Origin: Rubritepida flocculans DSM 14296
Lineage (GTDB): Bacteria; Pseudomonadota; Alphaproteobacteria; Acetobacterales; Acetobacteraceae
Assembly (NCBI RefSeq): GCF_000425365.1
Contig: NZ_AUDH01000003.1
Span: forward strand, 124,001 to 188,000
Length of the DNA: 64,000 nt
Direction of reading: 5' to 3'
Shown here: positions 1-64,000 of the stretch, in pieces
How positions within the stretch are numbered: position 1 is the stretch's first letter
How the letters are laid out: every line of letters begins with the position of its first letter
Program-made: the position numbers and the translations under genes
Notes under the pieces: model-generated
Databases searched by the model: none
Seen by the model: the letters and a program-made list of their open reading frames with translations, nothing else
Told to the model about the DNA's origin: nothing

Positions 1-251
1 GCGCCGCCATTGCCCTCGCCGGTGATGGTGTAGCTCGCCGGCGGGTTGAGGTTCTCCAGATGCACCTTGGCGGAGAATTTCGCCGCCATCGGGCCGATCT
101 TGATGGCCAGCCGCGCCGTCAGCTCCGTCTCGGAGAGCTTCTCGATGGACTCGCAGCCGGGAATGGCGGCCTTCAGCGCCTCGGGGTCGTTCAGCGCCTG
201 CCAGACCTGGGCGCGGGGCGCGGGGATGCGGCGCTCGCCGGACATTTCCAT
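1..251 (-). CDS. CoxG-type SRPBCC domain protein, N-terminal part
   Basis: The gene runs off the left edge; 83 N-terminal residues are visible. The pattern GERRIPAPRAQVWQALNDPE followed by LKAAIPGCESIEKLSE and an AAKFSAKV segment is typical of the CoxG (carbon monoxide dehydrogenase subunit G) branch of SRPBCC proteins, small ligand-binding folds often found beside molybdenum hydroxylases. GGGAGAG lies about 8 nt before the ATG at 251; a second ATG two codons later is possible. It is divergent from the antiporter gene to its right. Family assignment is good; the role cannot be told because the partner genes lie outside the window. Confidence 0.8.
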   Translation of the reverse strand, partial: MEMSGERRIPAPRAQVWQALNDPEALKAAIPGCESIEKLSETELTARLAIKIGPMAAKFSAKVHLENLNPPASYTITGEGNGG

Positions 252-379
252 GAGAGATCTCTCCCGAACTCGCGGGCGGTATTACGCGCCCGGCCGCCGT
301 GCTGCAAACCCCCCGGCCGCGGTTGACGGGGGGGCGCTTTTCAGGAAAAGCCCGGCTGCGGGGATGGAGGAGGGGGTTC

Positions 380-1777
380 GTGCTGCGCCTCTTGGCTGCG
401 CTGCTGGTGCTGGTGATGGCGGCGGGGCCTGCCGAGGCCGCGGCGATAGACGGGCGGCAGATCGGCCTGGTCTGGACGCTGCCCTTCGCGGGGGTGCTGC
501 TCTCCATCGCGCTGATGCCGCTGCTCGCGCCCGCTTTCTGGCATCACCACTACGGCAAGGTGGCCGCCTTCTGGGGCGCGGCCTTCCTGCTGCCCTTCGC
601 GCTCGTGTTCGGGCTGGACAAGGCGCTGGGCGAGGTCGCCTTCGTGCTGGTGCAGGAGTACATCCCCTTCATCGTGCTGCTGCTCGCGCTCTACACCACG
701 GGCGGTGGGGTGCTGCTGCGCGGCACGCTGACGGGCACGCCGCTGACGAACACGGTGCTGCTCGCCGTCGGCACGGTGCTGGCGAGCCTGATGGGCACCA
801 CCGGCGCCTCCATGCTGCTCATCCGCCCGGTGCTGCGCGCGAACGCGAACCGCACGCGCAAGGTGCACACCTTCGTGTTCTTCATCTTCCTCGTCTCCAA
901 CATCGGCGGCAGCCTGACGCCGATCGGCGATCCGCCGCTCTATCTCGGCTTCCTCAAGGGGGTCTCCTTCTTCTGGCCGACGGTGCATCTCTTCCTGCCC
1001 TTCCTGCTCTGCGTCGCGGCGCTGCTCGGGATCTACTACCTGCTCGACGCCTGGCTCTATGCGCGCGAGCAGGCGAAGCCCGAGCCCGAGCTCGCGCGGC
1101 AGCGCCTGTCCATCGAGGGCTGGCCGAACGTGGCGCTGATCGGCGTCGTGGTGTTCGGCGTGCTGCTGCAGGGCGTCTGGCAGCCCGGCGAGATGGAGGT
1201 GCTGGGCGAGAGCGTGGGCATCGAGCGCCTGGTCGCCATCGGCATCTTCCTCGGCGTCACCGCGGCCTCGCTGATCCTCACGCCCGCCTCGCTGCGCGAG
1301 GCCAACGGCTTCGCCTGGGGCGCGATGGCGGAGGTGGCCAAGCTCTTCGCCGCCATCTTCCTCTGCATGGGCCCCGTGCTCGCCATCCTCAAGGCGGGGC
1401 CGGAGGGGGCGGCGGCGGGGCTGGTCGCGCTCACCTCCGACGCTTCCGGCGCGCCCATCCCCTGGGTGTATTTCTGGCTGACCGGCGCGCTCTCGAGCTT
1501 CCTCGACAATGCGCCGACCTATCTCGTCTTCTTCAACCTCGCCGGCGGCGATCCGGCCGTGCTGATGACGCAGGGGGCGACGACGCTCGCCGCCGTCTCG
1601 GCCGGGGCGGTGTTCATGGGCGCGAACAGCTACATCGGCAACGCGCCCAACTTCATGGTCAAGGCCATCGTGGAGGAGAACGGCGTGCGCATGCCCTCCT
1701 TCTTCGGCTATTGCGCCTGGGCCGCGATCTTCCTGCTGCCGCTCTTCGCGATCTGCACCCTGATCTTCTTCGTCTGA
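380..1777 (+). CDS. NhaD/ArsB-like sodium:proton antiporter
   Basis: A 465-residue polytopic inner-membrane protein of the ion transporter superfamily, predicted to exchange Na+ for H+. It has roughly a dozen hydrophobic segments and the pore-lining pattern SNIGGSLTPIGDPPLYLGF near residue 170, plus a matching late segment with LDNAPTYLVFFN and ANSYIGNAPNFMVKA; such paired NxxP-type hairpins mark NhaD/ArsB-like carriers. The GTG at 380 is chosen because GGAGGAGGGGG sits just upstream and the protein then begins with a hydrophobic stretch; the frame is open further upstream from a GTG at 299 without a ribosome site. It ends 16 nt before the PrpB-like gene and may be co-transcribed with it. The transported ion is inferred. 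Confidence 0.85.
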   Translation: MLRLLAALLVLVMAAGPAEAAAIDGRQIGLVWTLPFAGVLLSIALMPLLAPAFWHHHYGKVAAFWGAAFLLPFALVFGLDKALGEVAFVLVQEYIPFIVLLLALYTTGGGVLLRGTLTGTPLTNTVLLAVGTVLASLMGTTGASMLLIRPVLRANANRTRKVHTFVFFIFLVSNIGGSLTPIGDPPLYLGFLKGVSFFWPTVHLFLPFLLCVAALLGIYYLLDAWLYAREQAKPEPELARQRLSIEGWPNVALIGVVVFGVLLQGVWQPGEMEVLGESVGIERLVAIGIFLGVTAASLILTPASLREANGFAWGAMAEVAKLFAAIFLCMGPVLAILKAGPEGAAAGLVALTSDASGAPIPWVYFWLTGALSSFLDNAPTYLVFFNLAGGDPAVLMTQGATTLAAVSAGAVFMGANSYIGNAPNFMVKAIVEENGVRMPSFFGYCAWAAIFLLPLFAICTLIFFV

Positions 1778-1793
1778 GGAAAGGCCACAGCCC

Positions 1794-2717
1794 ATGCCCT
1801 ATGTGATCGGCGCCGATCTGCCCTCGCAGCCGGCGGGCGAGCGTTTCCGCGCGCTGCTGGAGCGCCCCGGGATCCTGCGCATGCCGGGCGCGCATCTCGG
1901 CCTCGCGGCGCTGCTCGCGCAGAAGCAGGGCTTCGAGGCGCTCTACCTCTCGGGCGCGGCCATGTCGGCCACCATGGGCCTGCCCGATCTCGGCATGATC
2001 ACGGTCGAGGATGTCTGCTTCTACATCCGCCAGGTGGCGCGCGCGACGGCCCTTCCTGTGCTGGTGGACGGCGACACGGGCTATGGCGAGGCGCTGAACG
2101 TGATGCACATGGTCCGCGCCTTCGAGGATGCGGGCGCGGGCGCGGTGCACCTCGAGGACCAGCTCCTGCCCAAGAAGTGCGGGCATCTGAACGACAAGAA
2201 GCTCGCCTCCGCGGAGGACATGGCCGCCAAGGTGGCCGCGGCGCGCAAGGCGCGGCGGCACCTCTACATCATCGCCCGCACCGATGCGGTGGCCTCGGAG
2301 GGCATGGACGCGGCGGTGGACCGCGCGAAGCGCTACCTCGAGGCCGGCGCCGACGCGATCTTCCCCGAGGCGCTGACCACGCGCGAGATGTTCGCCGAGT
2401 TTGCGCGCCGCATGCCGGGCGTGAAGCTGCTCGCCAACATGACCGAGTTCGGCCGCACGCCCTTCCTCACGGCGCAGGAGTTCGAGGCGCTGGGCTATGC
2501 CATGGTGATCTGGCCCGTCTCGCACCTGCGCGTGGCGGCCAAGGCCTGGGAGCAGCTCTACGCGCAGATCGCCGCCGAGGGCGGCGCGCACAACGCGCTC
2601 GACCGGATGCAGACGCGCGCGGAGCTCTACGCCACCATCGGCTACCATGCCTATGAGGAGCTGGACGCCTCGCTGGTGAAGACGGTGATCCCCGAAGGGA
2701 TGCCGCAGCGCGGGTGA
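1794..2717 (+). CDS. prpB: Isocitrate lyase/PEP mutase superfamily protein, PrpB-like
   Basis: A 307-residue TIM-barrel C-C lyase. The KKCGH motif at residues 127-131 supplies the catalytic Cys129; VDGDTGYG at 91-98 gives the Mg-binding acidic residues, and EDQ at 121-123 follows as in 2-methylisocitrate lyase, which cleaves 2-methylisocitrate to pyruvate and succinate in the methylcitrate cycle. AGGAAAGG precedes the ATG. No prpC or prpD is nearby, so a related substrate (oxaloacetate-type or a phosphonate analogue) cannot be excluded. The stop overlaps the GTG of the next gene, implying translational coupling. Confidence 0.85.
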   Translation: MPYVIGADLPSQPAGERFRALLERPGILRMPGAHLGLAALLAQKQGFEALYLSGAAMSATMGLPDLGMITVEDVCFYIRQVARATALPVLVDGDTGYGEALNVMHMVRAFEDAGAGAVHLEDQLLPKKCGHLNDKKLASAEDMAAKVAAARKARRHLYIIARTDAVASEGMDAAVDRAKRYLEAGADAIFPEALTTREMFAEFARRMPGVKLLANMTEFGRTPFLTAQEFEALGYAMVIWPVSHLRVAAKAWEQLYAQIAAEGGAHNALDRMQTRAELYATIGYHAYEELDASLVKTVIPEGMPQRG

Positions 2718-3847
2718 GCGGGACGCCGCCGATCCTGGTGGGGAGCGAGATCTACCGCCGCTCCACCTACGGCCCCAAGCACCCGCTCGCCATCCCGCGC
2801 GTCTCCACCACGCTCGATCTGATCCGCGCACTCGGCTGGCTCGACCCCGCGCGTTACCGCGACAGCCCGATGGCGAGCGTGGCGCAGCTCGCGCGCTTCC
2901 ACGATCCCGACTACATCGCCGCCCTGCAGCGCGCGGAAGCGACCCAGCAGGTGAGCGCCGAGGACCGCGCGCGCTTCCGCATCGGCGCCGACGGCAACCC
3001 CGTCTATCGCGAGGTGTTCCGCCGCCCCGCCACCAGCGCAGGCGGCGTGCTGCTGGCCGCGGAGCTCACGCGCGAGGGCGGCGTCGTCCATGTCCCCGGC
3101 GGCGGCACCCATCACGGCAGGCCCGACCGCGCGTCCGGCTTCTGCTACGTGAACGACGCGGTGCTCGGCCTGCTCGCCTGGCTCGACCAGGGCCTCACCC
3201 GGCTGCTCTACCTCGATCTCGACGCGCATCACGGCGACGGCGTGCAGGACGCCTTCCACGACGATCCGCGCGTGCTGACCGTCTCTGTCCACGAGGCCGG
3301 GCGCTGGCCCTTCACCGGCGCGGCGGAGGACCATGCGGGCGGGCTCGCGCTCAACCTGCCCGTGCCCGCGGGCTTCCACGACGCGGAGATGCGCGCGCTG
3401 CGCGAGGGGGCGATCCTGCCGCTGATCCGGCGCTTCCGGCCCGAGGCCATCATGCTCCAATGCGGGGCGGATGCGCTGGAGGAGGATCCGCTCTCGCGCC
3501 TCGCGCTCTCCAACAACGCGCACCGCGACATGGTGGCCGCGCTGAAGGGGCTCGCGCCGCGGCTGATCGTGCTGGGGGGCGGCGGCTACAATCCCTGGTC
3601 GGTGGCGCGCTGCTGGGCGCTGGTCTGGGCGGAGCTGAACGGGCTCGCGCCGCCAGTCGAGCTGCCCGCCGCCGCCCAGGCGGTGCTGCGGGGGCTCCGC
3701 TTCCACCGCGCCGCGGGGCGCAACCCGCCGGAACACTGGTTCACCACGCTGCTCGACGCGCCGCGCGAGGGCGCGGTGCGCCCCTTCGTCGCGGAGCTCG
3801 TGGCGCGCGCGGAGGGGCTGCCGCTGCCGCCCGCCCCCGTGGCATAA
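2714..3847 (+). CDS. Histone deacetylase superfamily protein, AcuC-like
   Basis: A 377-residue zinc deacetylase of the class I HDAC/AcuC family. Catalytic features are all present: GGGTHHG with His133/His134, the zinc ligands Asp168 and His172 in the LDLDAHHGDG stretch, Asp253 in QCGAD, and Tyr292 in GGGGYN. Bacterial members remove acyl groups from lysines (AcuC acts on acetyl-CoA synthetase) or from small amides. It starts with GTG overlapping the stop of the PrpB-like gene by 4 nt, so the two are probably one operon; the pairing with a short-chain acyl pathway enzyme fits an acyl-CoA metabolism role, but this is inference. Confidence 0.88.
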   Translation: MSGTPPILVGSEIYRRSTYGPKHPLAIPRVSTTLDLIRALGWLDPARYRDSPMASVAQLARFHDPDYIAALQRAEATQQVSAEDRARFRIGADGNPVYREVFRRPATSAGGVLLAAELTREGGVVHVPGGGTHHGRPDRASGFCYVNDAVLGLLAWLDQGLTRLLYLDLDAHHGDGVQDAFHDDPRVLTVSVHEAGRWPFTGAAEDHAGGLALNLPVPAGFHDAEMRALREGAILPLIRRFRPEAIMLQCGADALEEDPLSRLALSNNAHRDMVAALKGLAPRLIVLGGGGYNPWSVARCWALVWAELNGLAPPVELPAAAQAVLRGLRFHRAAGRNPPEHWFTTLLDAPREGAVRPFVAELVARAEGLPLPPAPVA

Positions 3848-3855
3848 ACCGCGAC

Positions 3856-4329
3856 ATGAAGCGCCGCCCTCTCTTCCTCGCCGCCCTCCTCGCCCCCGCG
3901 CTGGCCCGCGCCCAGCCGGGCGTGGACCGCCCGCAGCCGCGCCTGCCGGAGGAGCCGCTCGTCATCGTCACCCGCGACGGCGCGCGCCATCACTTCCGCG
4001 TGGAGATGGCCGTCCGCCCCGAGGACCAGATGATCGGGATGATGTTCCGCACGAGCATGCAGCCCGATGAGGGGATGCTCTTCGACTGGGGCGCCCCGCG
4101 CGAGAGCGCGATGTGGATGCGCAACACGCTCATCCCGCTCGACATGGTGTTCATCGCCGCCGATGGGCGCATCCACCGCATCCATGAGCGCGCGGTGCCG
4201 CAGAGCCTCGCCACCATCGAGAGCCGCGGCCCCGTGCGCGCCACGCTGGAACTGCCGGGCGGGACGGCGGAGCGGCTGAACCTGCGCGTGGGCGATCGGG
4301 TGATCCATCGGATCTTCCCCGCGCCGTGA
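3856..4329 (+). CDS. DUF192 family secreted protein
   Basis: A 157-residue protein with a signal peptide (residues 1-20, ending ALARA) followed by one DUF192 domain. Recognisable family marks are RPEDQMIGMMFR near residue 56, DEGMLFDW, MWMRNTLIPLDMVFI and the closing GDRV. DUF192 proteins form a small beta-barrel of unknown function and are common in the periplasm of alphaproteobacteria. It follows the AcuC-like gene by 8 nt and is probably last in that operon. Its TGA is also the first triplet of repeat R1. Confidence 0.88.
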   Translation: MKRRPLFLAALLAPALARAQPGVDRPQPRLPEEPLVIVTRDGARHHFRVEMAVRPEDQMIGMMFRTSMQPDEGMLFDWGAPRESAMWMRNTLIPLDMVFIAADGRIHRIHERAVPQSLATIESRGPVRATLELPGGTAERLNLRVGDRVIHRIFPAP

Positions 4330-4459
4330 TACGGGCGGCATGACATGCCGCCCGTATGGCGCGCAGGATTGGTGCGGCGGCTGCGCGCCGAACCAATAGG
4401 CATGCCAGCGGCCGCTCCGCATTCTCACGAGGCAAACCAGCGGCCGCTGGCATGAGACG
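4327..4459 (+). repeat. Intergenic palindromic repeat, copy R1
   Basis: Starts on the TGA stop of the DUF192 gene. The left module, 4329-4357, is a perfect 14-bp palindrome around one A (CGGCATGACATGCCG core). A middle ATTGGT...ACCAAT stem (about 4368-4397) follows. The right module has a 16-bp inverted repeat, 4401-4416 against 4439-4454, with core CAGCGGCCGCT. It ends in TGAGACG, close to the TGATACG that starts it. It lies between convergent genes and could act as a bidirectional terminator. Confidence 0.85.
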
Positions 4460-4483
4460 GGGCGGGGAGCATCCTCCCCGCCC
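4460..4483 (-). terminator. GC-rich hairpin after the DUF35 gene
   Basis: A perfect 9-bp stem, GGGCGGGGA at 4460-4468 and TCCCCGCCC at 4475-4483, loop of 6 nt. It lies 11 nt beyond the stop of the minus-strand DUF35 gene. There is no U run, so intrinsic termination is only possible, not shown. Confidence 0.4.
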
Positions 4484-4494
4484 TTGGGGCTGCG

Positions 4495-4893
4495 TCAGGC
4501 CGGCACGAACATCGGCACCGGGGCGCCCTCGCCCTCGCTCGCCTTGAAGGTCACTTTCACCTTCATGCCGCACTTCAGCGCGTCGAGGTCGCATTCGACG
4601 ATGTTGGTCAGCATGATCGGCCCTTCGTCGAGCTTCACATAGGCCACGCAGAAGGGCTCCTTCCCGCGCGCGACGGACCAGGAATAGATCTCGCCCGTGC
4701 CCTTCGCCTCCACGAACTCGACATTGTTCGAGAGGGTGAAGGGCGAGACATGGCGCGGGTAGTGGAACAGCTTCCCCGTGTCCTTGCAGCGGCCGAGCAG
4801 GAGCTTCCCCGCGCGGCAGCCGTCGAAATACACCTTGTTGTCGGGGCTTTCCGCCGGGGCGGCGGGCGTGCGGTCGAAGGCCATGGTCGCCAT
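4495..4893 (-). CDS. DUF35 / OB-fold protein, thiolase partner
   Basis: A 132-residue protein with an N-terminal ribbon and a C-terminal OB-fold (EIYSWSVARG, FCVAYVKLDEG, GMKVKVTF). DUF35 proteins pair with thiolases or ketosynthases and shape their active site or bring acyl-CoA; BbsA of the BbsAB benzylsuccinyl thiolase is a known case. The ribbon is degenerate: only Cys26 and Cys36 remain where the family usually has two CxxC pairs, so zinc binding is doubtful. It follows the thiolase gene by 5 nt, and the ribosome site (GGGAG) lies across the thiolase stop, so the two products are probably a complex. Confidence 0.85.
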   Translation of the reverse strand: MATMAFDRTPAAPAESPDNKVYFDGCRAGKLLLGRCKDTGKLFHYPRHVSPFTLSNNVEFVEAKGTGEIYSWSVARGKEPFCVAYVKLDEGPIMLTNIVECDLDALKCGMKVKVTFKASEGEGAPVPMFVPA

Positions 4894-4898
4894 GTGGA

Positions 4899-6065
4899 TC
4901 ACTCCCGCTCCAGGATCACGGTGCCGCAGCCATGCCGCGTGCCGAGATTGCCGCCCTTGCCGTTGGCGAGCACGAGATCGGCGTTGGGCACCTGCACCTT
5001 GGGGTGCGCCTCGCCGCGCGCCTGGCGCACGGCCTCGATCACCTTGGTCATGCCCCCGCGGTTGGAGGGGTGGTTGTTGCACAGCCCCCCGCCATCCGTG
5101 TTGAAGGGCAGCCTGCCCACGCCCGAGATCAGGTTGCCGTCGGCGACGAAGCGGCCGCCCTGGCCCTTCTCGCAGAAGCCCAGATCCTCGAGCTGCACCA
5201 GCACGGAGATGGTGAAGCTGTCGTAGATGCTGGCGTACTTGATGTCGGCAGGCTTCACGCCCGCCTTCTCGAAGGCCATCGCGCCCGAGAAGCGCGCCGC
5301 CGAGTAGGTGAGGTCGATCGCCCCCGCGCTCTGGTGCTTGTAGGCTTCGCCCCAGCCCTTCACGCCGACCAGCGGCCGCTTGAGCGACTTCGCGATCTCC
5401 GGCCGCGCGACGATGAGCGCGCCGCCCCCGTCCGAGATCACGCAGCAGTCGAGGCGGTGCAGCGGGTCCGCCACCATGGGCGAGTTCAGCACATCCTCCA
5501 CCGTCACCACCTTGGGCAGCATGGCGTGCGGGTTGTGCTGCGCGTGGTGCGAGGCGGCGACCTTGATCCAGGCGAGCTGCTCGGAGGTGGTGCCGAACTC
5601 GTACATGTGCCGTGTGGCCACCATCGCGTGCATGGTGGCGATGGTGCGGCCATAGGGAATCTCGAAGGGCTCGTCCGGCACGCCCGCGCCGAAGCTGCGC
5701 ACCGCCGTGCCGGTCTGCATCCCCTCCGCGCGCGGGCGGCCCGCCAGCGTGATGAGGGCGATGTTGCACTTGCCCTGGAGGATGGCCTCCACCGCATGGC
5801 CCACATGGATGACGTAGGAGGAGCCGCCGCTCTCCGTCGTGTCGTAGTGGCGCAGCTTCGTCAGGCCCATGTAGTCGATCATCGAGAGCCCGCCCATGCC
5901 GGGCGCATCGCCCGCGCAGAAGTAGCCGTCGATGTCGGAGGCGCTGAGCCCCGCATCCTGCAGCGCGCCGAAGGCGACCTCGGCGTGGAGCTGGGCGGTG
6001 GACTTGTCCTCGGCCTTGCGGGTCGGGTGCTCGAAGGCGCCCACGATGTAGGCGGGATTCTTCAT
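4899..6065 (-). CDS. Thiolase-fold acyl-CoA acetyltransferase lacking the usual nucleophile
   Basis: A 388-residue thiolase of the non-specific lipid-transfer/SCP-x-like branch. C-terminal catalytic motifs are visible (NNHPSNRGG with the His; RHGCGTVILE with the second Cys). At the place of the N-terminal nucleophilic Cys the sequence reads TTESGGSSYVIH (residues 76-87), so the nucleophile appears replaced by Gly/Ser, as in several DUF35-associated thiolases. It starts at ATG 6065 with only a weak ribosome site. It forms an operon with the downstream DUF35 gene and is divergent from the hydantoinase remnant. Substrate unknown; action on a branched or aromatic acyl-CoA is a guess from the BbsAB analogy. 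Confidence 0.85.
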   Translation of the reverse strand: MKNPAYIVGAFEHPTRKAEDKSTAQLHAEVAFGALQDAGLSASDIDGYFCAGDAPGMGGLSMIDYMGLTKLRHYDTTESGGSSYVIHVGHAVEAILQGKCNIALITLAGRPRAEGMQTGTAVRSFGAGVPDEPFEIPYGRTIATMHAMVATRHMYEFGTTSEQLAWIKVAASHHAQHNPHAMLPKVVTVEDVLNSPMVADPLHRLDCCVISDGGGALIVARPEIAKSLKRPLVGVKGWGEAYKHQSAGAIDLTYSAARFSGAMAFEKAGVKPADIKYASIYDSFTISVLVQLEDLGFCEKGQGGRFVADGNLISGVGRLPFNTDGGGLCNNHPSNRGGMTKVIEAVRQARGEAHPKVQVPNADLVLANGKGGNLGTRHGCGTVILERE

Positions 6066-6230
6066 GGGCTCACATGCCCCTTTGCTGCTCGCGTCATCGC
6101 GTCCTCCCGGGAGATGGTGCGACGGAGCGTCGCCGCGCCGCCGCGCCGCGTCAACCGAGGGGGCGCGGGGGAGGGGTTGCGGTTTTGTCATCCGCGCGGC
6201 ACATCCCCGGCCGCCGCCAGGGAGTGAGGC

Positions 6231-8567
6231 ATGATGGGGGTGGTGACGCCCGATCCGGTGACGCTTGCGGTGCTGCAGGGCCGGCTCGAGCAGATCGCCG
6301 ACGAGATGGACGCGACGCTGTATCGGAGCGCCTTCAACCCCATCATCGCCGAGGCGCGCGACGCCTGCCACGGGCTCTACGACGCCGAGACGGGCGAGAC
6401 GCTGGTGCAGGGCACGCGCGGCCTGCCCATCTTCGTCGGCGCCATGGCCTTCGCGGTGCGCGCGGTGATCGCGAAGGTGGCGGAGGAGGGCGGCCTCGCC
6501 CCCGGCGACACCTTCGCCTTCAACGACTGCTACGCCGGCGGCACGCATCTGAACGACATGCGCCTGGTGCGCCCCGTCTTCCGCGACGGGCGGCTCTTCT
6601 GCTAGCTGGCCAGCGCCGGCCACTGGCTGGACGTGGGGGGCAATGTGGCCGGCAGCTACAACGCCCGCGCCACCGAGAGCCTGCAGGAGGGGTTCCGCCT
6701 GCCGGTGGTGAAGCTGGTGCGCGCAGGCCGGATGGATGGCGACCTGCTGGCCGTGATGCAGGCCAACACGCGCACGCCGCTGTCGAACTGGGGCGATCTC
6801 AACGGCCAGCTCAACGCCCTCGACCTCGGGGAGCGGCGGCTCGGCGCGCTGCTCGACCAGTACGGCGAGGGCGTGGTGCGGGGCGCCTTCGCCGCCCTCT
6901 CCGACCGCGCGGCGCGGATGATGGAGGAGCGGATCGCCGCCCTGCCCGACGGCGACTACGCCTTCGAGGATTTCCTCGACAATGACGGCATCGAGGACGC
7001 GCCGCTGCGCATCGCCCTCGACATGCGCATCCGCGGCGGGCGCATGCTGCTCGACTTCTCGCGCAGCGCCCCCGCCTGCCAGGGGCCGCTGAACATCAGC
7101 CGCGCCACCGCCATCGCCTGCTGCTATGTCGCGCCCAGGCACGCCTTCCCCGAGGTGCCGGCCAATGCCGGGGTGCTGCGCCCGGTGGCCTTCGCTATCC
7201 CCGAGGGCAGCATCCTGGATGCGCCGCCGCCGCACCCCATGGGCGGCTATACGGAGACGATCCTGCGCGCGATCGGCGTGGTGTTCGGCGCGCTGGCCAA
7301 GGCCGATCCCGCCCGCGCCACCGCCGCCATCGCGCGCGCCGCGGGCTTCGCGAACGTGATCACGGGCGATCTCGGCGGCACCTCCCTCGACGTCTCCCTC
7401 GTCACGGGCGGCGAGATGCAGCTCGCCCCGCAGGCCAGCATCGACTACGGCCTGGTCGTGCGCCTGCCGATGATCGAGATCGCCACCATCGGCGCGGGCG
7501 GCGGCTCCATCGCGCGGGTGGATGCGGGGGGGTTGCTCCAGGTGGGGCCGGAGAGCGCGGGCAGCCGGCCGGGGCCCGTCTGCTACGGCCAGGGCAACAC
7601 GCGGCCCACGCTGACGGACGCCAATCTCGTGCTCGGGCGCATCAATCCGGATCGCCCGATCGGCGGGGCGCTCGCGCGGCTCGATGTGGAGGCGGCGCGC
7701 GCCGCCCTGCGCGAACATGTGGGCGCGCCGCTCGGCCTCTCGCCCGAGGCGGCGGCGGAGGCGGTGCTGCGCGTGGCGAACGCGAAGATGGCGGGCGCCA
7801 TCCGCCTCGTCTCCATCGAGCGCGGGCACGATCCGGGCGAGTATGCGCTGCTGCCCTTCGGCGGTGGCGGGGCGCTGCATGTCGGCGCGTTGATCCGCGA
7901 GGTGGGGCTGCGCGCCGCGCTGGTGCCGCGCTTCCCGGGCGTGACCTCGGCGCTGGGCTGCGTCATCGCCGATGTGCGGCACGACCAGGTGCGCACGGTG
8001 AACCTCGCCCTGGAGGGGCTCGATCCCGCCCCGCTCGCCGCGCTTCTGGCCGAGGAGGGCGCGGCGGCGCGCGCGGTGGTGGCGGGGGCGGGGCTGCCGC
8101 TGGAGCGGATCGAGACGCGCTTCGCCCTCGACATGCACTATGCGGGGCAGACCCACAGCATCGCCGTGCCGCTGCCCGAGGACGCGCCGCAGCGCCTCTC
8201 CGAGGCGCTGGTCGCCGAGGCCTTCGAGGCGGCCTATCGGCGCGAGTTCTCCCGCCTTCTGCCCGGCCTGCCGCGCCGCATCGTCTCGCTGCGCACGGCG
8301 GCCATCGGGCGGCGGCCGGCCTTCGACCTCGGCCTGCTCGCGCCCGGGCCGGAGGCGAGCCTCGCCGCCGCCGGGCGCGGGGCACGGCCGGTCTGGTTCG
8401 AGGGCGCCTGGCGCGAGACGCCGGTCCTCGCCCGTCTCGAGCTGTCCGTGGGCGCGGCGATCGAGGGGCCCGCCATCCTCGAAGAGCCCGATGCGACCAT
8501 CGTGGTGGATCCGGGCCTCGCCGCGCGGGTGGACCCGCTCGGCAACCTCGTCATCGAAAGGCTCTGA
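6231..8567 (+). pseudogene. hyuB'-'hyuA fusion with internal TAG (broken hydantoinase/oxoprolinase)
   Basis: One reading frame of 779 codons. From 6231 to about 7340 it matches the N-terminal two thirds of HyuB (HyuB-type start DPVTLAVLQGRLEQIADEMD, later NDCYAGGTHLNDM, ASAGHWLDVGG, PHPMGGYTETILRAIG). From about 7345 it becomes the C-terminal half of HyuA (VITGDLGGTSLDVSLV, GAGGGSIARVD, GPESAGSRPGPVCYG, LLPFGGGGALH). So the HyuB tail and HyuA head are missing, consistent with one deletion joining two genes. A TAG at 6603-6605 interrupts the HyuB part (RLFC-stop-LASAGHW), where family members carry an aromatic residue; TGG to TAG would explain it. GGGAGTGAGG precedes the ATG. ATP-dependent hydantoinase/oxoprolinase activity needs both whole subunits, so it is almost surely inactive. 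Confidence 0.85.
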
Positions 8568-8569
8568 GG

Positions 8570-9157
8570 ATGCAGGACACGGCGCTGCTGCTCTGCGACC
8601 TGCAGAACGACTTCCTGCACCCCGAGGGCGCCTATGGCCGCGCGGGCTGCACCGCCCCCGCCATCGCGGCGCTGCCCGGCCGTCTCGCGCCGCTCGCGGA
8701 GCGGATGCGCGCGGCGGGAGGCTGGATCGTCTCCACCCATTTCACCCTGGTGCTGGGCAAGGGGGGCGAGCCCTTCGTCTCGCCGCATCTGCGCAAGCTG
8801 CGCCCCTTCCTCGCGCGCGGGGATTTCGCGCCGGGAAGCTGGGGGCACCGGCTCGTCGAGGCGCTCGCGCCCGCCGATCTCAGCGTGGAGAAGATCGCCT
8901 ATTCCGCCTTCTACGAGACGCGGCTCGACTGGGTGCTGCGGCGGGCGGGCATCCGCCGCCTGCTGGTGGCGGGCATCGTCACCAATGGCGGCGTCGCCTC
9001 CACCGTGCGCGACGCGCATGTGCGCGAATACGAGCTGACGGTGCTGGAGGACGGCTGCGCCGCCTTCAGCGAGGCGCTGCACCGCGAGGCCATCGCGGGC
9101 CTGAGGCCGGTGGCGCGGATCGCCGCCGTGGACGAGGCGCTGGCCGAGCTCGCATGA
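8570..9157 (+). CDS. Isochorismatase-fold hydrolase without the catalytic Cys
   Basis: A 195-residue cysteine-hydrolase (isochorismatase-like) protein. Asp10 (LLCDLQNDF) and Lys108 (VEKIAYSAF) of the Asp-Lys-Cys triad are present, but the Cys position in GIVTNGGVAST (residue 141) is Gly. True isochorismatases such as EntB and PhzD also lack the Cys, whereas amidases (nicotinamidase, carbamoylsarcosine hydrolase) need it, so an amidase role is unlikely by the usual mechanism. It begins 3 nt after the hyu remnant and overlaps the FAD oxidoreductase by 4 nt; the former operon probably degraded a cyclic amide, with this enzyme taking a later step. Confidence 0.85.
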   Translation: MQDTALLLCDLQNDFLHPEGAYGRAGCTAPAIAALPGRLAPLAERMRAAGGWIVSTHFTLVLGKGGEPFVSPHLRKLRPFLARGDFAPGSWGHRLVEALAPADLSVEKIAYSAFYETRLDWVLRRAGIRRLLVAGIVTNGGVASTVRDAHVREYELTVLEDGCAAFSEALHREAIAGLRPVARIAAVDEALAELA

Positions 9158-10554
9158 GCCGGGTGATCCGCGAGGCCGCGCCGCGCTTCGAGGCGGAGGT
9201 GCCGCTTGCCATCGTCGGCGCGGGGGCGGCGGGGCTGACCGCCGCGCTGGCCGCCGCCGAGGAGGGGGTGGAGGCGCTGGTGCTGGAGGGCGATGCGCTG
9301 CCGCGCGGCTCCACCGCCCTCTCCGCCGGGCTCATCCCGGCCGCCGGCACGCGCTGGCAGGCCGCGGCCGGCATCCGCGACGATGCGGCGCTGTTCGAGG
9401 CCGATATCCAGGCCAAGGCGAAGGGCCGGGCGCTGCCGCAGCTCGCCGCGCTGCTGGCGCGCGAGGCTGCGCCCGCCCTCGAATGGCTGGCCGGGACGCA
9501 GGGCCTGCCCTTCTCGCTGGTGGACGACTTCGACTATCCGGGCCACAGCCGCCGGCGCATGCACGGGCTGCCCGGCCGCAGCGGCGCGGAGCTGCTGGAT
9601 GGGCTGCGCGCGGCGACCGAGCGCGCGGGCCTGCCCCTGCTCACCGGCGCGCGCGTCACCGCCCTCATCGGCGATGCGGCGGGCGCGCCGCACGGGATGG
9701 AGGTCACGCGGCCCGATGGCGCGCGCGAGCGCATCGGCGCGCGCGCCATCCTTTTCGCCTGCTCGGGCTATGGCGGGGATCGGGCCCTGGTGCGCGCGCA
9801 TCTCCCGCGCCTCGCGCAGGCGCTCTATTTCGGCCATCCCGGCAACACGGGCGATGCGGTGAAATGGGGCGCGGGGCTGGGCGCGCGACTCGTGCAGATG
9901 GGCGCGCACCAGGGGCACGGCAATGTGGCGCATCCCGCGGGAATCCTCATCACCTGGGCGGTGATCGGGGAGGGCGGCTTCCAGGTGAACGCGGCGGGCC
10001 GGCGCTTCTGGAACGAGGCGCAGGGCTATTCCGAGGCCGCCGAGGCCGTGCTGGCGCAGCCCGGCGGCATCGCCTTCTCCGTCTTCGACGCGCGCATCGC
10101 CGCCATCGCGCGCCAGTTCCCCGATTTCCGCGCGGCCGAGGCGCAGGGCGCGGCGCTCGCCGCCGCGCGGGTGGAGGAGCTCGCGGCGCGCGCGAAGCTG
10201 CCGCCCGCCGCCCTCGCCGCGAGTTTCGCCGACGTCGAGGCGATGAAGCGCGCCCGCGCCACCGACGCGCTGGGGCGCGACTGGTCGCGCGGCGCGCCGC
10301 TTGCGGCCCCCTTCCACGCGGTGCGCGTCACGGGGGCGCTGTTCCACACCCAGGGCGGGCTGCTGGTGGACGAGGCGGGGCGGGTGCTCTCCGAGGCGGG
10401 CCCCCCCATCCCGGGCCTCTACGCCGCGGGCGGGGCGGCCTGCGGGGTGAGCGGGCCCGAGGCCTCGGGCTACCTTTCGGGCAATGGGCTGCTCTCAGCC
10501 ATGGTGCTCGGCCGCATCGCGGGGCGGGAGGCGGCGCGCTTCACCCGAGGTTGA
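9154..10554 (+). CDS. FAD-dependent oxidoreductase, fumarate reductase/TcuA-like
   Basis: A 466-residue flavoprotein of the FAD-binding-2 family. The dinucleotide motif VGAGAAGLTA is at residues 21-30, the expected GST.LSAG follows, and the C-terminal end has the second FAD contact pattern (GLYAAGGAACGVSG, YLSGNGLLSAMVLGRIAG). Relatives include fumarate reductase flavoprotein subunits, 3-ketosteroid dehydrogenases and tricarballylate dehydrogenase; there is no membrane or iron-sulfur partner here. ATGA overlap with the previous gene. It overlaps the convergent TctC gene by 14 bp. Substrate not known. Confidence 0.85.
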   Translation: MSRVIREAAPRFEAEVPLAIVGAGAAGLTAALAAAEEGVEALVLEGDALPRGSTALSAGLIPAAGTRWQAAAGIRDDAALFEADIQAKAKGRALPQLAALLAREAAPALEWLAGTQGLPFSLVDDFDYPGHSRRRMHGLPGRSGAELLDGLRAATERAGLPLLTGARVTALIGDAAGAPHGMEVTRPDGARERIGARAILFACSGYGGDRALVRAHLPRLAQALYFGHPGNTGDAVKWGAGLGARLVQMGAHQGHGNVAHPAGILITWAVIGEGGFQVNAAGRRFWNEAQGYSEAAEAVLAQPGGIAFSVFDARIAAIARQFPDFRAAEAQGAALAAARVEELAARAKLPPAALAASFADVEAMKRARATDALGRDWSRGAPLAAPFHAVRVTGALFHTQGGLLVDEAGRVLSEAGPPIPGLYAAGGAACGVSGPEASGYLSGNGLLSAMVLGRIAGREAARFTRG

Positions 10555-11512
10555 GCCGCCTCGCGAGTTCGCGGAACAGCTCGATCTGCGCCAGCACATG
10601 GGCGCGCGCCGCCGCGCCGTCGGTGACGCGCGGCACGCTGCCCAGGCGCCGCGTCGCGGCGATCCATTCCGGATCGGCGCCGGTGCGCGCGATCACCTCC
10701 TCCCAGAAGCGCGCGAGGGGGGCGGGCATCTGCGCGGGCCCGGCGAGCGCGTTCCAGCCCGCGAGCGCGGAGAGCGCGGGCAGCCCGGCCTCGGCCGCGG
10801 TGGGCACATCGGGCAGCAGCGGATGGCGCGCCTCGCCGCTGACGACGAGCGCGCGCACCGCGCCCTGCCGGATCGCGCCCATCATGTCGCCGAGATTGTT
10901 GCCGACGAACTGCGCCTGGCCGCCGAGCAGTGCGGTCAGCGCCTCGCCGCCGCCGCGGAAGGGGATGGCCTGCGCGGCGTCCAGCGGCAGCCCCGCCGCG
11001 GCGAGCATGTGCCGCACGCCGAGGTCGAGGATGGTGGCGGGCCCGGAGGTCGCGAAATCGTAGCGCCCCGGCGCGTCGCGCAGCGCGGCCAGCAGCGCGC
11101 GCAGATCCCGCCAGGGCGCATCGGCGCGCACGCAGACCACGAAGGGATTCTCGTCGAGCAGGCCGAGCCAGGTGAAATCCTCGGGCGTGTAGGGCGTGCG
11201 CGGATCGGTGGCGGGCAGGATGGCGGAGGAGCCGACGCGCGCCAGCAGCAGCGTGTGCCCGTCGGGCCTTGCGCGCGCGACGCTGAGCGTGCCCACCGCG
11301 CCCGAGGCGCCGGTGCGGTTCTCGACCACGATGGGCTGCGGCTGCGCGCCCATGTGGCGCGGCGCATGGGCGGCGAAGAGGCGCGCCGCGATGTCCGCCG
11401 CGCCGCCGGCCGAGAAGGGCGCGACCAGCACCACCGGGCGCTCGAGCGGCTGCGCGCGCGCGCCGGCCGGCGCCAGGAGCGGGGCGGCGAGCAGATGGCG
11501 TCTCGACAGCAT
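10541..11512 (-). CDS. Bug/TctC-family tripartite tricarboxylate receptor
   Basis: A 323-residue periplasmic solute-binding protein. It starts with a short Arg-containing signal peptide (LSRRHLLAAPLLAPAGARA) and shows the Bug marks PFSAGGAADIAARLF, VVENRTGASGAVG, and the late PLLPDVPTAAEAGLP. Such receptors bind carboxylates or related small molecules for TctAB carriers; no tctA or tctB is nearby, as is usual for orphan receptors of this group. GGAGG precedes the ATG. Its 3' end overlaps the FAD oxidoreductase on the other strand. Confidence 0.9.
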   Translation of the reverse strand: MLSRRHLLAAPLLAPAGARAQPLERPVVLVAPFSAGGAADIAARLFAAHAPRHMGAQPQPIVVENRTGASGAVGTLSVARARPDGHTLLLARVGSSAILPATDPRTPYTPEDFTWLGLLDENPFVVCVRADAPWRDLRALLAALRDAPGRYDFATSGPATILDLGVRHMLAAAGLPLDAAQAIPFRGGGEALTALLGGQAQFVGNNLGDMMGAIRQGAVRALVVSGEARHPLLPDVPTAAEAGLPALSALAGWNALAGPAQMPAPLARFWEEVIARTGADPEWIAATRRLGSVPRVTDGAAARAHVLAQIELFRELARRLNLG

Positions 11513-11605
11513 GGCGATCCTCCGCCGGCAGCATGCCGGGGCGGCGGGGGGGCTGGGAACGCCCAGGGTTGCCCCGGCGGTTCACGCCATGCTACCGCAC
11601 ATTGC

Positions 11606-12580
11606 ATGATGACCGAGACTGGCTTGCCCGCCAGCCCGCGGATGAACCGCGGGCAGCGGCATACCCCAGCGGTCCGTGTGCGGGCGTGGTTCGGCTTTCG
11701 CCTTCCGTCCGTGCGCGGCAGGCTTCGTCGCATCGCCCTCGGCGCGCTGACGGCTTGGCTTCTGGGTGGGAATGCGCCGGCCTGGGCGCAGGCCGCACGG
11801 CCCGCCGAGGCGCGGCCCGCGCCCGCGCGCCCGGCCGCCGCCGCGCCCGCGCGTCCGGCCGAGCCGCGCCCCGCCGCCCGTCCGCCCGCCCCCCGGCGCG
11901 AGGCGCAGGCGCGCCCCTCCGGCCGCCCCTCCGGCCGCCCCGCCGCCCCCCGGCCGGTGGGCGCGGTGATTTCCGACGGGCCGCGCATGCGCGACGCGCC
12001 GCAGGAGCTCATTCCCGTCCTGGCGCCCGGGCACATGGCGGAGGGGCTCTCGCCCCGCGCCGCCTGCCTCGCCGCCACCCAGCGCGCGGAGGAGGTGCAC
12101 GGCGTGCCCCGCGGGCTGCTGACGGCCATCGCCCTGGCCGAGAGCGGGCTGCACGCCTATGCCCTCTCCATCGGCGGGCGGCCGCATTTCCCCGAGACGG
12201 CGGCCGAGGCGCGCGCGCTGCTGGAGGCCGCGCCCGCCCGGCGCAGCATCATGGCCGGCTGCGTGCAGGTGAACGCCCGCGTGCACGCGCGCGGCAGCCA
12301 CTGGCCGCTCGATCCCTATGTCTCGGCCGACTGGGCGGGCGGCATCATGGCGCGCTGGCACCGCGAGACGGGTTCCTGGGCCGAGGCGCTGCGCCGCTGG
12401 CATGGCGGCTCCGCCGCCTCCACCCATCGCCTCGTCTGCCGCGTGCGGGCCAAGCTGGAAGTCACCAGCCCGGGCAGCGAGGCGTTCCGCGACTGGCGCT
12501 GCCCCGACGGCCAAGCCGAGCGCGTGCGCCGCAACGGCGCCCTCCACCTTGCCACGGCCGAGCGCCAGTCCCGGCCCTGA
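11606..12580 (+). CDS. SLT-type lytic transglycosylase-like secreted protein
   Basis: A 324-residue protein: a basic N-terminus and hydrophobic export segment (about 42-62, ending PAWAQA), an Ala/Pro/Arg-rich linker (about 64-118), then an SLT-like domain from about 150. The catalytic Glu is Glu179 in ALAESG, and GCVQVN corresponds to the family's GxMQVN. It should cleave peptidoglycan in the periplasm. The start is uncertain: ATGs at 11606, 11609 and 11642 are all possible, the first giving a long pre-signal extension. A second protein with the same domain lies at 32888-33646. Convergent with the TPP enzyme (9 nt apart). Confidence 0.75.
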   Translation: MMTETGLPASPRMNRGQRHTPAVRVRAWFGFRLPSVRGRLRRIALGALTAWLLGGNAPAWAQAARPAEARPAPARPAAAAPARPAEPRPAARPPAPRREAQARPSGRPSGRPAAPRPVGAVISDGPRMRDAPQELIPVLAPGHMAEGLSPRAACLAATQRAEEVHGVPRGLLTAIALAESGLHAYALSIGGRPHFPETAAEARALLEAAPARRSIMAGCVQVNARVHARGSHWPLDPYVSADWAGGIMARWHRETGSWAEALRRWHGGSAASTHRLVCRVRAKLEVTSPGSEAFRDWRCPDGQAERVRRNGALHLATAERQSRP

Positions 12581-12589
12581 GCGGCCGGA

Positions 12590-14218
12590 TCACAGCCGAG
12601 AGACGCGCGTCTCCTTCGCGGTGATGAACTCGAGCAGCGCGGGCGTGCCGTTCCGCGTCTGCTCGATGCCGCGGCGGATGGCGGGGATGATCTCCTCGGG
12701 CCGCGTCACGCGCTCGCCATAGCCGCCGAAGGCGCGGGCCATGGCCGCGTAGTCGCCGCTGATGTCGGTGGTGCGGTATTTCTCCGTGCTCAGCGCCATG
12801 ATCTTCAGCTCGATGGCCATGGAGAAGTTGTTGAGCAGGATGGAGAGGATGGGGATGCGCTCGCGCACCGCCGTCTCGAAATCCATCCCGGTGAAGCCGA
12901 TGGCCGCATCGCCCCACACGTTGATGCAGAGCTTGTCGGGCGCGGCGAGCTTCGCGCCCATGGCGAGGCCGAGCCCGTAGCCGAGCTGCGTCGTCTTGCC
13001 CCAGCCGAGGTAGGAGAGCGGCGTGCGGCTGATCCAGAAGGGCGAGAGCTGGTCGCGCGGGCTGCCCGCGTCATGCGTGATGATGGTGTTGTCCACATCC
13101 ACGGTGCGCCAGAGGTCGCGCAGCACGCGATAGGGGTTGAGCGGAACCTCCTCCGAATCGCGCAGCGCCGCCCATTCCGCGAGCCAGGGCGCGCGCACGG
13201 CCTGGATCTCGTCGGCCACGGGGGCGATCTCGCGCGGCCCCTTCACCCGCCCGCGCAGCTCGGCGAGCAGCGCCTCCAGCACGAGGCCCGCATCGCCGGT
13301 CAGGCCGATGTCGCAGCGCACGTCCTTCTCGAGATGATCCGGATCGAGCGTCGCGTGGATGATCCTGGGCCCCTTGGGGATGCGCACGGCGAAGGAGGAT
13401 TCGGTGAAGGAGCAGCCGAGGCCCAGGATCACGTCCGCATTGTCGAGGAAGTGCCGCACGGGCTTCGGCATGGCGAGGCCGCCCGAGCCGAGCGCGAGCG
13501 GATGATCCTCCGGGAAGGCGGATTTCCCACCGAGGCTCGTGGTCACGGGCGCGGCCAGCAGCTCCGCCAGCGCCTTCAACTGCGGCCAGGCGTGCGCCCA
13601 GTGCACGCCGGTGCCGGCGTAGATCACGGGGCGGTGCGCGCGGGCCAGCATCTCGGCGGCGCGCGCGACGTCGAGCGGATCGGGCGCGCCGCGCGTGGCG
13701 ACGACGGGGCGGTAGTCGAGCTCGCCCGGGAAATCCTCGGCGAAGAGGTCGCTCGGGATTTCCACCAGCACGGGCCCGCCGCGGCCGTTGCGCAGCCGCG
13801 CGAAGGCGCGGCGCATGATGTTGGGCACCTCGGCGGCGCTCGTCACCGCCTCGGCGGATTTCGTGACGCCGCGCATCTGGATGGTCGCGTTGTAGTTCGG
13901 CGGCACATGCGCGAGGCGCCGCGGATAGCCCATGGGCATCACCAGCACCGGCACGCTCTCGCCGAAGGCCTGCGCCACGCCGCCATAGGCGTTCTCCGCC
14001 CCCGGCCCGTGCTGCATGCAGAAGGCGCCGATCTTCCGGCCCGAGGTGACGCGGCTGATCGCGTCCGCCATGTGCAGGCCGATGCGCTCCTGCCGCACGA
14101 TGACGGGGCGGATGTCGCGCGCCGCGGCGTGCTCGATGAGGTGGTTCACCGGGTAGGCGCAGAGGATCTCCACCCCCTCGCGCTTCATGATCTCCGCGAT
14201 CGCGTCGCCGACCTTCAT
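12590..14218 (-). CDS. Thiamine-diphosphate enzyme, acetolactate synthase-like
   Basis: A 542-residue ThDP enzyme with the three usual domains: N-terminal pyrimidine-binding with the activating Glu44 (VRQERIGLHMADA), a central domain, and a C-terminal pyrophosphate domain with GDAAIG at 436-441 running to Asn463-Asn464. Similar proteins are filed as acetolactate synthase, but no regulatory subunit or ilvC is near, and members include oxalyl-CoA decarboxylase, sulfoacetaldehyde acetyltransferase and related lyases. It is divergent from the AtzG-like/amidase pair. The exact reaction cannot be read from sequence alone. Confidence 0.8.
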   Translation of the reverse strand: MKVGDAIAEIMKREGVEILCAYPVNHLIEHAAARDIRPVIVRQERIGLHMADAISRVTSGRKIGAFCMQHGPGAENAYGGVAQAFGESVPVLVMPMGYPRRLAHVPPNYNATIQMRGVTKSAEAVTSAAEVPNIMRRAFARLRNGRGGPVLVEIPSDLFAEDFPGELDYRPVVATRGAPDPLDVARAAEMLARAHRPVIYAGTGVHWAHAWPQLKALAELLAAPVTTSLGGKSAFPEDHPLALGSGGLAMPKPVRHFLDNADVILGLGCSFTESSFAVRIPKGPRIIHATLDPDHLEKDVRCDIGLTGDAGLVLEALLAELRGRVKGPREIAPVADEIQAVRAPWLAEWAALRDSEEVPLNPYRVLRDLWRTVDVDNTIITHDAGSPRDQLSPFWISRTPLSYLGWGKTTQLGYGLGLAMGAKLAAPDKLCINVWGDAAIGFTGMDFETAVRERIPILSILLNNFSMAIELKIMALSTEKYRTTDISGDYAAMARAFGGYGERVTRPEEIIPAIRRGIEQTRNGTPALLEFITAKETRVSRL

Positions 14219-14312
14219 GCGCGTTCCTCCCGAGGCGTTCCTGTGCGCGAAAGGCTAGACCCCGCCGCGCGCGGGCCGCAAGCTGCGCCCCTGCGCATCG
14301 AAAGGAACGACC

Positions 14313-14507
14313 ATGGCCGAGCCGCTTCCGCCCCAGGAGTTCGCGCTGCTGCTCGCGCGCGCCGGGATCAGCCTGCCGCCCGAGGAGGTGGAGAGCCTGC
14401 GCCAGGCGCATGCGAAGCTCGCCGAGATGCTTGCGCTGCTGCGCGCGCCGCCGCCGCCGCTGGCCGCCGAGCCCGCCTTCGCCTTCAGGGCGGGAGAGGG
14501 CGCATGA
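14313..14507 (+). CDS. AtzG-like small subunit upstream of amidase
   Basis: A 64-residue protein whose layout fits the AtzG-like family: LPPQEFALLLARAGISLPPE, a helix with LRQAHAKLAEMLALL, then a Pro-rich stretch and a terminal AEPAFAF. AtzG forms a heterocomplex with the amidase AtzE in cyanuric acid degradation and resembles GatC in position and role. Its stop overlaps the amidase start (ATGA), which fits obligate co-translation. The family call rests on size, shape and position. Confidence 0.7.
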   Translation: MAEPLPPQEFALLLARAGISLPPEEVESLRQAHAKLAEMLALLRAPPPPLAAEPAFAFRAGEGA

Positions 14508-15877
14508 TCCCCACCATCGCCGAGGCCGCGCGCCTCATCGCCGAACGCCGCCTCTCGCCCGTGGAGCTCGCGAAGGAATGCCTCGCGCGCATCGCGGCGC
14601 AGAACCCCGCGCTGCATGCCTTCATCCTGGTGACGGAGGAGCGCGCGCTGGCCGATGCGCGGGCCGCGGAGGCGCGCCAGATGGCCGGCGCGCTCAAGGG
14701 CCCGCTCGATGGCATCCCCATCGCGCACAAGGACATCTACGACACCGCCGGCATCCGCACCACGGGCCACTCCGCGCAGTTGCAGGAGCGCGTGCCGGAG
14801 CAGGACGCGGTGACGGTGGCGAAGTGGCGCGAGGCGGGGGTGGTGCTGCTCGGCAAGCTCGCCACGCATGAGTTCGCCTTCGGCGGGCCCTCCTTCGACC
14901 TGCCCTGGCCGCCCGCCCGCAACCCCTGGGACACGGAGCGCTTCACCGCCGGCAGCAGCAGCGGCACCGGCGCGGCGGTGGCGGCGGGGCTGATCCTCGG
15001 CGGCACGGGCTCGGACACGGGCGGCTCCATCCGCGGCCCCGCGGCGCTGTGCGGCATCGCCGGCATCAAGCCGAGCTACGGGCTCTGCTCGCGGCGCGGC
15101 ATCCTGCCGCTGGCGCAGACCCTCGACCACGCGGGCCCGCTGGCCTGGACGAGCGAGGACTGCGCGCTGCTGCTCGCGGCGATGGCGGGGCATGACCCGC
15201 TTGATCCCGGCAGCGCCGACCGCCCGCCCCCGCGCTTCGACCTCGCGGCCGAGTGGCGCGGCCGGCGCATCGGCGTGATCCGCCACATGCACGAGCGCGA
15301 CCACCCCGTCTCGCCCGCCACGCTCAAGGGCATCGAGGAGACGGCCGAGATCCTGCGCTCCCTCGGCGCGGAGCTGGTGGAGGTGACGCTGCCGAGCCTC
15401 GCGGAGTTCAACGCGGCCGGCTGGGTGACCCTCTCGGCCGAGGCCTGGGCGGTGCACGAGGAATGGATGCGCACGCGCCCCATGCGGTACGGCGAGTTCC
15501 TGCGCGCGCGGCTCGCGCTCGGCGGGCTGCTCTCGGCGGGCGACTACATCCAGGCGCAGCGGCGCCGGCGCGATCTCATCGCGCGCAGCTTCGCCGCGAC
15601 CGAGGGGGTGGATCTGCTGCTCACGGCGGCCGCGCCGGCCGAGGCCCCGCGCATCCGCGAGGTGTCGAAATGGGCGAGCCTCGAGAAGCCCAACTTCACC
15701 ATCCCCTTCAACCTGCTGGGCTGGCCCGCGCTCTCGGTCTGCACGGGCTTCGGCGAGGGCGGGCTGCCCGTCGCCGCGCAGATCGTGGGCAAGCCCTGGC
15801 AGGACGGGCTGGTGCTGGCCGCGGGCCATGCGGTGGAGCGCGCGAACGGGCATCGCGCGCGCCGGCCGCCCGCATGA
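14504..15877 (+). CDS. Amidase signature family hydrolase
   Basis: A 457-residue amidase-signature enzyme. The Ser-cisSer-Lys triad is visible: Lys76 (IPIAHKDIYD), the Gly/Ser-rich loop GSSSGTG at 150-156, and Ser175 in DTGGSIRGPA. It should hydrolyse a carboxamide to acid and ammonia. With the AtzG-like protein it probably makes a two-subunit enzyme comparable to AtzEG; GatA is excluded by the missing gatB/gatC context. It abuts the convergent dehydrogenase gene with a 1-nt gap. Substrate unknown. Confidence 0.88.
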   Translation: MIPTIAEAARLIAERRLSPVELAKECLARIAAQNPALHAFILVTEERALADARAAEARQMAGALKGPLDGIPIAHKDIYDTAGIRTTGHSAQLQERVPEQDAVTVAKWREAGVVLLGKLATHEFAFGGPSFDLPWPPARNPWDTERFTAGSSSGTGAAVAAGLILGGTGSDTGGSIRGPAALCGIAGIKPSYGLCSRRGILPLAQTLDHAGPLAWTSEDCALLLAAMAGHDPLDPGSADRPPPRFDLAAEWRGRRIGVIRHMHERDHPVSPATLKGIEETAEILRSLGAELVEVTLPSLAEFNAAGWVTLSAEAWAVHEEWMRTRPMRYGEFLRARLALGGLLSAGDYIQAQRRRRDLIARSFAATEGVDLLLTAAAPAEAPRIREVSKWASLEKPNFTIPFNLLGWPALSVCTGFGEGGLPVAAQIVGKPWQDGLVLAAGHAVERANGHRARRPPA

Positions 15878-15878
15878 A

Positions 15879-16922
15879 CTAGCTGTTCGGGCCGCGCCCC
15901 ATGCCGATGGGCTGCCAGCGGCGCAGCAGGGTGTTCTGCAGCACCGCGGGGTTGACGCAGCTCATCGGCCATTTCCCCTGCGCGACGAGCGCGAGCTCCT
16001 GCCCCACGCGGCGCTTGCGCGCCTCGTCGAAGCGCGCGCTGGCCGAGGCCGTGTGCGCGGAGAGGATCACGTTGTCCATGGACAGCAGCGGGTTGTTGTG
16101 GCTGGGCGGCTCCTGCTCCAGCACGTCGAGCCCGGCATAGGCGATCCAGCCCTCCTGCAGCGCGCGGATCAGCGCCGCCTCGTCCACCGTCGGGCCGCGG
16201 CCGGTGTTGATGAAGATGGCGGTGGGCTTCATCATCCGGAAGTGGCGCTCCGTCAGCATGTGCGTGCATTCGGGGCGCGCCGGCGCGTGCATGGAGACGA
16301 AGTCCGACCGGCGCATCACCTCCTCGAGCGTGGCCGGCATCACGCCCTGTTCGATCATCTGCGTCTCGTCGAGGAAGGGATCATAGGCGATGACCTGCAG
16401 CCCGAAGGGCCTGGCGCGCCGGGCCACCGCGCGCGCGGTGCGCCCGAAGCTGATGAGGCCCAGCGTCTGGCCCATCAGGCGCGGGATCTTCAGCAGCGCC
16501 GGCCGCCCCTCCTTCCAGCGATGCTCGCGCACCATGCGGTCCTGCTCGATGCAGCGGCGGAAGGTGGCCAGCAGCAGCATCATCGCGTGGTCCGCCACCT
16601 CCTCGATGAAGGTGTCGGGGACGTTGGTGACGGGGATGCCGCGCGCGGTGGCGGCGGCCACATCCACGCTGTCCACGCCGACGGAGCCGAGGCTGATCAC
16701 CTTGCACTTCTCGAGGGCTGCGATGATCTCGGCGGTGAAGATCATGCCCTTGGCGTAGATCGCATCCGCCTCCCTGGCCGCGGCGATGAAGGCGGCGGGC
16801 TCGGCCGGCGCCTCGACGATCTCGGCGTCGAGCCCCGCGAGCGCCTCCATCTCCAGCGTGTAGTCCGACCCCGCGACGGTGAAGCTCGCCGCGGCGGGGG
16901 TGACGATGCGGAATCTCGCCAT
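15879..16922 (-). CDS. D-isomer-specific 2-hydroxyacid dehydrogenase family protein
   Basis: A 347-residue NAD(P)-linked dehydrogenase. The catalytic Arg lies in NTGRGPTVDEAAL, the Glu in LDVLEQEPP, and the His in LSAHTASAS; LGSVGVDSVDV is the usual substrate-side loop. The dinucleotide loop reads GLISFGRTARAVA, with Ser where the middle Gly of GxGxxG is usual. It would interconvert a 2-keto acid and a D-2-hydroxy acid, as in glyoxylate, phosphoglycerate or formate dehydrogenase relatives. AAGGAGGAAG precedes the ATG. Divergent from the SDR at 17040. Confidence 0.85.
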   Translation of the reverse strand: MARFRIVTPAAASFTVAGSDYTLEMEALAGLDAEIVEAPAEPAAFIAAAREADAIYAKGMIFTAEIIAALEKCKVISLGSVGVDSVDVAAATARGIPVTNVPDTFIEEVADHAMMLLLATFRRCIEQDRMVREHRWKEGRPALLKIPRLMGQTLGLISFGRTARAVARRARPFGLQVIAYDPFLDETQMIEQGVMPATLEEVMRRSDFVSMHAPARPECTHMLTERHFRMMKPTAIFINTGRGPTVDEAALIRALQEGWIAYAGLDVLEQEPPSHNNPLLSMDNVILSAHTASASARFDEARKRRVGQELALVAQGKWPMSCVNPAVLQNTLLRRWQPIGMGRGPNS

Positions 16923-17039
16923 CTGCGCTTCCTCCTTCTCTGCTCTTGGCGCGGAGCCAAGCATGGGGCGGGGGGCGCGACAAGGCGCGCCGGCAAGTCT
17001 AGCCTCGCCCCGCGCGCACGCGCGGAAAGGGAGGAGAGC

Positions 17040-17801
17040 ATGGCGGCATTGCAGGGCCAGGTGGCCTGGATCACCGGCGCGGGCAGCGGCATCGGCGAGG
17101 CGGGGGCGCATGCGCTGGCCGCCGAGGGCGCGGTGGTGGTGCTGACAGGGCGCACCCGTGCGAAGCTTGAGGCCGTGGCCCAGGCCATCGCCGCGAAGGG
17201 CGGCGTGGCGCATGTCCAGCCCGCCGACATGGCGAAGGCGGACGCCGTGCAGGCGGTGGCGCGCTGGATCGGCGAGACGCTCGGGCGGCTCGACATCCTG
17301 GTGAACAATGCGGGGCTCAACATCACCGACCGCGCCTGGGCGAAGCTCACGCCCGAGGGGATCTCCACGCTCGTGGAGGGCAATCTCCTCTCCGCCTTCC
17401 ATGGCGCGATGGCGGCGCTGCCGCTGATGCGCGCCCGGGGCGGGGGGCTCATGATCCACACCGCGAGCTTCGCGGGGCGCTTCGTCTCTCCGCTTTCGGG
17501 CCCCGGCTACACGGCCTGCAAGCACGGCGTGGTGGCGATGAGCCACAGCCTCAACATGGAGGAGTGCGGCAACGGCATCCGCTCCACCGTGATCTGCCCC
17601 GGCGAGGTGCGCACGCCCATCCTCGACAAGCGGCCCAACAAGCTCTCGGAGGAGGAGCTCGCGCAGATGGTGCAGCCCGAGGATTGCGGGCGGCTCATCG
17701 CCTTCGTCGCGACGATGCCGCCGCATGTCTGCATCAACGAGGTGCTGATCGCGCCCACGCGCAACCGCAGCTACCTCGCGCAGATGCAGCGCCGGCTATA
17801 G
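17040..17801 (+). CDS. SDR family oxidoreductase
   Basis: A 253-residue short-chain dehydrogenase. It has TGAGSGIGE for cofactor binding at residues 13-21, NNAG, a Ser in MIHTASFAG and YTACK as the YxxxK catalytic pair. It lacks the C-terminal glycine-rich end typical of FabG, ending instead in NRSYLAQMQRRL. A strong ribosome site, AAAGGGAGGAGAG, precedes the ATG. Its last 6 nt overlap the convergent SDR at 17796. Substrate not known. Confidence 0.88.
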   Translation: MAALQGQVAWITGAGSGIGEAGAHALAAEGAVVVLTGRTRAKLEAVAQAIAAKGGVAHVQPADMAKADAVQAVARWIGETLGRLDILVNNAGLNITDRAWAKLTPEGISTLVEGNLLSAFHGAMAALPLMRARGGGLMIHTASFAGRFVSPLSGPGYTACKHGVVAMSHSLNMEECGNGIRSTVICPGEVRTPILDKRPNKLSEEELAQMVQPEDCGRLIAFVATMPPHVCINEVLIAPTRNRSYLAQMQRRL

Positions 17802-18569
17802 GTTGCGCCGCTGCCCGCGCAGCGTGGGCAGCCCGATGCCCGCGGCGTCGAAGCCGCCGTCCACGGCCAGCACCTGGCCTGTGACGTAGCTCGCCTCGGC
17901 GCTGGCGAGCCAGAAGATGGCCGAGGCCAGCTCGCGCTCCAGCCCGTAGCGGTTGAGCGGCATGGCGTCGTGGTAGTCGGCGCGGATGTCGGGCGTGTGC
18001 ACGGCCTGGGCCATGGCCGTGTCCACCGGGCCCGGGGCCACCGCGTTGACGCGGATGCCGAGGGAGGCGAACTCCACCGCCTGCTGCTTCGTCAGATGCG
18101 CGAGCCCGGCCTTGGAGGTGCCATAGGCCACGCGCAGCGTGGAGGCGCGCAGCCCCGAGATCGAGGTGATGTTCACGATGGCGCCGCCGCCGCTCTCGGC
18201 CATCAGCGGCGCGGCGGCCTGGCCGGTCAGGAAGGGGCCGGTGAGGTTCACCTCCATCACGCGCCGCCACTGCTCGAGCGTGGTCTGCAGGATGGGGCCG
18301 AAGACCGCCACGCCCGCGTTGTTCACCAGCGCATCGAGCCGGCCGAACCGCGCGCGGATGGCGGCCGCGGCGGCCTCCACCACCGCGGGGTCGGAGACGT
18401 CGCCGGGCAGGGCGAGGGTGCGCTCGGGCAGGTCGATGGCGGCGATGCTGCGCGCGAGCAGCGCCTCCTCGATGTCGAGCAGCGCGACCGCCCAGCCCTC
18501 GGCGAGGAAGCGCTGCGCGGTGGCGAGGCCGATGCCCCGCGCCGCACCCGTGATCCAGGCGACCTTCAT
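17796..18569 (-). CDS. SDR family oxidoreductase, FabG-like
   Basis: A 257-residue classical SDR: TGAARGIG cofactor loop at the N-terminus, NNAG, the catalytic Ser in ITSISG, YGTSK, and a C-terminal YVTGQVLAVDGGF typical of FabG-like 3-oxoacyl or sugar-alcohol dehydrogenases. Its ATG overlaps the stop of the M3 peptidase gene (ATGA), so the two are translated together, although no metabolic link is obvious. Substrate unknown. Confidence 0.88.
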   Translation of the reverse strand: MKVAWITGAARGIGLATAQRFLAEGWAVALLDIEEALLARSIAAIDLPERTLALPGDVSDPAVVEAAAAAIRARFGRLDALVNNAGVAVFGPILQTTLEQWRRVMEVNLTGPFLTGQAAAPLMAESGGGAIVNITSISGLRASTLRVAYGTSKAGLAHLTKQQAVEFASLGIRVNAVAPGPVDTAMAQAVHTPDIRADYHDAMPLNRYGLERELASAIFWLASAEASYVTGQVLAVDGGFDAAGIGLPTLRGQRRNL

Positions 18570-20233
18570 GCCAGCTCCTTCCGCGCCGCGCGCACCGCCT
18601 CGGCCAGCACCCCCGGCGCGAAGGGCGAGGCGAGCCCGGCGCTCTCCACCAGCCCGCCGAAGGGCAGCGACCCGCCGCGCGCGCAGAGCGCCGCATAGGC
18701 GGCCATCGTCTCCTCCGGCGCGCGGCGCATCCGCACCCAGAGCTGCAGCGCGCAGCACAGCGCCAGCGTGTAGTCGATGTAGTAGAAGGGCGAGGCATAG
18801 ATGTGCTGCTTCGCCTGCCAGCGCCCGCCGCGGGCGGGATGGGCGAGGTCGCCATACTCGGTCCAGGGCATGTAGAGGCGCTCGAGCGCCCGCCAGATGG
18901 CGTGGCGCTCCTCGGGCGTGGCCTCGGGGCGCGCGAAGACCTCGTGCTGGAAATGGTCCACGCAGGCGCCATAGGGCAGGAAGCTCAGCGAGGCGATGAG
19001 GTGCATGCGCCGGAAGCGCCCGGCCGCCGCCTCGCCCACCAGCCGCCCGATCTGCGGGTGGGTGAGGAACTCGAGCCCCATGGAGTGGATTTCGGCCGAC
19101 TCCATGGTGGGCCAGAGCTGATCCAGCCCCGGCAGGTTCCGGCTCTCCCAGCACTGGAAGGCGTGGCCCATCTCGTGGGTGAACACGCCGATGTCCTGGT
19201 GCGTGCCGTTGAAGTTCGCGAAGATGAAGGGCGCGCCATGGGTGGGGAAGGCGGTGCAGAAGCCGCCGCCCGCCTTGCCGGGACGGTTCTCGAGATCAAG
19301 GAAGCCGCCCTCGCGCATCATGGCGAAGAAGCCGCCCAGCCCGTGGCCCATGGCGTCGAACATGCCCTGCGCGGCGTCGAGCAGCGCGGCGCCGGACGCC
19401 GCGGGGCCGGGGTTGCCCTCGGGGTCGATGAAGGCCTCGTCCCAGAACATCAGCCGCTCCCAGCCATGGGCGCGGCGGCGGCGCTCGAGCAGCTCGGCGA
19501 CGAGGGGCGTCACCTCGCGGCGGATTTCCTCGCGGTAGCGCGCCACCTCGGCGGGCCCGTAGTCGAGCCGGCGCATCCGCCGGTAGGCGAGCGGGACGAA
19601 GCCCGCATCGCCGAGCTTCAGGGCCATGCCATGGCGCAGCCGCACCAGCGCGTCGTAGAGCGCATCGAGCTCCGCCCCATGCGCGGCGAAGAAGCCCCAG
19701 CGCGCCGCCTCGGCGGCGTGGCGGCGCGCGCGATCGGGCGATTCCGCCGCGGGCGCGAGGCCCGCGAGGTTGAGCACCTCGCCCTCGAAGGGAATTGCGG
19801 CGCCGGCCAGCAGCGCGGTGTAGCGGGCGACGAGGCGCGATTCCTCCTCCAGATCCGCCGCGATGGCGGGCGCGAAGCTGGTGATGTCGCAGGCCCAGAG
19901 CCGCGGCGCGTGGCCGCCCGTCGCGGCGGCGAGCACGGCGCCGTCCACCTCGTCGAGCAGGCGCTGCTTGAAGCGCGTCTCGTGGTCCTGGACCACGGGG
20001 GCCATGGCGTCGGCGTGCTCGCGCGCGGCGCGGGCCTCGGGGTCGCGCGTGTCCTGGGCGAAGCGCAGATGCGCGAGCGCGGACCAGGTCTCGGTCTCGC
20101 GGCGCAGCCGGTCCCAGGCGGCGAGGGTGGCGGGTGCGTCCGCCGCGAGCCGCGCATGCAGCGCGCCATAGGCGTCGGCGAGCGCGGCGGGCTCGGGGCG
20201 GGGGGCGGAGATCTCGGCGAAGCGCAGCGTCAT
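18566..20233 (-). CDS. M3 family oligoendopeptidase (PepF-like)
   Basis: A 555-residue cytoplasmic zinc oligopeptidase. The HEMGH motif is at residues 353-357, and the third zinc ligand is probably Glu381 in ESAEIHSMG. Length and the C-terminal YIDYTLALCCALQLW segment match the PepF-like M3 group, which trims short peptides. No signal peptide. First gene of a two-gene unit with the SDR; the dienelactone hydrolase gene starts its own unit upstream on the same strand, 31 nt away. Confidence 0.9.
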   Translation of the reverse strand: MTLRFAEISAPRPEPAALADAYGALHARLAADAPATLAAWDRLRRETETWSALAHLRFAQDTRDPEARAAREHADAMAPVVQDHETRFKQRLLDEVDGAVLAAATGGHAPRLWACDITSFAPAIAADLEEESRLVARYTALLAGAAIPFEGEVLNLAGLAPAAESPDRARRHAAEAARWGFFAAHGAELDALYDALVRLRHGMALKLGDAGFVPLAYRRMRRLDYGPAEVARYREEIRREVTPLVAELLERRRRAHGWERLMFWDEAFIDPEGNPGPAASGAALLDAAQGMFDAMGHGLGGFFAMMREGGFLDLENRPGKAGGGFCTAFPTHGAPFIFANFNGTHQDIGVFTHEMGHAFQCWESRNLPGLDQLWPTMESAEIHSMGLEFLTHPQIGRLVGEAAAGRFRRMHLIASLSFLPYGACVDHFQHEVFARPEATPEERHAIWRALERLYMPWTEYGDLAHPARGGRWQAKQHIYASPFYYIDYTLALCCALQLWVRMRRAPEETMAAYAALCARGGSLPFGGLVESAGLASPFAPGVLAEAVRAARKELA

Positions 20234-20264
20234 GCGGCCATGATGGCCGGGCGCGCGCCGCCCG

Positions 20265-20966
20265 TCAGCCCAGGTGCCGCACCAGGAACTCCGCCGTGCG
20301 GCCGTTGGCGATGGTCGCCGCCCGGGCGTCCCAGGCATGGCCGCCCATGCGCGCGAAGGCGTGGTCCACGCCCGGATAGACGTGGCAGGTCACCTTCGGG
20401 TGGTCCTTCAGCGCGGCGAGGATGGCGGCCTGCGCCTCGGGCGGGACGAACTTGTCGCGCTCGGCGATGTGCATGAGCAGCGGGGCGCGGATCCTGGGCG
20501 CATCCTCCAGCATCCCCTCGATGCCCACGCCGTAGTAGCTCACATGGCAGTCCGCGTCGGTCGCCACGGCCGTGCGGTAGGCCATGCGCCCGCCCAGGCA
20601 GAAGCCCATGGTGCCCACCTTGCCGTTGCAGGCGGGATGGGCGCGCGCGGCGGCGATGGTGGCGGCGAGGTCCTCCACGCCCTTCTCCTGGTCGAAGCCG
20701 CGGAACAGGGCGAAGGCCCGGTCCCATTGCGCCTGGCCGGCGTCGGGGTCGAGCTGCACGCCCGGCTCCTGCCGCCAGAACAGGTCGGGGCAGAGGGCGA
20801 GGAAGCCCATCTCCGCCACCCAGTGCGAGAGCGCGCGCATGGTGGCGTTCACGCCGAAGATCTCCTGGATCAGCACCACGGCGCCGGCCGGCTGTGACCT
20901 GGGGGCCACGACCAGCGCCTCGAACTGCCCGCTGCCGTCGGTGGCGGGGATGGTGATGGTCTCCAT
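20265..20966 (-). CDS. Dienelactone hydrolase family protein
   Basis: A 233-residue alpha/beta hydrolase with the dienelactone hydrolase triad: Cys123 in GFCLGG, Asp170 in AERDKF and His201 in VDHAF, plus the Glu35 (LIQEIFGVN) that controls the Cys in this family. DLH opens the lactone of chlorocatechol pathways, but many homologues in soil bacteria act on other esters. GGGAGAGAGAG precedes the ATG. No other catechol pathway gene is adjacent, although a carboxymuconolactone decarboxylase-like gene lies 3 kb away. Confidence 0.88.
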   Translation of the reverse strand: METITIPATDGSGQFEALVVAPRSQPAGAVVLIQEIFGVNATMRALSHWVAEMGFLALCPDLFWRQEPGVQLDPDAGQAQWDRAFALFRGFDQEKGVEDLAATIAAARAHPACNGKVGTMGFCLGGRMAYRTAVATDADCHVSYYGVGIEGMLEDAPRIRAPLLMHIAERDKFVPPEAQAAILAALKDHPKVTCHVYPGVDHAFARMGGHAWDARAATIANGRTAEFLVRHLG

Positions 20967-21015
20967 GGCTCTCTCTCCCTTGGCGGCGTTCGCGCTTGCG
21001 GCCATGTAACGCAGG

Positions 21016-21711
21016 ATGCTGCGACGCGCCATGCTCCGCACCCTTCCGGCCCTGCCGGCGCTGGCCGCCCCGCCGCCGGCGCGCGCCGCGGCGATGACGG
21101 AGCCCGGCCTCGCCGCGCAGGGCTGGACCCATGCGGAGTATGACGGCATCCGCCCCGCCCGCTTCCGCCTGCAGGGCGAGGCCATCGCGGTGGAGGGCGA
21201 GGGCGCGGGCAGCTTCATCTGGCGGCGCGTCGAGGGGCGTGCGGCCTGCCTCTCCTGGCGCTGGCGGGTGGATCTCGGCCCCCCGCCCACCGACCTGACG
21301 CGCCGCGGCGGCGATGACCGGGCCGTGTCCATCGCCGTGGGCTTCGCGGGCTGGCCGGCGCGCGCGACCATGTGGCAGCGCACCCAGCACGCGGTGGCGC
21401 AGGCGCGCGCGGGCGGCCATGCGCTGCCGCGCTCGGTGCTGATCTACGCCTGGGGCGGGACGGGGCGCGAGCCGCCGCATTTCTACAGCCCCTGGATGGG
21501 CGGGCTCGGCAAGGTGCGCGTGCTGCGCCCCGCCACCACCCCCAAGGGCCGCTGGTTCGAGGAGCGCGTGGACCTCGACGCCGACTGGCGCGCCGCCTTC
21601 GGCGGAGAGCCGCCGCCGCTCCAGGAAATCGCCATCGGCACCGACGCCGACGACACCCAGGCGCGGATTTCGGCCCTCGTCGAGCGCATCCGTTTCACGC
21701 CCTGCAGCTAG
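21016..21711 (+). CDS. DUF3047 family secreted protein
   Basis: A 231-residue protein with an N-terminal export segment (residues 1-25, RTLPALPALAAPPPARAAA). The body fits DUF3047: GSFIWRRVEG, LSWRWRVD, RRGGDDRAVSIAVGF, YAWGG and DADWRAAFGGEPP. Function of the family is unknown; a beta-rich ligand-binding fold is likely. It is 9 nt upstream of the flavin reductase gene, perhaps in one transcript. Confidence 0.75.
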   Translation: MLRRAMLRTLPALPALAAPPPARAAAMTEPGLAAQGWTHAEYDGIRPARFRLQGEAIAVEGEGAGSFIWRRVEGRAACLSWRWRVDLGPPPTDLTRRGGDDRAVSIAVGFAGWPARATMWQRTQHAVAQARAGGHALPRSVLIYAWGGTGREPPHFYSPWMGGLGKVRVLRPATTPKGRWFEERVDLDADWRAAFGGEPPPLQEIAIGTDADDTQARISALVERIRFTPCS

Positions 21712-21720
21712 GAGCCCCTC

Positions 21721-22218
21721 ATGCCCGTCGAGCGCAAGGATTTCCGCGACGCCATGGCGCAACTGCCCGCCGCGGTGAACGTGATCACCACCGATGGCGC
21801 GGGCGGCAAGGGCGGCTTCACCGCCAGCGCCGTGTGCAGCGTGACCGACAGCCCCGCCACGCTGCTCGTCTGCATGAACCGCACCGTCTCCTCGGCCGAG
21901 GCCTTCCGCGCCAACGGCGTGCTCTGCGTCAACACGCTGAGCGCGGCGCAGGAGGAGGTCTCCAACGTCTTCGCCGGCATGACGGGGGTGGACGGGCCCG
22001 CGCGCTTCGAGACGGGAAGCTGGGGCCGTCTGGTCACCGGCGCGCCGGTGCTGGAGGGCGCGCTGGTGGCCTGCGACGCGCGGATCACCGACATCCTCGA
22101 GAAGGGCACGCACCTCGTGCTCTTCGCGGAGGTGGAGGCGGTGCGTCTCGGCGCGGGCGAGGCGGCGGCGCTGCTCTATTTCCGGCGGGGCTACTGCCCG
22201 CTGTCGAGGGCGGCGTGA
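21721..22218 (+). CDS. FMN reductase, RutF/HpaC-like
   Basis: A 165-residue flavin reductase. Its sequence strongly resembles E. coli RutF: FRDAMAQLPAAVNVITTDG, GGFTASAVCSVTDSPATLL and CVNTLSAAQEEVSNVFAG. Such proteins reduce FMN with NADH to feed a monooxygenase component (RutA in pyrimidine breakdown, or HpaB-like hydroxylases). No oxygenase partner is in the window, so the rut pathway itself is not supported. GGAGCCCCTC lies before the ATG. Convergent with the sulfatase, 4 nt apart. Confidence 0.85.
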   Translation: MPVERKDFRDAMAQLPAAVNVITTDGAGGKGGFTASAVCSVTDSPATLLVCMNRTVSSAEAFRANGVLCVNTLSAAQEEVSNVFAGMTGVDGPARFETGSWGRLVTGAPVLEGALVACDARITDILEKGTHLVLFAEVEAVRLGAGEAAALLYFRRGYCPLSRAA

Positions 22219-22222
22219 GGCG

Positions 22223-23785
22223 CTACCACTCCCCGTAGAACACGCCCGCCGCCTTGTGGCGGTCGGTGCGGAACTCGGCTTCCGCCCAGCTCAGCGTGGT
22301 GCGGCATTTGAGGTTGGTCGCCCAGTCGAGCAGGCGTTCGCGCATCTCGGCGCGCACCCCCTCCAGCGCAGGCTCGCGGCCGAGGTCGTGGAACTCGTCG
22401 GGGTCGGCCTCGAGGTCGTAGAGCATGGGCGGGAAGCCGCTCGTCCAGTGGACGTATTTCCAGCGCGCGGTGCGGACCATGAAGCCGCGATGCTGCCCCG
22501 TGGGCAGGCCGACGCGGCGGCGCGCAGCGCGGAAGGTCCAGTCGAGCTCGCTCACCACATGCTCGCGCCAGGCCTCGGGCGCGCCGCGCGTCAGCGCGAG
22601 CAGCGAGCGGCCTTCGAGCAGATGCTCGGCGGGCGGAAGGCCGAGCGCCTCCAGGATGGTGGGCGCCACGTCGATGGCCTCGACGAAACGCGAATCCCGC
22701 GTCCCGCGCGTCGCCTCCGCCGCGGGTGAAGGATCGTAGAGGAGGAAGGGCACGCGCTGGATGCAGTCGTGGAACAGCTCCTTCTCGCCCAGCCAGTGGT
22801 CGCCCAGATAATCGCCGTGGTCGCTGGTGAAGATCACCAGCGTGTCCCGCCAGCGGCCGAGCCGCTCCATCAGCGCCCAGAGCCGGCCGAGATGCGCGTC
22901 GATCTGCGCGATCAGCCCCATGTAGGTGGGGCGCACCGCGGCGATGCAGGCGTCGTTCTGGAAGGATTGCGCCACCTCCTCGTTCTGGAACTCGCGCAGG
23001 ATGGGATGGGCGGCGTTGCCGCGCTCGGCCGGGTGGCGGCGCACGGGCAGCGCGTCCTCGGGCGCGTAGATCGCGTGGTAGGGCGCGGGCGCGACATAGG
23101 GCCAGTGCGGCTTCACGTAGGAGAGGTGCAGCACCCAGGGCCTCTCGCCCTGCGCCTCGATGAAGCGCAGCGCCTGGTCGGTGGTGTAGGCCGTCTCGCT
23201 GTGCTCCTCGCGCACGCGGGCGGGCAGGCGCGCGTGGCGCATCTTCCAGCCCGACTTCACGCTGCCGTCGCGGTCGGTGACGGCGATGACGTGATCCGTC
23301 CAGGGGTCGGGGCTGTCATAGCCCTGGGCGCGCAGCCAATGGGCGTAGGCGCTGTCGGGCTCGGCGTGGTGGCCGTCGTGGCGATCGACGAGGGTGAACC
23401 ATCCCTCGCGCAGCAGCGCCGCGAGGTCGTGCTGCCCGTCGAGGGCGAGGCGGCGCATGCCGTGCGCGTCGGGCAGCATGTGCGTCTTGCCGGCGAGGGC
23501 GAGGGCGAGCCCCGCCTCGCGCAGATGCCAGCCCAGCGTCACCTCGCCCACCGAGAGGGGCACGCGGTTATGCGTCGCCCCGTGCGAGGCGACGTAGCGG
23601 CCGGTGTAGAAGCTCATGCGCGAGGGGCCGCAGATGCCCGACTGCACATAGGCCTCGGTGAAGTTCACGCCGCGGGCGGCCAGCGCGTCGATGTTGGGCG
23701 TGGCGAGGCGCGGATGGCCGTTGCAGCCCAGATGATCCCAGCGGAGCTGGTCGCACATGATGAACAGCACATTGCGCACGGCCAT
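22223..23785 (-). CDS. Sulfatase/phosphonate monoester hydrolase family enzyme
   Basis: A 520-residue alkaline-phosphatase-superfamily hydrolase. The formylglycine motif CGPSR is at residues 52-56, with Cys52 to be oxidised, followed by TGR. Metal ligands include Asp12 (IMCDQLRWD) and the TSDHGDYLGDH segment. No signal peptide, so it is cytosolic, as for many phosphonate monoester hydrolases and choline sulfatases. Activity needs a formylglycine-generating enzyme from elsewhere. Divergent from the carboxymuconolactone decarboxylase-like gene with 55 nt between. Confidence 0.9.
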   Translation of the reverse strand: MAVRNVLFIMCDQLRWDHLGCNGHPRLATPNIDALAARGVNFTEAYVQSGICGPSRMSFYTGRYVASHGATHNRVPLSVGEVTLGWHLREAGLALALAGKTHMLPDAHGMRRLALDGQHDLAALLREGWFTLVDRHDGHHAEPDSAYAHWLRAQGYDSPDPWTDHVIAVTDRDGSVKSGWKMRHARLPARVREEHSETAYTTDQALRFIEAQGERPWVLHLSYVKPHWPYVAPAPYHAIYAPEDALPVRRHPAERGNAAHPILREFQNEEVAQSFQNDACIAAVRPTYMGLIAQIDAHLGRLWALMERLGRWRDTLVIFTSDHGDYLGDHWLGEKELFHDCIQRVPFLLYDPSPAAEATRGTRDSRFVEAIDVAPTILEALGLPPAEHLLEGRSLLALTRGAPEAWREHVVSELDWTFRAARRRVGLPTGQHRGFMVRTARWKYVHWTSGFPPMLYDLEADPDEFHDLGREPALEGVRAEMRERLLDWATNLKCRTTLSWAEAEFRTDRHKAAGVFYGEW

Positions 23786-23840
23786 GGACGATCCCCTTCC
23801 CGCGCCGCATCGTAGCGCCAAGAGGGAAGGAGGACAGTCC

Positions 23841-24389
23841 ATGCCGCGCTTCAGCGCACTCACCGAGGCCAGCATGACGCCGCGCCAGCGCGAGGTGGCC
23901 GCGAACATCGCCGCGGGCGCGCGCGGCGGCCTCAAGGGGCCATTCCCCGCCTGGCTGCACAGCCCCGAGATGGCGGAGCTGTTCCAGCGGCTCGGCCGCT
24001 TCATCCGCTGGGAGACGAGCCTGCCGCCGCGGCTGTCGGAACTCGCCATCCTCGTCACCGCCGCGCGCTGGCGGGCGCGCTTCGAGTGGTTCGCGCATCA
24101 CCGCCTGGCGATGGAGGGCGGCCTTTCGCCGGAGATCGCCGAGGACATCCGCATCGGCCGCATCCCCCGCGCCATGGCCGAGGACGAGGCGGCGGTGTTC
24201 CACTTCGTCCATGAGCTGCAGACCACGGGCGGGGTGAGCGAGGGGCGCTTCGAGGCCGCGCGCGCCCTGTTCGGCGAGAAGGGCTGCGCGGAGCTGCTCG
24301 GCATCGCCGGCTACTACACCGCCGTCTCCTTCACGCTGAACGTGGCGGAGGTGCCGCTGCCCGAGGGCGTGGCGGATCCCTTCGCCTGA
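23841..24389 (+). CDS. Carboxymuconolactone decarboxylase-like protein
   Basis: A 182-residue protein of the CMD/AhpD family. The region RLSELAILVTAARWRARFEW then FAHHRLAMEGGLS matches the CMD repeat helix pair; a CxxC pair, needed for AhpD peroxidase activity, is absent, so a decarboxylase-like or unknown role is favoured. GGAAGGAGGACAG gives a strong start at ATG 23841. Its TGA is the first triplet of repeat R2. Confidence 0.85.
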   Translation: MPRFSALTEASMTPRQREVAANIAAGARGGLKGPFPAWLHSPEMAELFQRLGRFIRWETSLPPRLSELAILVTAARWRARFEWFAHHRLAMEGGLSPEIAEDIRIGRIPRAMAEDEAAVFHFVHELQTTGGVSEGRFEAARALFGEKGCAELLGIAGYYTAVSFTLNVAEVPLPEGVADPFA

Positions 24390-24519
24390 TGCGGCCGGCG
24401 GTCACGCCGGACGTATCGCGCACGCCGGGTTGGTGGGCGGCGGCGTGCCAAAACAAGGGCATGCCAGCGGCCGCGCCGCTTTCTCGCGAGTCGAAGCAAG
24501 CGGCCGCCGGTATGATGCG
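24387..24519 (+). repeat. Intergenic palindromic repeat, copy R2
   Basis: Starts on the TGA stop of the CMD-like gene. Left module: GATGCGGCCGGCG against CGCCGGACGTATC around GTCA (24388-24417), a near-perfect hairpin. The right module has CATGCCAGCGGCCGC at 24460 and an imperfect inverse ending GCCGGTATG at 24514. The element begins and ends with TGATGCG (24387-24393 and 24513-24519). The sequence ATCGCGCACGCCGGGTTGG is shared with R4. Confidence 0.85.
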
Positions 24520-24555
24520 ACCTTTCCTGACGCGCCGGCATGGCAGGAGAGGGGC

Positions 24556-24660
24556 ATGGCCGACCTCCTCCTCCTTCCCCTGCATCAGCCCGGGCTGTGG
24601 CTCGTGCTGCTCTGCGCGCTCGCCGTGCTGGCCGTCGATGGCTGGCTGCACCGGCGGTGA
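24556..24660 (+). CDS. Small single-span membrane protein (34 aa)
   Basis: Begins ATG with AGGAGAGGGGC just upstream and encodes LLLLPLHQPGLWLVLLCALA then VLAVDGWLHRR, one probable membrane helix with a basic C-terminus. Nearly all third codon positions are G or C, as in real genes here. Its TGA is followed immediately, in the same frame, by the GTG of the next small gene. No known family recognised. Confidence 0.5.
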   Translation: MADLLLLPLHQPGLWLVLLCALAVLAVDGWLHRR

Positions 24661-24801
24661 GTGCGCCCGGTGGCGCTGATCTTCCTGCTGCTGTTCCACC
24701 CCTGGGTGCTGCTGTTCTGGCTCGCCCTCGGCCTCATTTTGCTGGTGGGCTGGCTTGCAGATCGCTGGGAGAACCGGAAGAACCGGAAGAACCGGAAATG
24801 A
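24661..24801 (+). CDS. Small membrane protein (46 aa) with basic repeat tail
   Basis: Same frame as the preceding 34-residue gene, separated only by its TGA. Starts GTG and reads RPVALIFLLLFHPWVLLFW, then a second hydrophobic part, LALGLILLVGWLADRW, and ends in ENRKNRKNRK made by three copies of a 9-bp repeat (about 24771-24797). GC-rich third positions support coding. It ends one base before the stop of the convergent dehydrogenase. Could be translationally coupled to, or a readthrough extension of, the 34-residue protein. Confidence 0.5.
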   Translation: MRPVALIFLLLFHPWVLLFWLALGLILLVGWLADRWENRKNRKNRK

Positions 24802-25665
24802 TCAGCCCCGCCGCAGCATCTCGATGATGCCCGAGAAGTCCCGCCCCGCCCCGCCCTCGGCCACGAAGCGCTCGTAGAGGCCGAGCGCCGCCGCCCCCAG
24901 AGGGGTGTGCGCGCCCGCCGCCGCCGCCGCCTGCTGCGAGAGGCCGAGGTCCTTCACCATCAGCGCCGCCGCGAAGCCGGGCGCATAGCCGCGATTCGCG
25001 GGGCTGCCCGGCACCGGCCCCGGCACGGGGCAATAGGTGGTGAGCGACCAGCACTGGCCGGAGGAGCGGCTCGCCACCTCGAACAGCGCCTCGTGGCTGA
25101 GGCCGAGCTTCTCGGCCAGCGCGAAGGCCTCGCAGGTGCCGATCATGCTGATCGCCAGCAGCATGTTGTTGCACAGCTTCGCCGCCTGGCCCGTGCCCGG
25201 CCCGCCGCAATGGACGATGGTGCGGCCCATCGCCTCCAGGATGGGCCGGGCGGCCGCCACATCCTTCGCCGCGCCGCCGACCATGAAGGTCAGCGTCGCG
25301 TTCTCCGCCCCCATGGTGCCGCCGGAGACGGGCGCATCCAGCATGCGCCGGCCCTCGGCCAGGGCGCGGGCGGTCTGCACATCCACCGTCGAGCAGTCGA
25401 GGCGCACGGCATCCGGCGCGCAGGCCGCATCGAGCTCGGCCCAGGCGGCGCGCACATGCTCGCCCGCCGGCAGCATGGTGAGCACGAAGCCCGCCCCGCT
25501 CGCCGCCTCCGGCGCCGAGGCGGCGAGCGGGATGCCGGCCGCGGCCGCCGCCGCGCGCGCCGCGGGGCTGATGTCGAAGCCCAGCACCTCATGGCCCTGG
25601 CGCGCCAGGTTGCGCGCCATGGGCAGCCCCATGTTGCCGAGGCCGATGAAGCCGATCCGCGCCAT
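24802..25665 (-). CDS. 3-hydroxyisobutyrate dehydrogenase family protein
   Basis: A 287-residue beta-hydroxyacid dehydrogenase: GFIGLGNMGLPMARNL cofactor loop, DAPVSGG at 110-116 and the catalytic Lys163 in GQAAKLCNN. The family includes MmsB (valine breakdown), tartronate semialdehyde reductase GarR and related enzymes; PVSGGTMGAENATLTFMVGG is shared by all, so the substrate is open. No mmsA is adjacent. Start ATG at 25665. Confidence 0.88.
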   Translation of the reverse strand: MARIGFIGLGNMGLPMARNLARQGHEVLGFDISPAARAAAAAAGIPLAASAPEAASGAGFVLTMLPAGEHVRAAWAELDAACAPDAVRLDCSTVDVQTARALAEGRRMLDAPVSGGTMGAENATLTFMVGGAAKDVAAARPILEAMGRTIVHCGGPGTGQAAKLCNNMLLAISMIGTCEAFALAEKLGLSHEALFEVASRSSGQCWSLTTYCPVPGPVPGSPANRGYAPGFAAALMVKDLGLSQQAAAAAGAHTPLGAAALGLYERFVAEGGAGRDFSGIIEMLRRG

Positions 25666-25737
25666 GCGTCCCTCCCTTGCGTGGTTGGGGAAAGGCTAGG
25701 CCAGCGCAGGCGGCGGGGCCATCCCGGGCCGCGCGGC

Positions 25738-26421
25738 TCAGTGATTCCCGCGCAGCGCCTCGCGCACCACGGAGCGGAACTCGCGCCGGTGCAGCTCGCG
25801 CAGCACCAGCAGGGAGGCGAGCATGAGCGCGACGGGGTGGATGATCCAGGCGAGCGCGGCGAGGCCGAAGTAATAGGCGCGCAGCCCCGTGTTGAAGTGC
25901 CGCGCCGCGCGGTTGGCCACCGCGGCGGCGATCTCGGCCTGCGGCGCGTGCTCGGGCCCTATGCCGAGGCCGCCCACGACGATGGAGCAGTAGTTGAACT
26001 GCCGCAGCGCCCAGGTCAGCTCGAAGAAGGCGTGCACGAAGATCAGCACGAGCAGGCCGATGCGCATCTCCCAGGCCATGTCGCTGGCCGGCGGCTCGGC
26101 GAAGGGCAGGGCGGCGAGCACGCGCCGGCCCATGTCGGGCGCGCCGAGCAGCGCCACCAGCCCCGCGAGGATGAAGATGGCCGTGTTGGCGAGGAAGCTC
26201 GTGCTCGCCATCAGGTTGCCGATGATCGCGGTGTCGCCGATGCGGTTCTCGCGCAGCAGCAGCGCGAGCATCCAGCGCCGCCGGTGCTCGTCCATCGCCG
26301 CGATGACGGAGCGCGCACGCACGCTGGGGATGCGGTCCACCACCGCCGCATAGCACGCCCAGCAGGCGAGGAAGACGAGCAGCGCCGCGAGGTCGAGCGG
26401 CGTGAGCAGCCCCCCGATCAT
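25738..26421 (-). CDS. DUF599 family membrane protein
   Basis: A 227-residue integral membrane protein with about four hydrophobic segments. NLMASTSFLANTAIFILAG and HFNTGLRAYYFGLAALAWI are the marks of DUF599. Function of the family is unknown. The gene is on the same strand as the upstream isomerase, separated by a 23-bp tandem repeat region. Confidence 0.85.
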   Translation of the reverse strand: MIGGLLTPLDLAALLVFLACWACYAAVVDRIPSVRARSVIAAMDEHRRRWMLALLLRENRIGDTAIIGNLMASTSFLANTAIFILAGLVALLGAPDMGRRVLAALPFAEPPASDMAWEMRIGLLVLIFVHAFFELTWALRQFNYCSIVVGGLGIGPEHAPQAEIAAAVANRAARHFNTGLRAYYFGLAALAWIIHPVALMLASLLVLRELHRREFRSVVREALRGNH

Positions 26422-26437
26422 CCGCCCGCCGGCCCGC

Positions 26438-26506
26438 GCATCAGCCCCTGGCGAGCCGCCGCATCAACCATTTGCGAGCCGCCGCATCAGCCCCTGGCGA
26501 GCCGTC
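26438..26506 (-). repeat. 23-bp tandem repeat, three copies, made from a gene end
   Basis: Three 23-bp units at 26438-26460, 26461-26483 and 26484-26506. Units 1 and 3 differ by one base; unit 2 differs at a few positions. Unit 3 contains the last codons and the TGA of the isomerase gene, so the other copies are duplicates of that gene end lying just past it. Confidence 0.85.
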
Positions 26507-27086
26507 GCTCGACGAAGTCGAGCCGGTCCTGCCCCCAGAAGATCTCGCCCTCGATGACGTAGGAGGGCGCGCCGAACACGCCCTTTGCCAGCGCCGCCTC
26601 GCTGTCCGCCTGGCGCATCGCGGCCCAGCGCGGATCCTCGGCCGCGCGCAGCAGCGCCGGCCCGTCGAGCCCGCATTCGGCGGCCAGCGCGGCGAAGGTC
26701 GCGGGGTCGGCGGGGTTCGCGTCATCGGCCCAGATGGCGGCCATGATGCGGTGCGCGAGGCGGATGGCCGGCGCATCGCCCTCTCTCTCGCGCAGCGCGA
26801 TGACGGCCTGGGCGAGCGGCGCCTCCTGCACCGGGAAATGCCGCGGCGCGAGGGTGAGCGGCAGGCCGAGGTGATCGCGCCAGCGCGCCAGCTCCACCAG
26901 GCGGTAGGCCTGACGCTGCGGGGCGCGCCGGGGCAGCGGCAGCCCGCCCGAGGCGGGGAAGATCACCGAGAAATCCACCGGCCAGAGCCGGAGCGTCGCG
27001 CCGTATCGCGCGCAGAGCGTCTCGATGCGGCGCGCGCCCAGATAGGCCCAGGGGCTGTTGAGCGAGGCGTAGCAGTCCACATGCAT
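26487..27086 (-). CDS. 2-hydroxychromene-2-carboxylate isomerase family protein
   Basis: A 199-residue DsbA-like/kappa-GST protein. CYASLNSPWAYLGARRI provides the Ser11 used to bind glutathione in NahD, and the end has GVFGAPSYVIEGEIFWGQDR, typical of the family (cis-Pro loop). NahD isomerises 2-hydroxychromene-2-carboxylate in naphthalene breakdown; there are no other naphthalene genes here, so a general glutathione-linked role is as likely. Confidence 0.87.
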   Translation of the reverse strand: MHVDCYASLNSPWAYLGARRIETLCARYGATLRLWPVDFSVIFPASGGLPLPRRAPQRQAYRLVELARWRDHLGLPLTLAPRHFPVQEAPLAQAVIALREREGDAPAIRLAHRIMAAIWADDANPADPATFAALAAECGLDGPALLRAAEDPRWAAMRQADSEAALAKGVFGAPSYVIEGEIFWGQDRLDFVERRLARG

Positions 27087-27156
27087 GGCGGGCCTCCGTC
27101 GGCGGACGCAGCCTGCCCCGCCGCGACGCGCGGAGGAAGGCCCGCCCGCGCGAAAC

Positions 27157-27185
27157 AGCCGGGCGCGGCGCCGCCCCGCCCGGCT
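27157..27185 (-). terminator. Hairpin after icd
   Basis: AGCCGGGC at 27157-27164 pairs with GCCCGGCT at 27178-27185, with further GC pairing inside. It is 25 nt past the icd stop on the minus strand. No clear U run, so only a candidate terminator. Confidence 0.4.
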
Positions 27186-27209
27186 ACCGGCGCCGAAGGG
27201 CCGGGGTGG

Positions 27210-28427
27210 TCAGCCCATCTTCTTCTTCAGGTTCTCGTCGAGCTTGGCGAGGAAGGCCTGGGTGGTCATCCAGGGCTGGTCCTTGCTGATGAGGATCGCG
27301 AGATCCTTCGTCATGAAGCCGGCCTCCACCGTCTCGATGCAGACCGCCTCCAGGGTCTTGGCGAACTCCACCACATCGGGCGTGCCGTCGAACTGGCCGC
27401 GATACTGCAGGCCGCGCGTCCAGGCGAAGATGGAGGCGATGGGGTTGGTGCTCGTCTCGCGGCCCTTCTGATGCTCGCGGTAGTGGCGCGTCACCGTGCC
27501 GTGCGCGGCCTCGGACTCCACCGTCCTGCCGTCGGGCGAGAGCAGCACGGAGGTCATCAGCCCGAGCGAGCCGAATCCCTGGGCCACGATGTCGGACTGC
27601 ACGTCGCCGTCGTAGTTCTTGCAGGCCCAGACATAGCCGCCCTCCCACTTCAGGGCGCAGGCCACCATGTCGTCGATCAGGCGGTCCTCGTAGGTCAGGC
27701 CCGCGGCCTGGAAGCGGTCGGCGAACTCCGCCTCGAAGATGCGGCGGAAGATGTCCTTGAACTCGCCGTCATAGGCCTTGAGGATCGTGTTCTTGTGGCT
27801 GAGATAGACGGGGTAGTTGCGCGCGAGCCCGTAGTTGAAGCAGGCGCGGGCGAAGCCCTCGATGGACTTGCGCGTGTTGTGCATGCCCATCAGCACGCCG
27901 CCGCCCTCGGGGAAGTTCGTCACCTCCATGGTGATCGGCTCGCCGCCATCGGCGGGCGTCCAGGTCAGGGTCGCCTTGCCGGGGCCGGGGATCTTGGTCT
28001 CGGCGGCGCGATAGATGTCGCCATAGGCGTGGCGGCCCACCACGATGGGCTTGTTCCAGTGCGGCACCAGGCGCGGCACGTTCCGGCAGATGATCGGCTC
28101 GCGGAAGATGGTGCCGTCGAGGATGTTGCGGATGGTCCCGTTCGGGGACTTCCACATCTTCTTGAGGCCGAACTCCTTCACCCGCGCCTCGTCGGGCGTG
28201 ATGGTGGCGCACTTCACGCCCACGCCGTACTGCTTGGTGGCGTTGGCCGCGTCCACCGTCACCTGGTCGTCGGTCGCGTCGCGGTGCTCGATCCCGAGGT
28301 CGAAATACTTCAGCTCGATGTCGAGGTAGGGGAGGATCAGGCGGTCCTTGATGAACCCCCAGATGATGCGCGTCATCTCGTCGCCGTCCATCTCGACGAC
28401 GGGCGTCTTCACCTTGATCTTCGCCAT
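27210..28427 (-). CDS. icd: NADP-dependent isocitrate dehydrogenase
   Basis: A 405-residue dimeric NADP-IDH of the eukaryote-like subfamily, oxidising isocitrate to 2-oxoglutarate in the TCA cycle. Seen: [11 protein letters not shown] at the N-terminus, [20 protein letters not shown] (substrate-binding Ser and Arg residues), [20 protein letters not shown] with metal-binding Asp residues, and [13 protein letters not shown] for NADP. Length matches the family exactly. AAGGACC precedes the ATG. It is divergent from an SDR, and a GC-rich hairpin occupies the leader. Confidence 0.96.
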
Positions 28428-28443
28428 GTGGTCCTTGCCTTCT

Positions 28444-28460
28444 GCCCCGCCCGGCGGGGC
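28444..28460 (-). promoter_or_regulatory. Leader hairpin upstream of icd
   Basis: GCCCCG at 28444-28449 pairs with CGGGGC at 28455-28460, 17 nt before the icd ATG and directly upstream of its AAGG ribosome site. A second dyad (GCGATG...CATCGC, about 28476-28497) lies behind it. It may affect icd translation; no direct evidence. Confidence 0.3.
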
Positions 28461-28534
28461 CTCAACCCGGGTGTTGCGATGCGGGGCGCAACATCGCACC
28501 CTGTCCATGCGCCGGCAAGACGAGGGGGGAGGCG

Positions 28535-29272
28535 ATGGAGCGGGGCTTCGCGGGGCGGATGGCGGTGGTGACCGGGGGCGCGCGCGGCCTCGGCCTCGCC
28601 ATCGCCCGGCGGCTCGCCGCAGGGGGCGCGCGGCTGGCCATCTGGGACCAGGACGGCGCGGCCGCCGCGGCCGCCGCGGCGGAGCTCCGCGGCCATGCCG
28701 AGGTGCTGGACGTGACGGATGCGGCGGCGGTGGAGGCGGCGCTCGCGCGCTCCGAGGCCGCGCTCGGCCCCTGCGACATCCTGGTGGCCAATGCCGGCAT
28801 CACGGGGCCGAACCACCGGCTGGAGGACTATCCCATCGAGGCGTGGCGGCGCGTGGTGGAGGTGGATCTCGTGGGGGTCTTCCTCTGCTGCCGGGCCGTG
28901 CTGCCCGGGATGCGCGCGCGCGATCGCGGGCGGATCGTGACCATCGCGAGCATCGCGGGCAAGGAGGGCAACCCCAACGCCAGCGCCTATTCGGCCGCGA
29001 AGGCGGGCGTGATCGCGCTGACCAAGTCGCTCGGCAAGGAACTGGCCGAGACCGCGATCCGCGTGAACTGCCTCGCCCCCGCGGCAGTGGAGACGGATCT
29101 CTTCGCGCAGATGAGCCCCGAGCAGATCGCCTGGATGAAGTCGAAGATTCCCCTGGGCCGCTTCGGCCTGCCCGAGGAGATCGCGGAGATGGCGGCCTTC
29201 TGCGCCTCGGACGCCGTCTCCTTCACCACGGGGGCGGTGTTCGACGTCTCGGGCGGGCGGGCGGTGTATTGA
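28535..29272 (+). CDS. SDR family oxidoreductase, FabG-like
   Basis: A 245-residue short-chain dehydrogenase: TGGARGLG cofactor loop, the Asp in IWDQDGAA that points to NAD preference, NAGITG, a Ser in [14 protein letters not shown], and a C-terminal [16 protein letters not shown]. It probably oxidises or reduces a hydroxyl on a sugar acid or 3-hydroxyacyl compound. GGGGGGAGGCG precedes the ATG. Convergent with the aapM gene. Confidence 0.9.
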
Positions 29273-29281
29273 TTTGATGCG

Positions 29282-29303
29282 CGCGGCGCGAGCGCGCGCC
29301 GCG
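29282..29303. terminator. Shared hairpin between SDR and aapM
   Basis: CGCGGCGCG at 29282-29290 pairs perfectly with CGCGCCGCG at 29295-29303, loop AGCG. It sits between the convergent stops and could serve both strands; no U run on either side. Confidence 0.4.
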
Positions 29304-29304
29304 A

Positions 29305-30396
29305 TCAGCGCGCGCCGGGCCTGAACTCCCTCTCCAGCCGCTGGCTGTAGCGCGACATGGCGTAGCACAGCACGAAATACACGGCCGCCGCATAGACATA
29401 GGCCTCGGTCGGGAAGCCGAGCCAGTTCGGATCGCCCAGCGAGGCGCGCAGCGTGGTGAAGAAGTCGAACACGCCGATCACCACCACCAGCGTCGTGTCC
29501 TTGAACAGGCCGATGAAGGTGTTCACCTGCGCGGGGATCGTGATGGTGAGCGCCTGGGGCAGGATGATCAGGCGCATCTTCTGCCAGTAGGTGAGGCCGA
29601 GGCTGTCGGCCGCCTCGTACTGGCCGCGCGGCATGGCCTGCAGCCCGCCGCGCACCACCTCGGCCATGTAGGCGGCGGTGAAGAGCGTGTAGGCGAAGAG
29701 CACGCGGATCAGCCGGTCCACAGTGACGCCCTGGGGCAGGAAGAGCGGCAGCATGATCGCCGCCATGAACAGCAGCGAGATCAGCGGCACGCCGCGCACG
29801 CACTCGATGATGGCGGTGCAGAACCAGCGAACGAGCGTGAGCTTCGACCGCCGCCCGAGCGCGAGCAGGATGGAGAGCGGATAGCCCAGCGCCAGCCCGT
29901 AGACGGCGATGATGCCCGTGATGGTCAGCCCGCCCCATTGGCGCGTCTGCACGTAGGGCAGGCCGAAGACGCCGCCCTGCATCAGCACCCACATGGCCGG
30001 CGCGGCGATGGCCCAGCCCAGCAGCAGCCAGCGGTTCCAGAAGCGGCGGATGGTGGAGGCGACCACCATGACGACCAGGATGGCCAGCATGCTGGCCGGG
30101 CGCCAGCGCTCCTCGAACGGATAGAGGCCGAAGACGGAGAACCAGAACTTCTCGCGGATGAAGGCCCAGCAGGCGCCCGCGTTCTGCCGGCAGCTCTGCG
30201 CCGTGCCCTCCCAGGTCGCCTCCAGCACCGCCCAGCGGAACAGCGGCGGCACGAGCCAGACGAGCAGCGCGATGCAGGCGAGGCTGATGGCGATGTTGAG
30301 CGGCCCGTTGAAGCAGGCCTTCACGAAATCCCGCGCGCGCGCGGCAAGGCCGGGCAGGGCGGGGGCGGGCTTGGCGGGGGCGAGGGTGGCGGACAT
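29305..30396 (-). CDS. aapM: General L-amino acid ABC transporter permease AapM
   Basis: A 363-residue inner-membrane permease. It has the long N-terminal extension with extra helices seen in AapM, and the ABC EAA loop reads EAADSLGLTYWQKM before LILPQAL. Together with AapQ it forms the channel for a broad-range amino-acid importer. It is one nt from aapQ and last in the aapJ-aapQ-aapM unit. The usual fourth gene, aapP for the ATPase, does not follow; an SDR on the other strand does. Confidence 0.93.
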   Translation of the reverse strand: MSATLAPAKPAPALPGLAARARDFVKACFNGPLNIAISLACIALLVWLVPPLFRWAVLEATWEGTAQSCRQNAGACWAFIREKFWFSVFGLYPFEERWRPASMLAILVVMVVASTIRRFWNRWLLLGWAIAAPAMWVLMQGGVFGLPYVQTRQWGGLTITGIIAVYGLALGYPLSILLALGRRSKLTLVRWFCTAIIECVRGVPLISLLFMAAIMLPLFLPQGVTVDRLIRVLFAYTLFTAAYMAEVVRGGLQAMPRGQYEAADSLGLTYWQKMRLIILPQALTITIPAQVNTFIGLFKDTTLVVVIGVFDFFTTLRASLGDPNWLGFPTEAYVYAAAVYFVLCYAMSRYSQRLEREFRPGAR

Positions 30397-30397
30397 C

Positions 30398-31591
30398 TCA
30401 CCGCTCCTTCAGCGCCACGGCGCGGTTGTAGAGGTTCATCAGCAGCGAGGTGACGAGCGAGATGATCAGATAGACCGCCATGAAGATGGAGATGACCTCC
30501 ACCGCCTGGCCCGTCTGGTTGATCGAGGTGTTGGAGACGGAGACGAGATCGGGGTAGCCGATGACCACGGCGAGCGAGCTGTTCTTCGTCAGGTTCAGGT
30601 ACTGCGAGGTGAGCGGCGGGATGATGACGCGCAGCGCCTGCGGCAGGATGACGAGGCGCATGATGCGCCCCCCCGGCAGGCCCAGCGCGCGCGCCGCCTC
30701 CCACTGCCCCTTGTGCACGGACTGGATGCCGGCGCGCACGATCTCGGCGATGAAGGCCGCGGTGTAGATCACGAGCCCGAGCAGCAGGGCGAAGAACTCG
30801 GGCGAGAGGGTGACGCCGCCCTGGAAGTTGAAGCCCGCGAGCTCCGGCCAGTCCCAGGCGGGCGCGCCCACCAGCGCGGCGGAGAGCAGCGGCAGGGCGA
30901 CGAGCAGGGCGAGGCCGGGCAGCAGGGTGGAGCGGCGCTCGCCCGTCGCGGCCTGGCGCGCCGCCTCGCGCCGCAGGAGCCCGATCCAGAGGATGGCGGC
31001 GGCGAGCAGCGCGAGCAGCGCCGAGGCCAGCGCCTCGTCCGCCAGGAAGACCGGCAGCTTCAGCCCGCGCTGCGAGAGGAAGACGCCCGGCAGCGGGTTC
31101 AGCGCCTGCCGCACCGAGGGAAGCTGCAGGATGATGGCGTGCCAGAAGACGAGCTGCAGCACGAGCGGCGTGTTGCGGATCACCTCGATGTAGCCGCCCG
31201 TCAGCGCCCGCAGCAGCGGGTTCGAGGAGAGGCGCGCGAGGCCGAGCGCGATGCCGAGGATGGTGGCGAGCGCGATGCCCGCCACCGCCACGCGCAGCGT
31301 GTTCAGCAGCCCCACGGTCAGGGCGCGCTGATAGGTGTCGGCCGGGGTGTAGGGGATGATGGCCTCGCCGATCGGGATGCCGGCGGAGCGGCCGAGGAAG
31401 CCGAAGCCGAACTGCAGCCCGCGCGCGGCCATGTTGGCCAGCATGTTGTTGTAGAACCACCAGCCCAGCAGCACCACGGCGGCGGCGAGCAGCGCCTGCC
31501 ACATCAGGCCGCGCAGCGTGGTGGGCGAGGGCAGGGGGATGAGGGGCTTGGCGGCCGGCATCCCGGCGCTGGTGGTGCTGGTGGAACTCAT
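30398..31591 (-). CDS. aapQ: General L-amino acid ABC transporter permease AapQ
   Basis: A 397-residue inner-membrane permease, the partner of AapM. Marks include GYIEVIRNTPLVLQLVFWH, the EAA loop EAARALGLPGGRIMRLVILP and the following TSQYLNLTKNSSLAVVIGYP. A long insert between helices (residues about 165-260) is usual for AapQ/BztB. It is separated from aapJ by 136 nt that hold a strong hairpin, suggesting differential expression of receptor and channel. Confidence 0.93.
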   Translation of the reverse strand: MSSTSTTSAGMPAAKPLIPLPSPTTLRGLMWQALLAAAVVLLGWWFYNNMLANMAARGLQFGFGFLGRSAGIPIGEAIIPYTPADTYQRALTVGLLNTLRVAVAGIALATILGIALGLARLSSNPLLRALTGGYIEVIRNTPLVLQLVFWHAIILQLPSVRQALNPLPGVFLSQRGLKLPVFLADEALASALLALLAAAILWIGLLRREAARQAATGERRSTLLPGLALLVALPLLSAALVGAPAWDWPELAGFNFQGGVTLSPEFFALLLGLVIYTAAFIAEIVRAGIQSVHKGQWEAARALGLPGGRIMRLVILPQALRVIIPPLTSQYLNLTKNSSLAVVIGYPDLVSVSNTSINQTGQAVEVISIFMAVYLIISLVTSLLMNLYNRAVALKER

Positions 31592-31685
31592 CGGGGGCGG
31601 CTCCCTCGGGCCGGCCTTCGCGTCGCCGCGCAGGAAAGAGGTCGGGGCTGGCGGTCCGCGCGCGCGGCGGCGGCGCGGGAGAGGC

Positions 31686-31715
31686 GGGCCGGGCCCCGCG
31701 CAGGAGGCCCGGCCC
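31686..31715 (-). promoter_or_regulatory. Intercistronic hairpin between aapJ and aapQ
   Basis: A perfect 10-bp inverted repeat, GGGCCGGGCC (31686-31695) and GGCCCGGCCC (31706-31715), with a 10-nt loop. Hairpins between a binding-protein gene and the permease genes commonly stabilise the upstream message or cause partial termination, giving excess receptor. No U run is seen. Confidence 0.5.
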
Positions 31716-31727
31716 GGTGCGGCGTTC

Positions 31728-32759
31728 TCAGCGCGCCGGGGGCGCGTAGAGCAGGCCGCCGTTGTTCCAGGTGCGGTTCATGCCGCGCTCGAGGCCGAGC
31801 GGCGTGCGCTCGCCCAGCCAGCGCTCGTAGATCTCGCCGTAGTTGCCGAAGGTGCGGATGATCTGCCGCGCATAGTCGGCCCGCGCCGCGCCCAGGCTCT
31901 CGCCCATGTTGCCCTCGACGCCGAGCAGGCGGCGCACGATGGGGTTGGTCGAGCTGGCGGCGATCTGCTCCACATTGGCCTGGGTGATGCCCATCTCCTC
32001 CGCGTCGATGAGCGCGAAGACCGTCCAGGCGACGATGTTGGTCAGCTCCTCGTCGCCCTGGCGGATCACGGGGCCGAGCGGCTCCTTGGAGATGCGCTCG
32101 GGCAGGATCACATGGTCCTGCGGGCGGGAGAGCAGGGTGCGCTGGGCGGCGAGCGCGGCGAAGTCGTTGGTGAAGACGTCGCAGCGGCCGCTGTCATAGG
32201 CGCGGCGCAGCTCGTCGAGGTCGGCCACCACCACCGGCGTGAAGCGCATGTTGTGCTGGCGGAAGTAGTCGGCGAGGTTCAGCTCGGTGGTGGTGCCGGG
32301 CTGCACGCAGACGGTGGCGCCGTTGAGCTGGCGCGCGCTGGTGATGTTCAGCCGGCGCGGCACCATCATGGACTGGCCGTCGTAGAAGACGATGGCCGGG
32401 AAGTTGAAGCGGTTGACGTTGGAATCGCGCGTCAGCGTCCAGGTCGAGTTGTTGGAGAGGATGTCCACCTCGCCCGAAGCGAGCGCCGGGAAGCGGCTCT
32501 GCGTCGTGACGGGGACGAACTCCACGCGGTTCGGATCACCGAAGATGGTGATGGCCACCGCGCGGCAGATCTCGACGTTGAAGCCCTGCCAGACGCCCTG
32601 CGCATTCGGGAAGCCGAAGCCGGGGTTGGAGGGGGCCTGCACGCCGCAGCGCATCACGCCGCGCTGGCGGATCTGGTCGAGATCGCGGCCCGCCAGGGCC
32701 TCCACGGGCCCGAAGGCGAGGAACGCCGCCGCGGCGGCGGCGAACGCGGTCAATTTCAT
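31728..32759 (-). CDS. aapJ: General L-amino acid ABC transporter binding protein AapJ
   Basis: A 343-residue periplasmic receptor. The signal peptide is residues 1-23 (ending PVEALA); the mature part has RDLDQIRQRGVMRCGVQ, GFNVEICRAVA, DILSNNSTWTLTRD and NRTWNNGGLLYAPPAR, all typical of AapJ/BztA. It binds L-amino acids and delivers them to AapQM. AAGGGAC precedes the ATG. First gene of the aapJQM unit. Confidence 0.94.
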   Translation of the reverse strand: MKLTAFAAAAAAFLAFGPVEALAGRDLDQIRQRGVMRCGVQAPSNPGFGFPNAQGVWQGFNVEICRAVAITIFGDPNRVEFVPVTTQSRFPALASGEVDILSNNSTWTLTRDSNVNRFNFPAIVFYDGQSMMVPRRLNITSARQLNGATVCVQPGTTTELNLADYFRQHNMRFTPVVVADLDELRRAYDSGRCDVFTNDFAALAAQRTLLSRPQDHVILPERISKEPLGPVIRQGDEELTNIVAWTVFALIDAEEMGITQANVEQIAASSTNPIVRRLLGVEGNMGESLGAARADYARQIIRTFGNYGEIYERWLGERTPLGLERGMNRTWNNGGLLYAPPAR

Positions 32760-32887
32760 GTTTCTTGTGTCCCTTCGTCTCTCCCCGGCGAGGTATGCCC
32801 TCCCGGCCGGGCTGCCATGTGCCCGCATCGGGATAGTCTTTCAAGAGGATTGCCGCGGCGTCATGCGCGGCCCGCGCCGCGCGCTGC

Positions 32888-33646
32888 TCACCGCCGGGGC
32901 GAAGCGCCCGCGCCTGCGGCAAGAAACGCCCGCGAGGCGAGCGGGACGGGCTGGGCGCGGTAGGCGTCGAGGCCGCGCCCGCTCCCGGCCGGGGCGGCGA
33001 TGACCTGCGCGCGCTCGGCGCGGTTGGAGAGGGAGAGCGCGACGGGCGCCGCGGGAAGCCCGGCGAGGCGCGCGCCCAGCGCCCGGTCCTCGGCGAGGCG
33101 CGCCTGCGCCTCGGGCCAGGCCTGGCGCACCCGGCCGCGATAGGCCTCGGCGAGTTCCGGCGTGTGGGAATGGTAGTGGCCCGCCGCCGCCATCCAGTCG
33201 GATCGGGCGGCATGGAGTTCGGTGAGGAAGCGCGCGGCGTAGCGGGCGTTGGCCCAGGGGTCGAAGGCTTCCTCCAGGCTCGCGAAGGCGCGGGGGTGAT
33301 GGTGCAGGTTCACCTGCATGCAGCCCACGTCTATCAGCCGCACCCCGCGGCCCTGCATGTCCCGCACCGCGGCGACCGCGCTTGCCCGGTCCGGGAAGAA
33401 TTGGCCGCGCCCCTCGGCATGAATGGTCCAGGGCCAGGGGCCGAAACTGCCCGTCTCCGGGTTGCGGCGGCCCGATTCCACGCGCCCGATGGCCTGCAGC
33501 AGCCCGGGGGGAATGTTCGCCTCCTGCTCCGCCCGGGCGATGGCGGCGCGGCAGAGCGCGGTGGGATCGGCGCTGGCGCGGGCCGGCAGCGGGCCGCACA
33601 GGGCGAGGACCAGCAGGAGAAGGGCAAGCGGGGAGGGGCGCGCCAT
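32888..33646 (-). CDS. Lytic transglycosylase, SLT domain
   Basis: A 252-residue secreted protein: signal peptide about 1-26 (ending PARASA), then a lysozyme-like SLT domain with the catalytic Glu57 in GRVESGRRNPETG, GCMQVNLHHHP, and a helical end with YARFLTELHA-like spacing. It should cut peptidoglycan glycan strands. It is a paralogue in domain terms of the protein at 11606-12580. The next gene on its strand is 220 nt away, with a small-RNA gene on the opposite strand between them. Confidence 0.85.
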   Translation of the reverse strand: MARPSPLALLLLVLALCGPLPARASADPTALCRAAIARAEQEANIPPGLLQAIGRVESGRRNPETGSFGPWPWTIHAEGRGQFFPDRASAVAAVRDMQGRGVRLIDVGCMQVNLHHHPRAFASLEEAFDPWANARYAARFLTELHAARSDWMAAAGHYHSHTPELAEAYRGRVRQAWPEAQARLAEDRALGARLAGLPAAPVALSLSNRAERAQVIAAPAGSGRGLDAYRAQPVPLASRAFLAAGAGASPRR

Positions 33647-33737
33647 GCGCCCCCCTGCGCAACCGCCGTGCCAGGAAGCCCCTTGTTGCGGGCATGGATC
33701 AAATGGCGCGGATGCAATGCTGCAATGCAAAAGGTCA

Positions 33738-33766
33738 CTTGCATGCGAGCGATCTCCGGCCTACAT
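33738..33766 (+). promoter_or_regulatory. Alphaproteobacterial sigma-70 promoter for the small RNA
   Basis: CTTGCA at 33738-33743 and CTACAT at 33761-33766, spaced 17 nt, against the alphaproteobacterial pattern CTTGAC-N17-CTATAT (4/6 and 5/6 matches). It predicts a start near 33773, directly before the 5' stem-loop of the RNA. Confidence 0.6.
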
Positions 33767-33772
33767 GTGGGG

Positions 33773-33857
33773 GGCGGCAGGGATTTCGGTCTCTGCCTGC
33801 TTTCTTGGACGTTTCCTCCCTAAACTCGGCGGTGCGGCAACGCACCGCCATTTTTTT
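33773..33857 (+). ncRNA. Small RNA A, alphar8/MmgR-like
   Basis: About 85 nt in a 220-nt gap. Order: a 5' stem-loop (33776-33783 against 33790-33797, 8 bp with one G-U, loop TTTCGG), an unpaired part holding CGTTTCCTCCCTAAACTCGG (33810-33829), and a perfect terminator (33828-33857: 9-bp stem GGCGGTGCG/CGCACCGCC, loop GCAA, seven T). The same core and layout recur at 59455-59544. Size, layout and the TTTCCTCCCT core agree with what I recall of the alphar8/MmgR family of alphaproteobacteria. The CCUCC stretch can pair with Shine-Dalgarno sequences, so it likely represses translation. 5' end inferred from the promoter. Confidence 0.8.
33828..33857 (+). terminator. Intrinsic terminator of small RNA A
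   Basis: Perfect 9-bp stem 33828-33836/33841-33849, tetraloop GCAA, one A, then T7 (33851-33857). The strongest intrinsic terminator in the window. Nothing coding precedes it on this strand for 600 nt. Confidence 0.9.
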
Positions 33858-33865
33858 CGCCCCGT

Positions 33866-34273
33866 TCAGGGCGCGGGCGCGGCCCGCGTGACGAACTCCG
33901 CCGGCGAGGTGATCTCCACCAGCTCGAGGTCGTCGGAATGCGCGAGCTCCCGGTGGCGGATGCGCGGCGGCTGATAGACGGCGCTGCCGGCGGTCAGAGT
34001 CACCTCGCCGATGTCCTCGTATTCGAAGCGCACCCAGCCCTTCACCACCCAGACCATCTGGAAGTCGAGCTCGTGCAGGTGCCATTGCGGCTCGGCGTGC
34101 CGGCCCGGCACGGCGCGAATCACATGCGCGCCGAAGCGCCCGCCCGTGGCCTCGGCGATGCCGAGGCCGCCATAGGCGAAGAAGGCGCGCAGCCCCGGAT
34201 CGAAGGCCCGGTCGGCGGCGTGGCTGACGGTGGTGCGGCCCGTTGCGGCGGGCGGGGCGGGCGTGTCGGGCAT
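33866..34273 (-). CDS. Cupin domain protein
   Basis: A 135-residue single-cupin protein. The first cupin motif is PQWHLHELDFQMVWVVKGW with metal-binding His residues, and the second reads GSAVYQPPRIRHRELAHSDD. Small cupins of this type bind a metal and may be dioxygenases or sensors. Its ATG overlaps the stop of the GST gene by 1 nt, so the two are co-translated. No specific function can be given. Confidence 0.85.
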   Translation of the reverse strand: MPDTPAPPAATGRTTVSHAADRAFDPGLRAFFAYGGLGIAEATGGRFGAHVIRAVPGRHAEPQWHLHELDFQMVWVVKGWVRFEYEDIGEVTLTAGSAVYQPPRIRHRELAHSDDLELVEITSPAEFVTRAAPAP

Positions 34274-34899
34274 CAGCTCATCTCCACGGCGACATGGCGG
34301 TTGTAGCCCGGGCGCCGGCACAGCCGCCCATACCAGGCGGCGAGTCGCGGCTGGGGCTTGCGCGCGATGGGCAGGGACAGCCAGCGGTGCAGATAGGGCC
34401 CGAGGGCGATGTCGGCGAGGCTGAGCGCCGGCCCGCCCAGGAAGTCCCGCCCCTCCAGCGCGCCCTCCACCATGTCCCACAGCGCCTCCGCCTCGTCGCG
34501 CGCGGCGTGGGTGGCGGGCCAGTTGCGCTTCTCCTCCGGCGTGCGGACATAGGTGAAAAAGAGCGTGGTCATCGGCGCGTTGAGATGGCCGAGCTGCCAG
34601 TCCATCCAGCGCTCGATCCGCGCGCGCGCACGGGGCTCGGCCGGGTGCAGCGCATGGCCCGGCGCATGGGTGGCGACGAGGTAGCGGCAGATCGTGTTGC
34701 TCTCCCACAGGGTGAAGCCGTCCGGCTCCTCGATGGTGGGCACCCGGGCGTTCGGGTTCATGGCGAGGTAGGCCGGCTCCTTCGTCCGGCCGAAAGCCCC
34801 GCCCGCGTCGATGCGCTCGAAGGCGAGCCCCAGCTCCTCGCACAGCCAGAGCACCTTCATCACGTTGGACGAGTTGGCCCGCCCCCAGATCCTCAGCAT
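34273..34899 (-). CDS. Glutathione S-transferase family protein
   Basis: A 208-residue GST: N-terminal thioredoxin fold with RANSSNVMKVLWLCEELGL, NPNARVPTIEEPDGFTLWES (the cis-Pro and glutathione-binding ES), then an all-helical domain with LGGPALSLADIALGPYLHRW. It probably conjugates or isomerises small electrophiles. Operon with the downstream cupin gene. Divergent from the dsbB gene. Confidence 0.9.
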   Translation of the reverse strand: MLRIWGRANSSNVMKVLWLCEELGLAFERIDAGGAFGRTKEPAYLAMNPNARVPTIEEPDGFTLWESNTICRYLVATHAPGHALHPAEPRARARIERWMDWQLGHLNAPMTTLFFTYVRTPEEKRNWPATHAARDEAEALWDMVEGALEGRDFLGGPALSLADIALGPYLHRWLSLPIARKPQPRLAAWYGRLCRRPGYNRHVAVEMS

Positions 34900-35000
34900 C
34901 GCATTCCTCCCTCCGGACGGGCGAGAGGCTAGGCCAGGGCGGGGCAGGGGGGAACCGCCGCCCCTTGCCGGGGGGCGGCGTGCTGCGGTGCAATGGGGCG

Positions 35001-35474
35001 ATGCGCAGCGCCCTCGCCATCGCCGCCCTGGCCGCCGCCGCGCCGCTCCTCGCGCGCGGCACGGAGAGCTGGCTCGGCCTCGTGCCCTGCGAGCTCTGCC
35101 TCTGGCAGCGCTGGCCCTACTGGGCGGCGGCGGGGCTCGCCCTGCTCGCCGCCTTCGTTCTGCGCCGGCCCTGGATGCTGGCGCTCGCCGGGGGGGCGGT
35201 GCTCGCCTCGGGCGCCATCGCGGCCTTCCACCTGGGCGTGGAGGCGGGCTGGTGGCCCTCGCCGCTGCCCGGCTGCGCCGCCGTCTCGGCCGGCACGGGC
35301 GCGAGCGTGGAGGATCTGCTGGCCGCGCTGCGCCCCGCCCCCGCCAAGCCCTGTGACGAGCCCGCCTTCCTCATCCCCGGCCTGCCCCTTTCCATGGCCG
35401 GGCTTAACCTGATCTATGCGCTGGCCCTGGGCGTCTTCGCCCTCGGCCTCGCCCGACGGAGCCGCACCGCATGA
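35001..35474 (+). CDS. dsbB: Disulfide bond formation protein B
   Basis: A 157-residue inner-membrane protein with about four helices. The first redox pair is Cys30/Cys33 (PCELCLWQRWPYW) and the second is Cys92 and Cys118 (PGCAAVS...KPCDEP), as needed to pass electrons from DsbA to ubiquinone. It overlaps coq7 by 4 nt, linking a quinone-using enzyme with a quinone-making one. The GST unit is divergent to its left. Confidence 0.9.
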   Translation: MRSALAIAALAAAAPLLARGTESWLGLVPCELCLWQRWPYWAAAGLALLAAFVLRRPWMLALAGGAVLASGAIAAFHLGVEAGWWPSPLPGCAAVSAGTGASVEDLLAALRPAPAKPCDEPAFLIPGLPLSMAGLNLIYALALGVFALGLARRSRTA

Positions 35475-36004
35475 GCACCACCCCCGCCACCACCCCCCGG
35501 CGCTATCTGGAGCGCGTGATCCGCGTGGACCATGCCGGCGAATACGGCGCGAAGCGGATCTACCAGGGCCAGCTCGCCGTGCTTCGCGGCACGAAGCACG
35601 AGCCCACCATCCGCCACATGCAGGAGCAGGAGCAGGAGCACCTCGACACCTTCTCCCGCCTGATCGCGGAGCGGCGCGTGCGTCCCACCGCCCTGCTGCC
35701 CTTCTGGCATGTGGCCGGATTCGCGCTGGGCGCCGCCACCGCCGCCATGGGCCCGCGCGCCGCCATGGCCTGCACCGTGGCCGTGGAGGAGGCGATCGAC
35801 GAGCACTACCGCGCCCAGGAGGAGAATCTGGGCGAGGACGAGGCCGAACTGCGCGCCGACATCGCCCGCTTCCGCGCCGAGGAGCTGGAGCACCGCGACA
35901 TCGGCCTCGCCAACGAGGCGGAGCTGACGCCCGGCTACCGCCTGCTCTCCGCGGCCATCAAGCTGGGCTGCAAGGTGGCGATCAAGGTGGCCGAGCGGGT
36001 CTGA
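35471..36004 (+). CDS. coq7: Demethoxyubiquinone hydroxylase Coq7
   Basis: A 177-residue di-iron hydroxylase for the late ring hydroxylation in ubiquinone synthesis. The two ferritin-like ligand sets are visible: DHAGEYGA (Glu24), EQEQEHLDTF, then VAVEEAIDEHY and EELEHRDIG. ATGA overlap with dsbB indicates an operon. Its TGA coincides with the start of repeat R3. Confidence 0.95.
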   Translation: MSTTPATTPRRYLERVIRVDHAGEYGAKRIYQGQLAVLRGTKHEPTIRHMQEQEQEHLDTFSRLIAERRVRPTALLPFWHVAGFALGAATAAMGPRAAMACTVAVEEAIDEHYRAQEENLGEDEAELRADIARFRAEELEHRDIGLANEAELTPGYRLLSAAIKLGCKVAIKVAERV

Positions 36005-36171
36005 CACCGTCGGCATGACATGCCGACCGTAACGCGCGCAGGGTTGGCGGGCACCCATCGAAGCTTTGCTTCGATGGGACCCGGCGTGGCGGCTGCGCGC
36101 CCGCACAAAGGCACACCAGCGGCCGCGCCGGCTCCTCAGGAGTCGAAATCAGCGGCCGCTGGTATGAGCCC
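36002..36171 (+). repeat. Intergenic palindromic repeat, copy R3, with an extra hairpin
   Basis: Begins on the coq7 TGA. Left module: CGTCGGCATG-A-CATGCCGACCG (about 36009-36030). The middle carries an extra, perfect 11-bp hairpin, CCCATCGAAGC (36054-36064) and GCTTCGATGGG (36068-36078), absent from the other copies. Right module: CACACCAGCGGCCGC at 36111 to AGCGGCCGCTGGTATG ending 36166. Ends TGAGCCC. Confidence 0.85.
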
Positions 36172-36302
36172 CGCCTTGGCACGATCCTTGCCTTGACCGG
36201 GGGCGGCCCCTGCCCCCATAGGAGAGGCGTGTCGTTCGCCTCCCCCCCAGCCGCGCGCGGCCCCCTGGCTTTCCGCCGCGCGCCCCGCCGCCGGGGCGCC
36301 GC

Positions 36303-36995
36303 ATGAGCGAGCGCGTCGTCCGGGCCGATTTCGCCACCCCGCCCGAGGAGCGCCGCCGCCGCCTCGCCCCCTCGCGCGCGCGGCGCGCCCCCAGCGCGCG
36401 GGAACTCGCGCGCCGGAGGCTCATGGTCCGGGCCGCGAAGCTCGCCATGCCGCTGCTGGCCGCGAGCCTCTTCGCGCTGCTTCTGTTCTGGCCCGACATC
36501 GAGGGGCGCGAGGGCCGGCTCTCCTTCCGTCGCGGTCCCGCCCTCGCGCCCGAGGCGCTGCAGGTCACCGAGCCGCGCTACCAGGGTGCGGACGAGCAGA
36601 ACCGCCCCTACACCGTCACCGCCCGCCTCGCCCGCCTGCTGCGCGAGGAGGGCGAGCGCGAGCTGGTGCTGCTCGAGGATCCCCGCGCCGACATGCTGCT
36701 GAACGACGGCGCGGCCTGGGTCTATGCCGAAGCCCGCCGCGGCCGCTACGACCGCGCGGCGCAGAGCCTCGAGCTTCAGGGCGAGGTCACCATTTTCCAC
36801 GACAACGGCACCATGTTCCGCACCGAGGAAGCCGAGGTGGACATCGCGGACGGCAGCGCCCGCGGCGACAAGCCCACCCTGGCCCAGGGCAGTTTCGGCG
36901 TGATCCGCGCCGAGGGCTTCGAGATGCGCGAGCGCGGCGCGGTGCTGGTCTTCACCGGCCAGTCCCACGCCGTGCTGGAAGGGCGCCAGCGATGA
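36303..36995 (+). CDS. lptC: LPS export protein LptC
   Basis: A 230-residue bitopic protein: an Arg-rich cytosolic N-terminus (about 45 residues), one membrane helix (about 47-63, LAMPLLAASLFALLLFW), and a periplasmic beta-jellyroll with TRARY-like YQGADEQNRPYTVTA and repeated beta strands. It bridges LptBFG in the inner membrane to LptA. It overlaps lptA by 4 nt. The gap before it (36172-36302) holds nothing recognisable apart from the GC-rich leader. Confidence 0.88.
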   Translation: MSERVVRADFATPPEERRRRLAPSRARRAPSARELARRRLMVRAAKLAMPLLAASLFALLLFWPDIEGREGRLSFRRGPALAPEALQVTEPRYQGADEQNRPYTVTARLARLLREEGERELVLLEDPRADMLLNDGAAWVYAEARRGRYDRAAQSLELQGEVTIFHDNGTMFRTEEAEVDIADGSARGDKPTLAQGSFGVIRAEGFEMRERGAVLVFTGQSHAVLEGRQR

Positions 36996-37918
36996 GGCGC
37001 ATCGCCCTGCTGCTCGCGCTGCTGCCGCTCGCCGCGGCGGCCCAGACCATCGACCTCAGCCAGGGCGGGCCGGTGGACATCACCGCGCGCGACGGCATGG
37101 AGTGGCGCCAGGCCGAGCAGGTGGTGGTGGCCCGCGGCCAGGCCCGCGCCAGCCGCGACGGCACCACGGTGGAGGCCGAGCGGCTGATCGCGCGCTACCG
37201 CCCGGTGGCCGGCAGCACGGCCCCGCCCGTCGGCGCCGACCCCACCGGCGGCCAGAGCGAGATCTGGCGCTTCGAGGCCGAGGGCGGCGTGCGCGTCTTC
37301 ACCGCCACCGACACCGCGACCGGCGAGCGCGCCGTCTATGACATGGACCAGGCGGTGCTCGTCCTCTCCGGCCGCACCCCCACCCTCACCACCCCGCAGC
37401 AGACCATCACCGCGCGCGACAGCCTGGAATACTGGACGCAGCGGCGCATGGCGGTGGCGCGCGGCGCGGCCGTCATCACCACCCAGGACAACCGGCGGAT
37501 CACGGCCGATGTCATCGTGGCCTATCTGCTGGAGGAACCCCCCGCGCCCGCCCAGACCGTGGCCGCGCGCCCCGGCACGGAGGGGGCGGCCCCCCGCCCG
37601 CCCGGCCAGGGCCGGCTCGACCGGGTGGAACTGTTCGGGAATGTCGAAATCCGCACCGAGACCGAGGTGGTGCGCGGCGAGCGCGGCGTCTATTCCGCCG
37701 CCACCGGCCTCGCGCGCATCCTGGGCGATGTGCGCATCACCCGCGGCCCCAACCAGATCAACGGGCGCGAGGCGCTGGTGAACCTCAACACGGGCGTCTC
37801 GCGCCTCGTGGGCCAGCCGGGCCAGCGCGTGCAGGGCATCGTCTCGCCCCAGACCCAGCAAGGGGGCGCGGCGCCCGGCCCCGCCCAGCGCCCCGCCCCG
37901 GCAGGAGAGCGCCGATGA
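36992..37918 (+). CDS. lptA: LPS transport periplasmic protein LptA, two OstA domains
   Basis: A 308-residue periplasmic protein with a short signal peptide (about 1-17, ending LAAAAQ). Two OstA-like stretches occur in tandem: GMEWRQAEQVVVARGQARAS to about residue 120, and SLEYWTQRRMAVARGAAV with VELFGNVEIRTETEVVRGER to about 270. This is longer than the single-domain LptA of about 180 residues, as often in alphaproteobacteria. The end is a Pro/Gln-rich tail. It carries LPS across the periplasm; ATGA overlaps on both sides tie it to lptC and lptB. Confidence 0.88.
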   Translation: MRRIALLLALLPLAAAAQTIDLSQGGPVDITARDGMEWRQAEQVVVARGQARASRDGTTVEAERLIARYRPVAGSTAPPVGADPTGGQSEIWRFEAEGGVRVFTATDTATGERAVYDMDQAVLVLSGRTPTLTTPQQTITARDSLEYWTQRRMAVARGAAVITTQDNRRITADVIVAYLLEEPPAPAQTVAARPGTEGAAPRPPGQGRLDRVELFGNVEIRTETEVVRGERGVYSAATGLARILGDVRITRGPNQINGREALVNLNTGVSRLVGQPGQRVQGIVSPQTQQGGAAPGPAQRPAPAGERR

Positions 37919-38673
37919 GCAAGCCGAGCCTCACCGCCATCGAGGGCGGCGCGCCGGGCCTCGTCGCCACCGGCCTCGGCAAGCGCTACCGCAAGCGGCC
38001 GGTGGTGCGCGGCGTCTCGCTCAACCTGCGTCGCGGCGAGGCGGTGGGGCTGCTCGGGCCCAACGGCGCGGGCAAGACCACCACCTTCTACATGATCACC
38101 GGCCTCGTGCAGCCCGACGAGGGCACGGTGACGCTCGACGGCGCGGACGTGACGCATCTGCCCATGTACCGCCGCGCGCGGCTCGGCCTCGGCTACCTGC
38201 CGCAGGAGGCCTCGATCTTCCGCGGCCTCTCGGTGGAGGACAACATCCGCGCCGCGCTGGAGGTGGTCGAGCCCCGGCGCGACCGGCGCGAGGAGATGCT
38301 GGACAGCCTGCTCGCGGAGTTCGGCATCGCCCATCTGCGCCGCGCCCCCGCCCTCTCGCTCTCGGGCGGCGAGCGCCGGCGCTGCGAGATCGCGCGGGCT
38401 CTCGCCACCCACCCCGCCTACATCCTGCTCGACGAGCCGCTGGCGGGCATCGACCCCATCGCGGTGGCCGAAATCCGCGACCTGGTGAAGCACCTGAAGG
38501 ACCGCGGCATCGGCGTGCTCATCACCGACCACAATGTGCGCGAGACGCTGGAGATCATCGACCGCGCCTACATCATGCACGACGGGCAGGTGCTCATGGA
38601 GGGGCTGCCGAAGGATGTGGTGGCGCATGAGGGCGTGCGCCGGGTCTATCTCGGCGAGAAGTTCAGTCTTTAA
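37915..38673 (+). CDS. lptB: LPS export ABC transporter ATPase LptB
   Basis: A 252-residue ATPase: Walker A GPNGAGKTT at 48-56, Q-loop LPQEASIFRGL near 96, signature LSGGE at 149-153 and Walker B YILLDEP at 169-175, with the LptB-type ITDHNVRETLEI switch. It powers LPS extraction with LptFG (not in the window). Operon lptC-lptA-lptB; two hairpins separate it from rpoN. Confidence 0.95.
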   Translation: MSKPSLTAIEGGAPGLVATGLGKRYRKRPVVRGVSLNLRRGEAVGLLGPNGAGKTTTFYMITGLVQPDEGTVTLDGADVTHLPMYRRARLGLGYLPQEASIFRGLSVEDNIRAALEVVEPRRDRREEMLDSLLAEFGIAHLRRAPALSLSGGERRRCEIARALATHPAYILLDEPLAGIDPIAVAEIRDLVKHLKDRGIGVLITDHNVRETLEIIDRAYIMHDGQVLMEGLPKDVVAHEGVRRVYLGEKFSL

Positions 38674-38677
38674 TTTT

Positions 38678-38780
38678 CCCGCCGTGCCGGCAGCCGCCAC
38701 ACCAACCCTGCCGGCACGGCGGAAGGCTGTTTCCCCCGCCGTGCCGGCAGCCGCCACAGCAACCCTGCCGGCCGTGCGGG
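38678..38780 (+). repeat. Tandem duplicated hairpin between lptB and rpoN
   Basis: Two direct copies, starting at 38678 and 38735, of a unit with CCGCCGTGCCGGCAG and an inverse arm. Copy 1 forms a perfect 15-bp stem (38679-38693 with 38708-38722, loop 14). Copy 2 (from 38736) has a degenerate right arm, so only the inner 8 bp pair. They fill nearly the whole lptB-rpoN gap and may tune readthrough into rpoN. Confidence 0.75.
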
Positions 38781-38787
38781 GCTGACC

Positions 38788-40233
38788 ATGCTCTCCCCCC
38801 GCCTCGACCTGCGGCAGTCGCAGTCGCTGGTGATGACGCCGCAACTGCGGCAGGCCATCAAGCTGCTGCAATCCTCCAACCTCGAGGTGATGGCCTTCGT
38901 GGAGGAGGAACTCGCCCGCAACCCGCTGCTGGAGGCGGAGGAGGCGCGCGCCGTTCCGGTGGCCGAAGCCCCCCCGCCCGCCGATTCGGCCGAGGCCGCC
39001 CGCGCCGAGACCCTCGCCGAGGCGCCCCTCGACGCCGATTATTCCAATGTGCTGGACGAGGGCGAGGCCTTCCGCCCCAGCCTCGGCAGCGGCGGCCGGA
39101 CGGATTTCGCGGACGATCTCTCCGGCATCGAGGAGATGCCCGCCGCCGGCCCCGGGCTGCGCGAGCGCCTCGCGGAGCAGATCCGCCTCTCCTTCGCCGC
39201 CCCGCGCGAGCGGGTGATCGCGGCCGCCCTGCTCGCCCTGGTCGAGCCCTCGGGCCGGCTGGCGCTCGACAGCGCGCGCCTCGCCGCCCGCCTCGGCGCG
39301 GCGCCGGAGGAGGTCGAGCGCATCCGCCGCGCCATGCAGCGCTTCGAGCCGGTGGGGATGTTCTGCCGCGACCTGCGCGAGTGCCTGGCCGTGCAGCTCG
39401 AGGAGCAGGGCCGGCTCGATCCCTTCATGCAGCGCCTGCTCGACCATCTCGATCTGCTCGCGCGGCGCGACATGAAGGGGCTGATGGCCGCCTGCGGCGT
39501 GGACGCCGAGGAGCTGGCCGAGATGGTGGCGGAGCTGCGCCGCCTCGATCCCAAGCCCGGCGCGGGGGCGGATGAGGCGCCCCTCTCGCCCGTCCAGCCC
39601 GATGTGCTGATGCGCGCGAGCCCCGATGGCGGCTGGGTGCTGGAACTCAACCCCGAGACCCTGCCGCGCGTGCTGGTCAACCGCGGCTTCGCCGCGCGCG
39701 CGCTGGTCCAGGCGAAGGACAAGGAGCAGCGCGGCTACCTCTCCGAGCAGCTCGCCTCCGCGAACTGGCTGGTGAAGAGCCTCGAGCAGCGCGCGAACAC
39801 CATCCTCAAGGTGGCCGGCGAGATCGTGCGCCGCCAGGACGCCTTCTTCCGCCACGGCGTGGAGCACCTGCGCCCGCTGATCCTGCGCGACGTGGCCGAG
39901 GCGGTGGAGATGCACGAGAGCACCGTCAGCCGGGTCACCGCCAACAAGTACATCGCCACCCCGCGCGGCACGCTGGAGCTGAAATACTTCTTCACCACCG
40001 CCATCGCCGGCACCGCGGGCGGCGAGAGCGTGAGCGCCGAAGCCGTGCGCCACCGCATCCGCGCCATGATCGCCGCGGAGCCGCCCGAGGCCGTGCTCTC
40101 CGACGACGCCATTGTTGCGCTTCTGCGAAAGGAAGGCGTGGACATCGCGCGCCGGACCGTGGCCAAATACCGCGAAGCGATGCGCATCCCGGGTTCGGTG
40201 CAGCGCAGGCGCGAGAAGGCCGCCACGGCCTGA
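38788..40233 (+). CDS. rpoN: RNA polymerase sigma-54 factor RpoN
   Basis: A 481-residue sigma-54: N-terminal activator-interaction region (QSQSLVMTPQLRQAIKLLQ), acidic linker, core-binding domain, HTH (HESTVSRVTANKYIATPRG), and the RpoN box ARRTVAKYRE at 454-463, which contacts the -24 element. It directs transcription of nitrogen and other activator-dependent genes. Position after lptB and before hpf is the common proteobacterial order. Confidence 0.96.
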   Translation: MLSPRLDLRQSQSLVMTPQLRQAIKLLQSSNLEVMAFVEEELARNPLLEAEEARAVPVAEAPPPADSAEAARAETLAEAPLDADYSNVLDEGEAFRPSLGSGGRTDFADDLSGIEEMPAAGPGLRERLAEQIRLSFAAPRERVIAAALLALVEPSGRLALDSARLAARLGAAPEEVERIRRAMQRFEPVGMFCRDLRECLAVQLEEQGRLDPFMQRLLDHLDLLARRDMKGLMAACGVDAEELAEMVAELRRLDPKPGAGADEAPLSPVQPDVLMRASPDGGWVLELNPETLPRVLVNRGFAARALVQAKDKEQRGYLSEQLASANWLVKSLEQRANTILKVAGEIVRRQDAFFRHGVEHLRPLILRDVAEAVEMHESTVSRVTANKYIATPRGTLELKYFFTTAIAGTAGGESVSAEAVRHRIRAMIAAEPPEAVLSDDAIVALLRKEGVDIARRTVAKYREAMRIPGSVQRRREKAATA

Positions 40234-40286
40234 GGGCATCCTCCCCGAAGGCCGGCAGGCGGCTGGGTGAAGGAGACGAAGCTCAG

Positions 40287-40877
40287 ATGCACATCACGGT
40301 CGCCGGCAAGCAGGTCGCCACTTCCGATGCGCTGCGCGCGCATGTGGAGGAGGGGCTCGGCGCCATCACCGCGAAGTATTTCGACCACGCGCTCGAGGCG
40401 CGGGTGACCTTCCACAAGGAGAGCAAGGGCTCGAACGGCGGGCATTTCGCCTGCGACATCAACATCCACGCCGGCCGCGGTCTGACCATGCGCGGCGAGG
40501 GCCATGGGCCCGACGCGCACCGCGCCTTCGACGAGGCGGCCGAGCATGTGGCCAAGCGCCTGCGCCGCTACCGCCGCCGGGTGAACGAGCACGCCCGCGG
40601 CAAGGCCCCCGAGCGCGAGGCCGCCGAGCTGGCCCGCCAATACGTGGTGCGCGAGCCCGAGGGCGCGGAGGAGGCCCCCGCCATCACCGGGGCCGAGCAC
40701 CCGGCCGTGGTGGCCGAGCCGGCGGCGGAGCTGCACCTGCTCAGCGTGGGCGAGGCGACGATGCGCCTCGACCTCTCCGACGCGCCGGTGCTCGTCTTCC
40801 GCAACGCGGCCAACCGCAGCATCAACGTCGTCTATCGCCGCAAGGACGGCCATATCGGCTGGATCGACCCGGGGTGA
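40287..40877 (+). CDS. hpf: Ribosome hibernation promoting factor, long form
   Basis: A 196-residue long HPF. The N-terminal S30AE fold is seen (HITVAGKQVATSDALRAHVE, FHKESKG, DIN.H), then a linker and the C-terminal dimerisation domain (RLDLSDAPVLVFRNAANRSINVVYRRKDGHIGWIDPG). It joins stalled 70S ribosomes into 100S dimers in stationary phase. It lies 53 nt after rpoN, the usual order. Confidence 0.94.
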   Translation: MHITVAGKQVATSDALRAHVEEGLGAITAKYFDHALEARVTFHKESKGSNGGHFACDINIHAGRGLTMRGEGHGPDAHRAFDEAAEHVAKRLRRYRRRVNEHARGKAPEREAAELARQYVVREPEGAEEAPAITGAEHPAVVAEPAAELHLLSVGEATMRLDLSDAPVLVFRNAANRSINVVYRRKDGHIGWIDPG

Positions 40878-40930
40878 GCCCGGGCCGCCCTCGGCGCGGC
40901 CGCGCGGGCTGATCAGGCCGGGCTTTCCAT

Positions 40931-40952
40931 GCCGCGGCTTGTGAGCTGCGGC
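40931..40952 (+). terminator. Hairpin after hpf
   Basis: GCCGCGGCT (40931-40939) pairs with AGCTGCGGC (40944-40952), loop TGTG, one G-U pair, followed by GCTTTCTG. A weak intrinsic terminator candidate ending the lpt-rpoN-hpf unit. Confidence 0.45.
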
Positions 40953-40992
40953 GCTTTCTGCTGCCATCCCCCTCCCAGGGAGGCGCTGAAGG

Positions 40993-41862
40993 ATGACCGT
41001 GGACCCCTGCCCGGCCAAGGGCCCCATCCTGGCCGCGACCGACCTCTCCGCCCGCTCGGACCGCGCCCTGCGCCGCGCGGCGCTGCTCGCCCGCGGCGGC
41101 GGGCGGGATCTTCTGGTGCTGCATGTGCTGGACGCGGAATGGCCCGCGAGCCTCGCCGGCGCGCATGAGGCGGAGGCCTGGCGGCTGCTCGCCCGCCAGC
41201 TCGAAGGGCTGCCCGAGTTCGTGGGGCTGCCCTGCCGCCCGGCCATGGAGCGCGGCCTGCCGGAGGCCGCCATCCTGCGCGCCGCCGAGGCCGAGCGCGC
41301 CGCCTGCCTGGTGCTGGGCGAGCATCGCCGCGGCGGTCTGCGCGACCTCTTCGCCGGAACCACGGTCGAGCGCGTGATCCGCGCCGCGGCCCGGCCGGTG
41401 CTGATGGTCCATCAGCCCCCCTCCGGCCCCTATCGGCGCGTGCTGGTGGCGACCGATTTCTCCGCCCCCGCCGCCCGCGCGCCCGAGGCGGCGGCCGCGC
41501 TCGGCCTCTTCGACGGGGCGGCGCTGCTGCTCGCCCATGCGCTGGAGCCGCCGCGCCTCCTCGGCCTCGGCGATGCGGGGCTGGCGGAGCGCGCGGGCGC
41601 GGTGCTGGAGGAGAGCGTGCGCGAGGAGGCGATGCGCGGCCTCGCCGCCGCCGCCGCCGCGCTGCCCGCCGGCGCCGGCAGCCGCATCGTCTTCGGCGCG
41701 CCGGCCGAGGCGCTCGCGGCGCTGGCCCGCGAGTGGCGGGCGGAGCTCATCGTGCTCGGCACGCGCGGGGCGGGGGTGCTGCGCCAGGCGCTGATCGGCA
41801 GCGTGGCGGCGGAGATCCTCGCCCGCCCGCCCTGCGACGTGCTCGCCGTCCCGCCCGCATGA
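40993..41862 (+). CDS. Tandem universal stress protein
   Basis: A 289-residue protein with two UspA folds: PILAATDLSARSDRALRRAA with CLVLGEHRRGGLRDLFAGTT, then RRVLVATDFSAPAARAPEAA with LIVLGTRGAGVLRQALIGSV. The second repeat keeps a G-x2-G-x9-G-type ATP loop. Such proteins bind ATP or sense stress. It overlaps the antiporter gene by 4 nt, suggesting it helps regulate that transporter. Confidence 0.9.
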   Translation: MTVDPCPAKGPILAATDLSARSDRALRRAALLARGGGRDLLVLHVLDAEWPASLAGAHEAEAWRLLARQLEGLPEFVGLPCRPAMERGLPEAAILRAAEAERAACLVLGEHRRGGLRDLFAGTTVERVIRAAARPVLMVHQPPSGPYRRVLVATDFSAPAARAPEAAAALGLFDGAALLLAHALEPPRLLGLGDAGLAERAGAVLEESVREEAMRGLAAAAAALPAGAGSRIVFGAPAEALAALAREWRAELIVLGTRGAGVLRQALIGSVAAEILARPPCDVLAVPPA

Positions 41863-43538
41863 GCGCGATGCAGGGGCTGATCGCCGCCTCCGCCTTCACC
41901 GAGATCGCGGCGCTGCTGGCGCTGGCGGCGGCGGTGGGATTCGCGGCGCTGCTGCTGCGCCAGCCGCTCGTGGTGGGGCTGATCGCGGCGGGCATCCTGG
42001 CGGGGCCGCAGGCGCTCGGCATCGCGCAGTCGGACGCGCACATCACCCTGCTGGCGGAGCTCGGCATCGCCGTTCTGCTCTTCCTCGTTGGGCTGAAGCT
42101 CGATCTCGGCCTGGTGCGCAGCCTGGGCGCGGTGGCGCTCGCCACGGGGCTCGGCCAGGTGGCCTTCACCGCGGGGATCGGCTTCCTGATCTGCCTCGCG
42201 CTCGGGATGGATGCGCTCACCGCGCTCTATGTGGCGGTGGCGCTCACCTTCTCCTCCACCATCATCATCGTGAAGCTGCTCTCGGACAAGCGCGAGATCG
42301 ACAGCCTGCACGGGCGCATCGCGCTCGGCTTCCTCATCGTGCAGGACATCGTGGTGGTGCTCGCCATGGTGGTGGTTTCGGCGCTGGCGGCGGGGCAGGG
42401 GCAGGCGACGGCGCTGGCGGGGCTCGCGCGGGTGGTGCTGGGCGGCGGGCTGATGCTGCTGGGCGTGGGCCTCGTGATCCGCTTCGTCGCGGGGCCGCTC
42501 ACCGCGCGGCTCGCGCGCGCGCCGGAGCTGCTGGCCGGCTTCGCCATCGGCTGGGCCGCGCTGCTGGCCGCGCTGGGCGATGCGGTGGGGCTGGGCAAGG
42601 AGCTGGGCGGGCTGCTCGCGGGCGTCTCGCTCGCCTCCACCCCCGTGCGCGAGGCCATCGCCGCGCGGCTGTCCAGCCTCAGGGACTTCCTGCTGCTGTT
42701 CTTCTTCGTCGCACTCGGCGCGCGGCTCGATCTCGGGCTGCTGGGCGAGCAGGCGGGGGCCGCGCTGCTGCTCTCGCTCTTCGTGCTGGTGGGCAACCCG
42801 CTCATCGTCGTCGCCATCATGGGGGCGATGGGCTACCGGCGGCGCACCGGGCTGCTGGCGGGGCTGACGGTGGCGCAGATCAGCGAGTTCTCGCTGGTGT
42901 TCATGGCGATGGGCGTCGCACTCGGCCATGTGGCGGAGGGGGCGCTCGGCCTCGTCACCATGGTCGGGCTCGTGACCATCGCGCTCTCCACCTACATGAT
43001 CCTGCACTCGCACCGGCTGGCCGAGTGGCTCGATCGGCCGCTGCGCCTGTTCGAGCGCGCGCATCCCTGGCGCGAGACGGGGGCCGATGGCGCGGGCAAG
43101 GGTCCGCCGCCGGCCGATGTGGTGCTGATCGGCCTCGGCCGCTATGGCGGCGCGCTGGCGCGGCGGCTGCGCGCGCGGGGGCTTTCCGTGCTCGGCGTGG
43201 ATTTCGACCCGGAGGCGGTGCGCGCCTGGCGCCAGGCGGGCCACCCCGCCCTCTATGGCGATGCGAGCGACCCGGAGCTGGTGGCGGCCCTGCCGCTCGG
43301 CGCCGCGCGCTGGGTGGTCTCGGCCGCGCCGCCGCCGCCCGGCGGGCTCTCGCACGAGGATCACCGACTCGCGCTGCTCGATGCGCTGCGCGCGCAGGGC
43401 TATCGCGGTCGGGTGGCGGTGACGGCGCAAGGCCGCGGCGAGATCGCGGCGCTGCGCGCGCGCGGGGCGGATCTGGTGCTGCTGCCCTTCTCCGATGCGG
43501 CCGACCGCGCGGCGGAGGCGTTGGCGGAGGGCGCTTGA
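41859..43538 (+). CDS. Kef-type CPA2 cation:proton antiporter with TrkA-N domain
   Basis: A 559-residue protein. The first 390 residues form about 12 helices of the CPA2 exchanger (GIAVLLFLVGLKLDL, VALTFSSTIIIVKLLSDK, FLIVQDIVVVLAMVVV, GKELGGLLAGVSLAS). The rest is a TrkA-N/RCK NAD-binding domain (VVLIGLGRYGGALARRLRARG and then LGVDFDPEAV). It probably exports K+ or Na+ under stress. It is coupled to the preceding stress protein by ATGA. Its TGA starts repeat R4. Confidence 0.9.
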   Translation: MSAMQGLIAASAFTEIAALLALAAAVGFAALLLRQPLVVGLIAAGILAGPQALGIAQSDAHITLLAELGIAVLLFLVGLKLDLGLVRSLGAVALATGLGQVAFTAGIGFLICLALGMDALTALYVAVALTFSSTIIIVKLLSDKREIDSLHGRIALGFLIVQDIVVVLAMVVVSALAAGQGQATALAGLARVVLGGGLMLLGVGLVIRFVAGPLTARLARAPELLAGFAIGWAALLAALGDAVGLGKELGGLLAGVSLASTPVREAIAARLSSLRDFLLLFFFVALGARLDLGLLGEQAGAALLLSLFVLVGNPLIVVAIMGAMGYRRRTGLLAGLTVAQISEFSLVFMAMGVALGHVAEGALGLVTMVGLVTIALSTYMILHSHRLAEWLDRPLRLFERAHPWRETGADGAGKGPPPADVVLIGLGRYGGALARRLRARGLSVLGVDFDPEAVRAWRQAGHPALYGDASDPELVAALPLGAARWVVSAAPPPPGGLSHEDHRLALLDALRAQGYRGRVAVTAQGRGEIAALRARGADLVLLPFSDAADRAAEALAEGA

Positions 43539-43668
43539 TACGGCCGGCGGTCACGCCGGACGTATCGCGCACGCCGGGTTGGCGGGCGGCGGCGTGCCAA
43601 AACAGAGGCATACCAGCGGCCGCGCCGCCTTCTCACGAATCAAGGCAAGCGGCCGCTGGTATGATACG
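43536..43668 (+). repeat. Intergenic palindromic repeat, copy R4
   Basis: Begins on the TGA of the antiporter gene. Left hairpin GATACGGCCGGCG/CGCCGGACGTATC around GTCA (43537-43566). Right module CATACCAGCGGCCGC (about 43609) and GCGGCCGCTGGTATG (to 43663). TGATACG occurs at both ends (43536-43542, 43662-43668). Nearly identical to R2 along the left two thirds. Lies between convergent genes. Confidence 0.87.
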
Positions 43669-43676
43669 CCGCCGCG

Positions 43677-44330
43677 TCAGTGCGCGAAGAGGTCCGGCTC
43701 CTCGTAGCCGAGCAGGTCGAGCTTGCCGCGCGTGGGCAGGAAATCGAAGCAGGCCTGCGCGATCTCGCGCCGCCCCTCGCGGATCAGCAGCGCCTCGAGC
43801 CGCGCCCAGAGCGCGTGCAGGTGCAGCACGTCCGAGGCCGCATAGGCGCATTGCTCGGGCGTGAGCTCGGGCGCGCCCCAGTCGGAGGATTGCTGCTGCT
43901 TGCTGATCTCGACGCCGAGCAGCTCCTTCAGCAGATCCTTCAGCCCGTGCCGGTCGGTGTAGGTGCGCACGAGCTTGGAGGCGATCTTGGTGCAGATCAC
44001 CGGCGCCACCTCGCAGCCCAGCGCATGGTGCAGCAGCGCCACGTCGAAACGCGCGAAGTGGAAGAGCTTGGTCACCCGCCGGTCGGAGAGCAGGGCGCGC
44101 AGGTGCGGCGCATCGCCCCCGCGCCCGCCCAGCGCGGGCGGCAGGATCTGCACCAGATGCGCCGTGCCGTCGCCGGCGGAGAGTTGCACGAGGCAGAGCC
44201 GGTCGCGATGCGGGTTGAGGCCCATCGCCTCCGTGTCCACCGCCACCACCGGGCCGAGATCGAGCCCCTCGGGCAGGTCATGGGCATGCAGGTGGATGGG
44301 GCCCGTGGGCGTGAACATGGTCTTCGCCAT
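43677..44330 (-). CDS. Ribonuclease D-like 3'-5' exonuclease
   Basis: A 217-residue DEDDy exonuclease: Asp32 and Glu34 (VAVDTEAMGL), Asp96 (FHFARFDVALL), Tyr163 and Asp167 (AYAASDVLHL). The HRDC domains of full RNase D (about 370 residues) are missing, so it is the short form common in alphaproteobacteria. It should trim RNA 3' ends. It is 29 nt downstream of tRNA-Leu on the same strand, so the tRNA transcript may run into it. Confidence 0.88.
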   Translation of the reverse strand: MAKTMFTPTGPIHLHAHDLPEGLDLGPVVAVDTEAMGLNPHRDRLCLVQLSAGDGTAHLVQILPPALGGRGGDAPHLRALLSDRRVTKLFHFARFDVALLHHALGCEVAPVICTKIASKLVRTYTDRHGLKDLLKELLGVEISKQQQSSDWGAPELTPEQCAYAASDVLHLHALWARLEALLIREGRREIAQACFDFLPTRGKLDLLGYEEPDLFAH

Positions 44331-44359
44331 GGCGAACCCCGTCGGCGATGGAAAGAGGG

Positions 44360-44446
44360 TGGTGCCCAGAAGAGGACTCGAACCTCCACGGCCTCGCGGC
44401 CACAGGTACCTGAAACCTGCGCGTCTACCAATTCCGCCATCTGGGC
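44360..44446 (-). tRNA. tRNA-Leu (anticodon CAG)
   Basis: An 87-nt cloverleaf. Acceptor GCCCAGA pairs with TCTGGGC; the D arm holds AATTGGTAGAC; anticodon stem CAGGT/ACCTG encloses TTCAGGT with anticodon CAG; a long class II variable arm follows; the T arm is GGAGG-TTCGAGT-CCTCT. Discriminator A, and CCA is encoded (44360-44362). It reads CUG codons, the commonest Leu codon here. Confidence 0.96.
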
Positions 44447-44465
44447 AATGCGGCGTGGGGGCGGG

Positions 44466-44494
44466 GGATAGAGGGGCCGGCGCGGCGCGTCAAC
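44466..44494 (-). promoter_or_regulatory. Promoter of tRNA-Leu
   Basis: On the minus strand GTTGAC (44489-44494) and CTATCC (44466-44471) with a 17-nt spacer, matching CTTGAC-N17-CTATAT at 5/6 and 4/6. Start expected near 44459, some 13 nt before the mature tRNA end. Confidence 0.65.
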
Positions 44495-44554
44495 CCCATC
44501 TGGCCGCGATGGCCGCGCGCCCATATGGTCCGCCGCGACGGAGGGCAGACAGAG

Positions 44555-45487
44555 ATGCGCAAGGTGGCGACGGTGTTCGGCGGCGCGGGCTTCATCGGCC
44601 GCCAGGTGGTGCAGCGCCTGGCGCGCGAGGACTATGTGGTGCGCGTGGCCGGGCGCGACGCGGTGCGCGCGCGCGCGCTGCAGACCATGGGGCGCGTGGG
44701 GCAGATCGCGCCCATCGCGGCCGACATCACCGAGGAGGCCGGGGTGGCGCGCGCCGTCGAGGGCGCCGAGGTGGTGGTGAACGCCGTCGGCATCCTGCAC
44801 GGCGATTTCGAGCGCGTGCAGGCCGAGGGGCCGGAACGTCTCGGCCGGCTCGCCGCCGCGGCGGGCGTGGCGAAGCTCGTGCACATCTCGGCCATCGGGG
44901 CGGACGCGGCGAGCCCGAGCCGCTACGCGCGCAGCAAGGCGCTGGGCGAGGAGGGGCTGCGCCGGCATTTCCCGGCCGCCACCATCCTGCGCCCCTCCAT
45001 CGTGTTCGGCCCCGGCGACGGCTTCTTCGGCCGCTTCGGGCAGATGGCGATGCTGCTGCCCTTCATGCCCGTGATCGCCGGCGAGACGCGCTTCCAGCCC
45101 GTCTATGTGGGCGATGTGGCCGATGCGGTGATGGCCGCGCTGCGCCGGCCCGAGGCAGCGGGCCGCACCTATGAGCTCGGCGGGCCGCGCGTCTGGAGCT
45201 TCCGTGAGCTGCTGGCCTTCATCGTGAAGGAGACGGGGCGGAAGCGCCGCCTGGTCGAGATCCCGATGGGGCTCGCGCGGCTGCAGGCGCGGCTGGGCGA
45301 GTGGCTGCCCAACCCGCCGCTGACGCGCGACCAGCTTCTGCTGCTGCAGCGGGACAATGTGGTGGGCGAGGGTGCGCTGACGCTCGCCGATCTCGGCATC
45401 GCGCCGCAGCCGGTGGAGGCGCATGCGCCGGCGCTGCTGGCCCGCTTCCGGCCGGGCGGGAATCGCCGGGTGCGGCCCATGGGCTGA
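44555..45487 (+). CDS. NDUFA9-like NAD(P)H-binding atypical SDR
   Basis: A 310-residue atypical SDR related to the complex I accessory subunit NDUFA9. N-terminal VFGGAGFIGRQVVQRLARE binds the nucleotide; NAVGILHGDFE and HISAIGADAASPSRYARSKA match the subfamily, where the catalytic Tyr is retained as SRYARSKA. In alphaproteobacteria it may assist complex I or quinone work, but nuo genes are not in the window. ATG at 44555 follows GGAGGGCAGACAGAG. Confidence 0.87.
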   Translation: MRKVATVFGGAGFIGRQVVQRLAREDYVVRVAGRDAVRARALQTMGRVGQIAPIAADITEEAGVARAVEGAEVVVNAVGILHGDFERVQAEGPERLGRLAAAAGVAKLVHISAIGADAASPSRYARSKALGEEGLRRHFPAATILRPSIVFGPGDGFFGRFGQMAMLLPFMPVIAGETRFQPVYVGDVADAVMAALRRPEAAGRTYELGGPRVWSFRELLAFIVKETGRKRRLVEIPMGLARLQARLGEWLPNPPLTRDQLLLLQRDNVVGEGALTLADLGIAPQPVEAHAPALLARFRPGGNRRVRPMG

Positions 45488-45559
45488 AAGGTCCGTATCG
45501 GACATTGTGGCGGGGGAGAGCTTCCGGCTCCGTGGCCGAAATGGGGCGGGGCGTATTTT

Positions 45560-45582
45560 TCAGGTCAGCATTACTGTCCTGA
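45560..45582. promoter_or_regulatory. Operator-like dyad upstream of gltD
   Basis: TCAGGTCAG-CATTA-CTGTCCTGA, 9-bp arms with one mismatch, in an AT-richer stretch (ATTTTTCAGG) of the 200-nt gap before gltD. Symmetry and position suggest a site for a dimeric regulator of gltDB. The gap holds no other gene; no clear sigma-70 or sigma-54 boxes were found. Confidence 0.4.
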
Positions 45583-45687
45583 TTGCGTGATTCGGGCTTT
45601 TCAGCCTCTCCGGCAGGCGTTAAGGGCTGCCCCTGCGGCGCGCGATCCTTGCGCGCCCGCGCCTTTCGTCGCCACCGAGGAACGCCC

Positions 45688-47124
45688 ATGGCCGAGCGCA
45701 TGCTGCAATTCGTCCGCCTCCAGCAGCAGACGCCGGAGAAACGCCCCGCGAGCCAGCGGCGCGAGGATTTCGACGAGATCTACGCCCGCTTCGACCCGGA
45801 GCGCGCCAGGGCCCAGGCCAGCCGCTGCAGCCAGTGCGGCGTGCCCTTCTGCCAGGTGCATTGCCCGCTGAACAACAACATCCCCGACTGGCTGAAGCTC
45901 ACCGCCGAGGGGCGGCTGGAGGAGGCCTATGAGGTCGCCTCCGCCACCAACAGCTTCCCCGAGATCTGCGGCCGCGTCTGCCCGCAGGACAGGCTCTGCG
46001 AGGGCAACTGCGTCATCGAGAAGGGCTTCCACTCCGTCACCATCGGCTCGGTCGAGAAGTTCATCACCGACACGGCCTGGGAGCAGGGCTGGGTGAAGCC
46101 GCCCACCCCCTCGCGCGAGCTGCCCTACAGCGTCGGCATCATCGGCGCGGGCCCCGCCGGGCTCGCCGCCGCCGAGCGGCTGCGCGTGCAGGGTTTCCAG
46201 GTGCATGTCTATGACCGCTACGACCGCGTCGGCGGGCTGATGATCTACGGCATCCCCAACTTCAAGCTGGAGAAGGAGGTGGTGCTGCGCCGCTGGAAGC
46301 AGTACGAGGCCGGCGGCATCCGCTTCCACCTCGGCGTGGAGGTGGGCCGCGACCTCACGCTCGCCGAGCTGCGCGAGCGGCACGATGCGGTGTTCATCGC
46401 CACCGGCGTGTACAAGGCGCGCGACGTGGAACTGCCGGGCAGCGACCTCGCCGGCGTGGTGCCCGCGCTCGACTACCTCACCGCCGCCAACCGCAAGGGC
46501 CTGGGCGACGCGGTTCCCGCCTTCGAGAGCGGCGCGCTGGACGCCGCCGGCAAGGAGGTGGTGGTGATCGGCGGCGGCGACACGGCGATGGACTGCGTGC
46601 GCACCGCCATCCGCCAGGGGGCCGCCATGGTCACCTGCCTCTATCGCCGCGACAAGGCGAACATGCCCGGCTCCATGCGCGAGGTGGCGAACGCGGAGGA
46701 GGAGGGCGTGCGCTTCCTCTGGCTCTCCGCGCCCGAGGCCTTCCTCGGCGCCGGCCAGGTGACGGGCGTGCGCGCCTGCCGGATGCATCTCGGCCTGCCG
46801 GATGCGACGGGCCGCCAGCAGGTGGCGCCCATCGAAGGCAGCCATTTCGTCGTGCCTGGCAGCCTCGTGATCAAGGCGCTGGGCTTCGACCCCGAGGATC
46901 TGCCCGCCATGTTCCGCGAGCCCGCGCTCGCCGTCACGCGCTGGGGCACGCTGAAGGTGGATCACCGCACCATGATGACGTCGCTGCCCGGCGTCTTCGC
47001 CGGCGGCGACATCGTGCGCGGCGCCTCGCTGGTGGTGTGGGGCATCCGCGACGGGCGGGACGCCGCCGAGCAGATCGCGCAATACGTGCTGGCCAAGGCC
47101 GGCCTCGCCCAGGCCGCGGAGTGA
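45688..47124 (+). CDS. gltD: Glutamate synthase small subunit
   Basis: A 478-residue NADPH-dependent subunit. N-terminal Fe-S Cys set CSQCGVPFCQVHCP at 47-60 and a second set near CGRVCPQDRLCEGNC; FAD loop VGIIGAGPAGLAAAERL, NADPH loop VVVIGGGDTAMDCVR, and the C-terminal FAGGDIVRGASLVVW. It passes electrons from NADPH to GltB for making glutamate from glutamine and 2-oxoglutarate. It precedes gltB, 5 nt apart. Confidence 0.96.
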   Translation: MAERMLQFVRLQQQTPEKRPASQRREDFDEIYARFDPERARAQASRCSQCGVPFCQVHCPLNNNIPDWLKLTAEGRLEEAYEVASATNSFPEICGRVCPQDRLCEGNCVIEKGFHSVTIGSVEKFITDTAWEQGWVKPPTPSRELPYSVGIIGAGPAGLAAAERLRVQGFQVHVYDRYDRVGGLMIYGIPNFKLEKEVVLRRWKQYEAGGIRFHLGVEVGRDLTLAELRERHDAVFIATGVYKARDVELPGSDLAGVVPALDYLTAANRKGLGDAVPAFESGALDAAGKEVVVIGGGDTAMDCVRTAIRQGAAMVTCLYRRDKANMPGSMREVANAEEEGVRFLWLSAPEAFLGAGQVTGVRACRMHLGLPDATGRQQVAPIEGSHFVVPGSLVIKALGFDPEDLPAMFREPALAVTRWGTLKVDHRTMMTSLPGVFAGGDIVRGASLVVWGIRDGRDAAEQIAQYVLAKAGLAQAAE

Positions 47125-47129
47125 GAGAC

Positions 47130-50100
47130 ATGACCCAGGAAACCGGCGCCCAGTTCGTCGAGGCCTATCGCCGCAACGCGGCCCTGCTGAACGCGGCGGG
47201 CGTGGACACCATGGAGCACGACGCCTGCGGCGTGGGCCTCGTCGCCGCGCTCGACGGCAAGCCCTCGCGCGCGGTGGTGCAGGCGGGCATCGACGCGCTC
47301 AAGGCCGTCTGGCACCGCGGCGCGGTGGACGCCGACGGCAAGACCGGCGACGGCGCGGGCATCCATGTGGAAATCCCGCAGGCCTTCTTCGCCCAGGCGG
47401 TGCAGGACGGCGGCGACAGCCTCAAGCCCGGGCCCATCGCGGTCGGCATGGTCTTCCTGCCCAAGACCGATTTCGGCGCGCAGGAGCGCTGCCGCCAGAT
47501 CGTCGAGACCGAAATCCTCGCCATGGGCTTCGGCATCTACGGCTGGCGCCAGGTGCCCATCAACGTCTCGGTGATCGGCGAGAAGGCCAACGCCACCCGT
47601 CCCGAGATCGAGCAGATCCTGCTGCACGACCCCGAGGGGCGCGACGGCGAGACGATGGAGCGCGACCTCTACGTGGTGCGCCGGCGCATCGAGAAGCAGG
47701 CCATCGCCGCGCAGATCCCCGAGCTCTACCTCTGCTCGCTCTCGGCGCGTTCGGTGATCTACAAGGGGATGTTCCTGGCCGAGGCGCTCTCGGAGTTCTA
47801 TCCGGACCTGCAGGATCCGCGCTTCATCAGCCGCTTCGCCATCTACCACCAGCGCTACTCGACCAACACCTTCCCCACCTGGCGGCTGGCGCAGCCCTTC
47901 CGGATGATCGCGCACAACGGCGAGATCAACACGCTGCACGGCAACGTGAACTGGATGAAGGCGCACGAGACGCGCCTCTCCCACCCGCTGCTCGACCGGT
48001 ATCTGGACGACATCAAGCCCGTCATCCAGGCCGGGGGCAGCGACACGGCCTGCCTCGACAACGTGTTCGAGCTGCTGGTGCGCGGCGGGCGCGACGCGCC
48101 CATGGCCAAGGCGATGCTGATCCCGGAATCGCTCGGCAACAACGCCACCATGCCGCAGCACCACCACGACCTCTTCCTCTACTGCAACGCGGTGATGGAG
48201 CCCTGGGACGGGCCGGCCGCGCTGTGCGGCACGGACGGGCGCTGGGTGGTCGCGGGGCTCGACCGCAACGGGCTGCGGCCGCTGCGCTACACCGTCACCG
48301 AGGGCGGGCTGCTCATCGTCGGCTCCGAGACGGGCATGGTGAAGCTGCCGGAGGACGCGATCCGCGCCAAGGGCCGCGTGGGTCCCGGCCAGTGCATCGG
48401 CGTGGATCTCGACAGCGGGCGCCTCTACCTCGACACCGAGCTGAAGGATCTGCTGGCCTCCCGCAAGCCCTTCGGCCAGTGGGTGGGCCGCACCACGCGC
48501 ATCGACGGCATCGTGAAGGCCCAGGCCGCCCCGCCCGCACAGATGGCGGGCGAGGCGCTGCGCCGCGCGCAGCTCGCCGTCGGCTACACGCTCGAGGAGC
48601 TGGAGCAGATCCTGCACCCGATGGTGGAGGATGCGCAGGAGGCGGTCGGCTCCATGGGCGACGACACGCCGGTCGCCGTCCTCTCGCAGCACTACCGCGG
48701 CCTGCACCACTATTTCCGCCAGAGCTTCAGCCAGGTCACCAACCCGCCCATCGACAGCCTGCGCGAGACGCGGGTGATGACGCTGCGCACCCGGCTCGGC
48801 AATCTCGGGAACATCCTCGACGAGGACCCGACGCAGTGCGACATGCTCATGCTGGAGAGCCCCGTGCTCTCCACCGCCGAGTTCGTCGCCATGCGCGGCT
48901 ACATGGGCGCCTCCGCCTGCGAGGTGGACTGCACCTTCCATGTCGGCGAGGGCGAGGCGGGGCTGCGCCGCGCGCTGGAGCGCATCCGCCGCGAGGCGGA
49001 GGAGGGCGTGCGCTCCGGCTGCCAGCACGTGATCCTGACGGACGAGGCGATGGGCCCCGAGCGCGTGGCCATCCCCATGATCCTCGCCGTCTCGGCGGTG
49101 CACACGCATCTCGTGCGCACCAGCCTGCGCACCTTCACCTCCCTCAACGTGCGCTGCGCGGAGTGCCTGGACGTGCACTACTTCGCCGTGCTGGTGGGCG
49201 CGGGGGCGACGACGATCAACGCCTATCTCGCCGAGGCCTCCATCGCCGACCGCCACCGCCGCGGCCTGTTCGGCGACCTCACGCTCGAGCAGGCCATCGC
49301 CCGCTACAAGAAGGCGGTGGACAAGGGGCTGCTGAAGGTGATGTCCAAGATGGGCATCTCCGTCATCTCCTCCTACCGGGGAGGGATGAACTTCGAGGCG
49401 ATCGGCCTCTCCCGCGCGCTGGTGGCGGAGTATTTCCCGGGCGTGCCCTCGCGCATCTCGGGCATCGGCCTCGCGGGGCTGGCGCGGCGGGTGCTCGATC
49501 TGCACCGCAAGGCCTATGCGAGCGAGGCGGTGACGCTGCCCGTGGGCGGCCTCTACAAGCTGCGCCAGCGCGGCGAGGCGCACGCCTTCGGCGGCACGCT
49601 GATCCACATGCTGCAGAAGGCGGTGGAGACCGACAGCTACCAGACCTTCAAGCGCTACAGCGAGGCGGTGCGCAAGGGGCCGCCCATCGCCATCCGCGAC
49701 CTGCTCGACTTCCGCACCGATGGGGTGAAGCCCATCCCGCTCGAGGAGGTGGAGAGCATTACCGAAATCCGCAAGCGGCTGGTGGCGCCGGCCATCTCGC
49801 TCGGCGCCCTCAGCCCCGAGGCGCACGAGACGCTCTCCATCGCCATGAACCGCATCGGTGCGCGCAGCGACAGCGGCGAGGGCGGCGAGGATCCCGAGCG
49901 CGCCAAGCCCCGCCCGAACGGCGACAACGCGAACAGCGCGATCAAGCAGATCGCCTCGGGCCGCTTCGGCGTCACGGCCGAGTATCTCAACAACTGCCGC
50001 GAGATCGAGATCAAGGTCGCCCAGGGCGCCAAGCCCGGCGAGGGCGGGCAGCTTCCCGGCTTCAAGGTGACGGGGCTGATCGCGAAGCTGCGCCACTCCA

Positions 50101-51659
50101 CCCCGGGCGTGACGCTGATTTCGCCGCCGCCGCACCACGACATCTACTCGATCGAGGATCTCGCGCAGCTCATCTATGACCTGAAGCAGATCAACCCGGA
50201 CGCGACGGTCTGCGTGAAGCTCGTCTCGCGCTCGGGCATCGGCACCATCGCGGCCGGCGTGGCGAAGGCGAAGGCGGATGCGATCCTGATCTCGGGCCAT
50301 GCCGGGGGCACGGGCGCCTCGCCCGTCACCTCCATCAAGTATGCCGGCCTGCCCTGGGAGATGGGGCTGTCCGAGACGCACCAGGTGCTGCTGCTGAACC
50401 GGCTGCGCCACCGCGTGAAGCTGCGCACCGACGGCGGCATCAAGACCGGGCGGGACGTGGTGATCGCCGCCATGCTGGGGGCGGAGGAGTTCGGCATCGG
50501 CACCGCCTCGCTGGTGGCGATGGGCTGCATCATGGTGCGGCAGTGCCACTCCAACACCTGCCCCGTCGGCGTCTGCACCCAGGACGAGGCGCTGCGCGCC
50601 AAGTTCACCGGCACGCCGGAGAAGGTGATCGCGCTCTTCTCCTTCGTGGCGGAGGAGGTGCGCGAAATCCTCGCCTCGCTCGGCTTCCGCCGGCTCGAGG
50701 AGGTGATCGGCCGGACCGACCTGCTCAAGCAGGTGAGCCGCGGCAGCGAGGATCTGGACGACCTCGACCTCAACCCGCTGCTCGTGAAGGCGGATGCGGG
50801 CGGCTTCCCGGCGCATTGCACGCTCGAGGGCCGCAACGAGGTGCCCGAGACGCTGGACGCCGACATGCTGCGCGACGCCGCTCCGCTGTTCGAGCGCGGC
50901 GAGAAGATGCAGCTCGCCTACAACATCCGCAACACGCACCGCGCCATCGGCACCAAGGTCTCCTCGAAGATCGTGCGGCAGTTCGGCATGACCGGGCTTC
51001 AGGAGGGGCATTTGACGGTGCGGCTGCGCGGCTCGGCCGGGCAGTCGCTCGGCGCCTTCGGCGTGCGCGGCCTCAAGCTCGAGGTGTTCGGCGACGCGAA
51101 CGACTATGTCGGCAAGGGGCTCTCGGGGGCGAGCATCGTGGTGCGGCCCGCCCCCTCCTCCAACCTCGCGTGGCACGAGAACACCATCATCGGCAACACC
51201 TGCCTCTACGGGGCGACCTCGGGCGCGCTCTACGCGGCGGGGCAGGCGGGCGAGCGCTTCGCGGTGCGCAACTCGGGCGCCATCGCCGTGGTCGAGGGCT
51301 GCGGCGCGAACGCCTGCGAGTACATGACGGGCGGGATGGTCGTCATCCTCGGCGAGGTGGGCGACAATTTCGGCGCGGGCTTCACCGGCGGCCAGGCCTT
51401 CGTGTACGACGCCGCGGGCACCTTCGAGCGGCGCGTGAACCCCGACACGCTGCTGTGGCAGCGCCTCGCCTCCGCCCACTGGGAGGGGGAGCTGCGCCGG
51501 CTGATCGAGCGGCATGTGGCCGAGACGGGCAGCCGCCACGCGGCCCGCATCCTGAACGACTGGGAGACGGAGCGCGGGCGCTTCTGGCACATCGTGCCGA
51601 AGGAGTATGCGCGCTATCTGCCCCGGCCTATGAGCGAGATGGCGGTGGCGGCGGAATAG
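47130..51659 (+). CDS. gltB: Glutamate synthase large subunit
   Basis: A 1509-residue GOGAT large subunit. The glutaminase nucleophile is Cys33 (DACGVGLVAALDG), so 32 residues are likely removed. Then come the central domain, the FMN barrel (AKPGEGGQLPGFKVT, ISGHAGGTGASPVTSIK), the 3Fe-4S Cys set QCHSNTCPVGVCTQD, and the right-handed beta-helix end (GANACEYMTGGMVVILGEVG). Full length with no break. Operon gltD-gltB, the reverse of the enteric order. Confidence 0.97.
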   Translation: MTQETGAQFVEAYRRNAALLNAAGVDTMEHDACGVGLVAALDGKPSRAVVQAGIDALKAVWHRGAVDADGKTGDGAGIHVEIPQAFFAQAVQDGGDSLKPGPIAVGMVFLPKTDFGAQERCRQIVETEILAMGFGIYGWRQVPINVSVIGEKANATRPEIEQILLHDPEGRDGETMERDLYVVRRRIEKQAIAAQIPELYLCSLSARSVIYKGMFLAEALSEFYPDLQDPRFISRFAIYHQRYSTNTFPTWRLAQPFRMIAHNGEINTLHGNVNWMKAHETRLSHPLLDRYLDDIKPVIQAGGSDTACLDNVFELLVRGGRDAPMAKAMLIPESLGNNATMPQHHHDLFLYCNAVMEPWDGPAALCGTDGRWVVAGLDRNGLRPLRYTVTEGGLLIVGSETGMVKLPEDAIRAKGRVGPGQCIGVDLDSGRLYLDTELKDLLASRKPFGQWVGRTTRIDGIVKAQAAPPAQMAGEALRRAQLAVGYTLEELEQILHPMVEDAQEAVGSMGDDTPVAVLSQHYRGLHHYFRQSFSQVTNPPIDSLRETRVMTLRTRLGNLGNILDEDPTQCDMLMLESPVLSTAEFVAMRGYMGASACEVDCTFHVGEGEAGLRRALERIRREAEEGVRSGCQHVILTDEAMGPERVAIPMILAVSAVHTHLVRTSLRTFTSLNVRCAECLDVHYFAVLVGAGATTINAYLAEASIADRHRRGLFGDLTLEQAIARYKKAVDKGLLKVMSKMGISVISSYRGGMNFEAIGLSRALVAEYFPGVPSRISGIGLAGLARRVLDLHRKAYASEAVTLPVGGLYKLRQRGEAHAFGGTLIHMLQKAVETDSYQTFKRYSEAVRKGPPIAIRDLLDFRTDGVKPIPLEEVESITEIRKRLVAPAISLGALSPEAHETLSIAMNRIGARSDSGEGGEDPERAKPRPNGDNANSAIKQIASGRFGVTAEYLNNCREIEIKVAQGAKPGEGGQLPGFKVTGLIAKLRHSTPGVTLISPPPHHDIYSIEDLAQLIYDLKQINPDATVCVKLVSRSGIGTIAAGVAKAKADAILISGHAGGTGASPVTSIKYAGLPWEMGLSETHQVLLLNRLRHRVKLRTDGGIKTGRDVVIAAMLGAEEFGIGTASLVAMGCIMVRQCHSNTCPVGVCTQDEALRAKFTGTPEKVIALFSFVAEEVREILASLGFRRLEEVIGRTDLLKQVSRGSEDLDDLDLNPLLVKADAGGFPAHCTLEGRNEVPETLDADMLRDAAPLFERGEKMQLAYNIRNTHRAIGTKVSSKIVRQFGMTGLQEGHLTVRLRGSAGQSLGAFGVRGLKLEVFGDANDYVGKGLSGASIVVRPAPSSNLAWHENTIIGNTCLYGATSGALYAAGQAGERFAVRNSGAIAVVEGCGANACEYMTGGMVVILGEVGDNFGAGFTGGQAFVYDAAGTFERRVNPDTLLWQRLASAHWEGELRRLIERHVAETGSRHAARILNDWETERGRFWHIVPKEYARYLPRPMSEMAVAAE

Positions 51660-51665
51660 CCGCGC

Positions 51666-51684
51666 GGCGCGGGCAGGCCGCGCC
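51666..51684 (+). terminator. Hairpin after gltB
   Basis: GGCGCGG (51666-51672) pairs with CCGCGCC (51678-51684), loop GCAGG, then TTC. It starts 7 nt after the gltB stop. Short and without a U run. Confidence 0.4.
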
Positions 51685-51719
51685 TTCACCTCGCGCGGGG
51701 CGGGTGGCATAGAGTCCGG

Positions 51720-52388
51720 GTGCGGATTCTCTACCACCTCCCCCTCTCGCCCTATGCGCGCAAGGTGCGCCTCGCGCTCGCCGAGAAGCGCATCCCCTTC
51801 GAGCTCAAGACCGAGCGCGTCTGGGAACGGCGCGAGGAGTTCCTGGCGCTCAACCCCGCCGGCACCGTGCCCGTGCTGGTGGAGGAGAACGGGGTGGTGG
51901 TGGCCGACAGCTACGCCATCTGCGAATATCTCGACGAGGCCTATCCGGAGACGCCGCTGATGGGCCGGACCCTCGCCGAGCGCGCCGAGGTGCGCCGCCT
52001 CGTCGCCTGGTTCGACCAGCGCTTCGCCGAGGAGGTGACGCGCAAGCTGATCTGGGAGCGCCACCTCAAGCGGCCCCTCGGGCTCGGCGATCCCGATGCC
52101 GGGGTGATCCGGCAGGGCTATGCGAACCTCAAGCCGCATCTCGACATGATCGGCTGGCTGGCCGAGCACCGGCCCTGGCTCGCGGGGCCGAACCTCAGCC
52201 TCGCCGATTTCGCGGCGGCGGCGCATCTCTCCGCGCTCGACTACGCGAACGACGTGGACTGGAGCCACAACGAGAGCGCGAAGGACTGGTACAGCCGCGT
52301 GAAGTCCCGCCCCGCCTTCCGCCCCCTGCTGGCCGACCGGGTGACGGGCATGGAGCCGCCCCGGCACTACGCCGATCTGGACTTCTGA
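51720..52388 (+). CDS. fzlA: Glutathione S-transferase family protein, FzlA-like
   Basis: A 222-residue GST-fold protein: RILYHLPLSPYARKVRLALA, LNPAGTVPVLVEENGVVVAD and a C-terminal end HYADLDF. This layout closely recalls FzlA, the FtsZ-binding GST-like protein of Caulobacter and relatives that shapes the division filament rather than conjugating glutathione. It begins with GTG; no good ATG exists near, and the ribosome site is weak. Monocistronic between gltB and a TctC receptor. FzlA identity is from memory of the family, the GST fold itself is certain. Confidence 0.7.
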   Translation: MRILYHLPLSPYARKVRLALAEKRIPFELKTERVWERREEFLALNPAGTVPVLVEENGVVVADSYAICEYLDEAYPETPLMGRTLAERAEVRRLVAWFDQRFAEEVTRKLIWERHLKRPLGLGDPDAGVIRQGYANLKPHLDMIGWLAEHRPWLAGPNLSLADFAAAAHLSALDYANDVDWSHNESAKDWYSRVKSRPAFRPLLADRVTGMEPPRHYADLDF

Positions 52389-52464
52389 TCCGCGCGCCGC
52401 GATCTCCTTGATCGCCCGGGCGGCGATGCGGCAGGCTTTCCCCCGATAAAGAGGAGGAAACGCC

Positions 52465-53427
52465 ATGCCGCTCCGTCGCCGCGCCGCCCTTGGCGCATCC
52501 ATGCTCATGCTCGCCGCGCCGGGGCTTGCGCGGGCGCAGTCGGGGGCCATCCGCCTCGTGGTGGGTTTTCCGGCCGGGGGCGGGGTGGACGCCATCGCCC
52601 GGCCCGTGGCCCAGCGCTGGGCCGAGCGGCTCGGCCAGCCCGTGGTGATCGACAACCGGCCGGGCAACAACGGCAACATCGCCATGGACCATGTGGCGAA
52701 ATCCCCGCCGGACGGGATGACGCTGTTCCAGGGCAATGTGGGCAACCTCGCGATGACCCACGCCCTGTTCCCCAACCTGCCCTTCGACACCTCGCGCGAT
52801 TTCCGCGCGGTGGGGCAGCTCACCCTGGGCCCGCTCGTCTTCGCGGTGAATGCCGACAGCCCGATCCGCAGCCTCAACGACCTGGTGGCGGCGGCGCGCG
52901 CGCGGCCCGGGGCGCTGAACTTCGGCTCCGGCGGTTCGGGCGGGGTGCCGCATCTGGCCTTCGAGGTGTGGAAGCGCCAGGCGGGGGTGGACATCGTGCA
53001 TGTGCCCTATCGCGGCTCCGCCCCCGCGCTGCAGGATTTGCTGGGCGGGCGCATCGAGATGATGCTGGACGGCTACTCGCTGATGCGCGGCGCGCATGAG
53101 GGCGGGCGCGTGCGCGTCATCGCCATCACCTCGGCCGAGCGCCACCCGCAGCTTCCCCAGGTGCCCACGGTGAAGGAGCAGGGGCTCGACTGGGTGTTCA
53201 CGAGCTGGCAGGCCATCGTCGCCCCCGCCGCGACGCCAGCCGCCGTGCGCCAGCGCCTCGAGGACAATCTGCGCTGGTGCTTCGAGAACACCGACCTGCC
53301 GCGCGTGCTGACGGGCCTCGGCACCTTCCCGCGCTTCGCGCCGGGGGCGGAGGTGGACCGGATGATCCGCGAGGACCGCGCGCTCTGGACCAGCGTGGTG
53401 CGGGAGGCGAACATCACGGCGGATTGA
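52465..53427 (+). CDS. Bug/TctC-family tripartite tricarboxylate receptor
   Basis: A 320-residue periplasmic receptor with a signal peptide of about 24 residues (ending GLARAQ) and Bug marks VVGFPAGGGVDAIARPVAQ, VVIDNRPGNNGNIA, VPYRGSAPALQDLLGGRIE and PQLPQVPTVKEQGL. An orphan receptor without tctAB nearby. Its ribosome region, GGAGGAAACGCC at 52453-52464, is complementary over 12 nt to small RNA B of this window and over 10 nt to small RNA A, so it is a candidate sRNA target. Confidence 0.9.
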   Translation: MPLRRRAALGASMLMLAAPGLARAQSGAIRLVVGFPAGGGVDAIARPVAQRWAERLGQPVVIDNRPGNNGNIAMDHVAKSPPDGMTLFQGNVGNLAMTHALFPNLPFDTSRDFRAVGQLTLGPLVFAVNADSPIRSLNDLVAAARARPGALNFGSGGSGGVPHLAFEVWKRQAGVDIVHVPYRGSAPALQDLLGGRIEMMLDGYSLMRGAHEGGRVRVIAITSAERHPQLPQVPTVKEQGLDWVFTSWQAIVAPAATPAAVRQRLEDNLRWCFENTDLPRVLTGLGTFPRFAPGAEVDRMIREDRALWTSVVREANITAD

Positions 53428-53439
53428 CCGCCGCCGGTG

Positions 53440-53862
53440 TCAGAACAGCTCCAGCCGCGTGCGGGAGACGCGGAAGCCCCGCCCCTCGCGGTTCGTGCAG
53501 GAGAGGCCGGCCTCGTCGGATTCGCAGGCGATGGCGCGGCCGATCCAGCGCGCGCCATAGCCCAGGACGAAGGCCTCCTCGTCGCGCAGCGGCCGGCGCA
53601 CGCAGAGCAGCCGCGCGGGCCCCCGCGCGCCGAGGGCGAGGCTCGATCCCCAGTCGTCGCGGCAGCCCGGCGGGCGGGGCGGGGGGGTGTAGCTGCGCTC
53701 CTGCACGTCGCAGCGCATCCGGCCCTCCCGGAACAGGCAGTGGATGTTGCCCGAGGGCGTCTGGAACGCCGGAGGGGGCGTTTGTGGAAGCGGCTCGGCC
53801 GATGCTAGGAGCGGCGCCATCGCCCCAACGGCCAAGAGCGCCCGGAAGGCGGTCCAGATCAT
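53440..53862 (-). CDS. DUF6636-like secreted Cys-rich protein
   Basis: A 140-residue protein with a signal peptide (about 1-20, ending PLLASA). The body fits the DUF6636 pattern: [69 protein letters not shown], with six Cys likely in disulfides. Function unknown. ATG 53862 is used because the signal peptide starts there; a longer start at 53889 would overlap pgk. Divergent from pgk with a gap of 25 nt. Confidence 0.75.
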
Positions 53863-53887
53863 CGCGCTCCATCCCCAGGAACGAGCC

Positions 53888-55078
53888 ATGCCCTTCCGCA
53901 CTCTCGACAGTCTCGACCCGCGCGGCAAGCGGGTGCTGCTGCGCGCCGACCTGAACCTCCCGGTGAAGGATGGCCGGATCACGGACATGACGCGGATCGA
54001 GCGCCTCGCGCCCACCATCCGCGAGCTTTCGGAAAAGGGCGCGCGCGTCATCGTCTGCTCGCATTTCGACCGGCCCAAGGGCAGGCGCGTGCCGGAGATG
54101 TCCCTGCGGCCCATGCAGGCGGCCCTCTCCGAGACGCTCGGCCGGCCGGTGGGCTTCGTCGAGGACTGCGTGGGCCCCGAGGCCGAGGCCGCGGCCGCCG
54201 GGCTGGCCGATGGCGAGGTGCTGCTGCTGGAGAACACGCGCTTCCACGCCGGCGAGGAGAAGAACGACCCCGCGCTGGCTGAGGGGCTCGCGAAGCTCGC
54301 CGATGTCTTCGTCAACGACGCCTTCAGCGCGGCGCACCGCGCGCATGCGAGCACCGAGGGGGTGGCGCGGCTGCTGCCCGCCTATGCCGGGCGGCTGATG
54401 CAGGCGGAACTCGAGGCGCTGGAGGCCGCGCTGGGCTCGCCGCAGCGGCCGGTGGTGGCGATCGTGGGCGGGGCGAAGGTCAGCACCAAGCTCGATCTGC
54501 TGGGCAATCTCTCGCGCAAGGTGGATGTGCTGGCGATCGGCGGCGCGATGGCCAACACCTTCCTCGCCGCCCAGGGGCATGGGGTGGGGGCCTCGCTGCA
54601 GGAGGCGGAGATGCACGAGACCGCCCGGCGCATCCTGCAGGACGCGGCGGCGGCGGGCTGCGAGGTGCTGCTGCCGCGCGATCTCGTGGTGGCGGAGGGC
54701 TTCGCCGCGCACAGCCCGCACCGCGTGGTGGCGGTGGGCGCGGTGCCGGAGGGGATGATGGCGCTCGATGTCGGCCCCGCCACGGTGGCGGCGGTGAACG
54801 CGGCGCTGGCGGCGGCGCGCACCCTTGTCTGGAACGGCCCCTTCGGCGCCTTCGAACTGCCGCCCTTCGACGCCGCGACGGTGGCCGTGGCGCGCGAGGC
54901 GGCGCGGCTGACGGAGGCCGGCGCGCTGCGCTCCGTGGCCGGGGGCGGGGACACGGTCTCGGCGCTGCGCCACGCGGGGGTGGCGGAGCGGATGAGCTAT
55001 GTCTCCACCGCCGGGGGTGCCTTCCTCGAATGGCTGGAGGGCAAGACGCTGCCCGGCGTGGCGGCGCTGGAGGCTTAA
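53888..55078 (+). CDS. pgk: Phosphoglycerate kinase
   Basis: A 396-residue monomeric kinase transferring phosphate between 1,3-bisphosphoglycerate and ADP. Seen: [21 protein letters not shown] (substrate Asp and Arg residues), [54 protein letters not shown] and GGGDTVSAL. Length is normal. It stands alone here, without gap or fba next to it. Confidence 0.96.
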
Positions 55079-55234
55079 CGACTTCTCAACAATACAGCCG
55101 TTGGTTGCTGGAGTGTTAACGCGGGCCGGGCCCACCCTGCCCGCATGCGCCTCAACCGCCTCATCGCCGCCGCCGGTCGCTCCCAGGGTCGCGGATTTAC
55201 CGGATCTTCAGGGCTTGGCTGGACAGTGGCGCGC

Positions 55235-55444
55235 ATGATCAGCACCAACTCCCTGGCCGCCTTCACGCAGGAGGTGGCGCGCAACCGCCCCGTGACCGAG
55301 GCCGCGGCCAGCGCCGCGGTGCGCCGCAGCCCCGAGGCCCGGCCGCTGGATGCCGAGCCTGTGGCGCAGCGCCGGCTGGACGCCGTGCCGCCCCTGCCCA
55401 GCAAGCCCCTGCCCCGGGGCTCTCTGCTCGATTTGCGGGCATAA
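55235..55444 (+). CDS. Small hypothetical protein (69 aa)
   Basis: Reads ISTNSLAAFTQEVARNRPVT and continues with Ala/Arg/Pro-rich sequence to PRGSLLDLRA; no membrane segment. From ATG 55235 nearly all third codon positions are G or C, whereas the in-frame stretch from 55145 to 55234 has many A/T third positions, so the later start is favoured. The ribosome site is weak. No family recognised. The 156 nt between pgk and this gene are AT-richer (TTCTCAACAATACAG, GTTAAC) and may hold its promoter. Confidence 0.5.
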   Translation: MISTNSLAAFTQEVARNRPVTEAAASAAVRRSPEARPLDAEPVAQRRLDAVPPLPSKPLPRGSLLDLRA

Positions 55445-55578
55445 CGCCGCCATTCTGCGCGGCTTGCTGCGATATTTGTGCAAGTTTGCGGCGCTTTCCC
55501 GCAGCCGCGCCTTGCGGCGCTGCGTCATCGGTTCTTCACTCGCATGGAACACCCCCGTGTGACGAAAGGGTCTTGCCC

Positions 55579-56340
55579 ATGCGAAAGCTTCTCCTCGCCC
55601 TGGCCGCCGCGGGCGGCTTCGCGCTCGGCGGCCCCGCCCAGGCGCAGGTGGCGCTCGGCGAGACCGGGCTCACCGCGACGGTGACCGCCACCTACGCCAG
55701 CGACTATCTGTTCCGCGGCATCAGCCAGACCCGCAGCCGGATGGCCTATCAGCTCACCGGCGAGATCGAGCATTCGAGCGGCGTCTATGTGGGCGCCTTC
55801 ATCTCCAACGTCCGCTTCCTCGGCACGGATGCGCGGCAGGAGGTGGACGTCTTCGGCGGCTACCGCTTCACCGCCTTCGACACGAAGTTCGATTTCGGCG
55901 TGATCGGCTACCTCTATCCGGGCTACACGGCGCCGGCCGGGGCGGTTTCGCGCCTCGACTATTTCGAGGCCTATCTGAAGGTGACGCGCGAGATCGGGCC
56001 GGTGACGCTGCTCGGCACCCTCGCCGGTTCTCCGAGCTTCTTCGGCAACAGCGGCACGGGCATCTACATCGAGGGCGGCGCCGACTGGAAGACGGGCGTG
56101 TGGGATCTCACCCTGGGCGGCCGCGTGGGCTATCAGTGGATCGAGAACAACCGCCTCTTCGGCACGCCGGACTACGCCTGGTGGTCCATCAGCCTGACGC
56201 GCGAATTCCCGATCGAGCGGGTGGGCACCATCGTGGCCGCCATCGGCTACTACCAGACCTCCATCAGCGAGGGGCGCTGCGTGGGCGGGCAGAACATCTG
56301 CGGCGCCCGGGCGCTGGGCAGCATCTCTTTCCGGTTCTGA
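55579..56340 (+). CDS. TorF family putative porin
   Basis: A 253-residue outer-membrane protein. The signal peptide spans about 1-23 (ending PAQAQ). The start of the mature part, LTATVTATYASDYLFRGISQ, and the many alternating beta strands ending in GSISFRF (terminal Phe) match the TorF/Gcw_chp group of putative porins. Two Cys (RCVGGQNICGA) are near the end. AAAGGG precedes the ATG. Monocistronic. Substrate unknown. Confidence 0.85.
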   Translation: MRKLLLALAAAGGFALGGPAQAQVALGETGLTATVTATYASDYLFRGISQTRSRMAYQLTGEIEHSSGVYVGAFISNVRFLGTDARQEVDVFGGYRFTAFDTKFDFGVIGYLYPGYTAPAGAVSRLDYFEAYLKVTREIGPVTLLGTLAGSPSFFGNSGTGIYIEGGADWKTGVWDLTLGGRVGYQWIENNRLFGTPDYAWWSISLTREFPIERVGTIVAAIGYYQTSISEGRCVGGQNICGARALGSISFRF

Positions 56341-56423
56341 TTCAACTCCGACTGGCCGGCGTCGGGCTTGACCGCCGCCGGTCCTCCTGGCGAGGCTGGC
56401 TTCCCGACCGGAAGGCAGCCCGC

Positions 56424-57062
56424 ATGCGTTTCCCCGCCGCCCTCTCGCTGGCGCTGGCGCTCGCCGCCGCACCCGCCTCCGCGCAGGAGCGCCCCGCCCT
56501 CATCCCCGCGCGGGATGTCGCCATCACCTATCGGCTGCCCGGCGAGGGGGGCGAGATGCGCGTCGCCTGGCTCGCGGCGCGGCGGCTCATGCGGACGGAG
56601 CTGCCCGGCGGCCTCGGCTTCAGCGTGATGGACCCGGCCAGCGGCGCGGGCTTCCTGGCCATGACGCGCGAGCGGATGGTGATGGACATCACCCGCGCCC
56701 AGTTCCAGGGGCGCGGCCTGCTGCCGGGCGAGGACGCCCGCTTCACCCGGGAGGGGGAGGCGCGCATCCTGGGCCGCCCCTGCACCCTCTGGCGCGTCGA
56801 GCAGCAGGGCGAGGCGGGGCGCGTCTGCCTCACCCCGGAGGGGTTCGCCCTGCGCTCCGAAGCCCTCGGGCGGGAAGGGAGCCGGCTGGAGGCCGTGGCG
56901 CTCGACCTCGCCGCGCAGGATCCCGCCCGCTTCGAGCGGCCGCAGGGCTATCAGAGCCTGCGCCTGCCGCCGGCCGCCGCGCCCTCGGCCACCCCCGGCG
57001 GCGGAGGCTTGCCGCGCGGGACCGCCCTGCCGCCGCCCGGCCTCGTCATGCCCCCGCGATAG
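56424..57062 (+). CDS. Secreted hypothetical protein
   Basis: A 212-residue protein with a clear signal peptide (about 1-20, ending PASAQ). Mature part is beta-rich (VAITYRLPGEGGEMRVAW, RERMVMDITRA, GRPCTLWRVEQQGEAGRVCL with two Cys), resembling DUF4412-like periplasmic proteins, and ends in a Pro/Gly-rich tail. No firm family or function. It lies 83 nt after the porin gene, and may share its transcript. Confidence 0.65.
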   Translation: MRFPAALSLALALAAAPASAQERPALIPARDVAITYRLPGEGGEMRVAWLAARRLMRTELPGGLGFSVMDPASGAGFLAMTRERMVMDITRAQFQGRGLLPGEDARFTREGEARILGRPCTLWRVEQQGEAGRVCLTPEGFALRSEALGREGSRLEAVALDLAAQDPARFERPQGYQSLRLPPAAAPSATPGGGGLPRGTALPPPGLVMPPR

Positions 57063-57066
57063 GGGG

Positions 57067-57128
57067 GCATACCAGCGGCCGCTTGCTTCGACTCCTGATA
57101 CGGCCGGCATGACATGCCGACCGTATCA
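57067..57128 (+). repeat. Intergenic palindromic repeat, rearranged copy R5
   Basis: The two modules occur in changed order: GCATACCAGCGGCCGC followed by TTGCTTCGACTCC (about 57067-57095) is the reverse complement of the right arm of R2, and it is followed by the left hairpin TGATACGGCCGGCATG-A-CATGCCGACCGTATCA (57096-57128, 16-bp arms with one mismatch). The TGA here is not a gene stop. The rest of the gap, 57129-57240, holds no recognisable gene; TCGGCATGCCGA near 57198 may be a further fragment. Confidence 0.75.
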
Positions 57129-57240
57129 GTTACCCACCGGCGGTCCCGACCCGCCGTGGATGAAACTGTGGCACTATGGTTTGGCTGGTGGAGAGGTCGG
57201 CATGCCGATGGTGCGCCAGAGCCCGCGTGTCAGTTTCTGT

Positions 57241-58176
57241 CTAGGCGAGCACCCGGGCCAGGGTCTCGGGCGAGAGCGCCGCCCAGACCGGGTGCGGCTG
57301 CGCCGCCTCGCCCGTCGCGGCGCGCAGAAGCGCGAGGGCCCCCGAGAGCAGCGGCAGCCGCGCCTCCGCCCGGCCGGCCAGGGCCGTGAGGAAGGAGAGT
57401 CCCTCCAGCGTCGCGCCCAGCTCCGCCTCCGGCAGATCCCCGAGCCCGGCCAGCATCTCGTGCAGCGGCGGCACATGGCGGCGGCAGGCGGCGGCCAGGG
57501 TCTCGCGCTCGCGCCCCAGCGCGGCGAGCAGCCGCAGCGGCGCCTCCTCCAGCCGCGGGGGGGCGAGCAGCCGGGCCGCGCCGAAAAGCGGGGTGGGGTC
57601 CGCGAGGCCGGCGGCCAGCGGGTCCGCCAGCGCCGCGACCTCGAGGCCGAAGAGGCGCCCCAGCAGCCGCCCCATGGCCGGGGCGCCGGGCTGGCCCGCG
57701 ATCCACAGACGCGGGCGGGCGGCGCGGATGCTCACCCCGCCATCGGAATCGCGCCGCGCCGTCAGCGGCAGCACGGGCAGGGCGGCGATGCGCGGGATGC
57801 CGCCGCGATGGGCGAGCGTCTCGGCCATCAGGGCGGCGGCGAGCCCGCCCGCGGGGGCGAAGAGGATGGCGGGGTCGCCGCGCAGCGCCGCGGCGATGCG
57901 CTGCACCGCGACGGGCAGCAGCCGCGCCGGCAGGCAGACCAGCAGGACATCCGCCCCCTCGACGGCGCGGCCGAGATCGGCCGCCACGCGCAGCGGCCAG
58001 CGCCCGGCCAGCGCCCCGCGCGTCACCACATGGCCGAGAATATGGCGCGTGCCGCCGCCCCGGGGCGACCAGATCACCACGTCATGTCCGCGCGCGGAGG
58101 CGAGGGCCGCCATCGCGGTGCCGTGCGGGCCCGCGCCCAGCACGGCGACTCGAAGGGGCGGATCGGCCGGGGACAT
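57241..58176 (-). CDS. GpsA-like NAD(P)-dependent glycerol-3-phosphate dehydrogenase family protein
   Basis: A 311-residue protein with an N-terminal Rossmann fold (VAVLGAGPHGTAMAALASARG, VVIWSP, DVLLVCLPARLLP) and a helical C-terminal half. It resembles GpsA in layout, but the conserved catalytic Lys and the GPS/NP motifs of GpsA are not clear (APAGGLAAAL, LPVLPLTARR), so it is perhaps a degenerate or re-purposed paralogue. ATG 58176 is chosen; a TTG at 58212 is possible. Divergent from plsC. Confidence 0.6.
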   Translation of the reverse strand: MSPADPPLRVAVLGAGPHGTAMAALASARGHDVVIWSPRGGGTRHILGHVVTRGALAGRWPLRVAADLGRAVEGADVLLVCLPARLLPVAVQRIAAALRGDPAILFAPAGGLAAALMAETLAHRGGIPRIAALPVLPLTARRDSDGGVSIRAARPRLWIAGQPGAPAMGRLLGRLFGLEVAALADPLAAGLADPTPLFGAARLLAPPRLEEAPLRLLAALGRERETLAAACRRHVPPLHEMLAGLGDLPEAELGATLEGLSFLTALAGRAEARLPLLSGALALLRAATGEAAQPHPVWAALSPETLARVLA

Positions 58177-58303
58177 CGTCACGACACTGCCGCGCTGGAC
58201 CGCGCGCCGCAATCGCCCTCAACGGCTTGGGGAATGTGACGGATTCACCGTCCTGTCGCGCGGGCGTCATTGCCCTGCCCCGGAATGGGCGATAGCTCGC
58301 CGC

Positions 58304-59218
58304 ATGCGCACGGAACAGCCGGTCCTCCCCCCGAGCCAGCCCCCCAAGGCCCGCCGCCTGCGGCGGGGCCGTCCGCTCCGCTTCCGCCCGCGCCTGCCGG
58401 GTGCGGCCTGGAACGACGTGCTGGGCGAACGCCCGGTGGGCGGGCGTTTCCGCGCGGTGCGCCGAATCGTCACGGCGCTGCTGTTCACCCTGCCCTGCAT
58501 GGCGATCCAGGCCGTGCTGCTCTGGCTGCCGGGGCCCGCCAAGGACCATTTCCCGCGCTTCTATCACCGCACCCTCTGCCGGATCATCGGCCTCAGGCTG
58601 CGGGTGATCGGCACGCCGCACGGCCGGCCGCGCACGCTCTACGTCTCCAACCATTCCTCCTGGCTCGACATCCTGGTGCTGGGCGGGCTGCTGAACGCGC
58701 GCTTCGTCAGCAAGGCCGAGGTGGGGGACTGGCCGCTGATCGGCTGGATCGCGCGGCTCGGGCGAACCGTCTTCGTCAGCCGCGCGCGCGGCCGCACGGG
58801 CGGGGAGGCGCAGGAGATGCGCGCCCGGCTCGAGGAGGGGCAGAGCCTGATCCTCTTCCCCGAGGGCACGACGAGCGACGGCACCCGGGTGCTGCCCTTC
58901 CGCTCCACCTTCTTCGCCGTCGCGGGCTCGGCCGAGGCGGTGCAGCCCGTCACGGTGGTGTATGACCGGCTGGGCGGGCTGCCGCTCGGCCGGCGCGACC
59001 GGCCCCTCTTCGCCTGGTATGGCGACATGGAGACGGGCAGCCACGCCTGGCGGCTGCTGCGGCGCACGGGCACGCGCGTCACCGTGGTGATGCACGAGGT
59101 GCTGGCCCCGGATTCCGTTCCCGATCGCAAGGCGCTGGCGGCGCGGGTGGGGCGCACGGTGACCGAGACGGCCGCGCTGCTGCGGCAGAACCGCGAGGTG
59201 ACGCCGCGCGCGGCGTGA
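58304..59218 (+). CDS. 1-acyl-sn-glycerol-3-phosphate acyltransferase family protein
   Basis: A 304-residue membrane-bound acyltransferase. HX4D is NHSSWLD (His117, Asp122), FPEGTTSDG sits at 185-193, and a membrane helix precedes (about 54-75). It should acylate lysophosphatidate in phospholipid synthesis, though OlsA-type lyso-ornithine lipid acylation is an alternative. N-terminal 50 residues are Arg/Pro-rich and unusual. A bidirectional terminator follows at 59317. Confidence 0.88.
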   Translation: MRTEQPVLPPSQPPKARRLRRGRPLRFRPRLPGAAWNDVLGERPVGGRFRAVRRIVTALLFTLPCMAIQAVLLWLPGPAKDHFPRFYHRTLCRIIGLRLRVIGTPHGRPRTLYVSNHSSWLDILVLGGLLNARFVSKAEVGDWPLIGWIARLGRTVFVSRARGRTGGEAQEMRARLEEGQSLILFPEGTTSDGTRVLPFRSTFFAVAGSAEAVQPVTVVYDRLGGLPLGRRDRPLFAWYGDMETGSHAWRLLRRTGTRVTVVMHEVLAPDSVPDRKALAARVGRTVTETAALLRQNREVTPRAA

Positions 59219-59316
59219 CGGGTTCGCGGCGCGAGTCGGGGAGGGCGCCCGCATCCCCGCGGGCCGCGCCGGGCCTGTTCGGCTCCGTCCCGATTGCGCC
59301 AGCCGGTGCCGCTGCC

Positions 59317-59365
59317 AAAAAAAGAGGCGGCCGCCGGTGATCTCACCGCCTGCCGCCTATCTTTT
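59317..59365. terminator. Bidirectional intrinsic terminator after the acyltransferase gene
   Basis: AGGCGGC (59325-59331) pairs with GCCGCCT (59352-59358), with an inner CGGTGA/TCACCG stem. An A7 run (59317-59323) lies before and ATCTTTT after, so it could stop transcription from either side. It lies about 100 nt after the acyltransferase stop. Confidence 0.65.
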
Positions 59366-59454
59366 AGTCATTCCCGGGGTTTTCGCCGGGATTTTCGCCG
59401 TCTGGCGGGCCGTTTCGGCGTTGAGCCCCCCCGGTCCTTTGCGGCAATGTCGGG

Positions 59455-59544
59455 TCAGAGAGAGGGTTTTCCTCTTTCTGCCGTGTGACTGGCGTTTCCT
59501 CCCTAAACTCGGGCCGCCCCCTCGCGGGGTGGCCCTTTCTTTTT
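59455..59544 (+). ncRNA. Small RNA B, alphar8/MmgR-like
   Basis: About 90 nt inside a 568-nt gap. Order: 5' stem-loop CAGAGAGAGG (59456-59465) with CCTCTTTCTG (59471-59480), one G-U, loop GTTTT; an unpaired part with CGTTTCCTCCCTAAACTCGG (59493-59512), identical over 20 nt to small RNA A; then a terminator (59511-59544). A weak promoter, GTTGAG (59420-59425) with an AT-poor -10 region near GGCAAT, lies upstream, so the 5' end is approximate. GGCGTTTCCTCC (59491-59502) is complementary to the ribosome region of the TctC gene at 52465. The remainder of the gap to proS (59545-59786) shows no gene. Confidence 0.78.
59511..59544 (+). terminator. Intrinsic terminator of small RNA B
   Basis: GGGCCGCCCC (59511-59520) pairs with GGGGTGGCCC (59526-59535), one G-U, loop CTCGC, followed by TTTCTTTTT (59536-59544). 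Confidence 0.88.
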
Positions 59545-59786
59545 CGTAAATGGTTCCGGGGGCGAGTTTCAAGCCTTTTCTTGCCCGATCAACGTGGTGC
59601 GGCGCAGCATTCTTGCGCAGTTCGGTGCGAAAAAGAAACGAGTTCCATGCCCCATGCCGTCGCCTGCACGCCGCCGCGCCCCCGCCCGGCCGCGGGGCCG
59701 GGCTGGACGCGGCCGGCCGTCGGGGACAGAAGCCCCGGAATCGCGGTAGCCTCCGCCTGCCGCCGCCTGAGAGGGGAACCCACGAC

Positions 59787-61100
59787 TTGCGCCTGACCCG
59801 TGCCTTCCTGCCCACCCTCAAGGAAACCCCGGCCGAGGCGCAGATCGTCTCGCACCGGCTCATGCTGCGCGCCGGGCTGATCCGCCAGACCTCGGCGGGC
59901 ATCTACACCTGGCTGCCGGCCGGCTGGCGCGTGCTGCGCTGCGTCAGCCAGATCGTGCGCGAGGAACAGGACCGCGCCGGCGCGCAGGAGCTGCTGATGC
60001 CCACCATCCAGAGCGCGGAGCTCTGGCAGAGATCGGGCCGCTACGAGGATTACGGCAAGGAGATGCTGCGCATCACCGACCGGCACGACCGGCCCATGCT
60101 CTACGGCCCGACCAACGAGGAGATGATCACGGACGTCTTCAAGGCCTACGCCACCTCGTACCGCGACCTGCCGCGCAACCTCTACCACATCCAGTGGAAG
60201 TTCCGCGACGAGCTGCGCCCGCGCTTCGGCGTGATGCGCGGCCGCGAGTTCCTGATGAAGGACGCCTACTCCTTCGACCTCACGAAGGAGGGCGCGCAGC
60301 ACTCCTACCGGCAGATGCTTTACGCCTATCTGCGCACCTTCGAGCGCATGGGCCTCAAGGCGCTGCCGATGCGCGCCGACACCGGGCCCATCGGCGGCAA
60401 TCTCAGCCACGAGTTCATCATCCTCGCCGAGACGGGCGAGAGCCAGGTCTTCTACGACGCCGAGCTCGAGAGCATCGACTGGGCCGGCGCCGCCTTCGAC
60501 TTCGACAGCGTGGCGGACATGCAGGCCTGCTTCGACCTCGCCACCTCGCGCTACGCCGCCACCGAGGAGATGCACGACGAGGCGGCCTGGGCCGAGGTGC
60601 CCGAGGCGCGGCGGCGGCAGGGAAGGGGCATCGAGGTCGGTCACATCTTCTATTTCGGCACGAAGTATTCCGAGCCCATGGGCCTCGCCGTCGCCGGGCC
60701 GGACGGGCAGATGGTGGTGCCCGAGATGGGCAGCTACGGCATCGGCGTCTCGCGCCTCGTCGCCGCCATCATCGAGGCGCACCACGACGAGGCGGGCATC
60801 AAGTGGCCCGATTCCGTGGCGCCCTGGAAGCTCGCCGTGCTCAACCTCAAGCCGGGCGATCCCGCCTGCGACGCGCTGGCCGAGCGCCTGCACGCCGCCT
60901 TCCCCGACCAGGCCGTGCTCGACGACCGGCCCGAGCGCGCCGGGGTGAAGTTCGCCGACGCCGACCTGATGGGCTTTCCCTGGCAGGCCATCATCGGCCC
61001 GCGCGGGGCGGCCGCGGGGCGGGTGGAGCTCAAGCGCCGCATGAGCGGCGAGCGCATGGAGCTCTCGCTGGAGGATGCGCTCGCCCGGCTCGCCGCCTGA
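59787..61100 (+). CDS. proS: Prolyl-tRNA synthetase, short alphaproteobacterial type
   Basis: A 437-residue class II synthetase charging tRNA-Pro. Motifs: [19 protein letters not shown], the motif 2 region [20 protein letters not shown], and motif 3 [16 protein letters not shown]; the editing (INS) domain is absent, as in the short alphaproteobacterial form. It starts with TTG at 59787 ([15 protein letters not shown] in the usual place), with GAGGGG upstream; no ATG fits. Its TGA overlaps the LolC/E start. Confidence 0.95.
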
Positions 61101-62342
61101 TGTTCGACGCCTTCGAGCGCACGGTCGCCGCGCGCTACCTGCTCTCGCGCAAGAGCGACCGCTTCACCTCGGTGATCGCCACCTTCTCCTTCCTCGGCAT
61201 CATGCTGGGCGTGGCCACGCTGATCATCGTGATGAGCGTGATGGGCGGCTTCCGCCAGGAGCTTCTGGGCCGCATCCTCGGCCTCAACGGGCATCTGGGC
61301 GTCTATGCGGCCGAGCGCGGCGGCATCCCCGACTACGCGCGCATGGCCGAGACCATCCGCCGCCTGCCCGGCGTGCTCTCCGCCACCCCCATCGTGGAGG
61401 GGCAGGTGCTGCTCACCGCCGAGGGCGGGGGCGCGACGGGCGGCCTCGCCCGCGGCATCCGCCCCGAGGATCTGCGCGCGCGGCGCATCATCGCCGAGAA
61501 CATCCGCGCGGGCTCGCTCGAGCGCTTCGGCGGCGAGGACGCGATCGTGATCGGCACGCGGCTGGCCAACCGGCTGGGCGTCTCCGTCGGCGACCGGATC
61601 ACGCTGGTCAGCCCGCAGGGGCGCGCCACGGTGCTCGGCACCGTGCCGCGGCTGCGCGCCTACAGCATCGTCGCGCTCTTCGAAGTCGGCATGAACGAGT
61701 ACGACAGCGGCTTCGTCTTCCTGCCCCTGCCGGCGGCGCAGCTCTATTTCCAGACCGGCGACGCGGCGACGCAGATCGAGGTCTTCGTCCAGGATCCCAC
61801 GCGCGTGCGCGCCGCCAACCGCGAAATCCGCGCGGCGCTGGGACAGCCCGTGCGGATCCTCGACTGGCAGGACGCGAACTCCAGCTTCTTCGCCGCCGTG
61901 CAGGTGGAGCGGAACGTGATGTTCCTCATCCTCACGCTCATCATCATCGTCGCCGCCTTCAACATCGTCTCCTCGCTGATCATGCTGGTGAAGGACAAGG
62001 GGCGCGACATCGCGGTGCTGCGCACCATCGGCGCCACGCGGGGGGCGGTGATGCGCATCTTCCTGATGTGCGGGGCGCTGATCGGCGTGGTGGGCACCGC
62101 GCTCGGCTGCCTGGCGGGGGTGCTGTTCTGCCTGAACATCGAGAGCATCCGCCAGTTCGTGCAGCGCCTCTCGGGCACGGAGCTGTTCAGCCCGGAGGTG
62201 TATTTCCTGACCCAGCTTCCCGCCGTGCTGAACTGGGGCGAGGTGGCGCAGGTGGTGGCGCTGGCGCTCGGCCTCTCGCTGCTCGCCACCCTCTATCCCT
62301 CCTGGCGCGCGGCGCGCACCGATCCGGTGGAGATGCTGCGCC

Positions 62343-62350
<8 letters not shown>
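61100..62350 (+). CDS. lolC: Lipoprotein-releasing system permease LolC/LolE
   Basis: A 416-residue FtsX-like permease with four helices: one at the N-terminus ([20 protein letters not shown]), a large periplasmic domain, and three at the end ([29 protein letters not shown]). It moves mature lipoproteins from the inner membrane to LolA. Single LolC/E homologues working as homodimers are common in alphaproteobacteria. It overlaps proS by 1 nt and lolD by 8 nt. Confidence 0.92.
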
Positions 62351-63020
<670 letters not shown>

Positions 63021-63023
<3 letters not shown>

Positions 63024-63128
63024 TGCGGTCGGCGGCTTCGCCGGACGTCTCGCGCAGGCCGGGTTGCCACCACCCAACGCGGCAGGCCGCGTTGGGGCCC
63101 GGTGGGGCGGCGGCACCCTCTGCCGCCC
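63021..63128 (+). repeat. Intergenic palindromic repeat, diverged copy R6
   Basis: Begins on the lolD TGA. The left hairpin and following sequence (TGATGCGGTCGGCGGCTTCG, then CCGGACGTCTCGCGCAGG) match R2 and R4 up to GCCGGGTTG near 63066. After that the right module is replaced by two other hairpins: CCCAACGCGG/CCGCGTTGGG (63073-63082/63087-63096, perfect) and GGGCGGC/GCCGCCC (63105-63111/63122-63128). It lies between convergent genes and may terminate both. Confidence 0.75.
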
Positions 63129-63136
63129 GAAGCCGC

Positions 63137-63907
63137 CTAATCGGACAGCTCGATCCAGACCGGGGCGTGGTCGCTCGGGTTCTCCTCGGCGCGGGCGGCG
63201 AGGTCCACCTCCGCCCGCACCAGCCGCTCGGCCAGCTCCGCGCTCAGCAGCGCGTGGTCGATCCTGAGGCCGCGGTTCTGCTCGAAGGCCGCGCCATAGT
63301 CCCAGTAGGTGAAGGGCGGATGCTCCGGGTGCAGGGCGAGCAGCGCATCCGTCAGCCCCAGATGCGTCAGCGCCCGGAAGCGCGCGCGGCTTTCCGGGTG
63401 CACCAGCGCATCGGTCGGCGCCAGCGCGCCGGGGGCGAGATCGGCCTCGGTGGGGCAGACGTTGAAGTCGCCGAGCAGCGCGAGCGGCCGGAACGCGTCG
63501 AGCTGCGCCGCCGCCCAGAGGCGCAGCCGCTCCATCCAGCGCCACTTGTAGGCCAGCCCCTCCTCGCCGCCCGAATTGCCGTTGGGCAGGTAGAGGCCCG
63601 CCACCGTCAGCCCGCGCCAGGCCAGGGCGAGGAAGCGGGCCTGCGCGTCCCCCTCCTCGCCGGGCAGGGCTTCGGCCAGCAGCGCGAACTCGCCGCGCGC
63701 CAGCACCGCCACCCCGTTGCGCCCGCCCCCCTGGCCCAGCGCATGCAGCGTGTAGCCGCTGGCGGAGAGCTCCATGGCCGGGAACTCCTCGCTGCGGCAC
63801 TTGAGCTCCTGCAGCACCACGAGGTCGGGGGCGCAGCGCTCGAGGAAGCGCAGCAGGTGCGGCACCCGCCGGCGGATGGAGTTCACGTTGAAGGTGGCGA
63901 GGCGCAT
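63137..63907 (-). CDS. xth: Exodeoxyribonuclease III / AP endonuclease
   Basis: A 256-residue exonuclease III family nuclease for base-excision repair. Seen: ATFNVNSIRRR, the metal-binding Glu34 in VLQELKC, LYLPNGN, GDFNVCPTEADL, YWDYGAAFEQNRGLRIDH and the catalytic His in NPSDHAPVWIEL. Length is normal. Downstream of the ErpA/HesB gene on the same strand, 48 nt apart; start ATG at 63907. Confidence 0.93.
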   Translation of the reverse strand: MRLATFNVNSIRRRVPHLLRFLERCAPDLVVLQELKCRSEEFPAMELSASGYTLHALGQGGGRNGVAVLARGEFALLAEALPGEEGDAQARFLALAWRGLTVAGLYLPNGNSGGEEGLAYKWRWMERLRLWAAAQLDAFRPLALLGDFNVCPTEADLAPGALAPTDALVHPESRARFRALTHLGLTDALLALHPEHPPFTYWDYGAAFEQNRGLRIDHALLSAELAERLVRAEVDLAARAEENPSDHAPVWIELSD

Positions 63908-63955
63908 GGCCGCCACTGAGCCCCGCCGCGCGCCCCGGCGCAAGCCCCGCCCGTC

Positions 63956-64000
63956 TCAGCCCACGGCGAAGGATGCGCCGCAGCCGCAGCCGCTCACCGC
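63956..64000 (-). CDS. ErpA/HesB iron-sulfur insertion protein, C-terminal end
   Basis: Only the last 14 residues and stop are inside the window: AVSGCGCGASFAVG. The CGCG-S-F end is the hallmark of A-type Fe-S carriers (ErpA, IscA, HesB), where both Cys bind the cluster. The AxF.V ending favours ErpA, but so few residues do not separate the paralogues. The rest of the gene lies to the right. Confidence 0.7.
   Translation of the reverse strand, partial: AVSGCGCGASFAVG

Follow-up and report, generated by a model that had tools for sequence, protein, structure and literature searches.

An αr8-type small RNA gene upstream of proS in Rubritepida flocculans, most likely an old sibling of a second copy with differing upstream signals

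The closest described counterparts of the two small RNA genes considered here, A and B, are the SisA-D RNAs of Caulobacter crescentus (αR8). Like A and B these are dispersed siblings in which a UUUCCUCCCU core stands behind a weak hairpin and is followed by a terminator (PMC12559287). As far as the available part of that report goes, they have no shared upstream motif and one copy lies beside FGase, whereas B lies beside proS, and for B both targets and expression are predicted only. The same part of the report describes that the SisA core pairs with an mRNA 5'UTR near the start codon (compensatory mutations prove the pairing), that SisA acts with Hfq and that a sponge RNA, CrfA, counters it (PMC12559287). 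MmgR of Sinorhizobium meliloti belongs to the same family as A and B, RF00519; according to the accessible portions of the two reports S. meliloti has one αr8 gene, against A and B here (PMC7143759, PMC12542648). Control of mmgR by PhaR was shown in that species: the PhaR consensus is centred on YGCRNYGCR, and a PhaR/AniA site is present in the mmgR promoter, which is bound efficiently (PMC12542648, available part). A appears to have such a site as well, whereas at B it is found downstream only. Finally, SmelA075 and SmelA099 of Rhizobiales resemble B in their anti-Shine-Dalgarno motif and variable stems, but according to the accessible text they form three or four hairpins whose loops contain CCUCCUCCC, whereas B has one different core between hairpins (PMC3927594). 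CCTCCTCCC was not found in the B region, so B is not of the CCUCCUCCC-loop type. Among the titles listed in searches of the open-access literature, none dealt with A/B-type genes in Acetobacteraceae or with RNAs antisense to an αr8 gene.

The window analysed is a stretch of 64,000 nt of the R. flocculans DSM 14296 genome, in which a sequence-only reading had proposed two paralogous small RNAs sharing an exact 20-nt core. The main features are as follows.

33774-33856, plus strand: small RNA A, αr8/MmgR member (RF00519 match 33792-33864; predicted ends)
59456-59541, plus strand: small RNA B, αr8/MmgR member (RF00519 match 59473-59549; predicted ends)
59493-59512, plus strand: 20-nt core of B, the presumed seed, identical to that of A and containing the αr8 10-mer TTTCCTCCCT at 59495-59504
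59457-59479, plus strand: 5' hairpin of B from folding, formed in single folds of 19 orthologues, partly by G-U pairs
59511-59545, plus strand: intrinsic terminator of B, a 10-bp stem followed by TTTCTTTTTC, conserved in 19 loci
59787-61100, plus strand: proS, prolyl-tRNA synthetase (Pfam tRNA-synt_2b and HGTP_anticodon on open frame 59550-61100; TTG at 59787 taken as the start)

Both genes score above the curated cut-off of 41 bits in the Rfam covariance model RF00519 (suhB/mmgR, αr8), A with 49.6 and B with 48.8 bits. This bears out the two paralogous genes, and it places them in the already known αr8/MmgR family rather than in a new one. The shared core was also found as described: the 20-mer occurs without mismatch at 33810-33829 (plus strand) in A and at 59493-59512 in B, a search allowing up to three mismatches gave no further match in the window, and none appeared in 100 dinucleotide shuffles. 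Across the whole genome (3.83 Mb) the exact 20-mer is present at A and B only, next to one site with three mismatches.

A public survey with one genome per species yielded at least 117 stretches holding at least 118 instances of the 20-mer. Among the matches listed, 109 of 118 are followed on the 3' side by a hairpin of -8 kcal/mol or lower and then a T-rich tail; in seven of the nine others a T-rich tail follows a weaker hairpin (-6.6 to -7.9), and only L088 and one of the two instances in L097 are without such a tail. Among these matches the 20-mer is thus not scattered through unrelated sequence, the pattern that had been named beforehand as speaking against small RNAs. Among these 118 listed matches, neighbours within 1.2 kb include FGase in 47 cases, a transglycosylase gene in 13 and proS in 24; the FGase or transglycosylase group makes up 48, and 46 belong to none of these groups. 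Within the genus the 10-mer is invariant in the 21 A loci and the 19 B loci (10 of 10 columns in each set) and 2 of the 20 columns of the 20-mer vary in either set; the invariant unit is the 10-mer, not the 20-mer. Judged from the relatives described above, the UUUCCUCCCU core is the αr8 seed.

Orthologues are widespread. RF00519 matches at E <=0.001 in 94 of 120 genomes of the bacterial family, in a search whose filters lose weak matches, and at E <=0.01 in all 21 genomes of the genus. Flanking genes assign 21 loci in 20 genus genomes to A, with the transglycosylase gene in 21/21 and a cupin gene found in 13/21; at A both flanking genes lie on the other strand. In 12 public loci among the matches listed the small RNA lies between a transglycosylase gene and FGase, again both on the opposite strand. 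Since this is the same layout with the cupin gene replaced by FGase, A is the positional counterpart of the FGase-linked gene. The single FGase match of the genome (C3:258360-259046) is about 75 kb from B and about 100 kb from A. Linkage to FGase is absent at B; it is an αr8 feature reported as usual for single copies and not required of siblings. For B, 18 genus loci adjoin proS, and L196, assigned from its sequence because proS falls outside its stretch, makes 19. Of the 21 genus genomes 18 have both genes, and so do all 13 whose completeness is at least 95%; A is absent from G130 and B from G133 and G137, three genomes that are less than 90% complete.

The predicted fold of B has an energy of -40.8 kcal/mol (z -3.96) and consists of a 9-bp hairpin, a 4-bp hairpin, the open core and a 10-bp terminator. 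For A the predicted order is an 11-bp hairpin, a weak 3-bp hairpin that includes the first bases of the core, and a 9-bp terminator, so that 5' stem and terminator stem differ between the two RNAs, as had been proposed. Two αr8 hallmarks are thus predicted for B: the core is preceded by a weak 4-bp hairpin, and a Rho-independent terminator with a 10-bp stem follows it. The mean predicted probability of being unpaired is 0.89 for the 10-mer UUUCCUCCCU in B and 0.72 in A; an invariant and mostly open 10-mer is in line with the earlier suggestion of a fixed core suited to act as pairing seed. A terminator scan at B found one terminator against 1.0 expected in shuffles, so conservation in the 19 loci is the better evidence here. 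In the A alignment pairing holds for 96.8% of the stem cells, and 8 of 20 pairs, spread over both stems, have changed on both sides, values that none of 500 shuffles reaches; a third measure, the pair types, is reached by 11 of 500. These shuffles ignore relatedness, and the structure was taken from one of the aligned sequences. The notion of variable stems around a fixed core applies between A and B and to the terminators, but it fails within B, where the 14 nt preceding the core match the 10-mer in invariance across the 19 B orthologues (14/14, against 9/14 in A) and only two of 19 rows show variation in the 3' arm of the 5' hairpin. The 5' halves differ between A and B, and each is conserved inside its own set.

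Differences are also seen upstream of the two genes, where the following elements were located.

33721-33729, no strand assigned: PhaR/AniA-type palindrome TGCAATGCA upstream of A, matching YGCRNYGCR
33739-33767, plus strand: putative promoter of A, TTGCAT (33739-33744), 17 nt, TACATG (33762-33767), identified by eye in 21 A loci
59421-59450, plus strand: putative promoter of B, TTGAGC (59421-59426), 18 nt, CAATGT (59445-59450), identified by eye and from conservation in 19 loci

A consensus promoter scan found none at A or at B. The interval 59420-59544, given for B by the sequence-only reading, holds as the span from the putative -35 region to the T-run, but not as the RNA itself, which probably covers about 59456-59541. 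All 21 genus A loci have YGCRNYGCR at -88 to -93 relative to the TTTCCTCCC motif; a search of the 130 nt upstream finds it in 0/19 B loci, 0/10 other core-bearing loci and 2/9 loci of D, a relative described below (background about 0.3 per stretch). Only the 9-nt centre is kept: the full 21-nt PhaR consensus with AT-rich arms is found in just one of 21 A loci. Among the public matches listed, an upstream site is present in 29 of 47 FGase/transglycosylase-linked loci (47 of the 48 listed were used), 4 of 24 proS-linked loci and 23 of 46 others, against shuffle expectations of 1.0, 0.5 and 1.0, respectively; the 18 FGase-group loci without a site include five named Reyranella. The genome contains both a phaR-type gene (PHB_acc_N) and hfq. 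An extended A-type PhaR pattern matches exactly at A and with one mismatch at three further sites, none of which, judged by eye, is at a PHB gene. Given the PhaR/AniA-type site upstream and the FGase/transglycosylase locus known elsewhere, A is probably tied to carbon storage. The unlike upstream signals suggest that A and B may be under separate control.

The earlier expectation of further family members in the genome is met by two relatives, C and D, both below the RF00519 cut-off (38.2 and 31.3 bits). A genome search at E <=10 gave 11 matches, namely A, B, C, D and seven others (E >=0.18) that were taken as noise. C (G000:C1; L003:1478-1564) carries TTTCCTCCC and lies between a short-chain dehydrogenase gene, which resembles phbB though Pfam does not identify it as such, and metW; among the loci retrieved, two of the 21 genus genomes have it at that position. 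D (L004:1493-1574; G000:C5:89553-89635) lies between ispDF and a thiolase gene in nine genus genomes. Its core is altered yet invariant, CAGCTTTGCCTTCCTCAACCTTG, and promoter-like sequence, hairpin and terminator are conserved, while the seven loci scanned score 26.8-32.4 bits, all under the Rfam cut-off. A model built on D matches 39 of the 120 genomes of the bacterial family at E <=0.01, including G000 and two of the same genus, and reaches at least 48 bits (48-61) outside the genus in four genomes only; many weaker matches are ordinary αr8 genes or unrelated sequence. At about 1500-1600 in L307 and L312, weak D-model matches coincide with a hairpin plus a stretch rich in purines, for example GGGAGGGAGGAG, and may mark another anti-Shine-Dalgarno type of small RNA on the other strand. 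The window also contains an 84-nt tRNA gene at 44363-44446 on the minus strand.

We propose that B, located between plsC and proS, has a promoter of its own and yields a transcript of about 86 nt, and that its single-stranded UUUCCUCCCU core would pair with purine-rich ribosome-binding sites and thereby block translation, probably assisted by Hfq. B would then be an old paralogue of A, probably with the same seed but responding to unlike signals. If the seed is indeed common, A and B would have many targets in common.

Candidate targets can be read from sites matching the seed. The genome has eight AGGGAGGAAA sites: A, B, five just before start codons and one without a start codon near. The five start-linked genes encode two TctC receptors, a GlpX fructose bisphosphatase, a PLP-dependent decarboxylase and a DUF5368 protein. 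Across 13 genus genomes AGGGAGGAAAC occurs at 56 sites, 27 of which are αr8 genes by place; of the 29 others 17 sit 0-9 nt before a start codon and 10 have no start in range, two at a spacing of 15-16 nt being left out of the count of 17. These 17 comprise nine TctC genes and one other solute-binding protein according to Pfam (L262 was not scanned). The control motif AGGGAGACAAC, in which the seed match is broken, is rarer in the same genomes (5 sites against 29). All five control sites precede a start codon, and three of the five genes encode solute-binding proteins, none of them TctC. As the seed is an anti-Shine-Dalgarno sequence, placement at start codons is expected of any similar motif, and since this small control gave three solute-binding proteins out of five, no enrichment of transport receptors among the targets is claimed. 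Duplex energies, with shuffles made for B only, were likewise set aside as target support: one duplex, with the TctC gene on C9, has an energy of -36.1 and is below all 200 shuffled targets, whose minimum is -33.4, and the other four of the five candidate sites are within the shuffled range. The start-linked genes are therefore target candidates only. Two TctC receptor genes in two genus genomes (L257 and L271) have near-identical starts, with AGGGAGGAAACGA 7 nt before the start codon.

Two other explanations of B can be weighed against this. Having a terminator ahead of an aminoacyl-tRNA synthetase gene is a classic attenuator layout, and B might accordingly be a terminator-bearing cis leader of proS, comparable to a T-box, rather than a trans-acting RNA. 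B is indeed co-oriented with proS in all proS-linked loci (18/18 in the genus; 24/24 public ones among the matches listed), with 197-303 nt separating the core from the proS start in those 15 of 17 aligned loci for which a start was found (from 19 B loci, L196 was not given and L188 was lost to a position filter). Nonetheless, searches of the window at the gathering threshold and of 3 kb around B at E <=1 gave no T-box or leader family, a TAGG(G/T)T element seen by eye near proS suggests a separate proS promoter, and the same core, stem order and terminator recur at A, where the flanking genes are on the opposite strand, and beside FGase elsewhere. We therefore consider a leader very improbable. 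That A and B are fully redundant copies maintained for dosage would agree with their identical core and similar layout, but it sits poorly with a PhaR-type site upstream of every A locus and no B locus in the genus, and with 5' halves that are unlike and separately conserved; this explanation, too, appears improbable. A trans-acting αr8 small RNA with its own promoter and a seed that blocks ribosome-binding sites, regulated differently from its paralogue A, is in our judgement very probably the best overall explanation of B.

A search for the proS promoter brought up conserved blocks between B and proS that include signals on the minus strand.

59544-59572, minus strand: promoter-like element facing B, TTGAAA, 17 nt, TTACGA
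59598-59606, no strand assigned: PhaR/AniA-type palindrome TGCGGCGCA between B and proS, i.e. downstream of B
59316-59357, minus strand: terminator-like hairpin with a run of seven T
59318-59541, minus strand: hypothetical antisense RNA opposite B, 224 nt between its predicted ends

The pattern CTTG-N18..22-TA directed toward B is present in 19/19 genus B loci and 0/20 A loci, and among the public matches listed in 14/24 proS-linked, 2/48 FGase-group and 3/44 other loci (shuffles 0.2-0.5; the counts cover 20 of the 21 A loci and 44 of the 46 others, the rest having too little downstream sequence). A PhaR-type centre lies between B and proS in 18 of 19 genus loci (1.0 in shuffles) and, among the matches listed, on the same side in 16 of 24 public proS-linked loci (1.9), 9 of 48 (5.2) and 6 of 46 (3.6) elsewhere. 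A hairpin with a T-rich minus-strand tail follows 218-223 nt from the promoter-like TA in all 19 genus B loci, and the predicted RNA ends are 221-226 nt apart. Six outer pairs of this hairpin are kept in 19/19, two of them with base changes, and the next four pair in 6-15 of 19. A strict stem search recovers it in only 3/19; the looser search that gives 19/19 was designed after the alignment had been inspected and was confined to a 90-nt stretch. No open reading frame is common to all 19 predicted antisense RNAs, and short frames occur in six.

It is possible, though doubtful, that B lies wholly inside an opposite-strand unit that has a promoter, PhaR-type operator and terminator of its own and yields an RNA of about 225 nt, which could act as a carbon-storage-controlled sponge for the siblings. 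Such an RNA would contain AGGGAGGAAACG, which is fully complementary to the core shared by A and B; AGGGAGGAAACG also complements the core of C in all but one base, but not that of D. In having a purine-rich stretch complementary to the αr8 core it would resemble CrfA of Caulobacter, which the available part of the report does not describe as antisense to an αr8 gene (PMC12559287), and the nested unit could be a CrfA counterpart encoded opposite a member of the family. There is about an even chance, however, that no antisense RNA exists and that the signals are parts of other units, with the PhaR-type site belonging to proS and the hairpin to the upstream gene. By eye the hairpin is often close behind the stop of the upstream plus-strand gene, the folding energy is lower on the plus strand in three of the four loci folded and in the alignment fold (Alifold), and the distance of the PhaR-type site varies in other genera. 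Three pairwise tests of co-occurrence, uncorrected for relatedness, gave P values of 0.03, 0.21 and 0.20, so that among the matches listed (24 public loci) the promoter-like element is not significantly associated with the terminator (0.21) or the PhaR-type site (0.20). Against separate units stand the T-rich tail on the minus strand, the terminators at the matching place in 14/24 proS-linked against 4/92 other public loci among the matches listed (92 of 94 such instances used), and the spacing of 218-223 nt between promoter-like element and T-run, which survives a change of neighbour, as plsC is upstream of B in only two of the 19 genus loci.

Summarizing, B is most likely a conserved second αr8 small RNA gene, an old sibling of A that differs in its upstream signals, and it extends the αr8 family within Acetobacteraceae. 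If the opposite-strand unit is real, it would represent a sponge that is encoded antisense to a family member and linked to PhaR, and the nested arrangement would join storage sensing to post-transcriptional control. A and B represent an old syntenic split: two copies with one seed and unlike upstream signals. Whether αr8 siblings act redundantly or independently is a question raised in the available part of the Caulobacter report (PMC12559287), and with clear orthologues of both A and B this question becomes testable.
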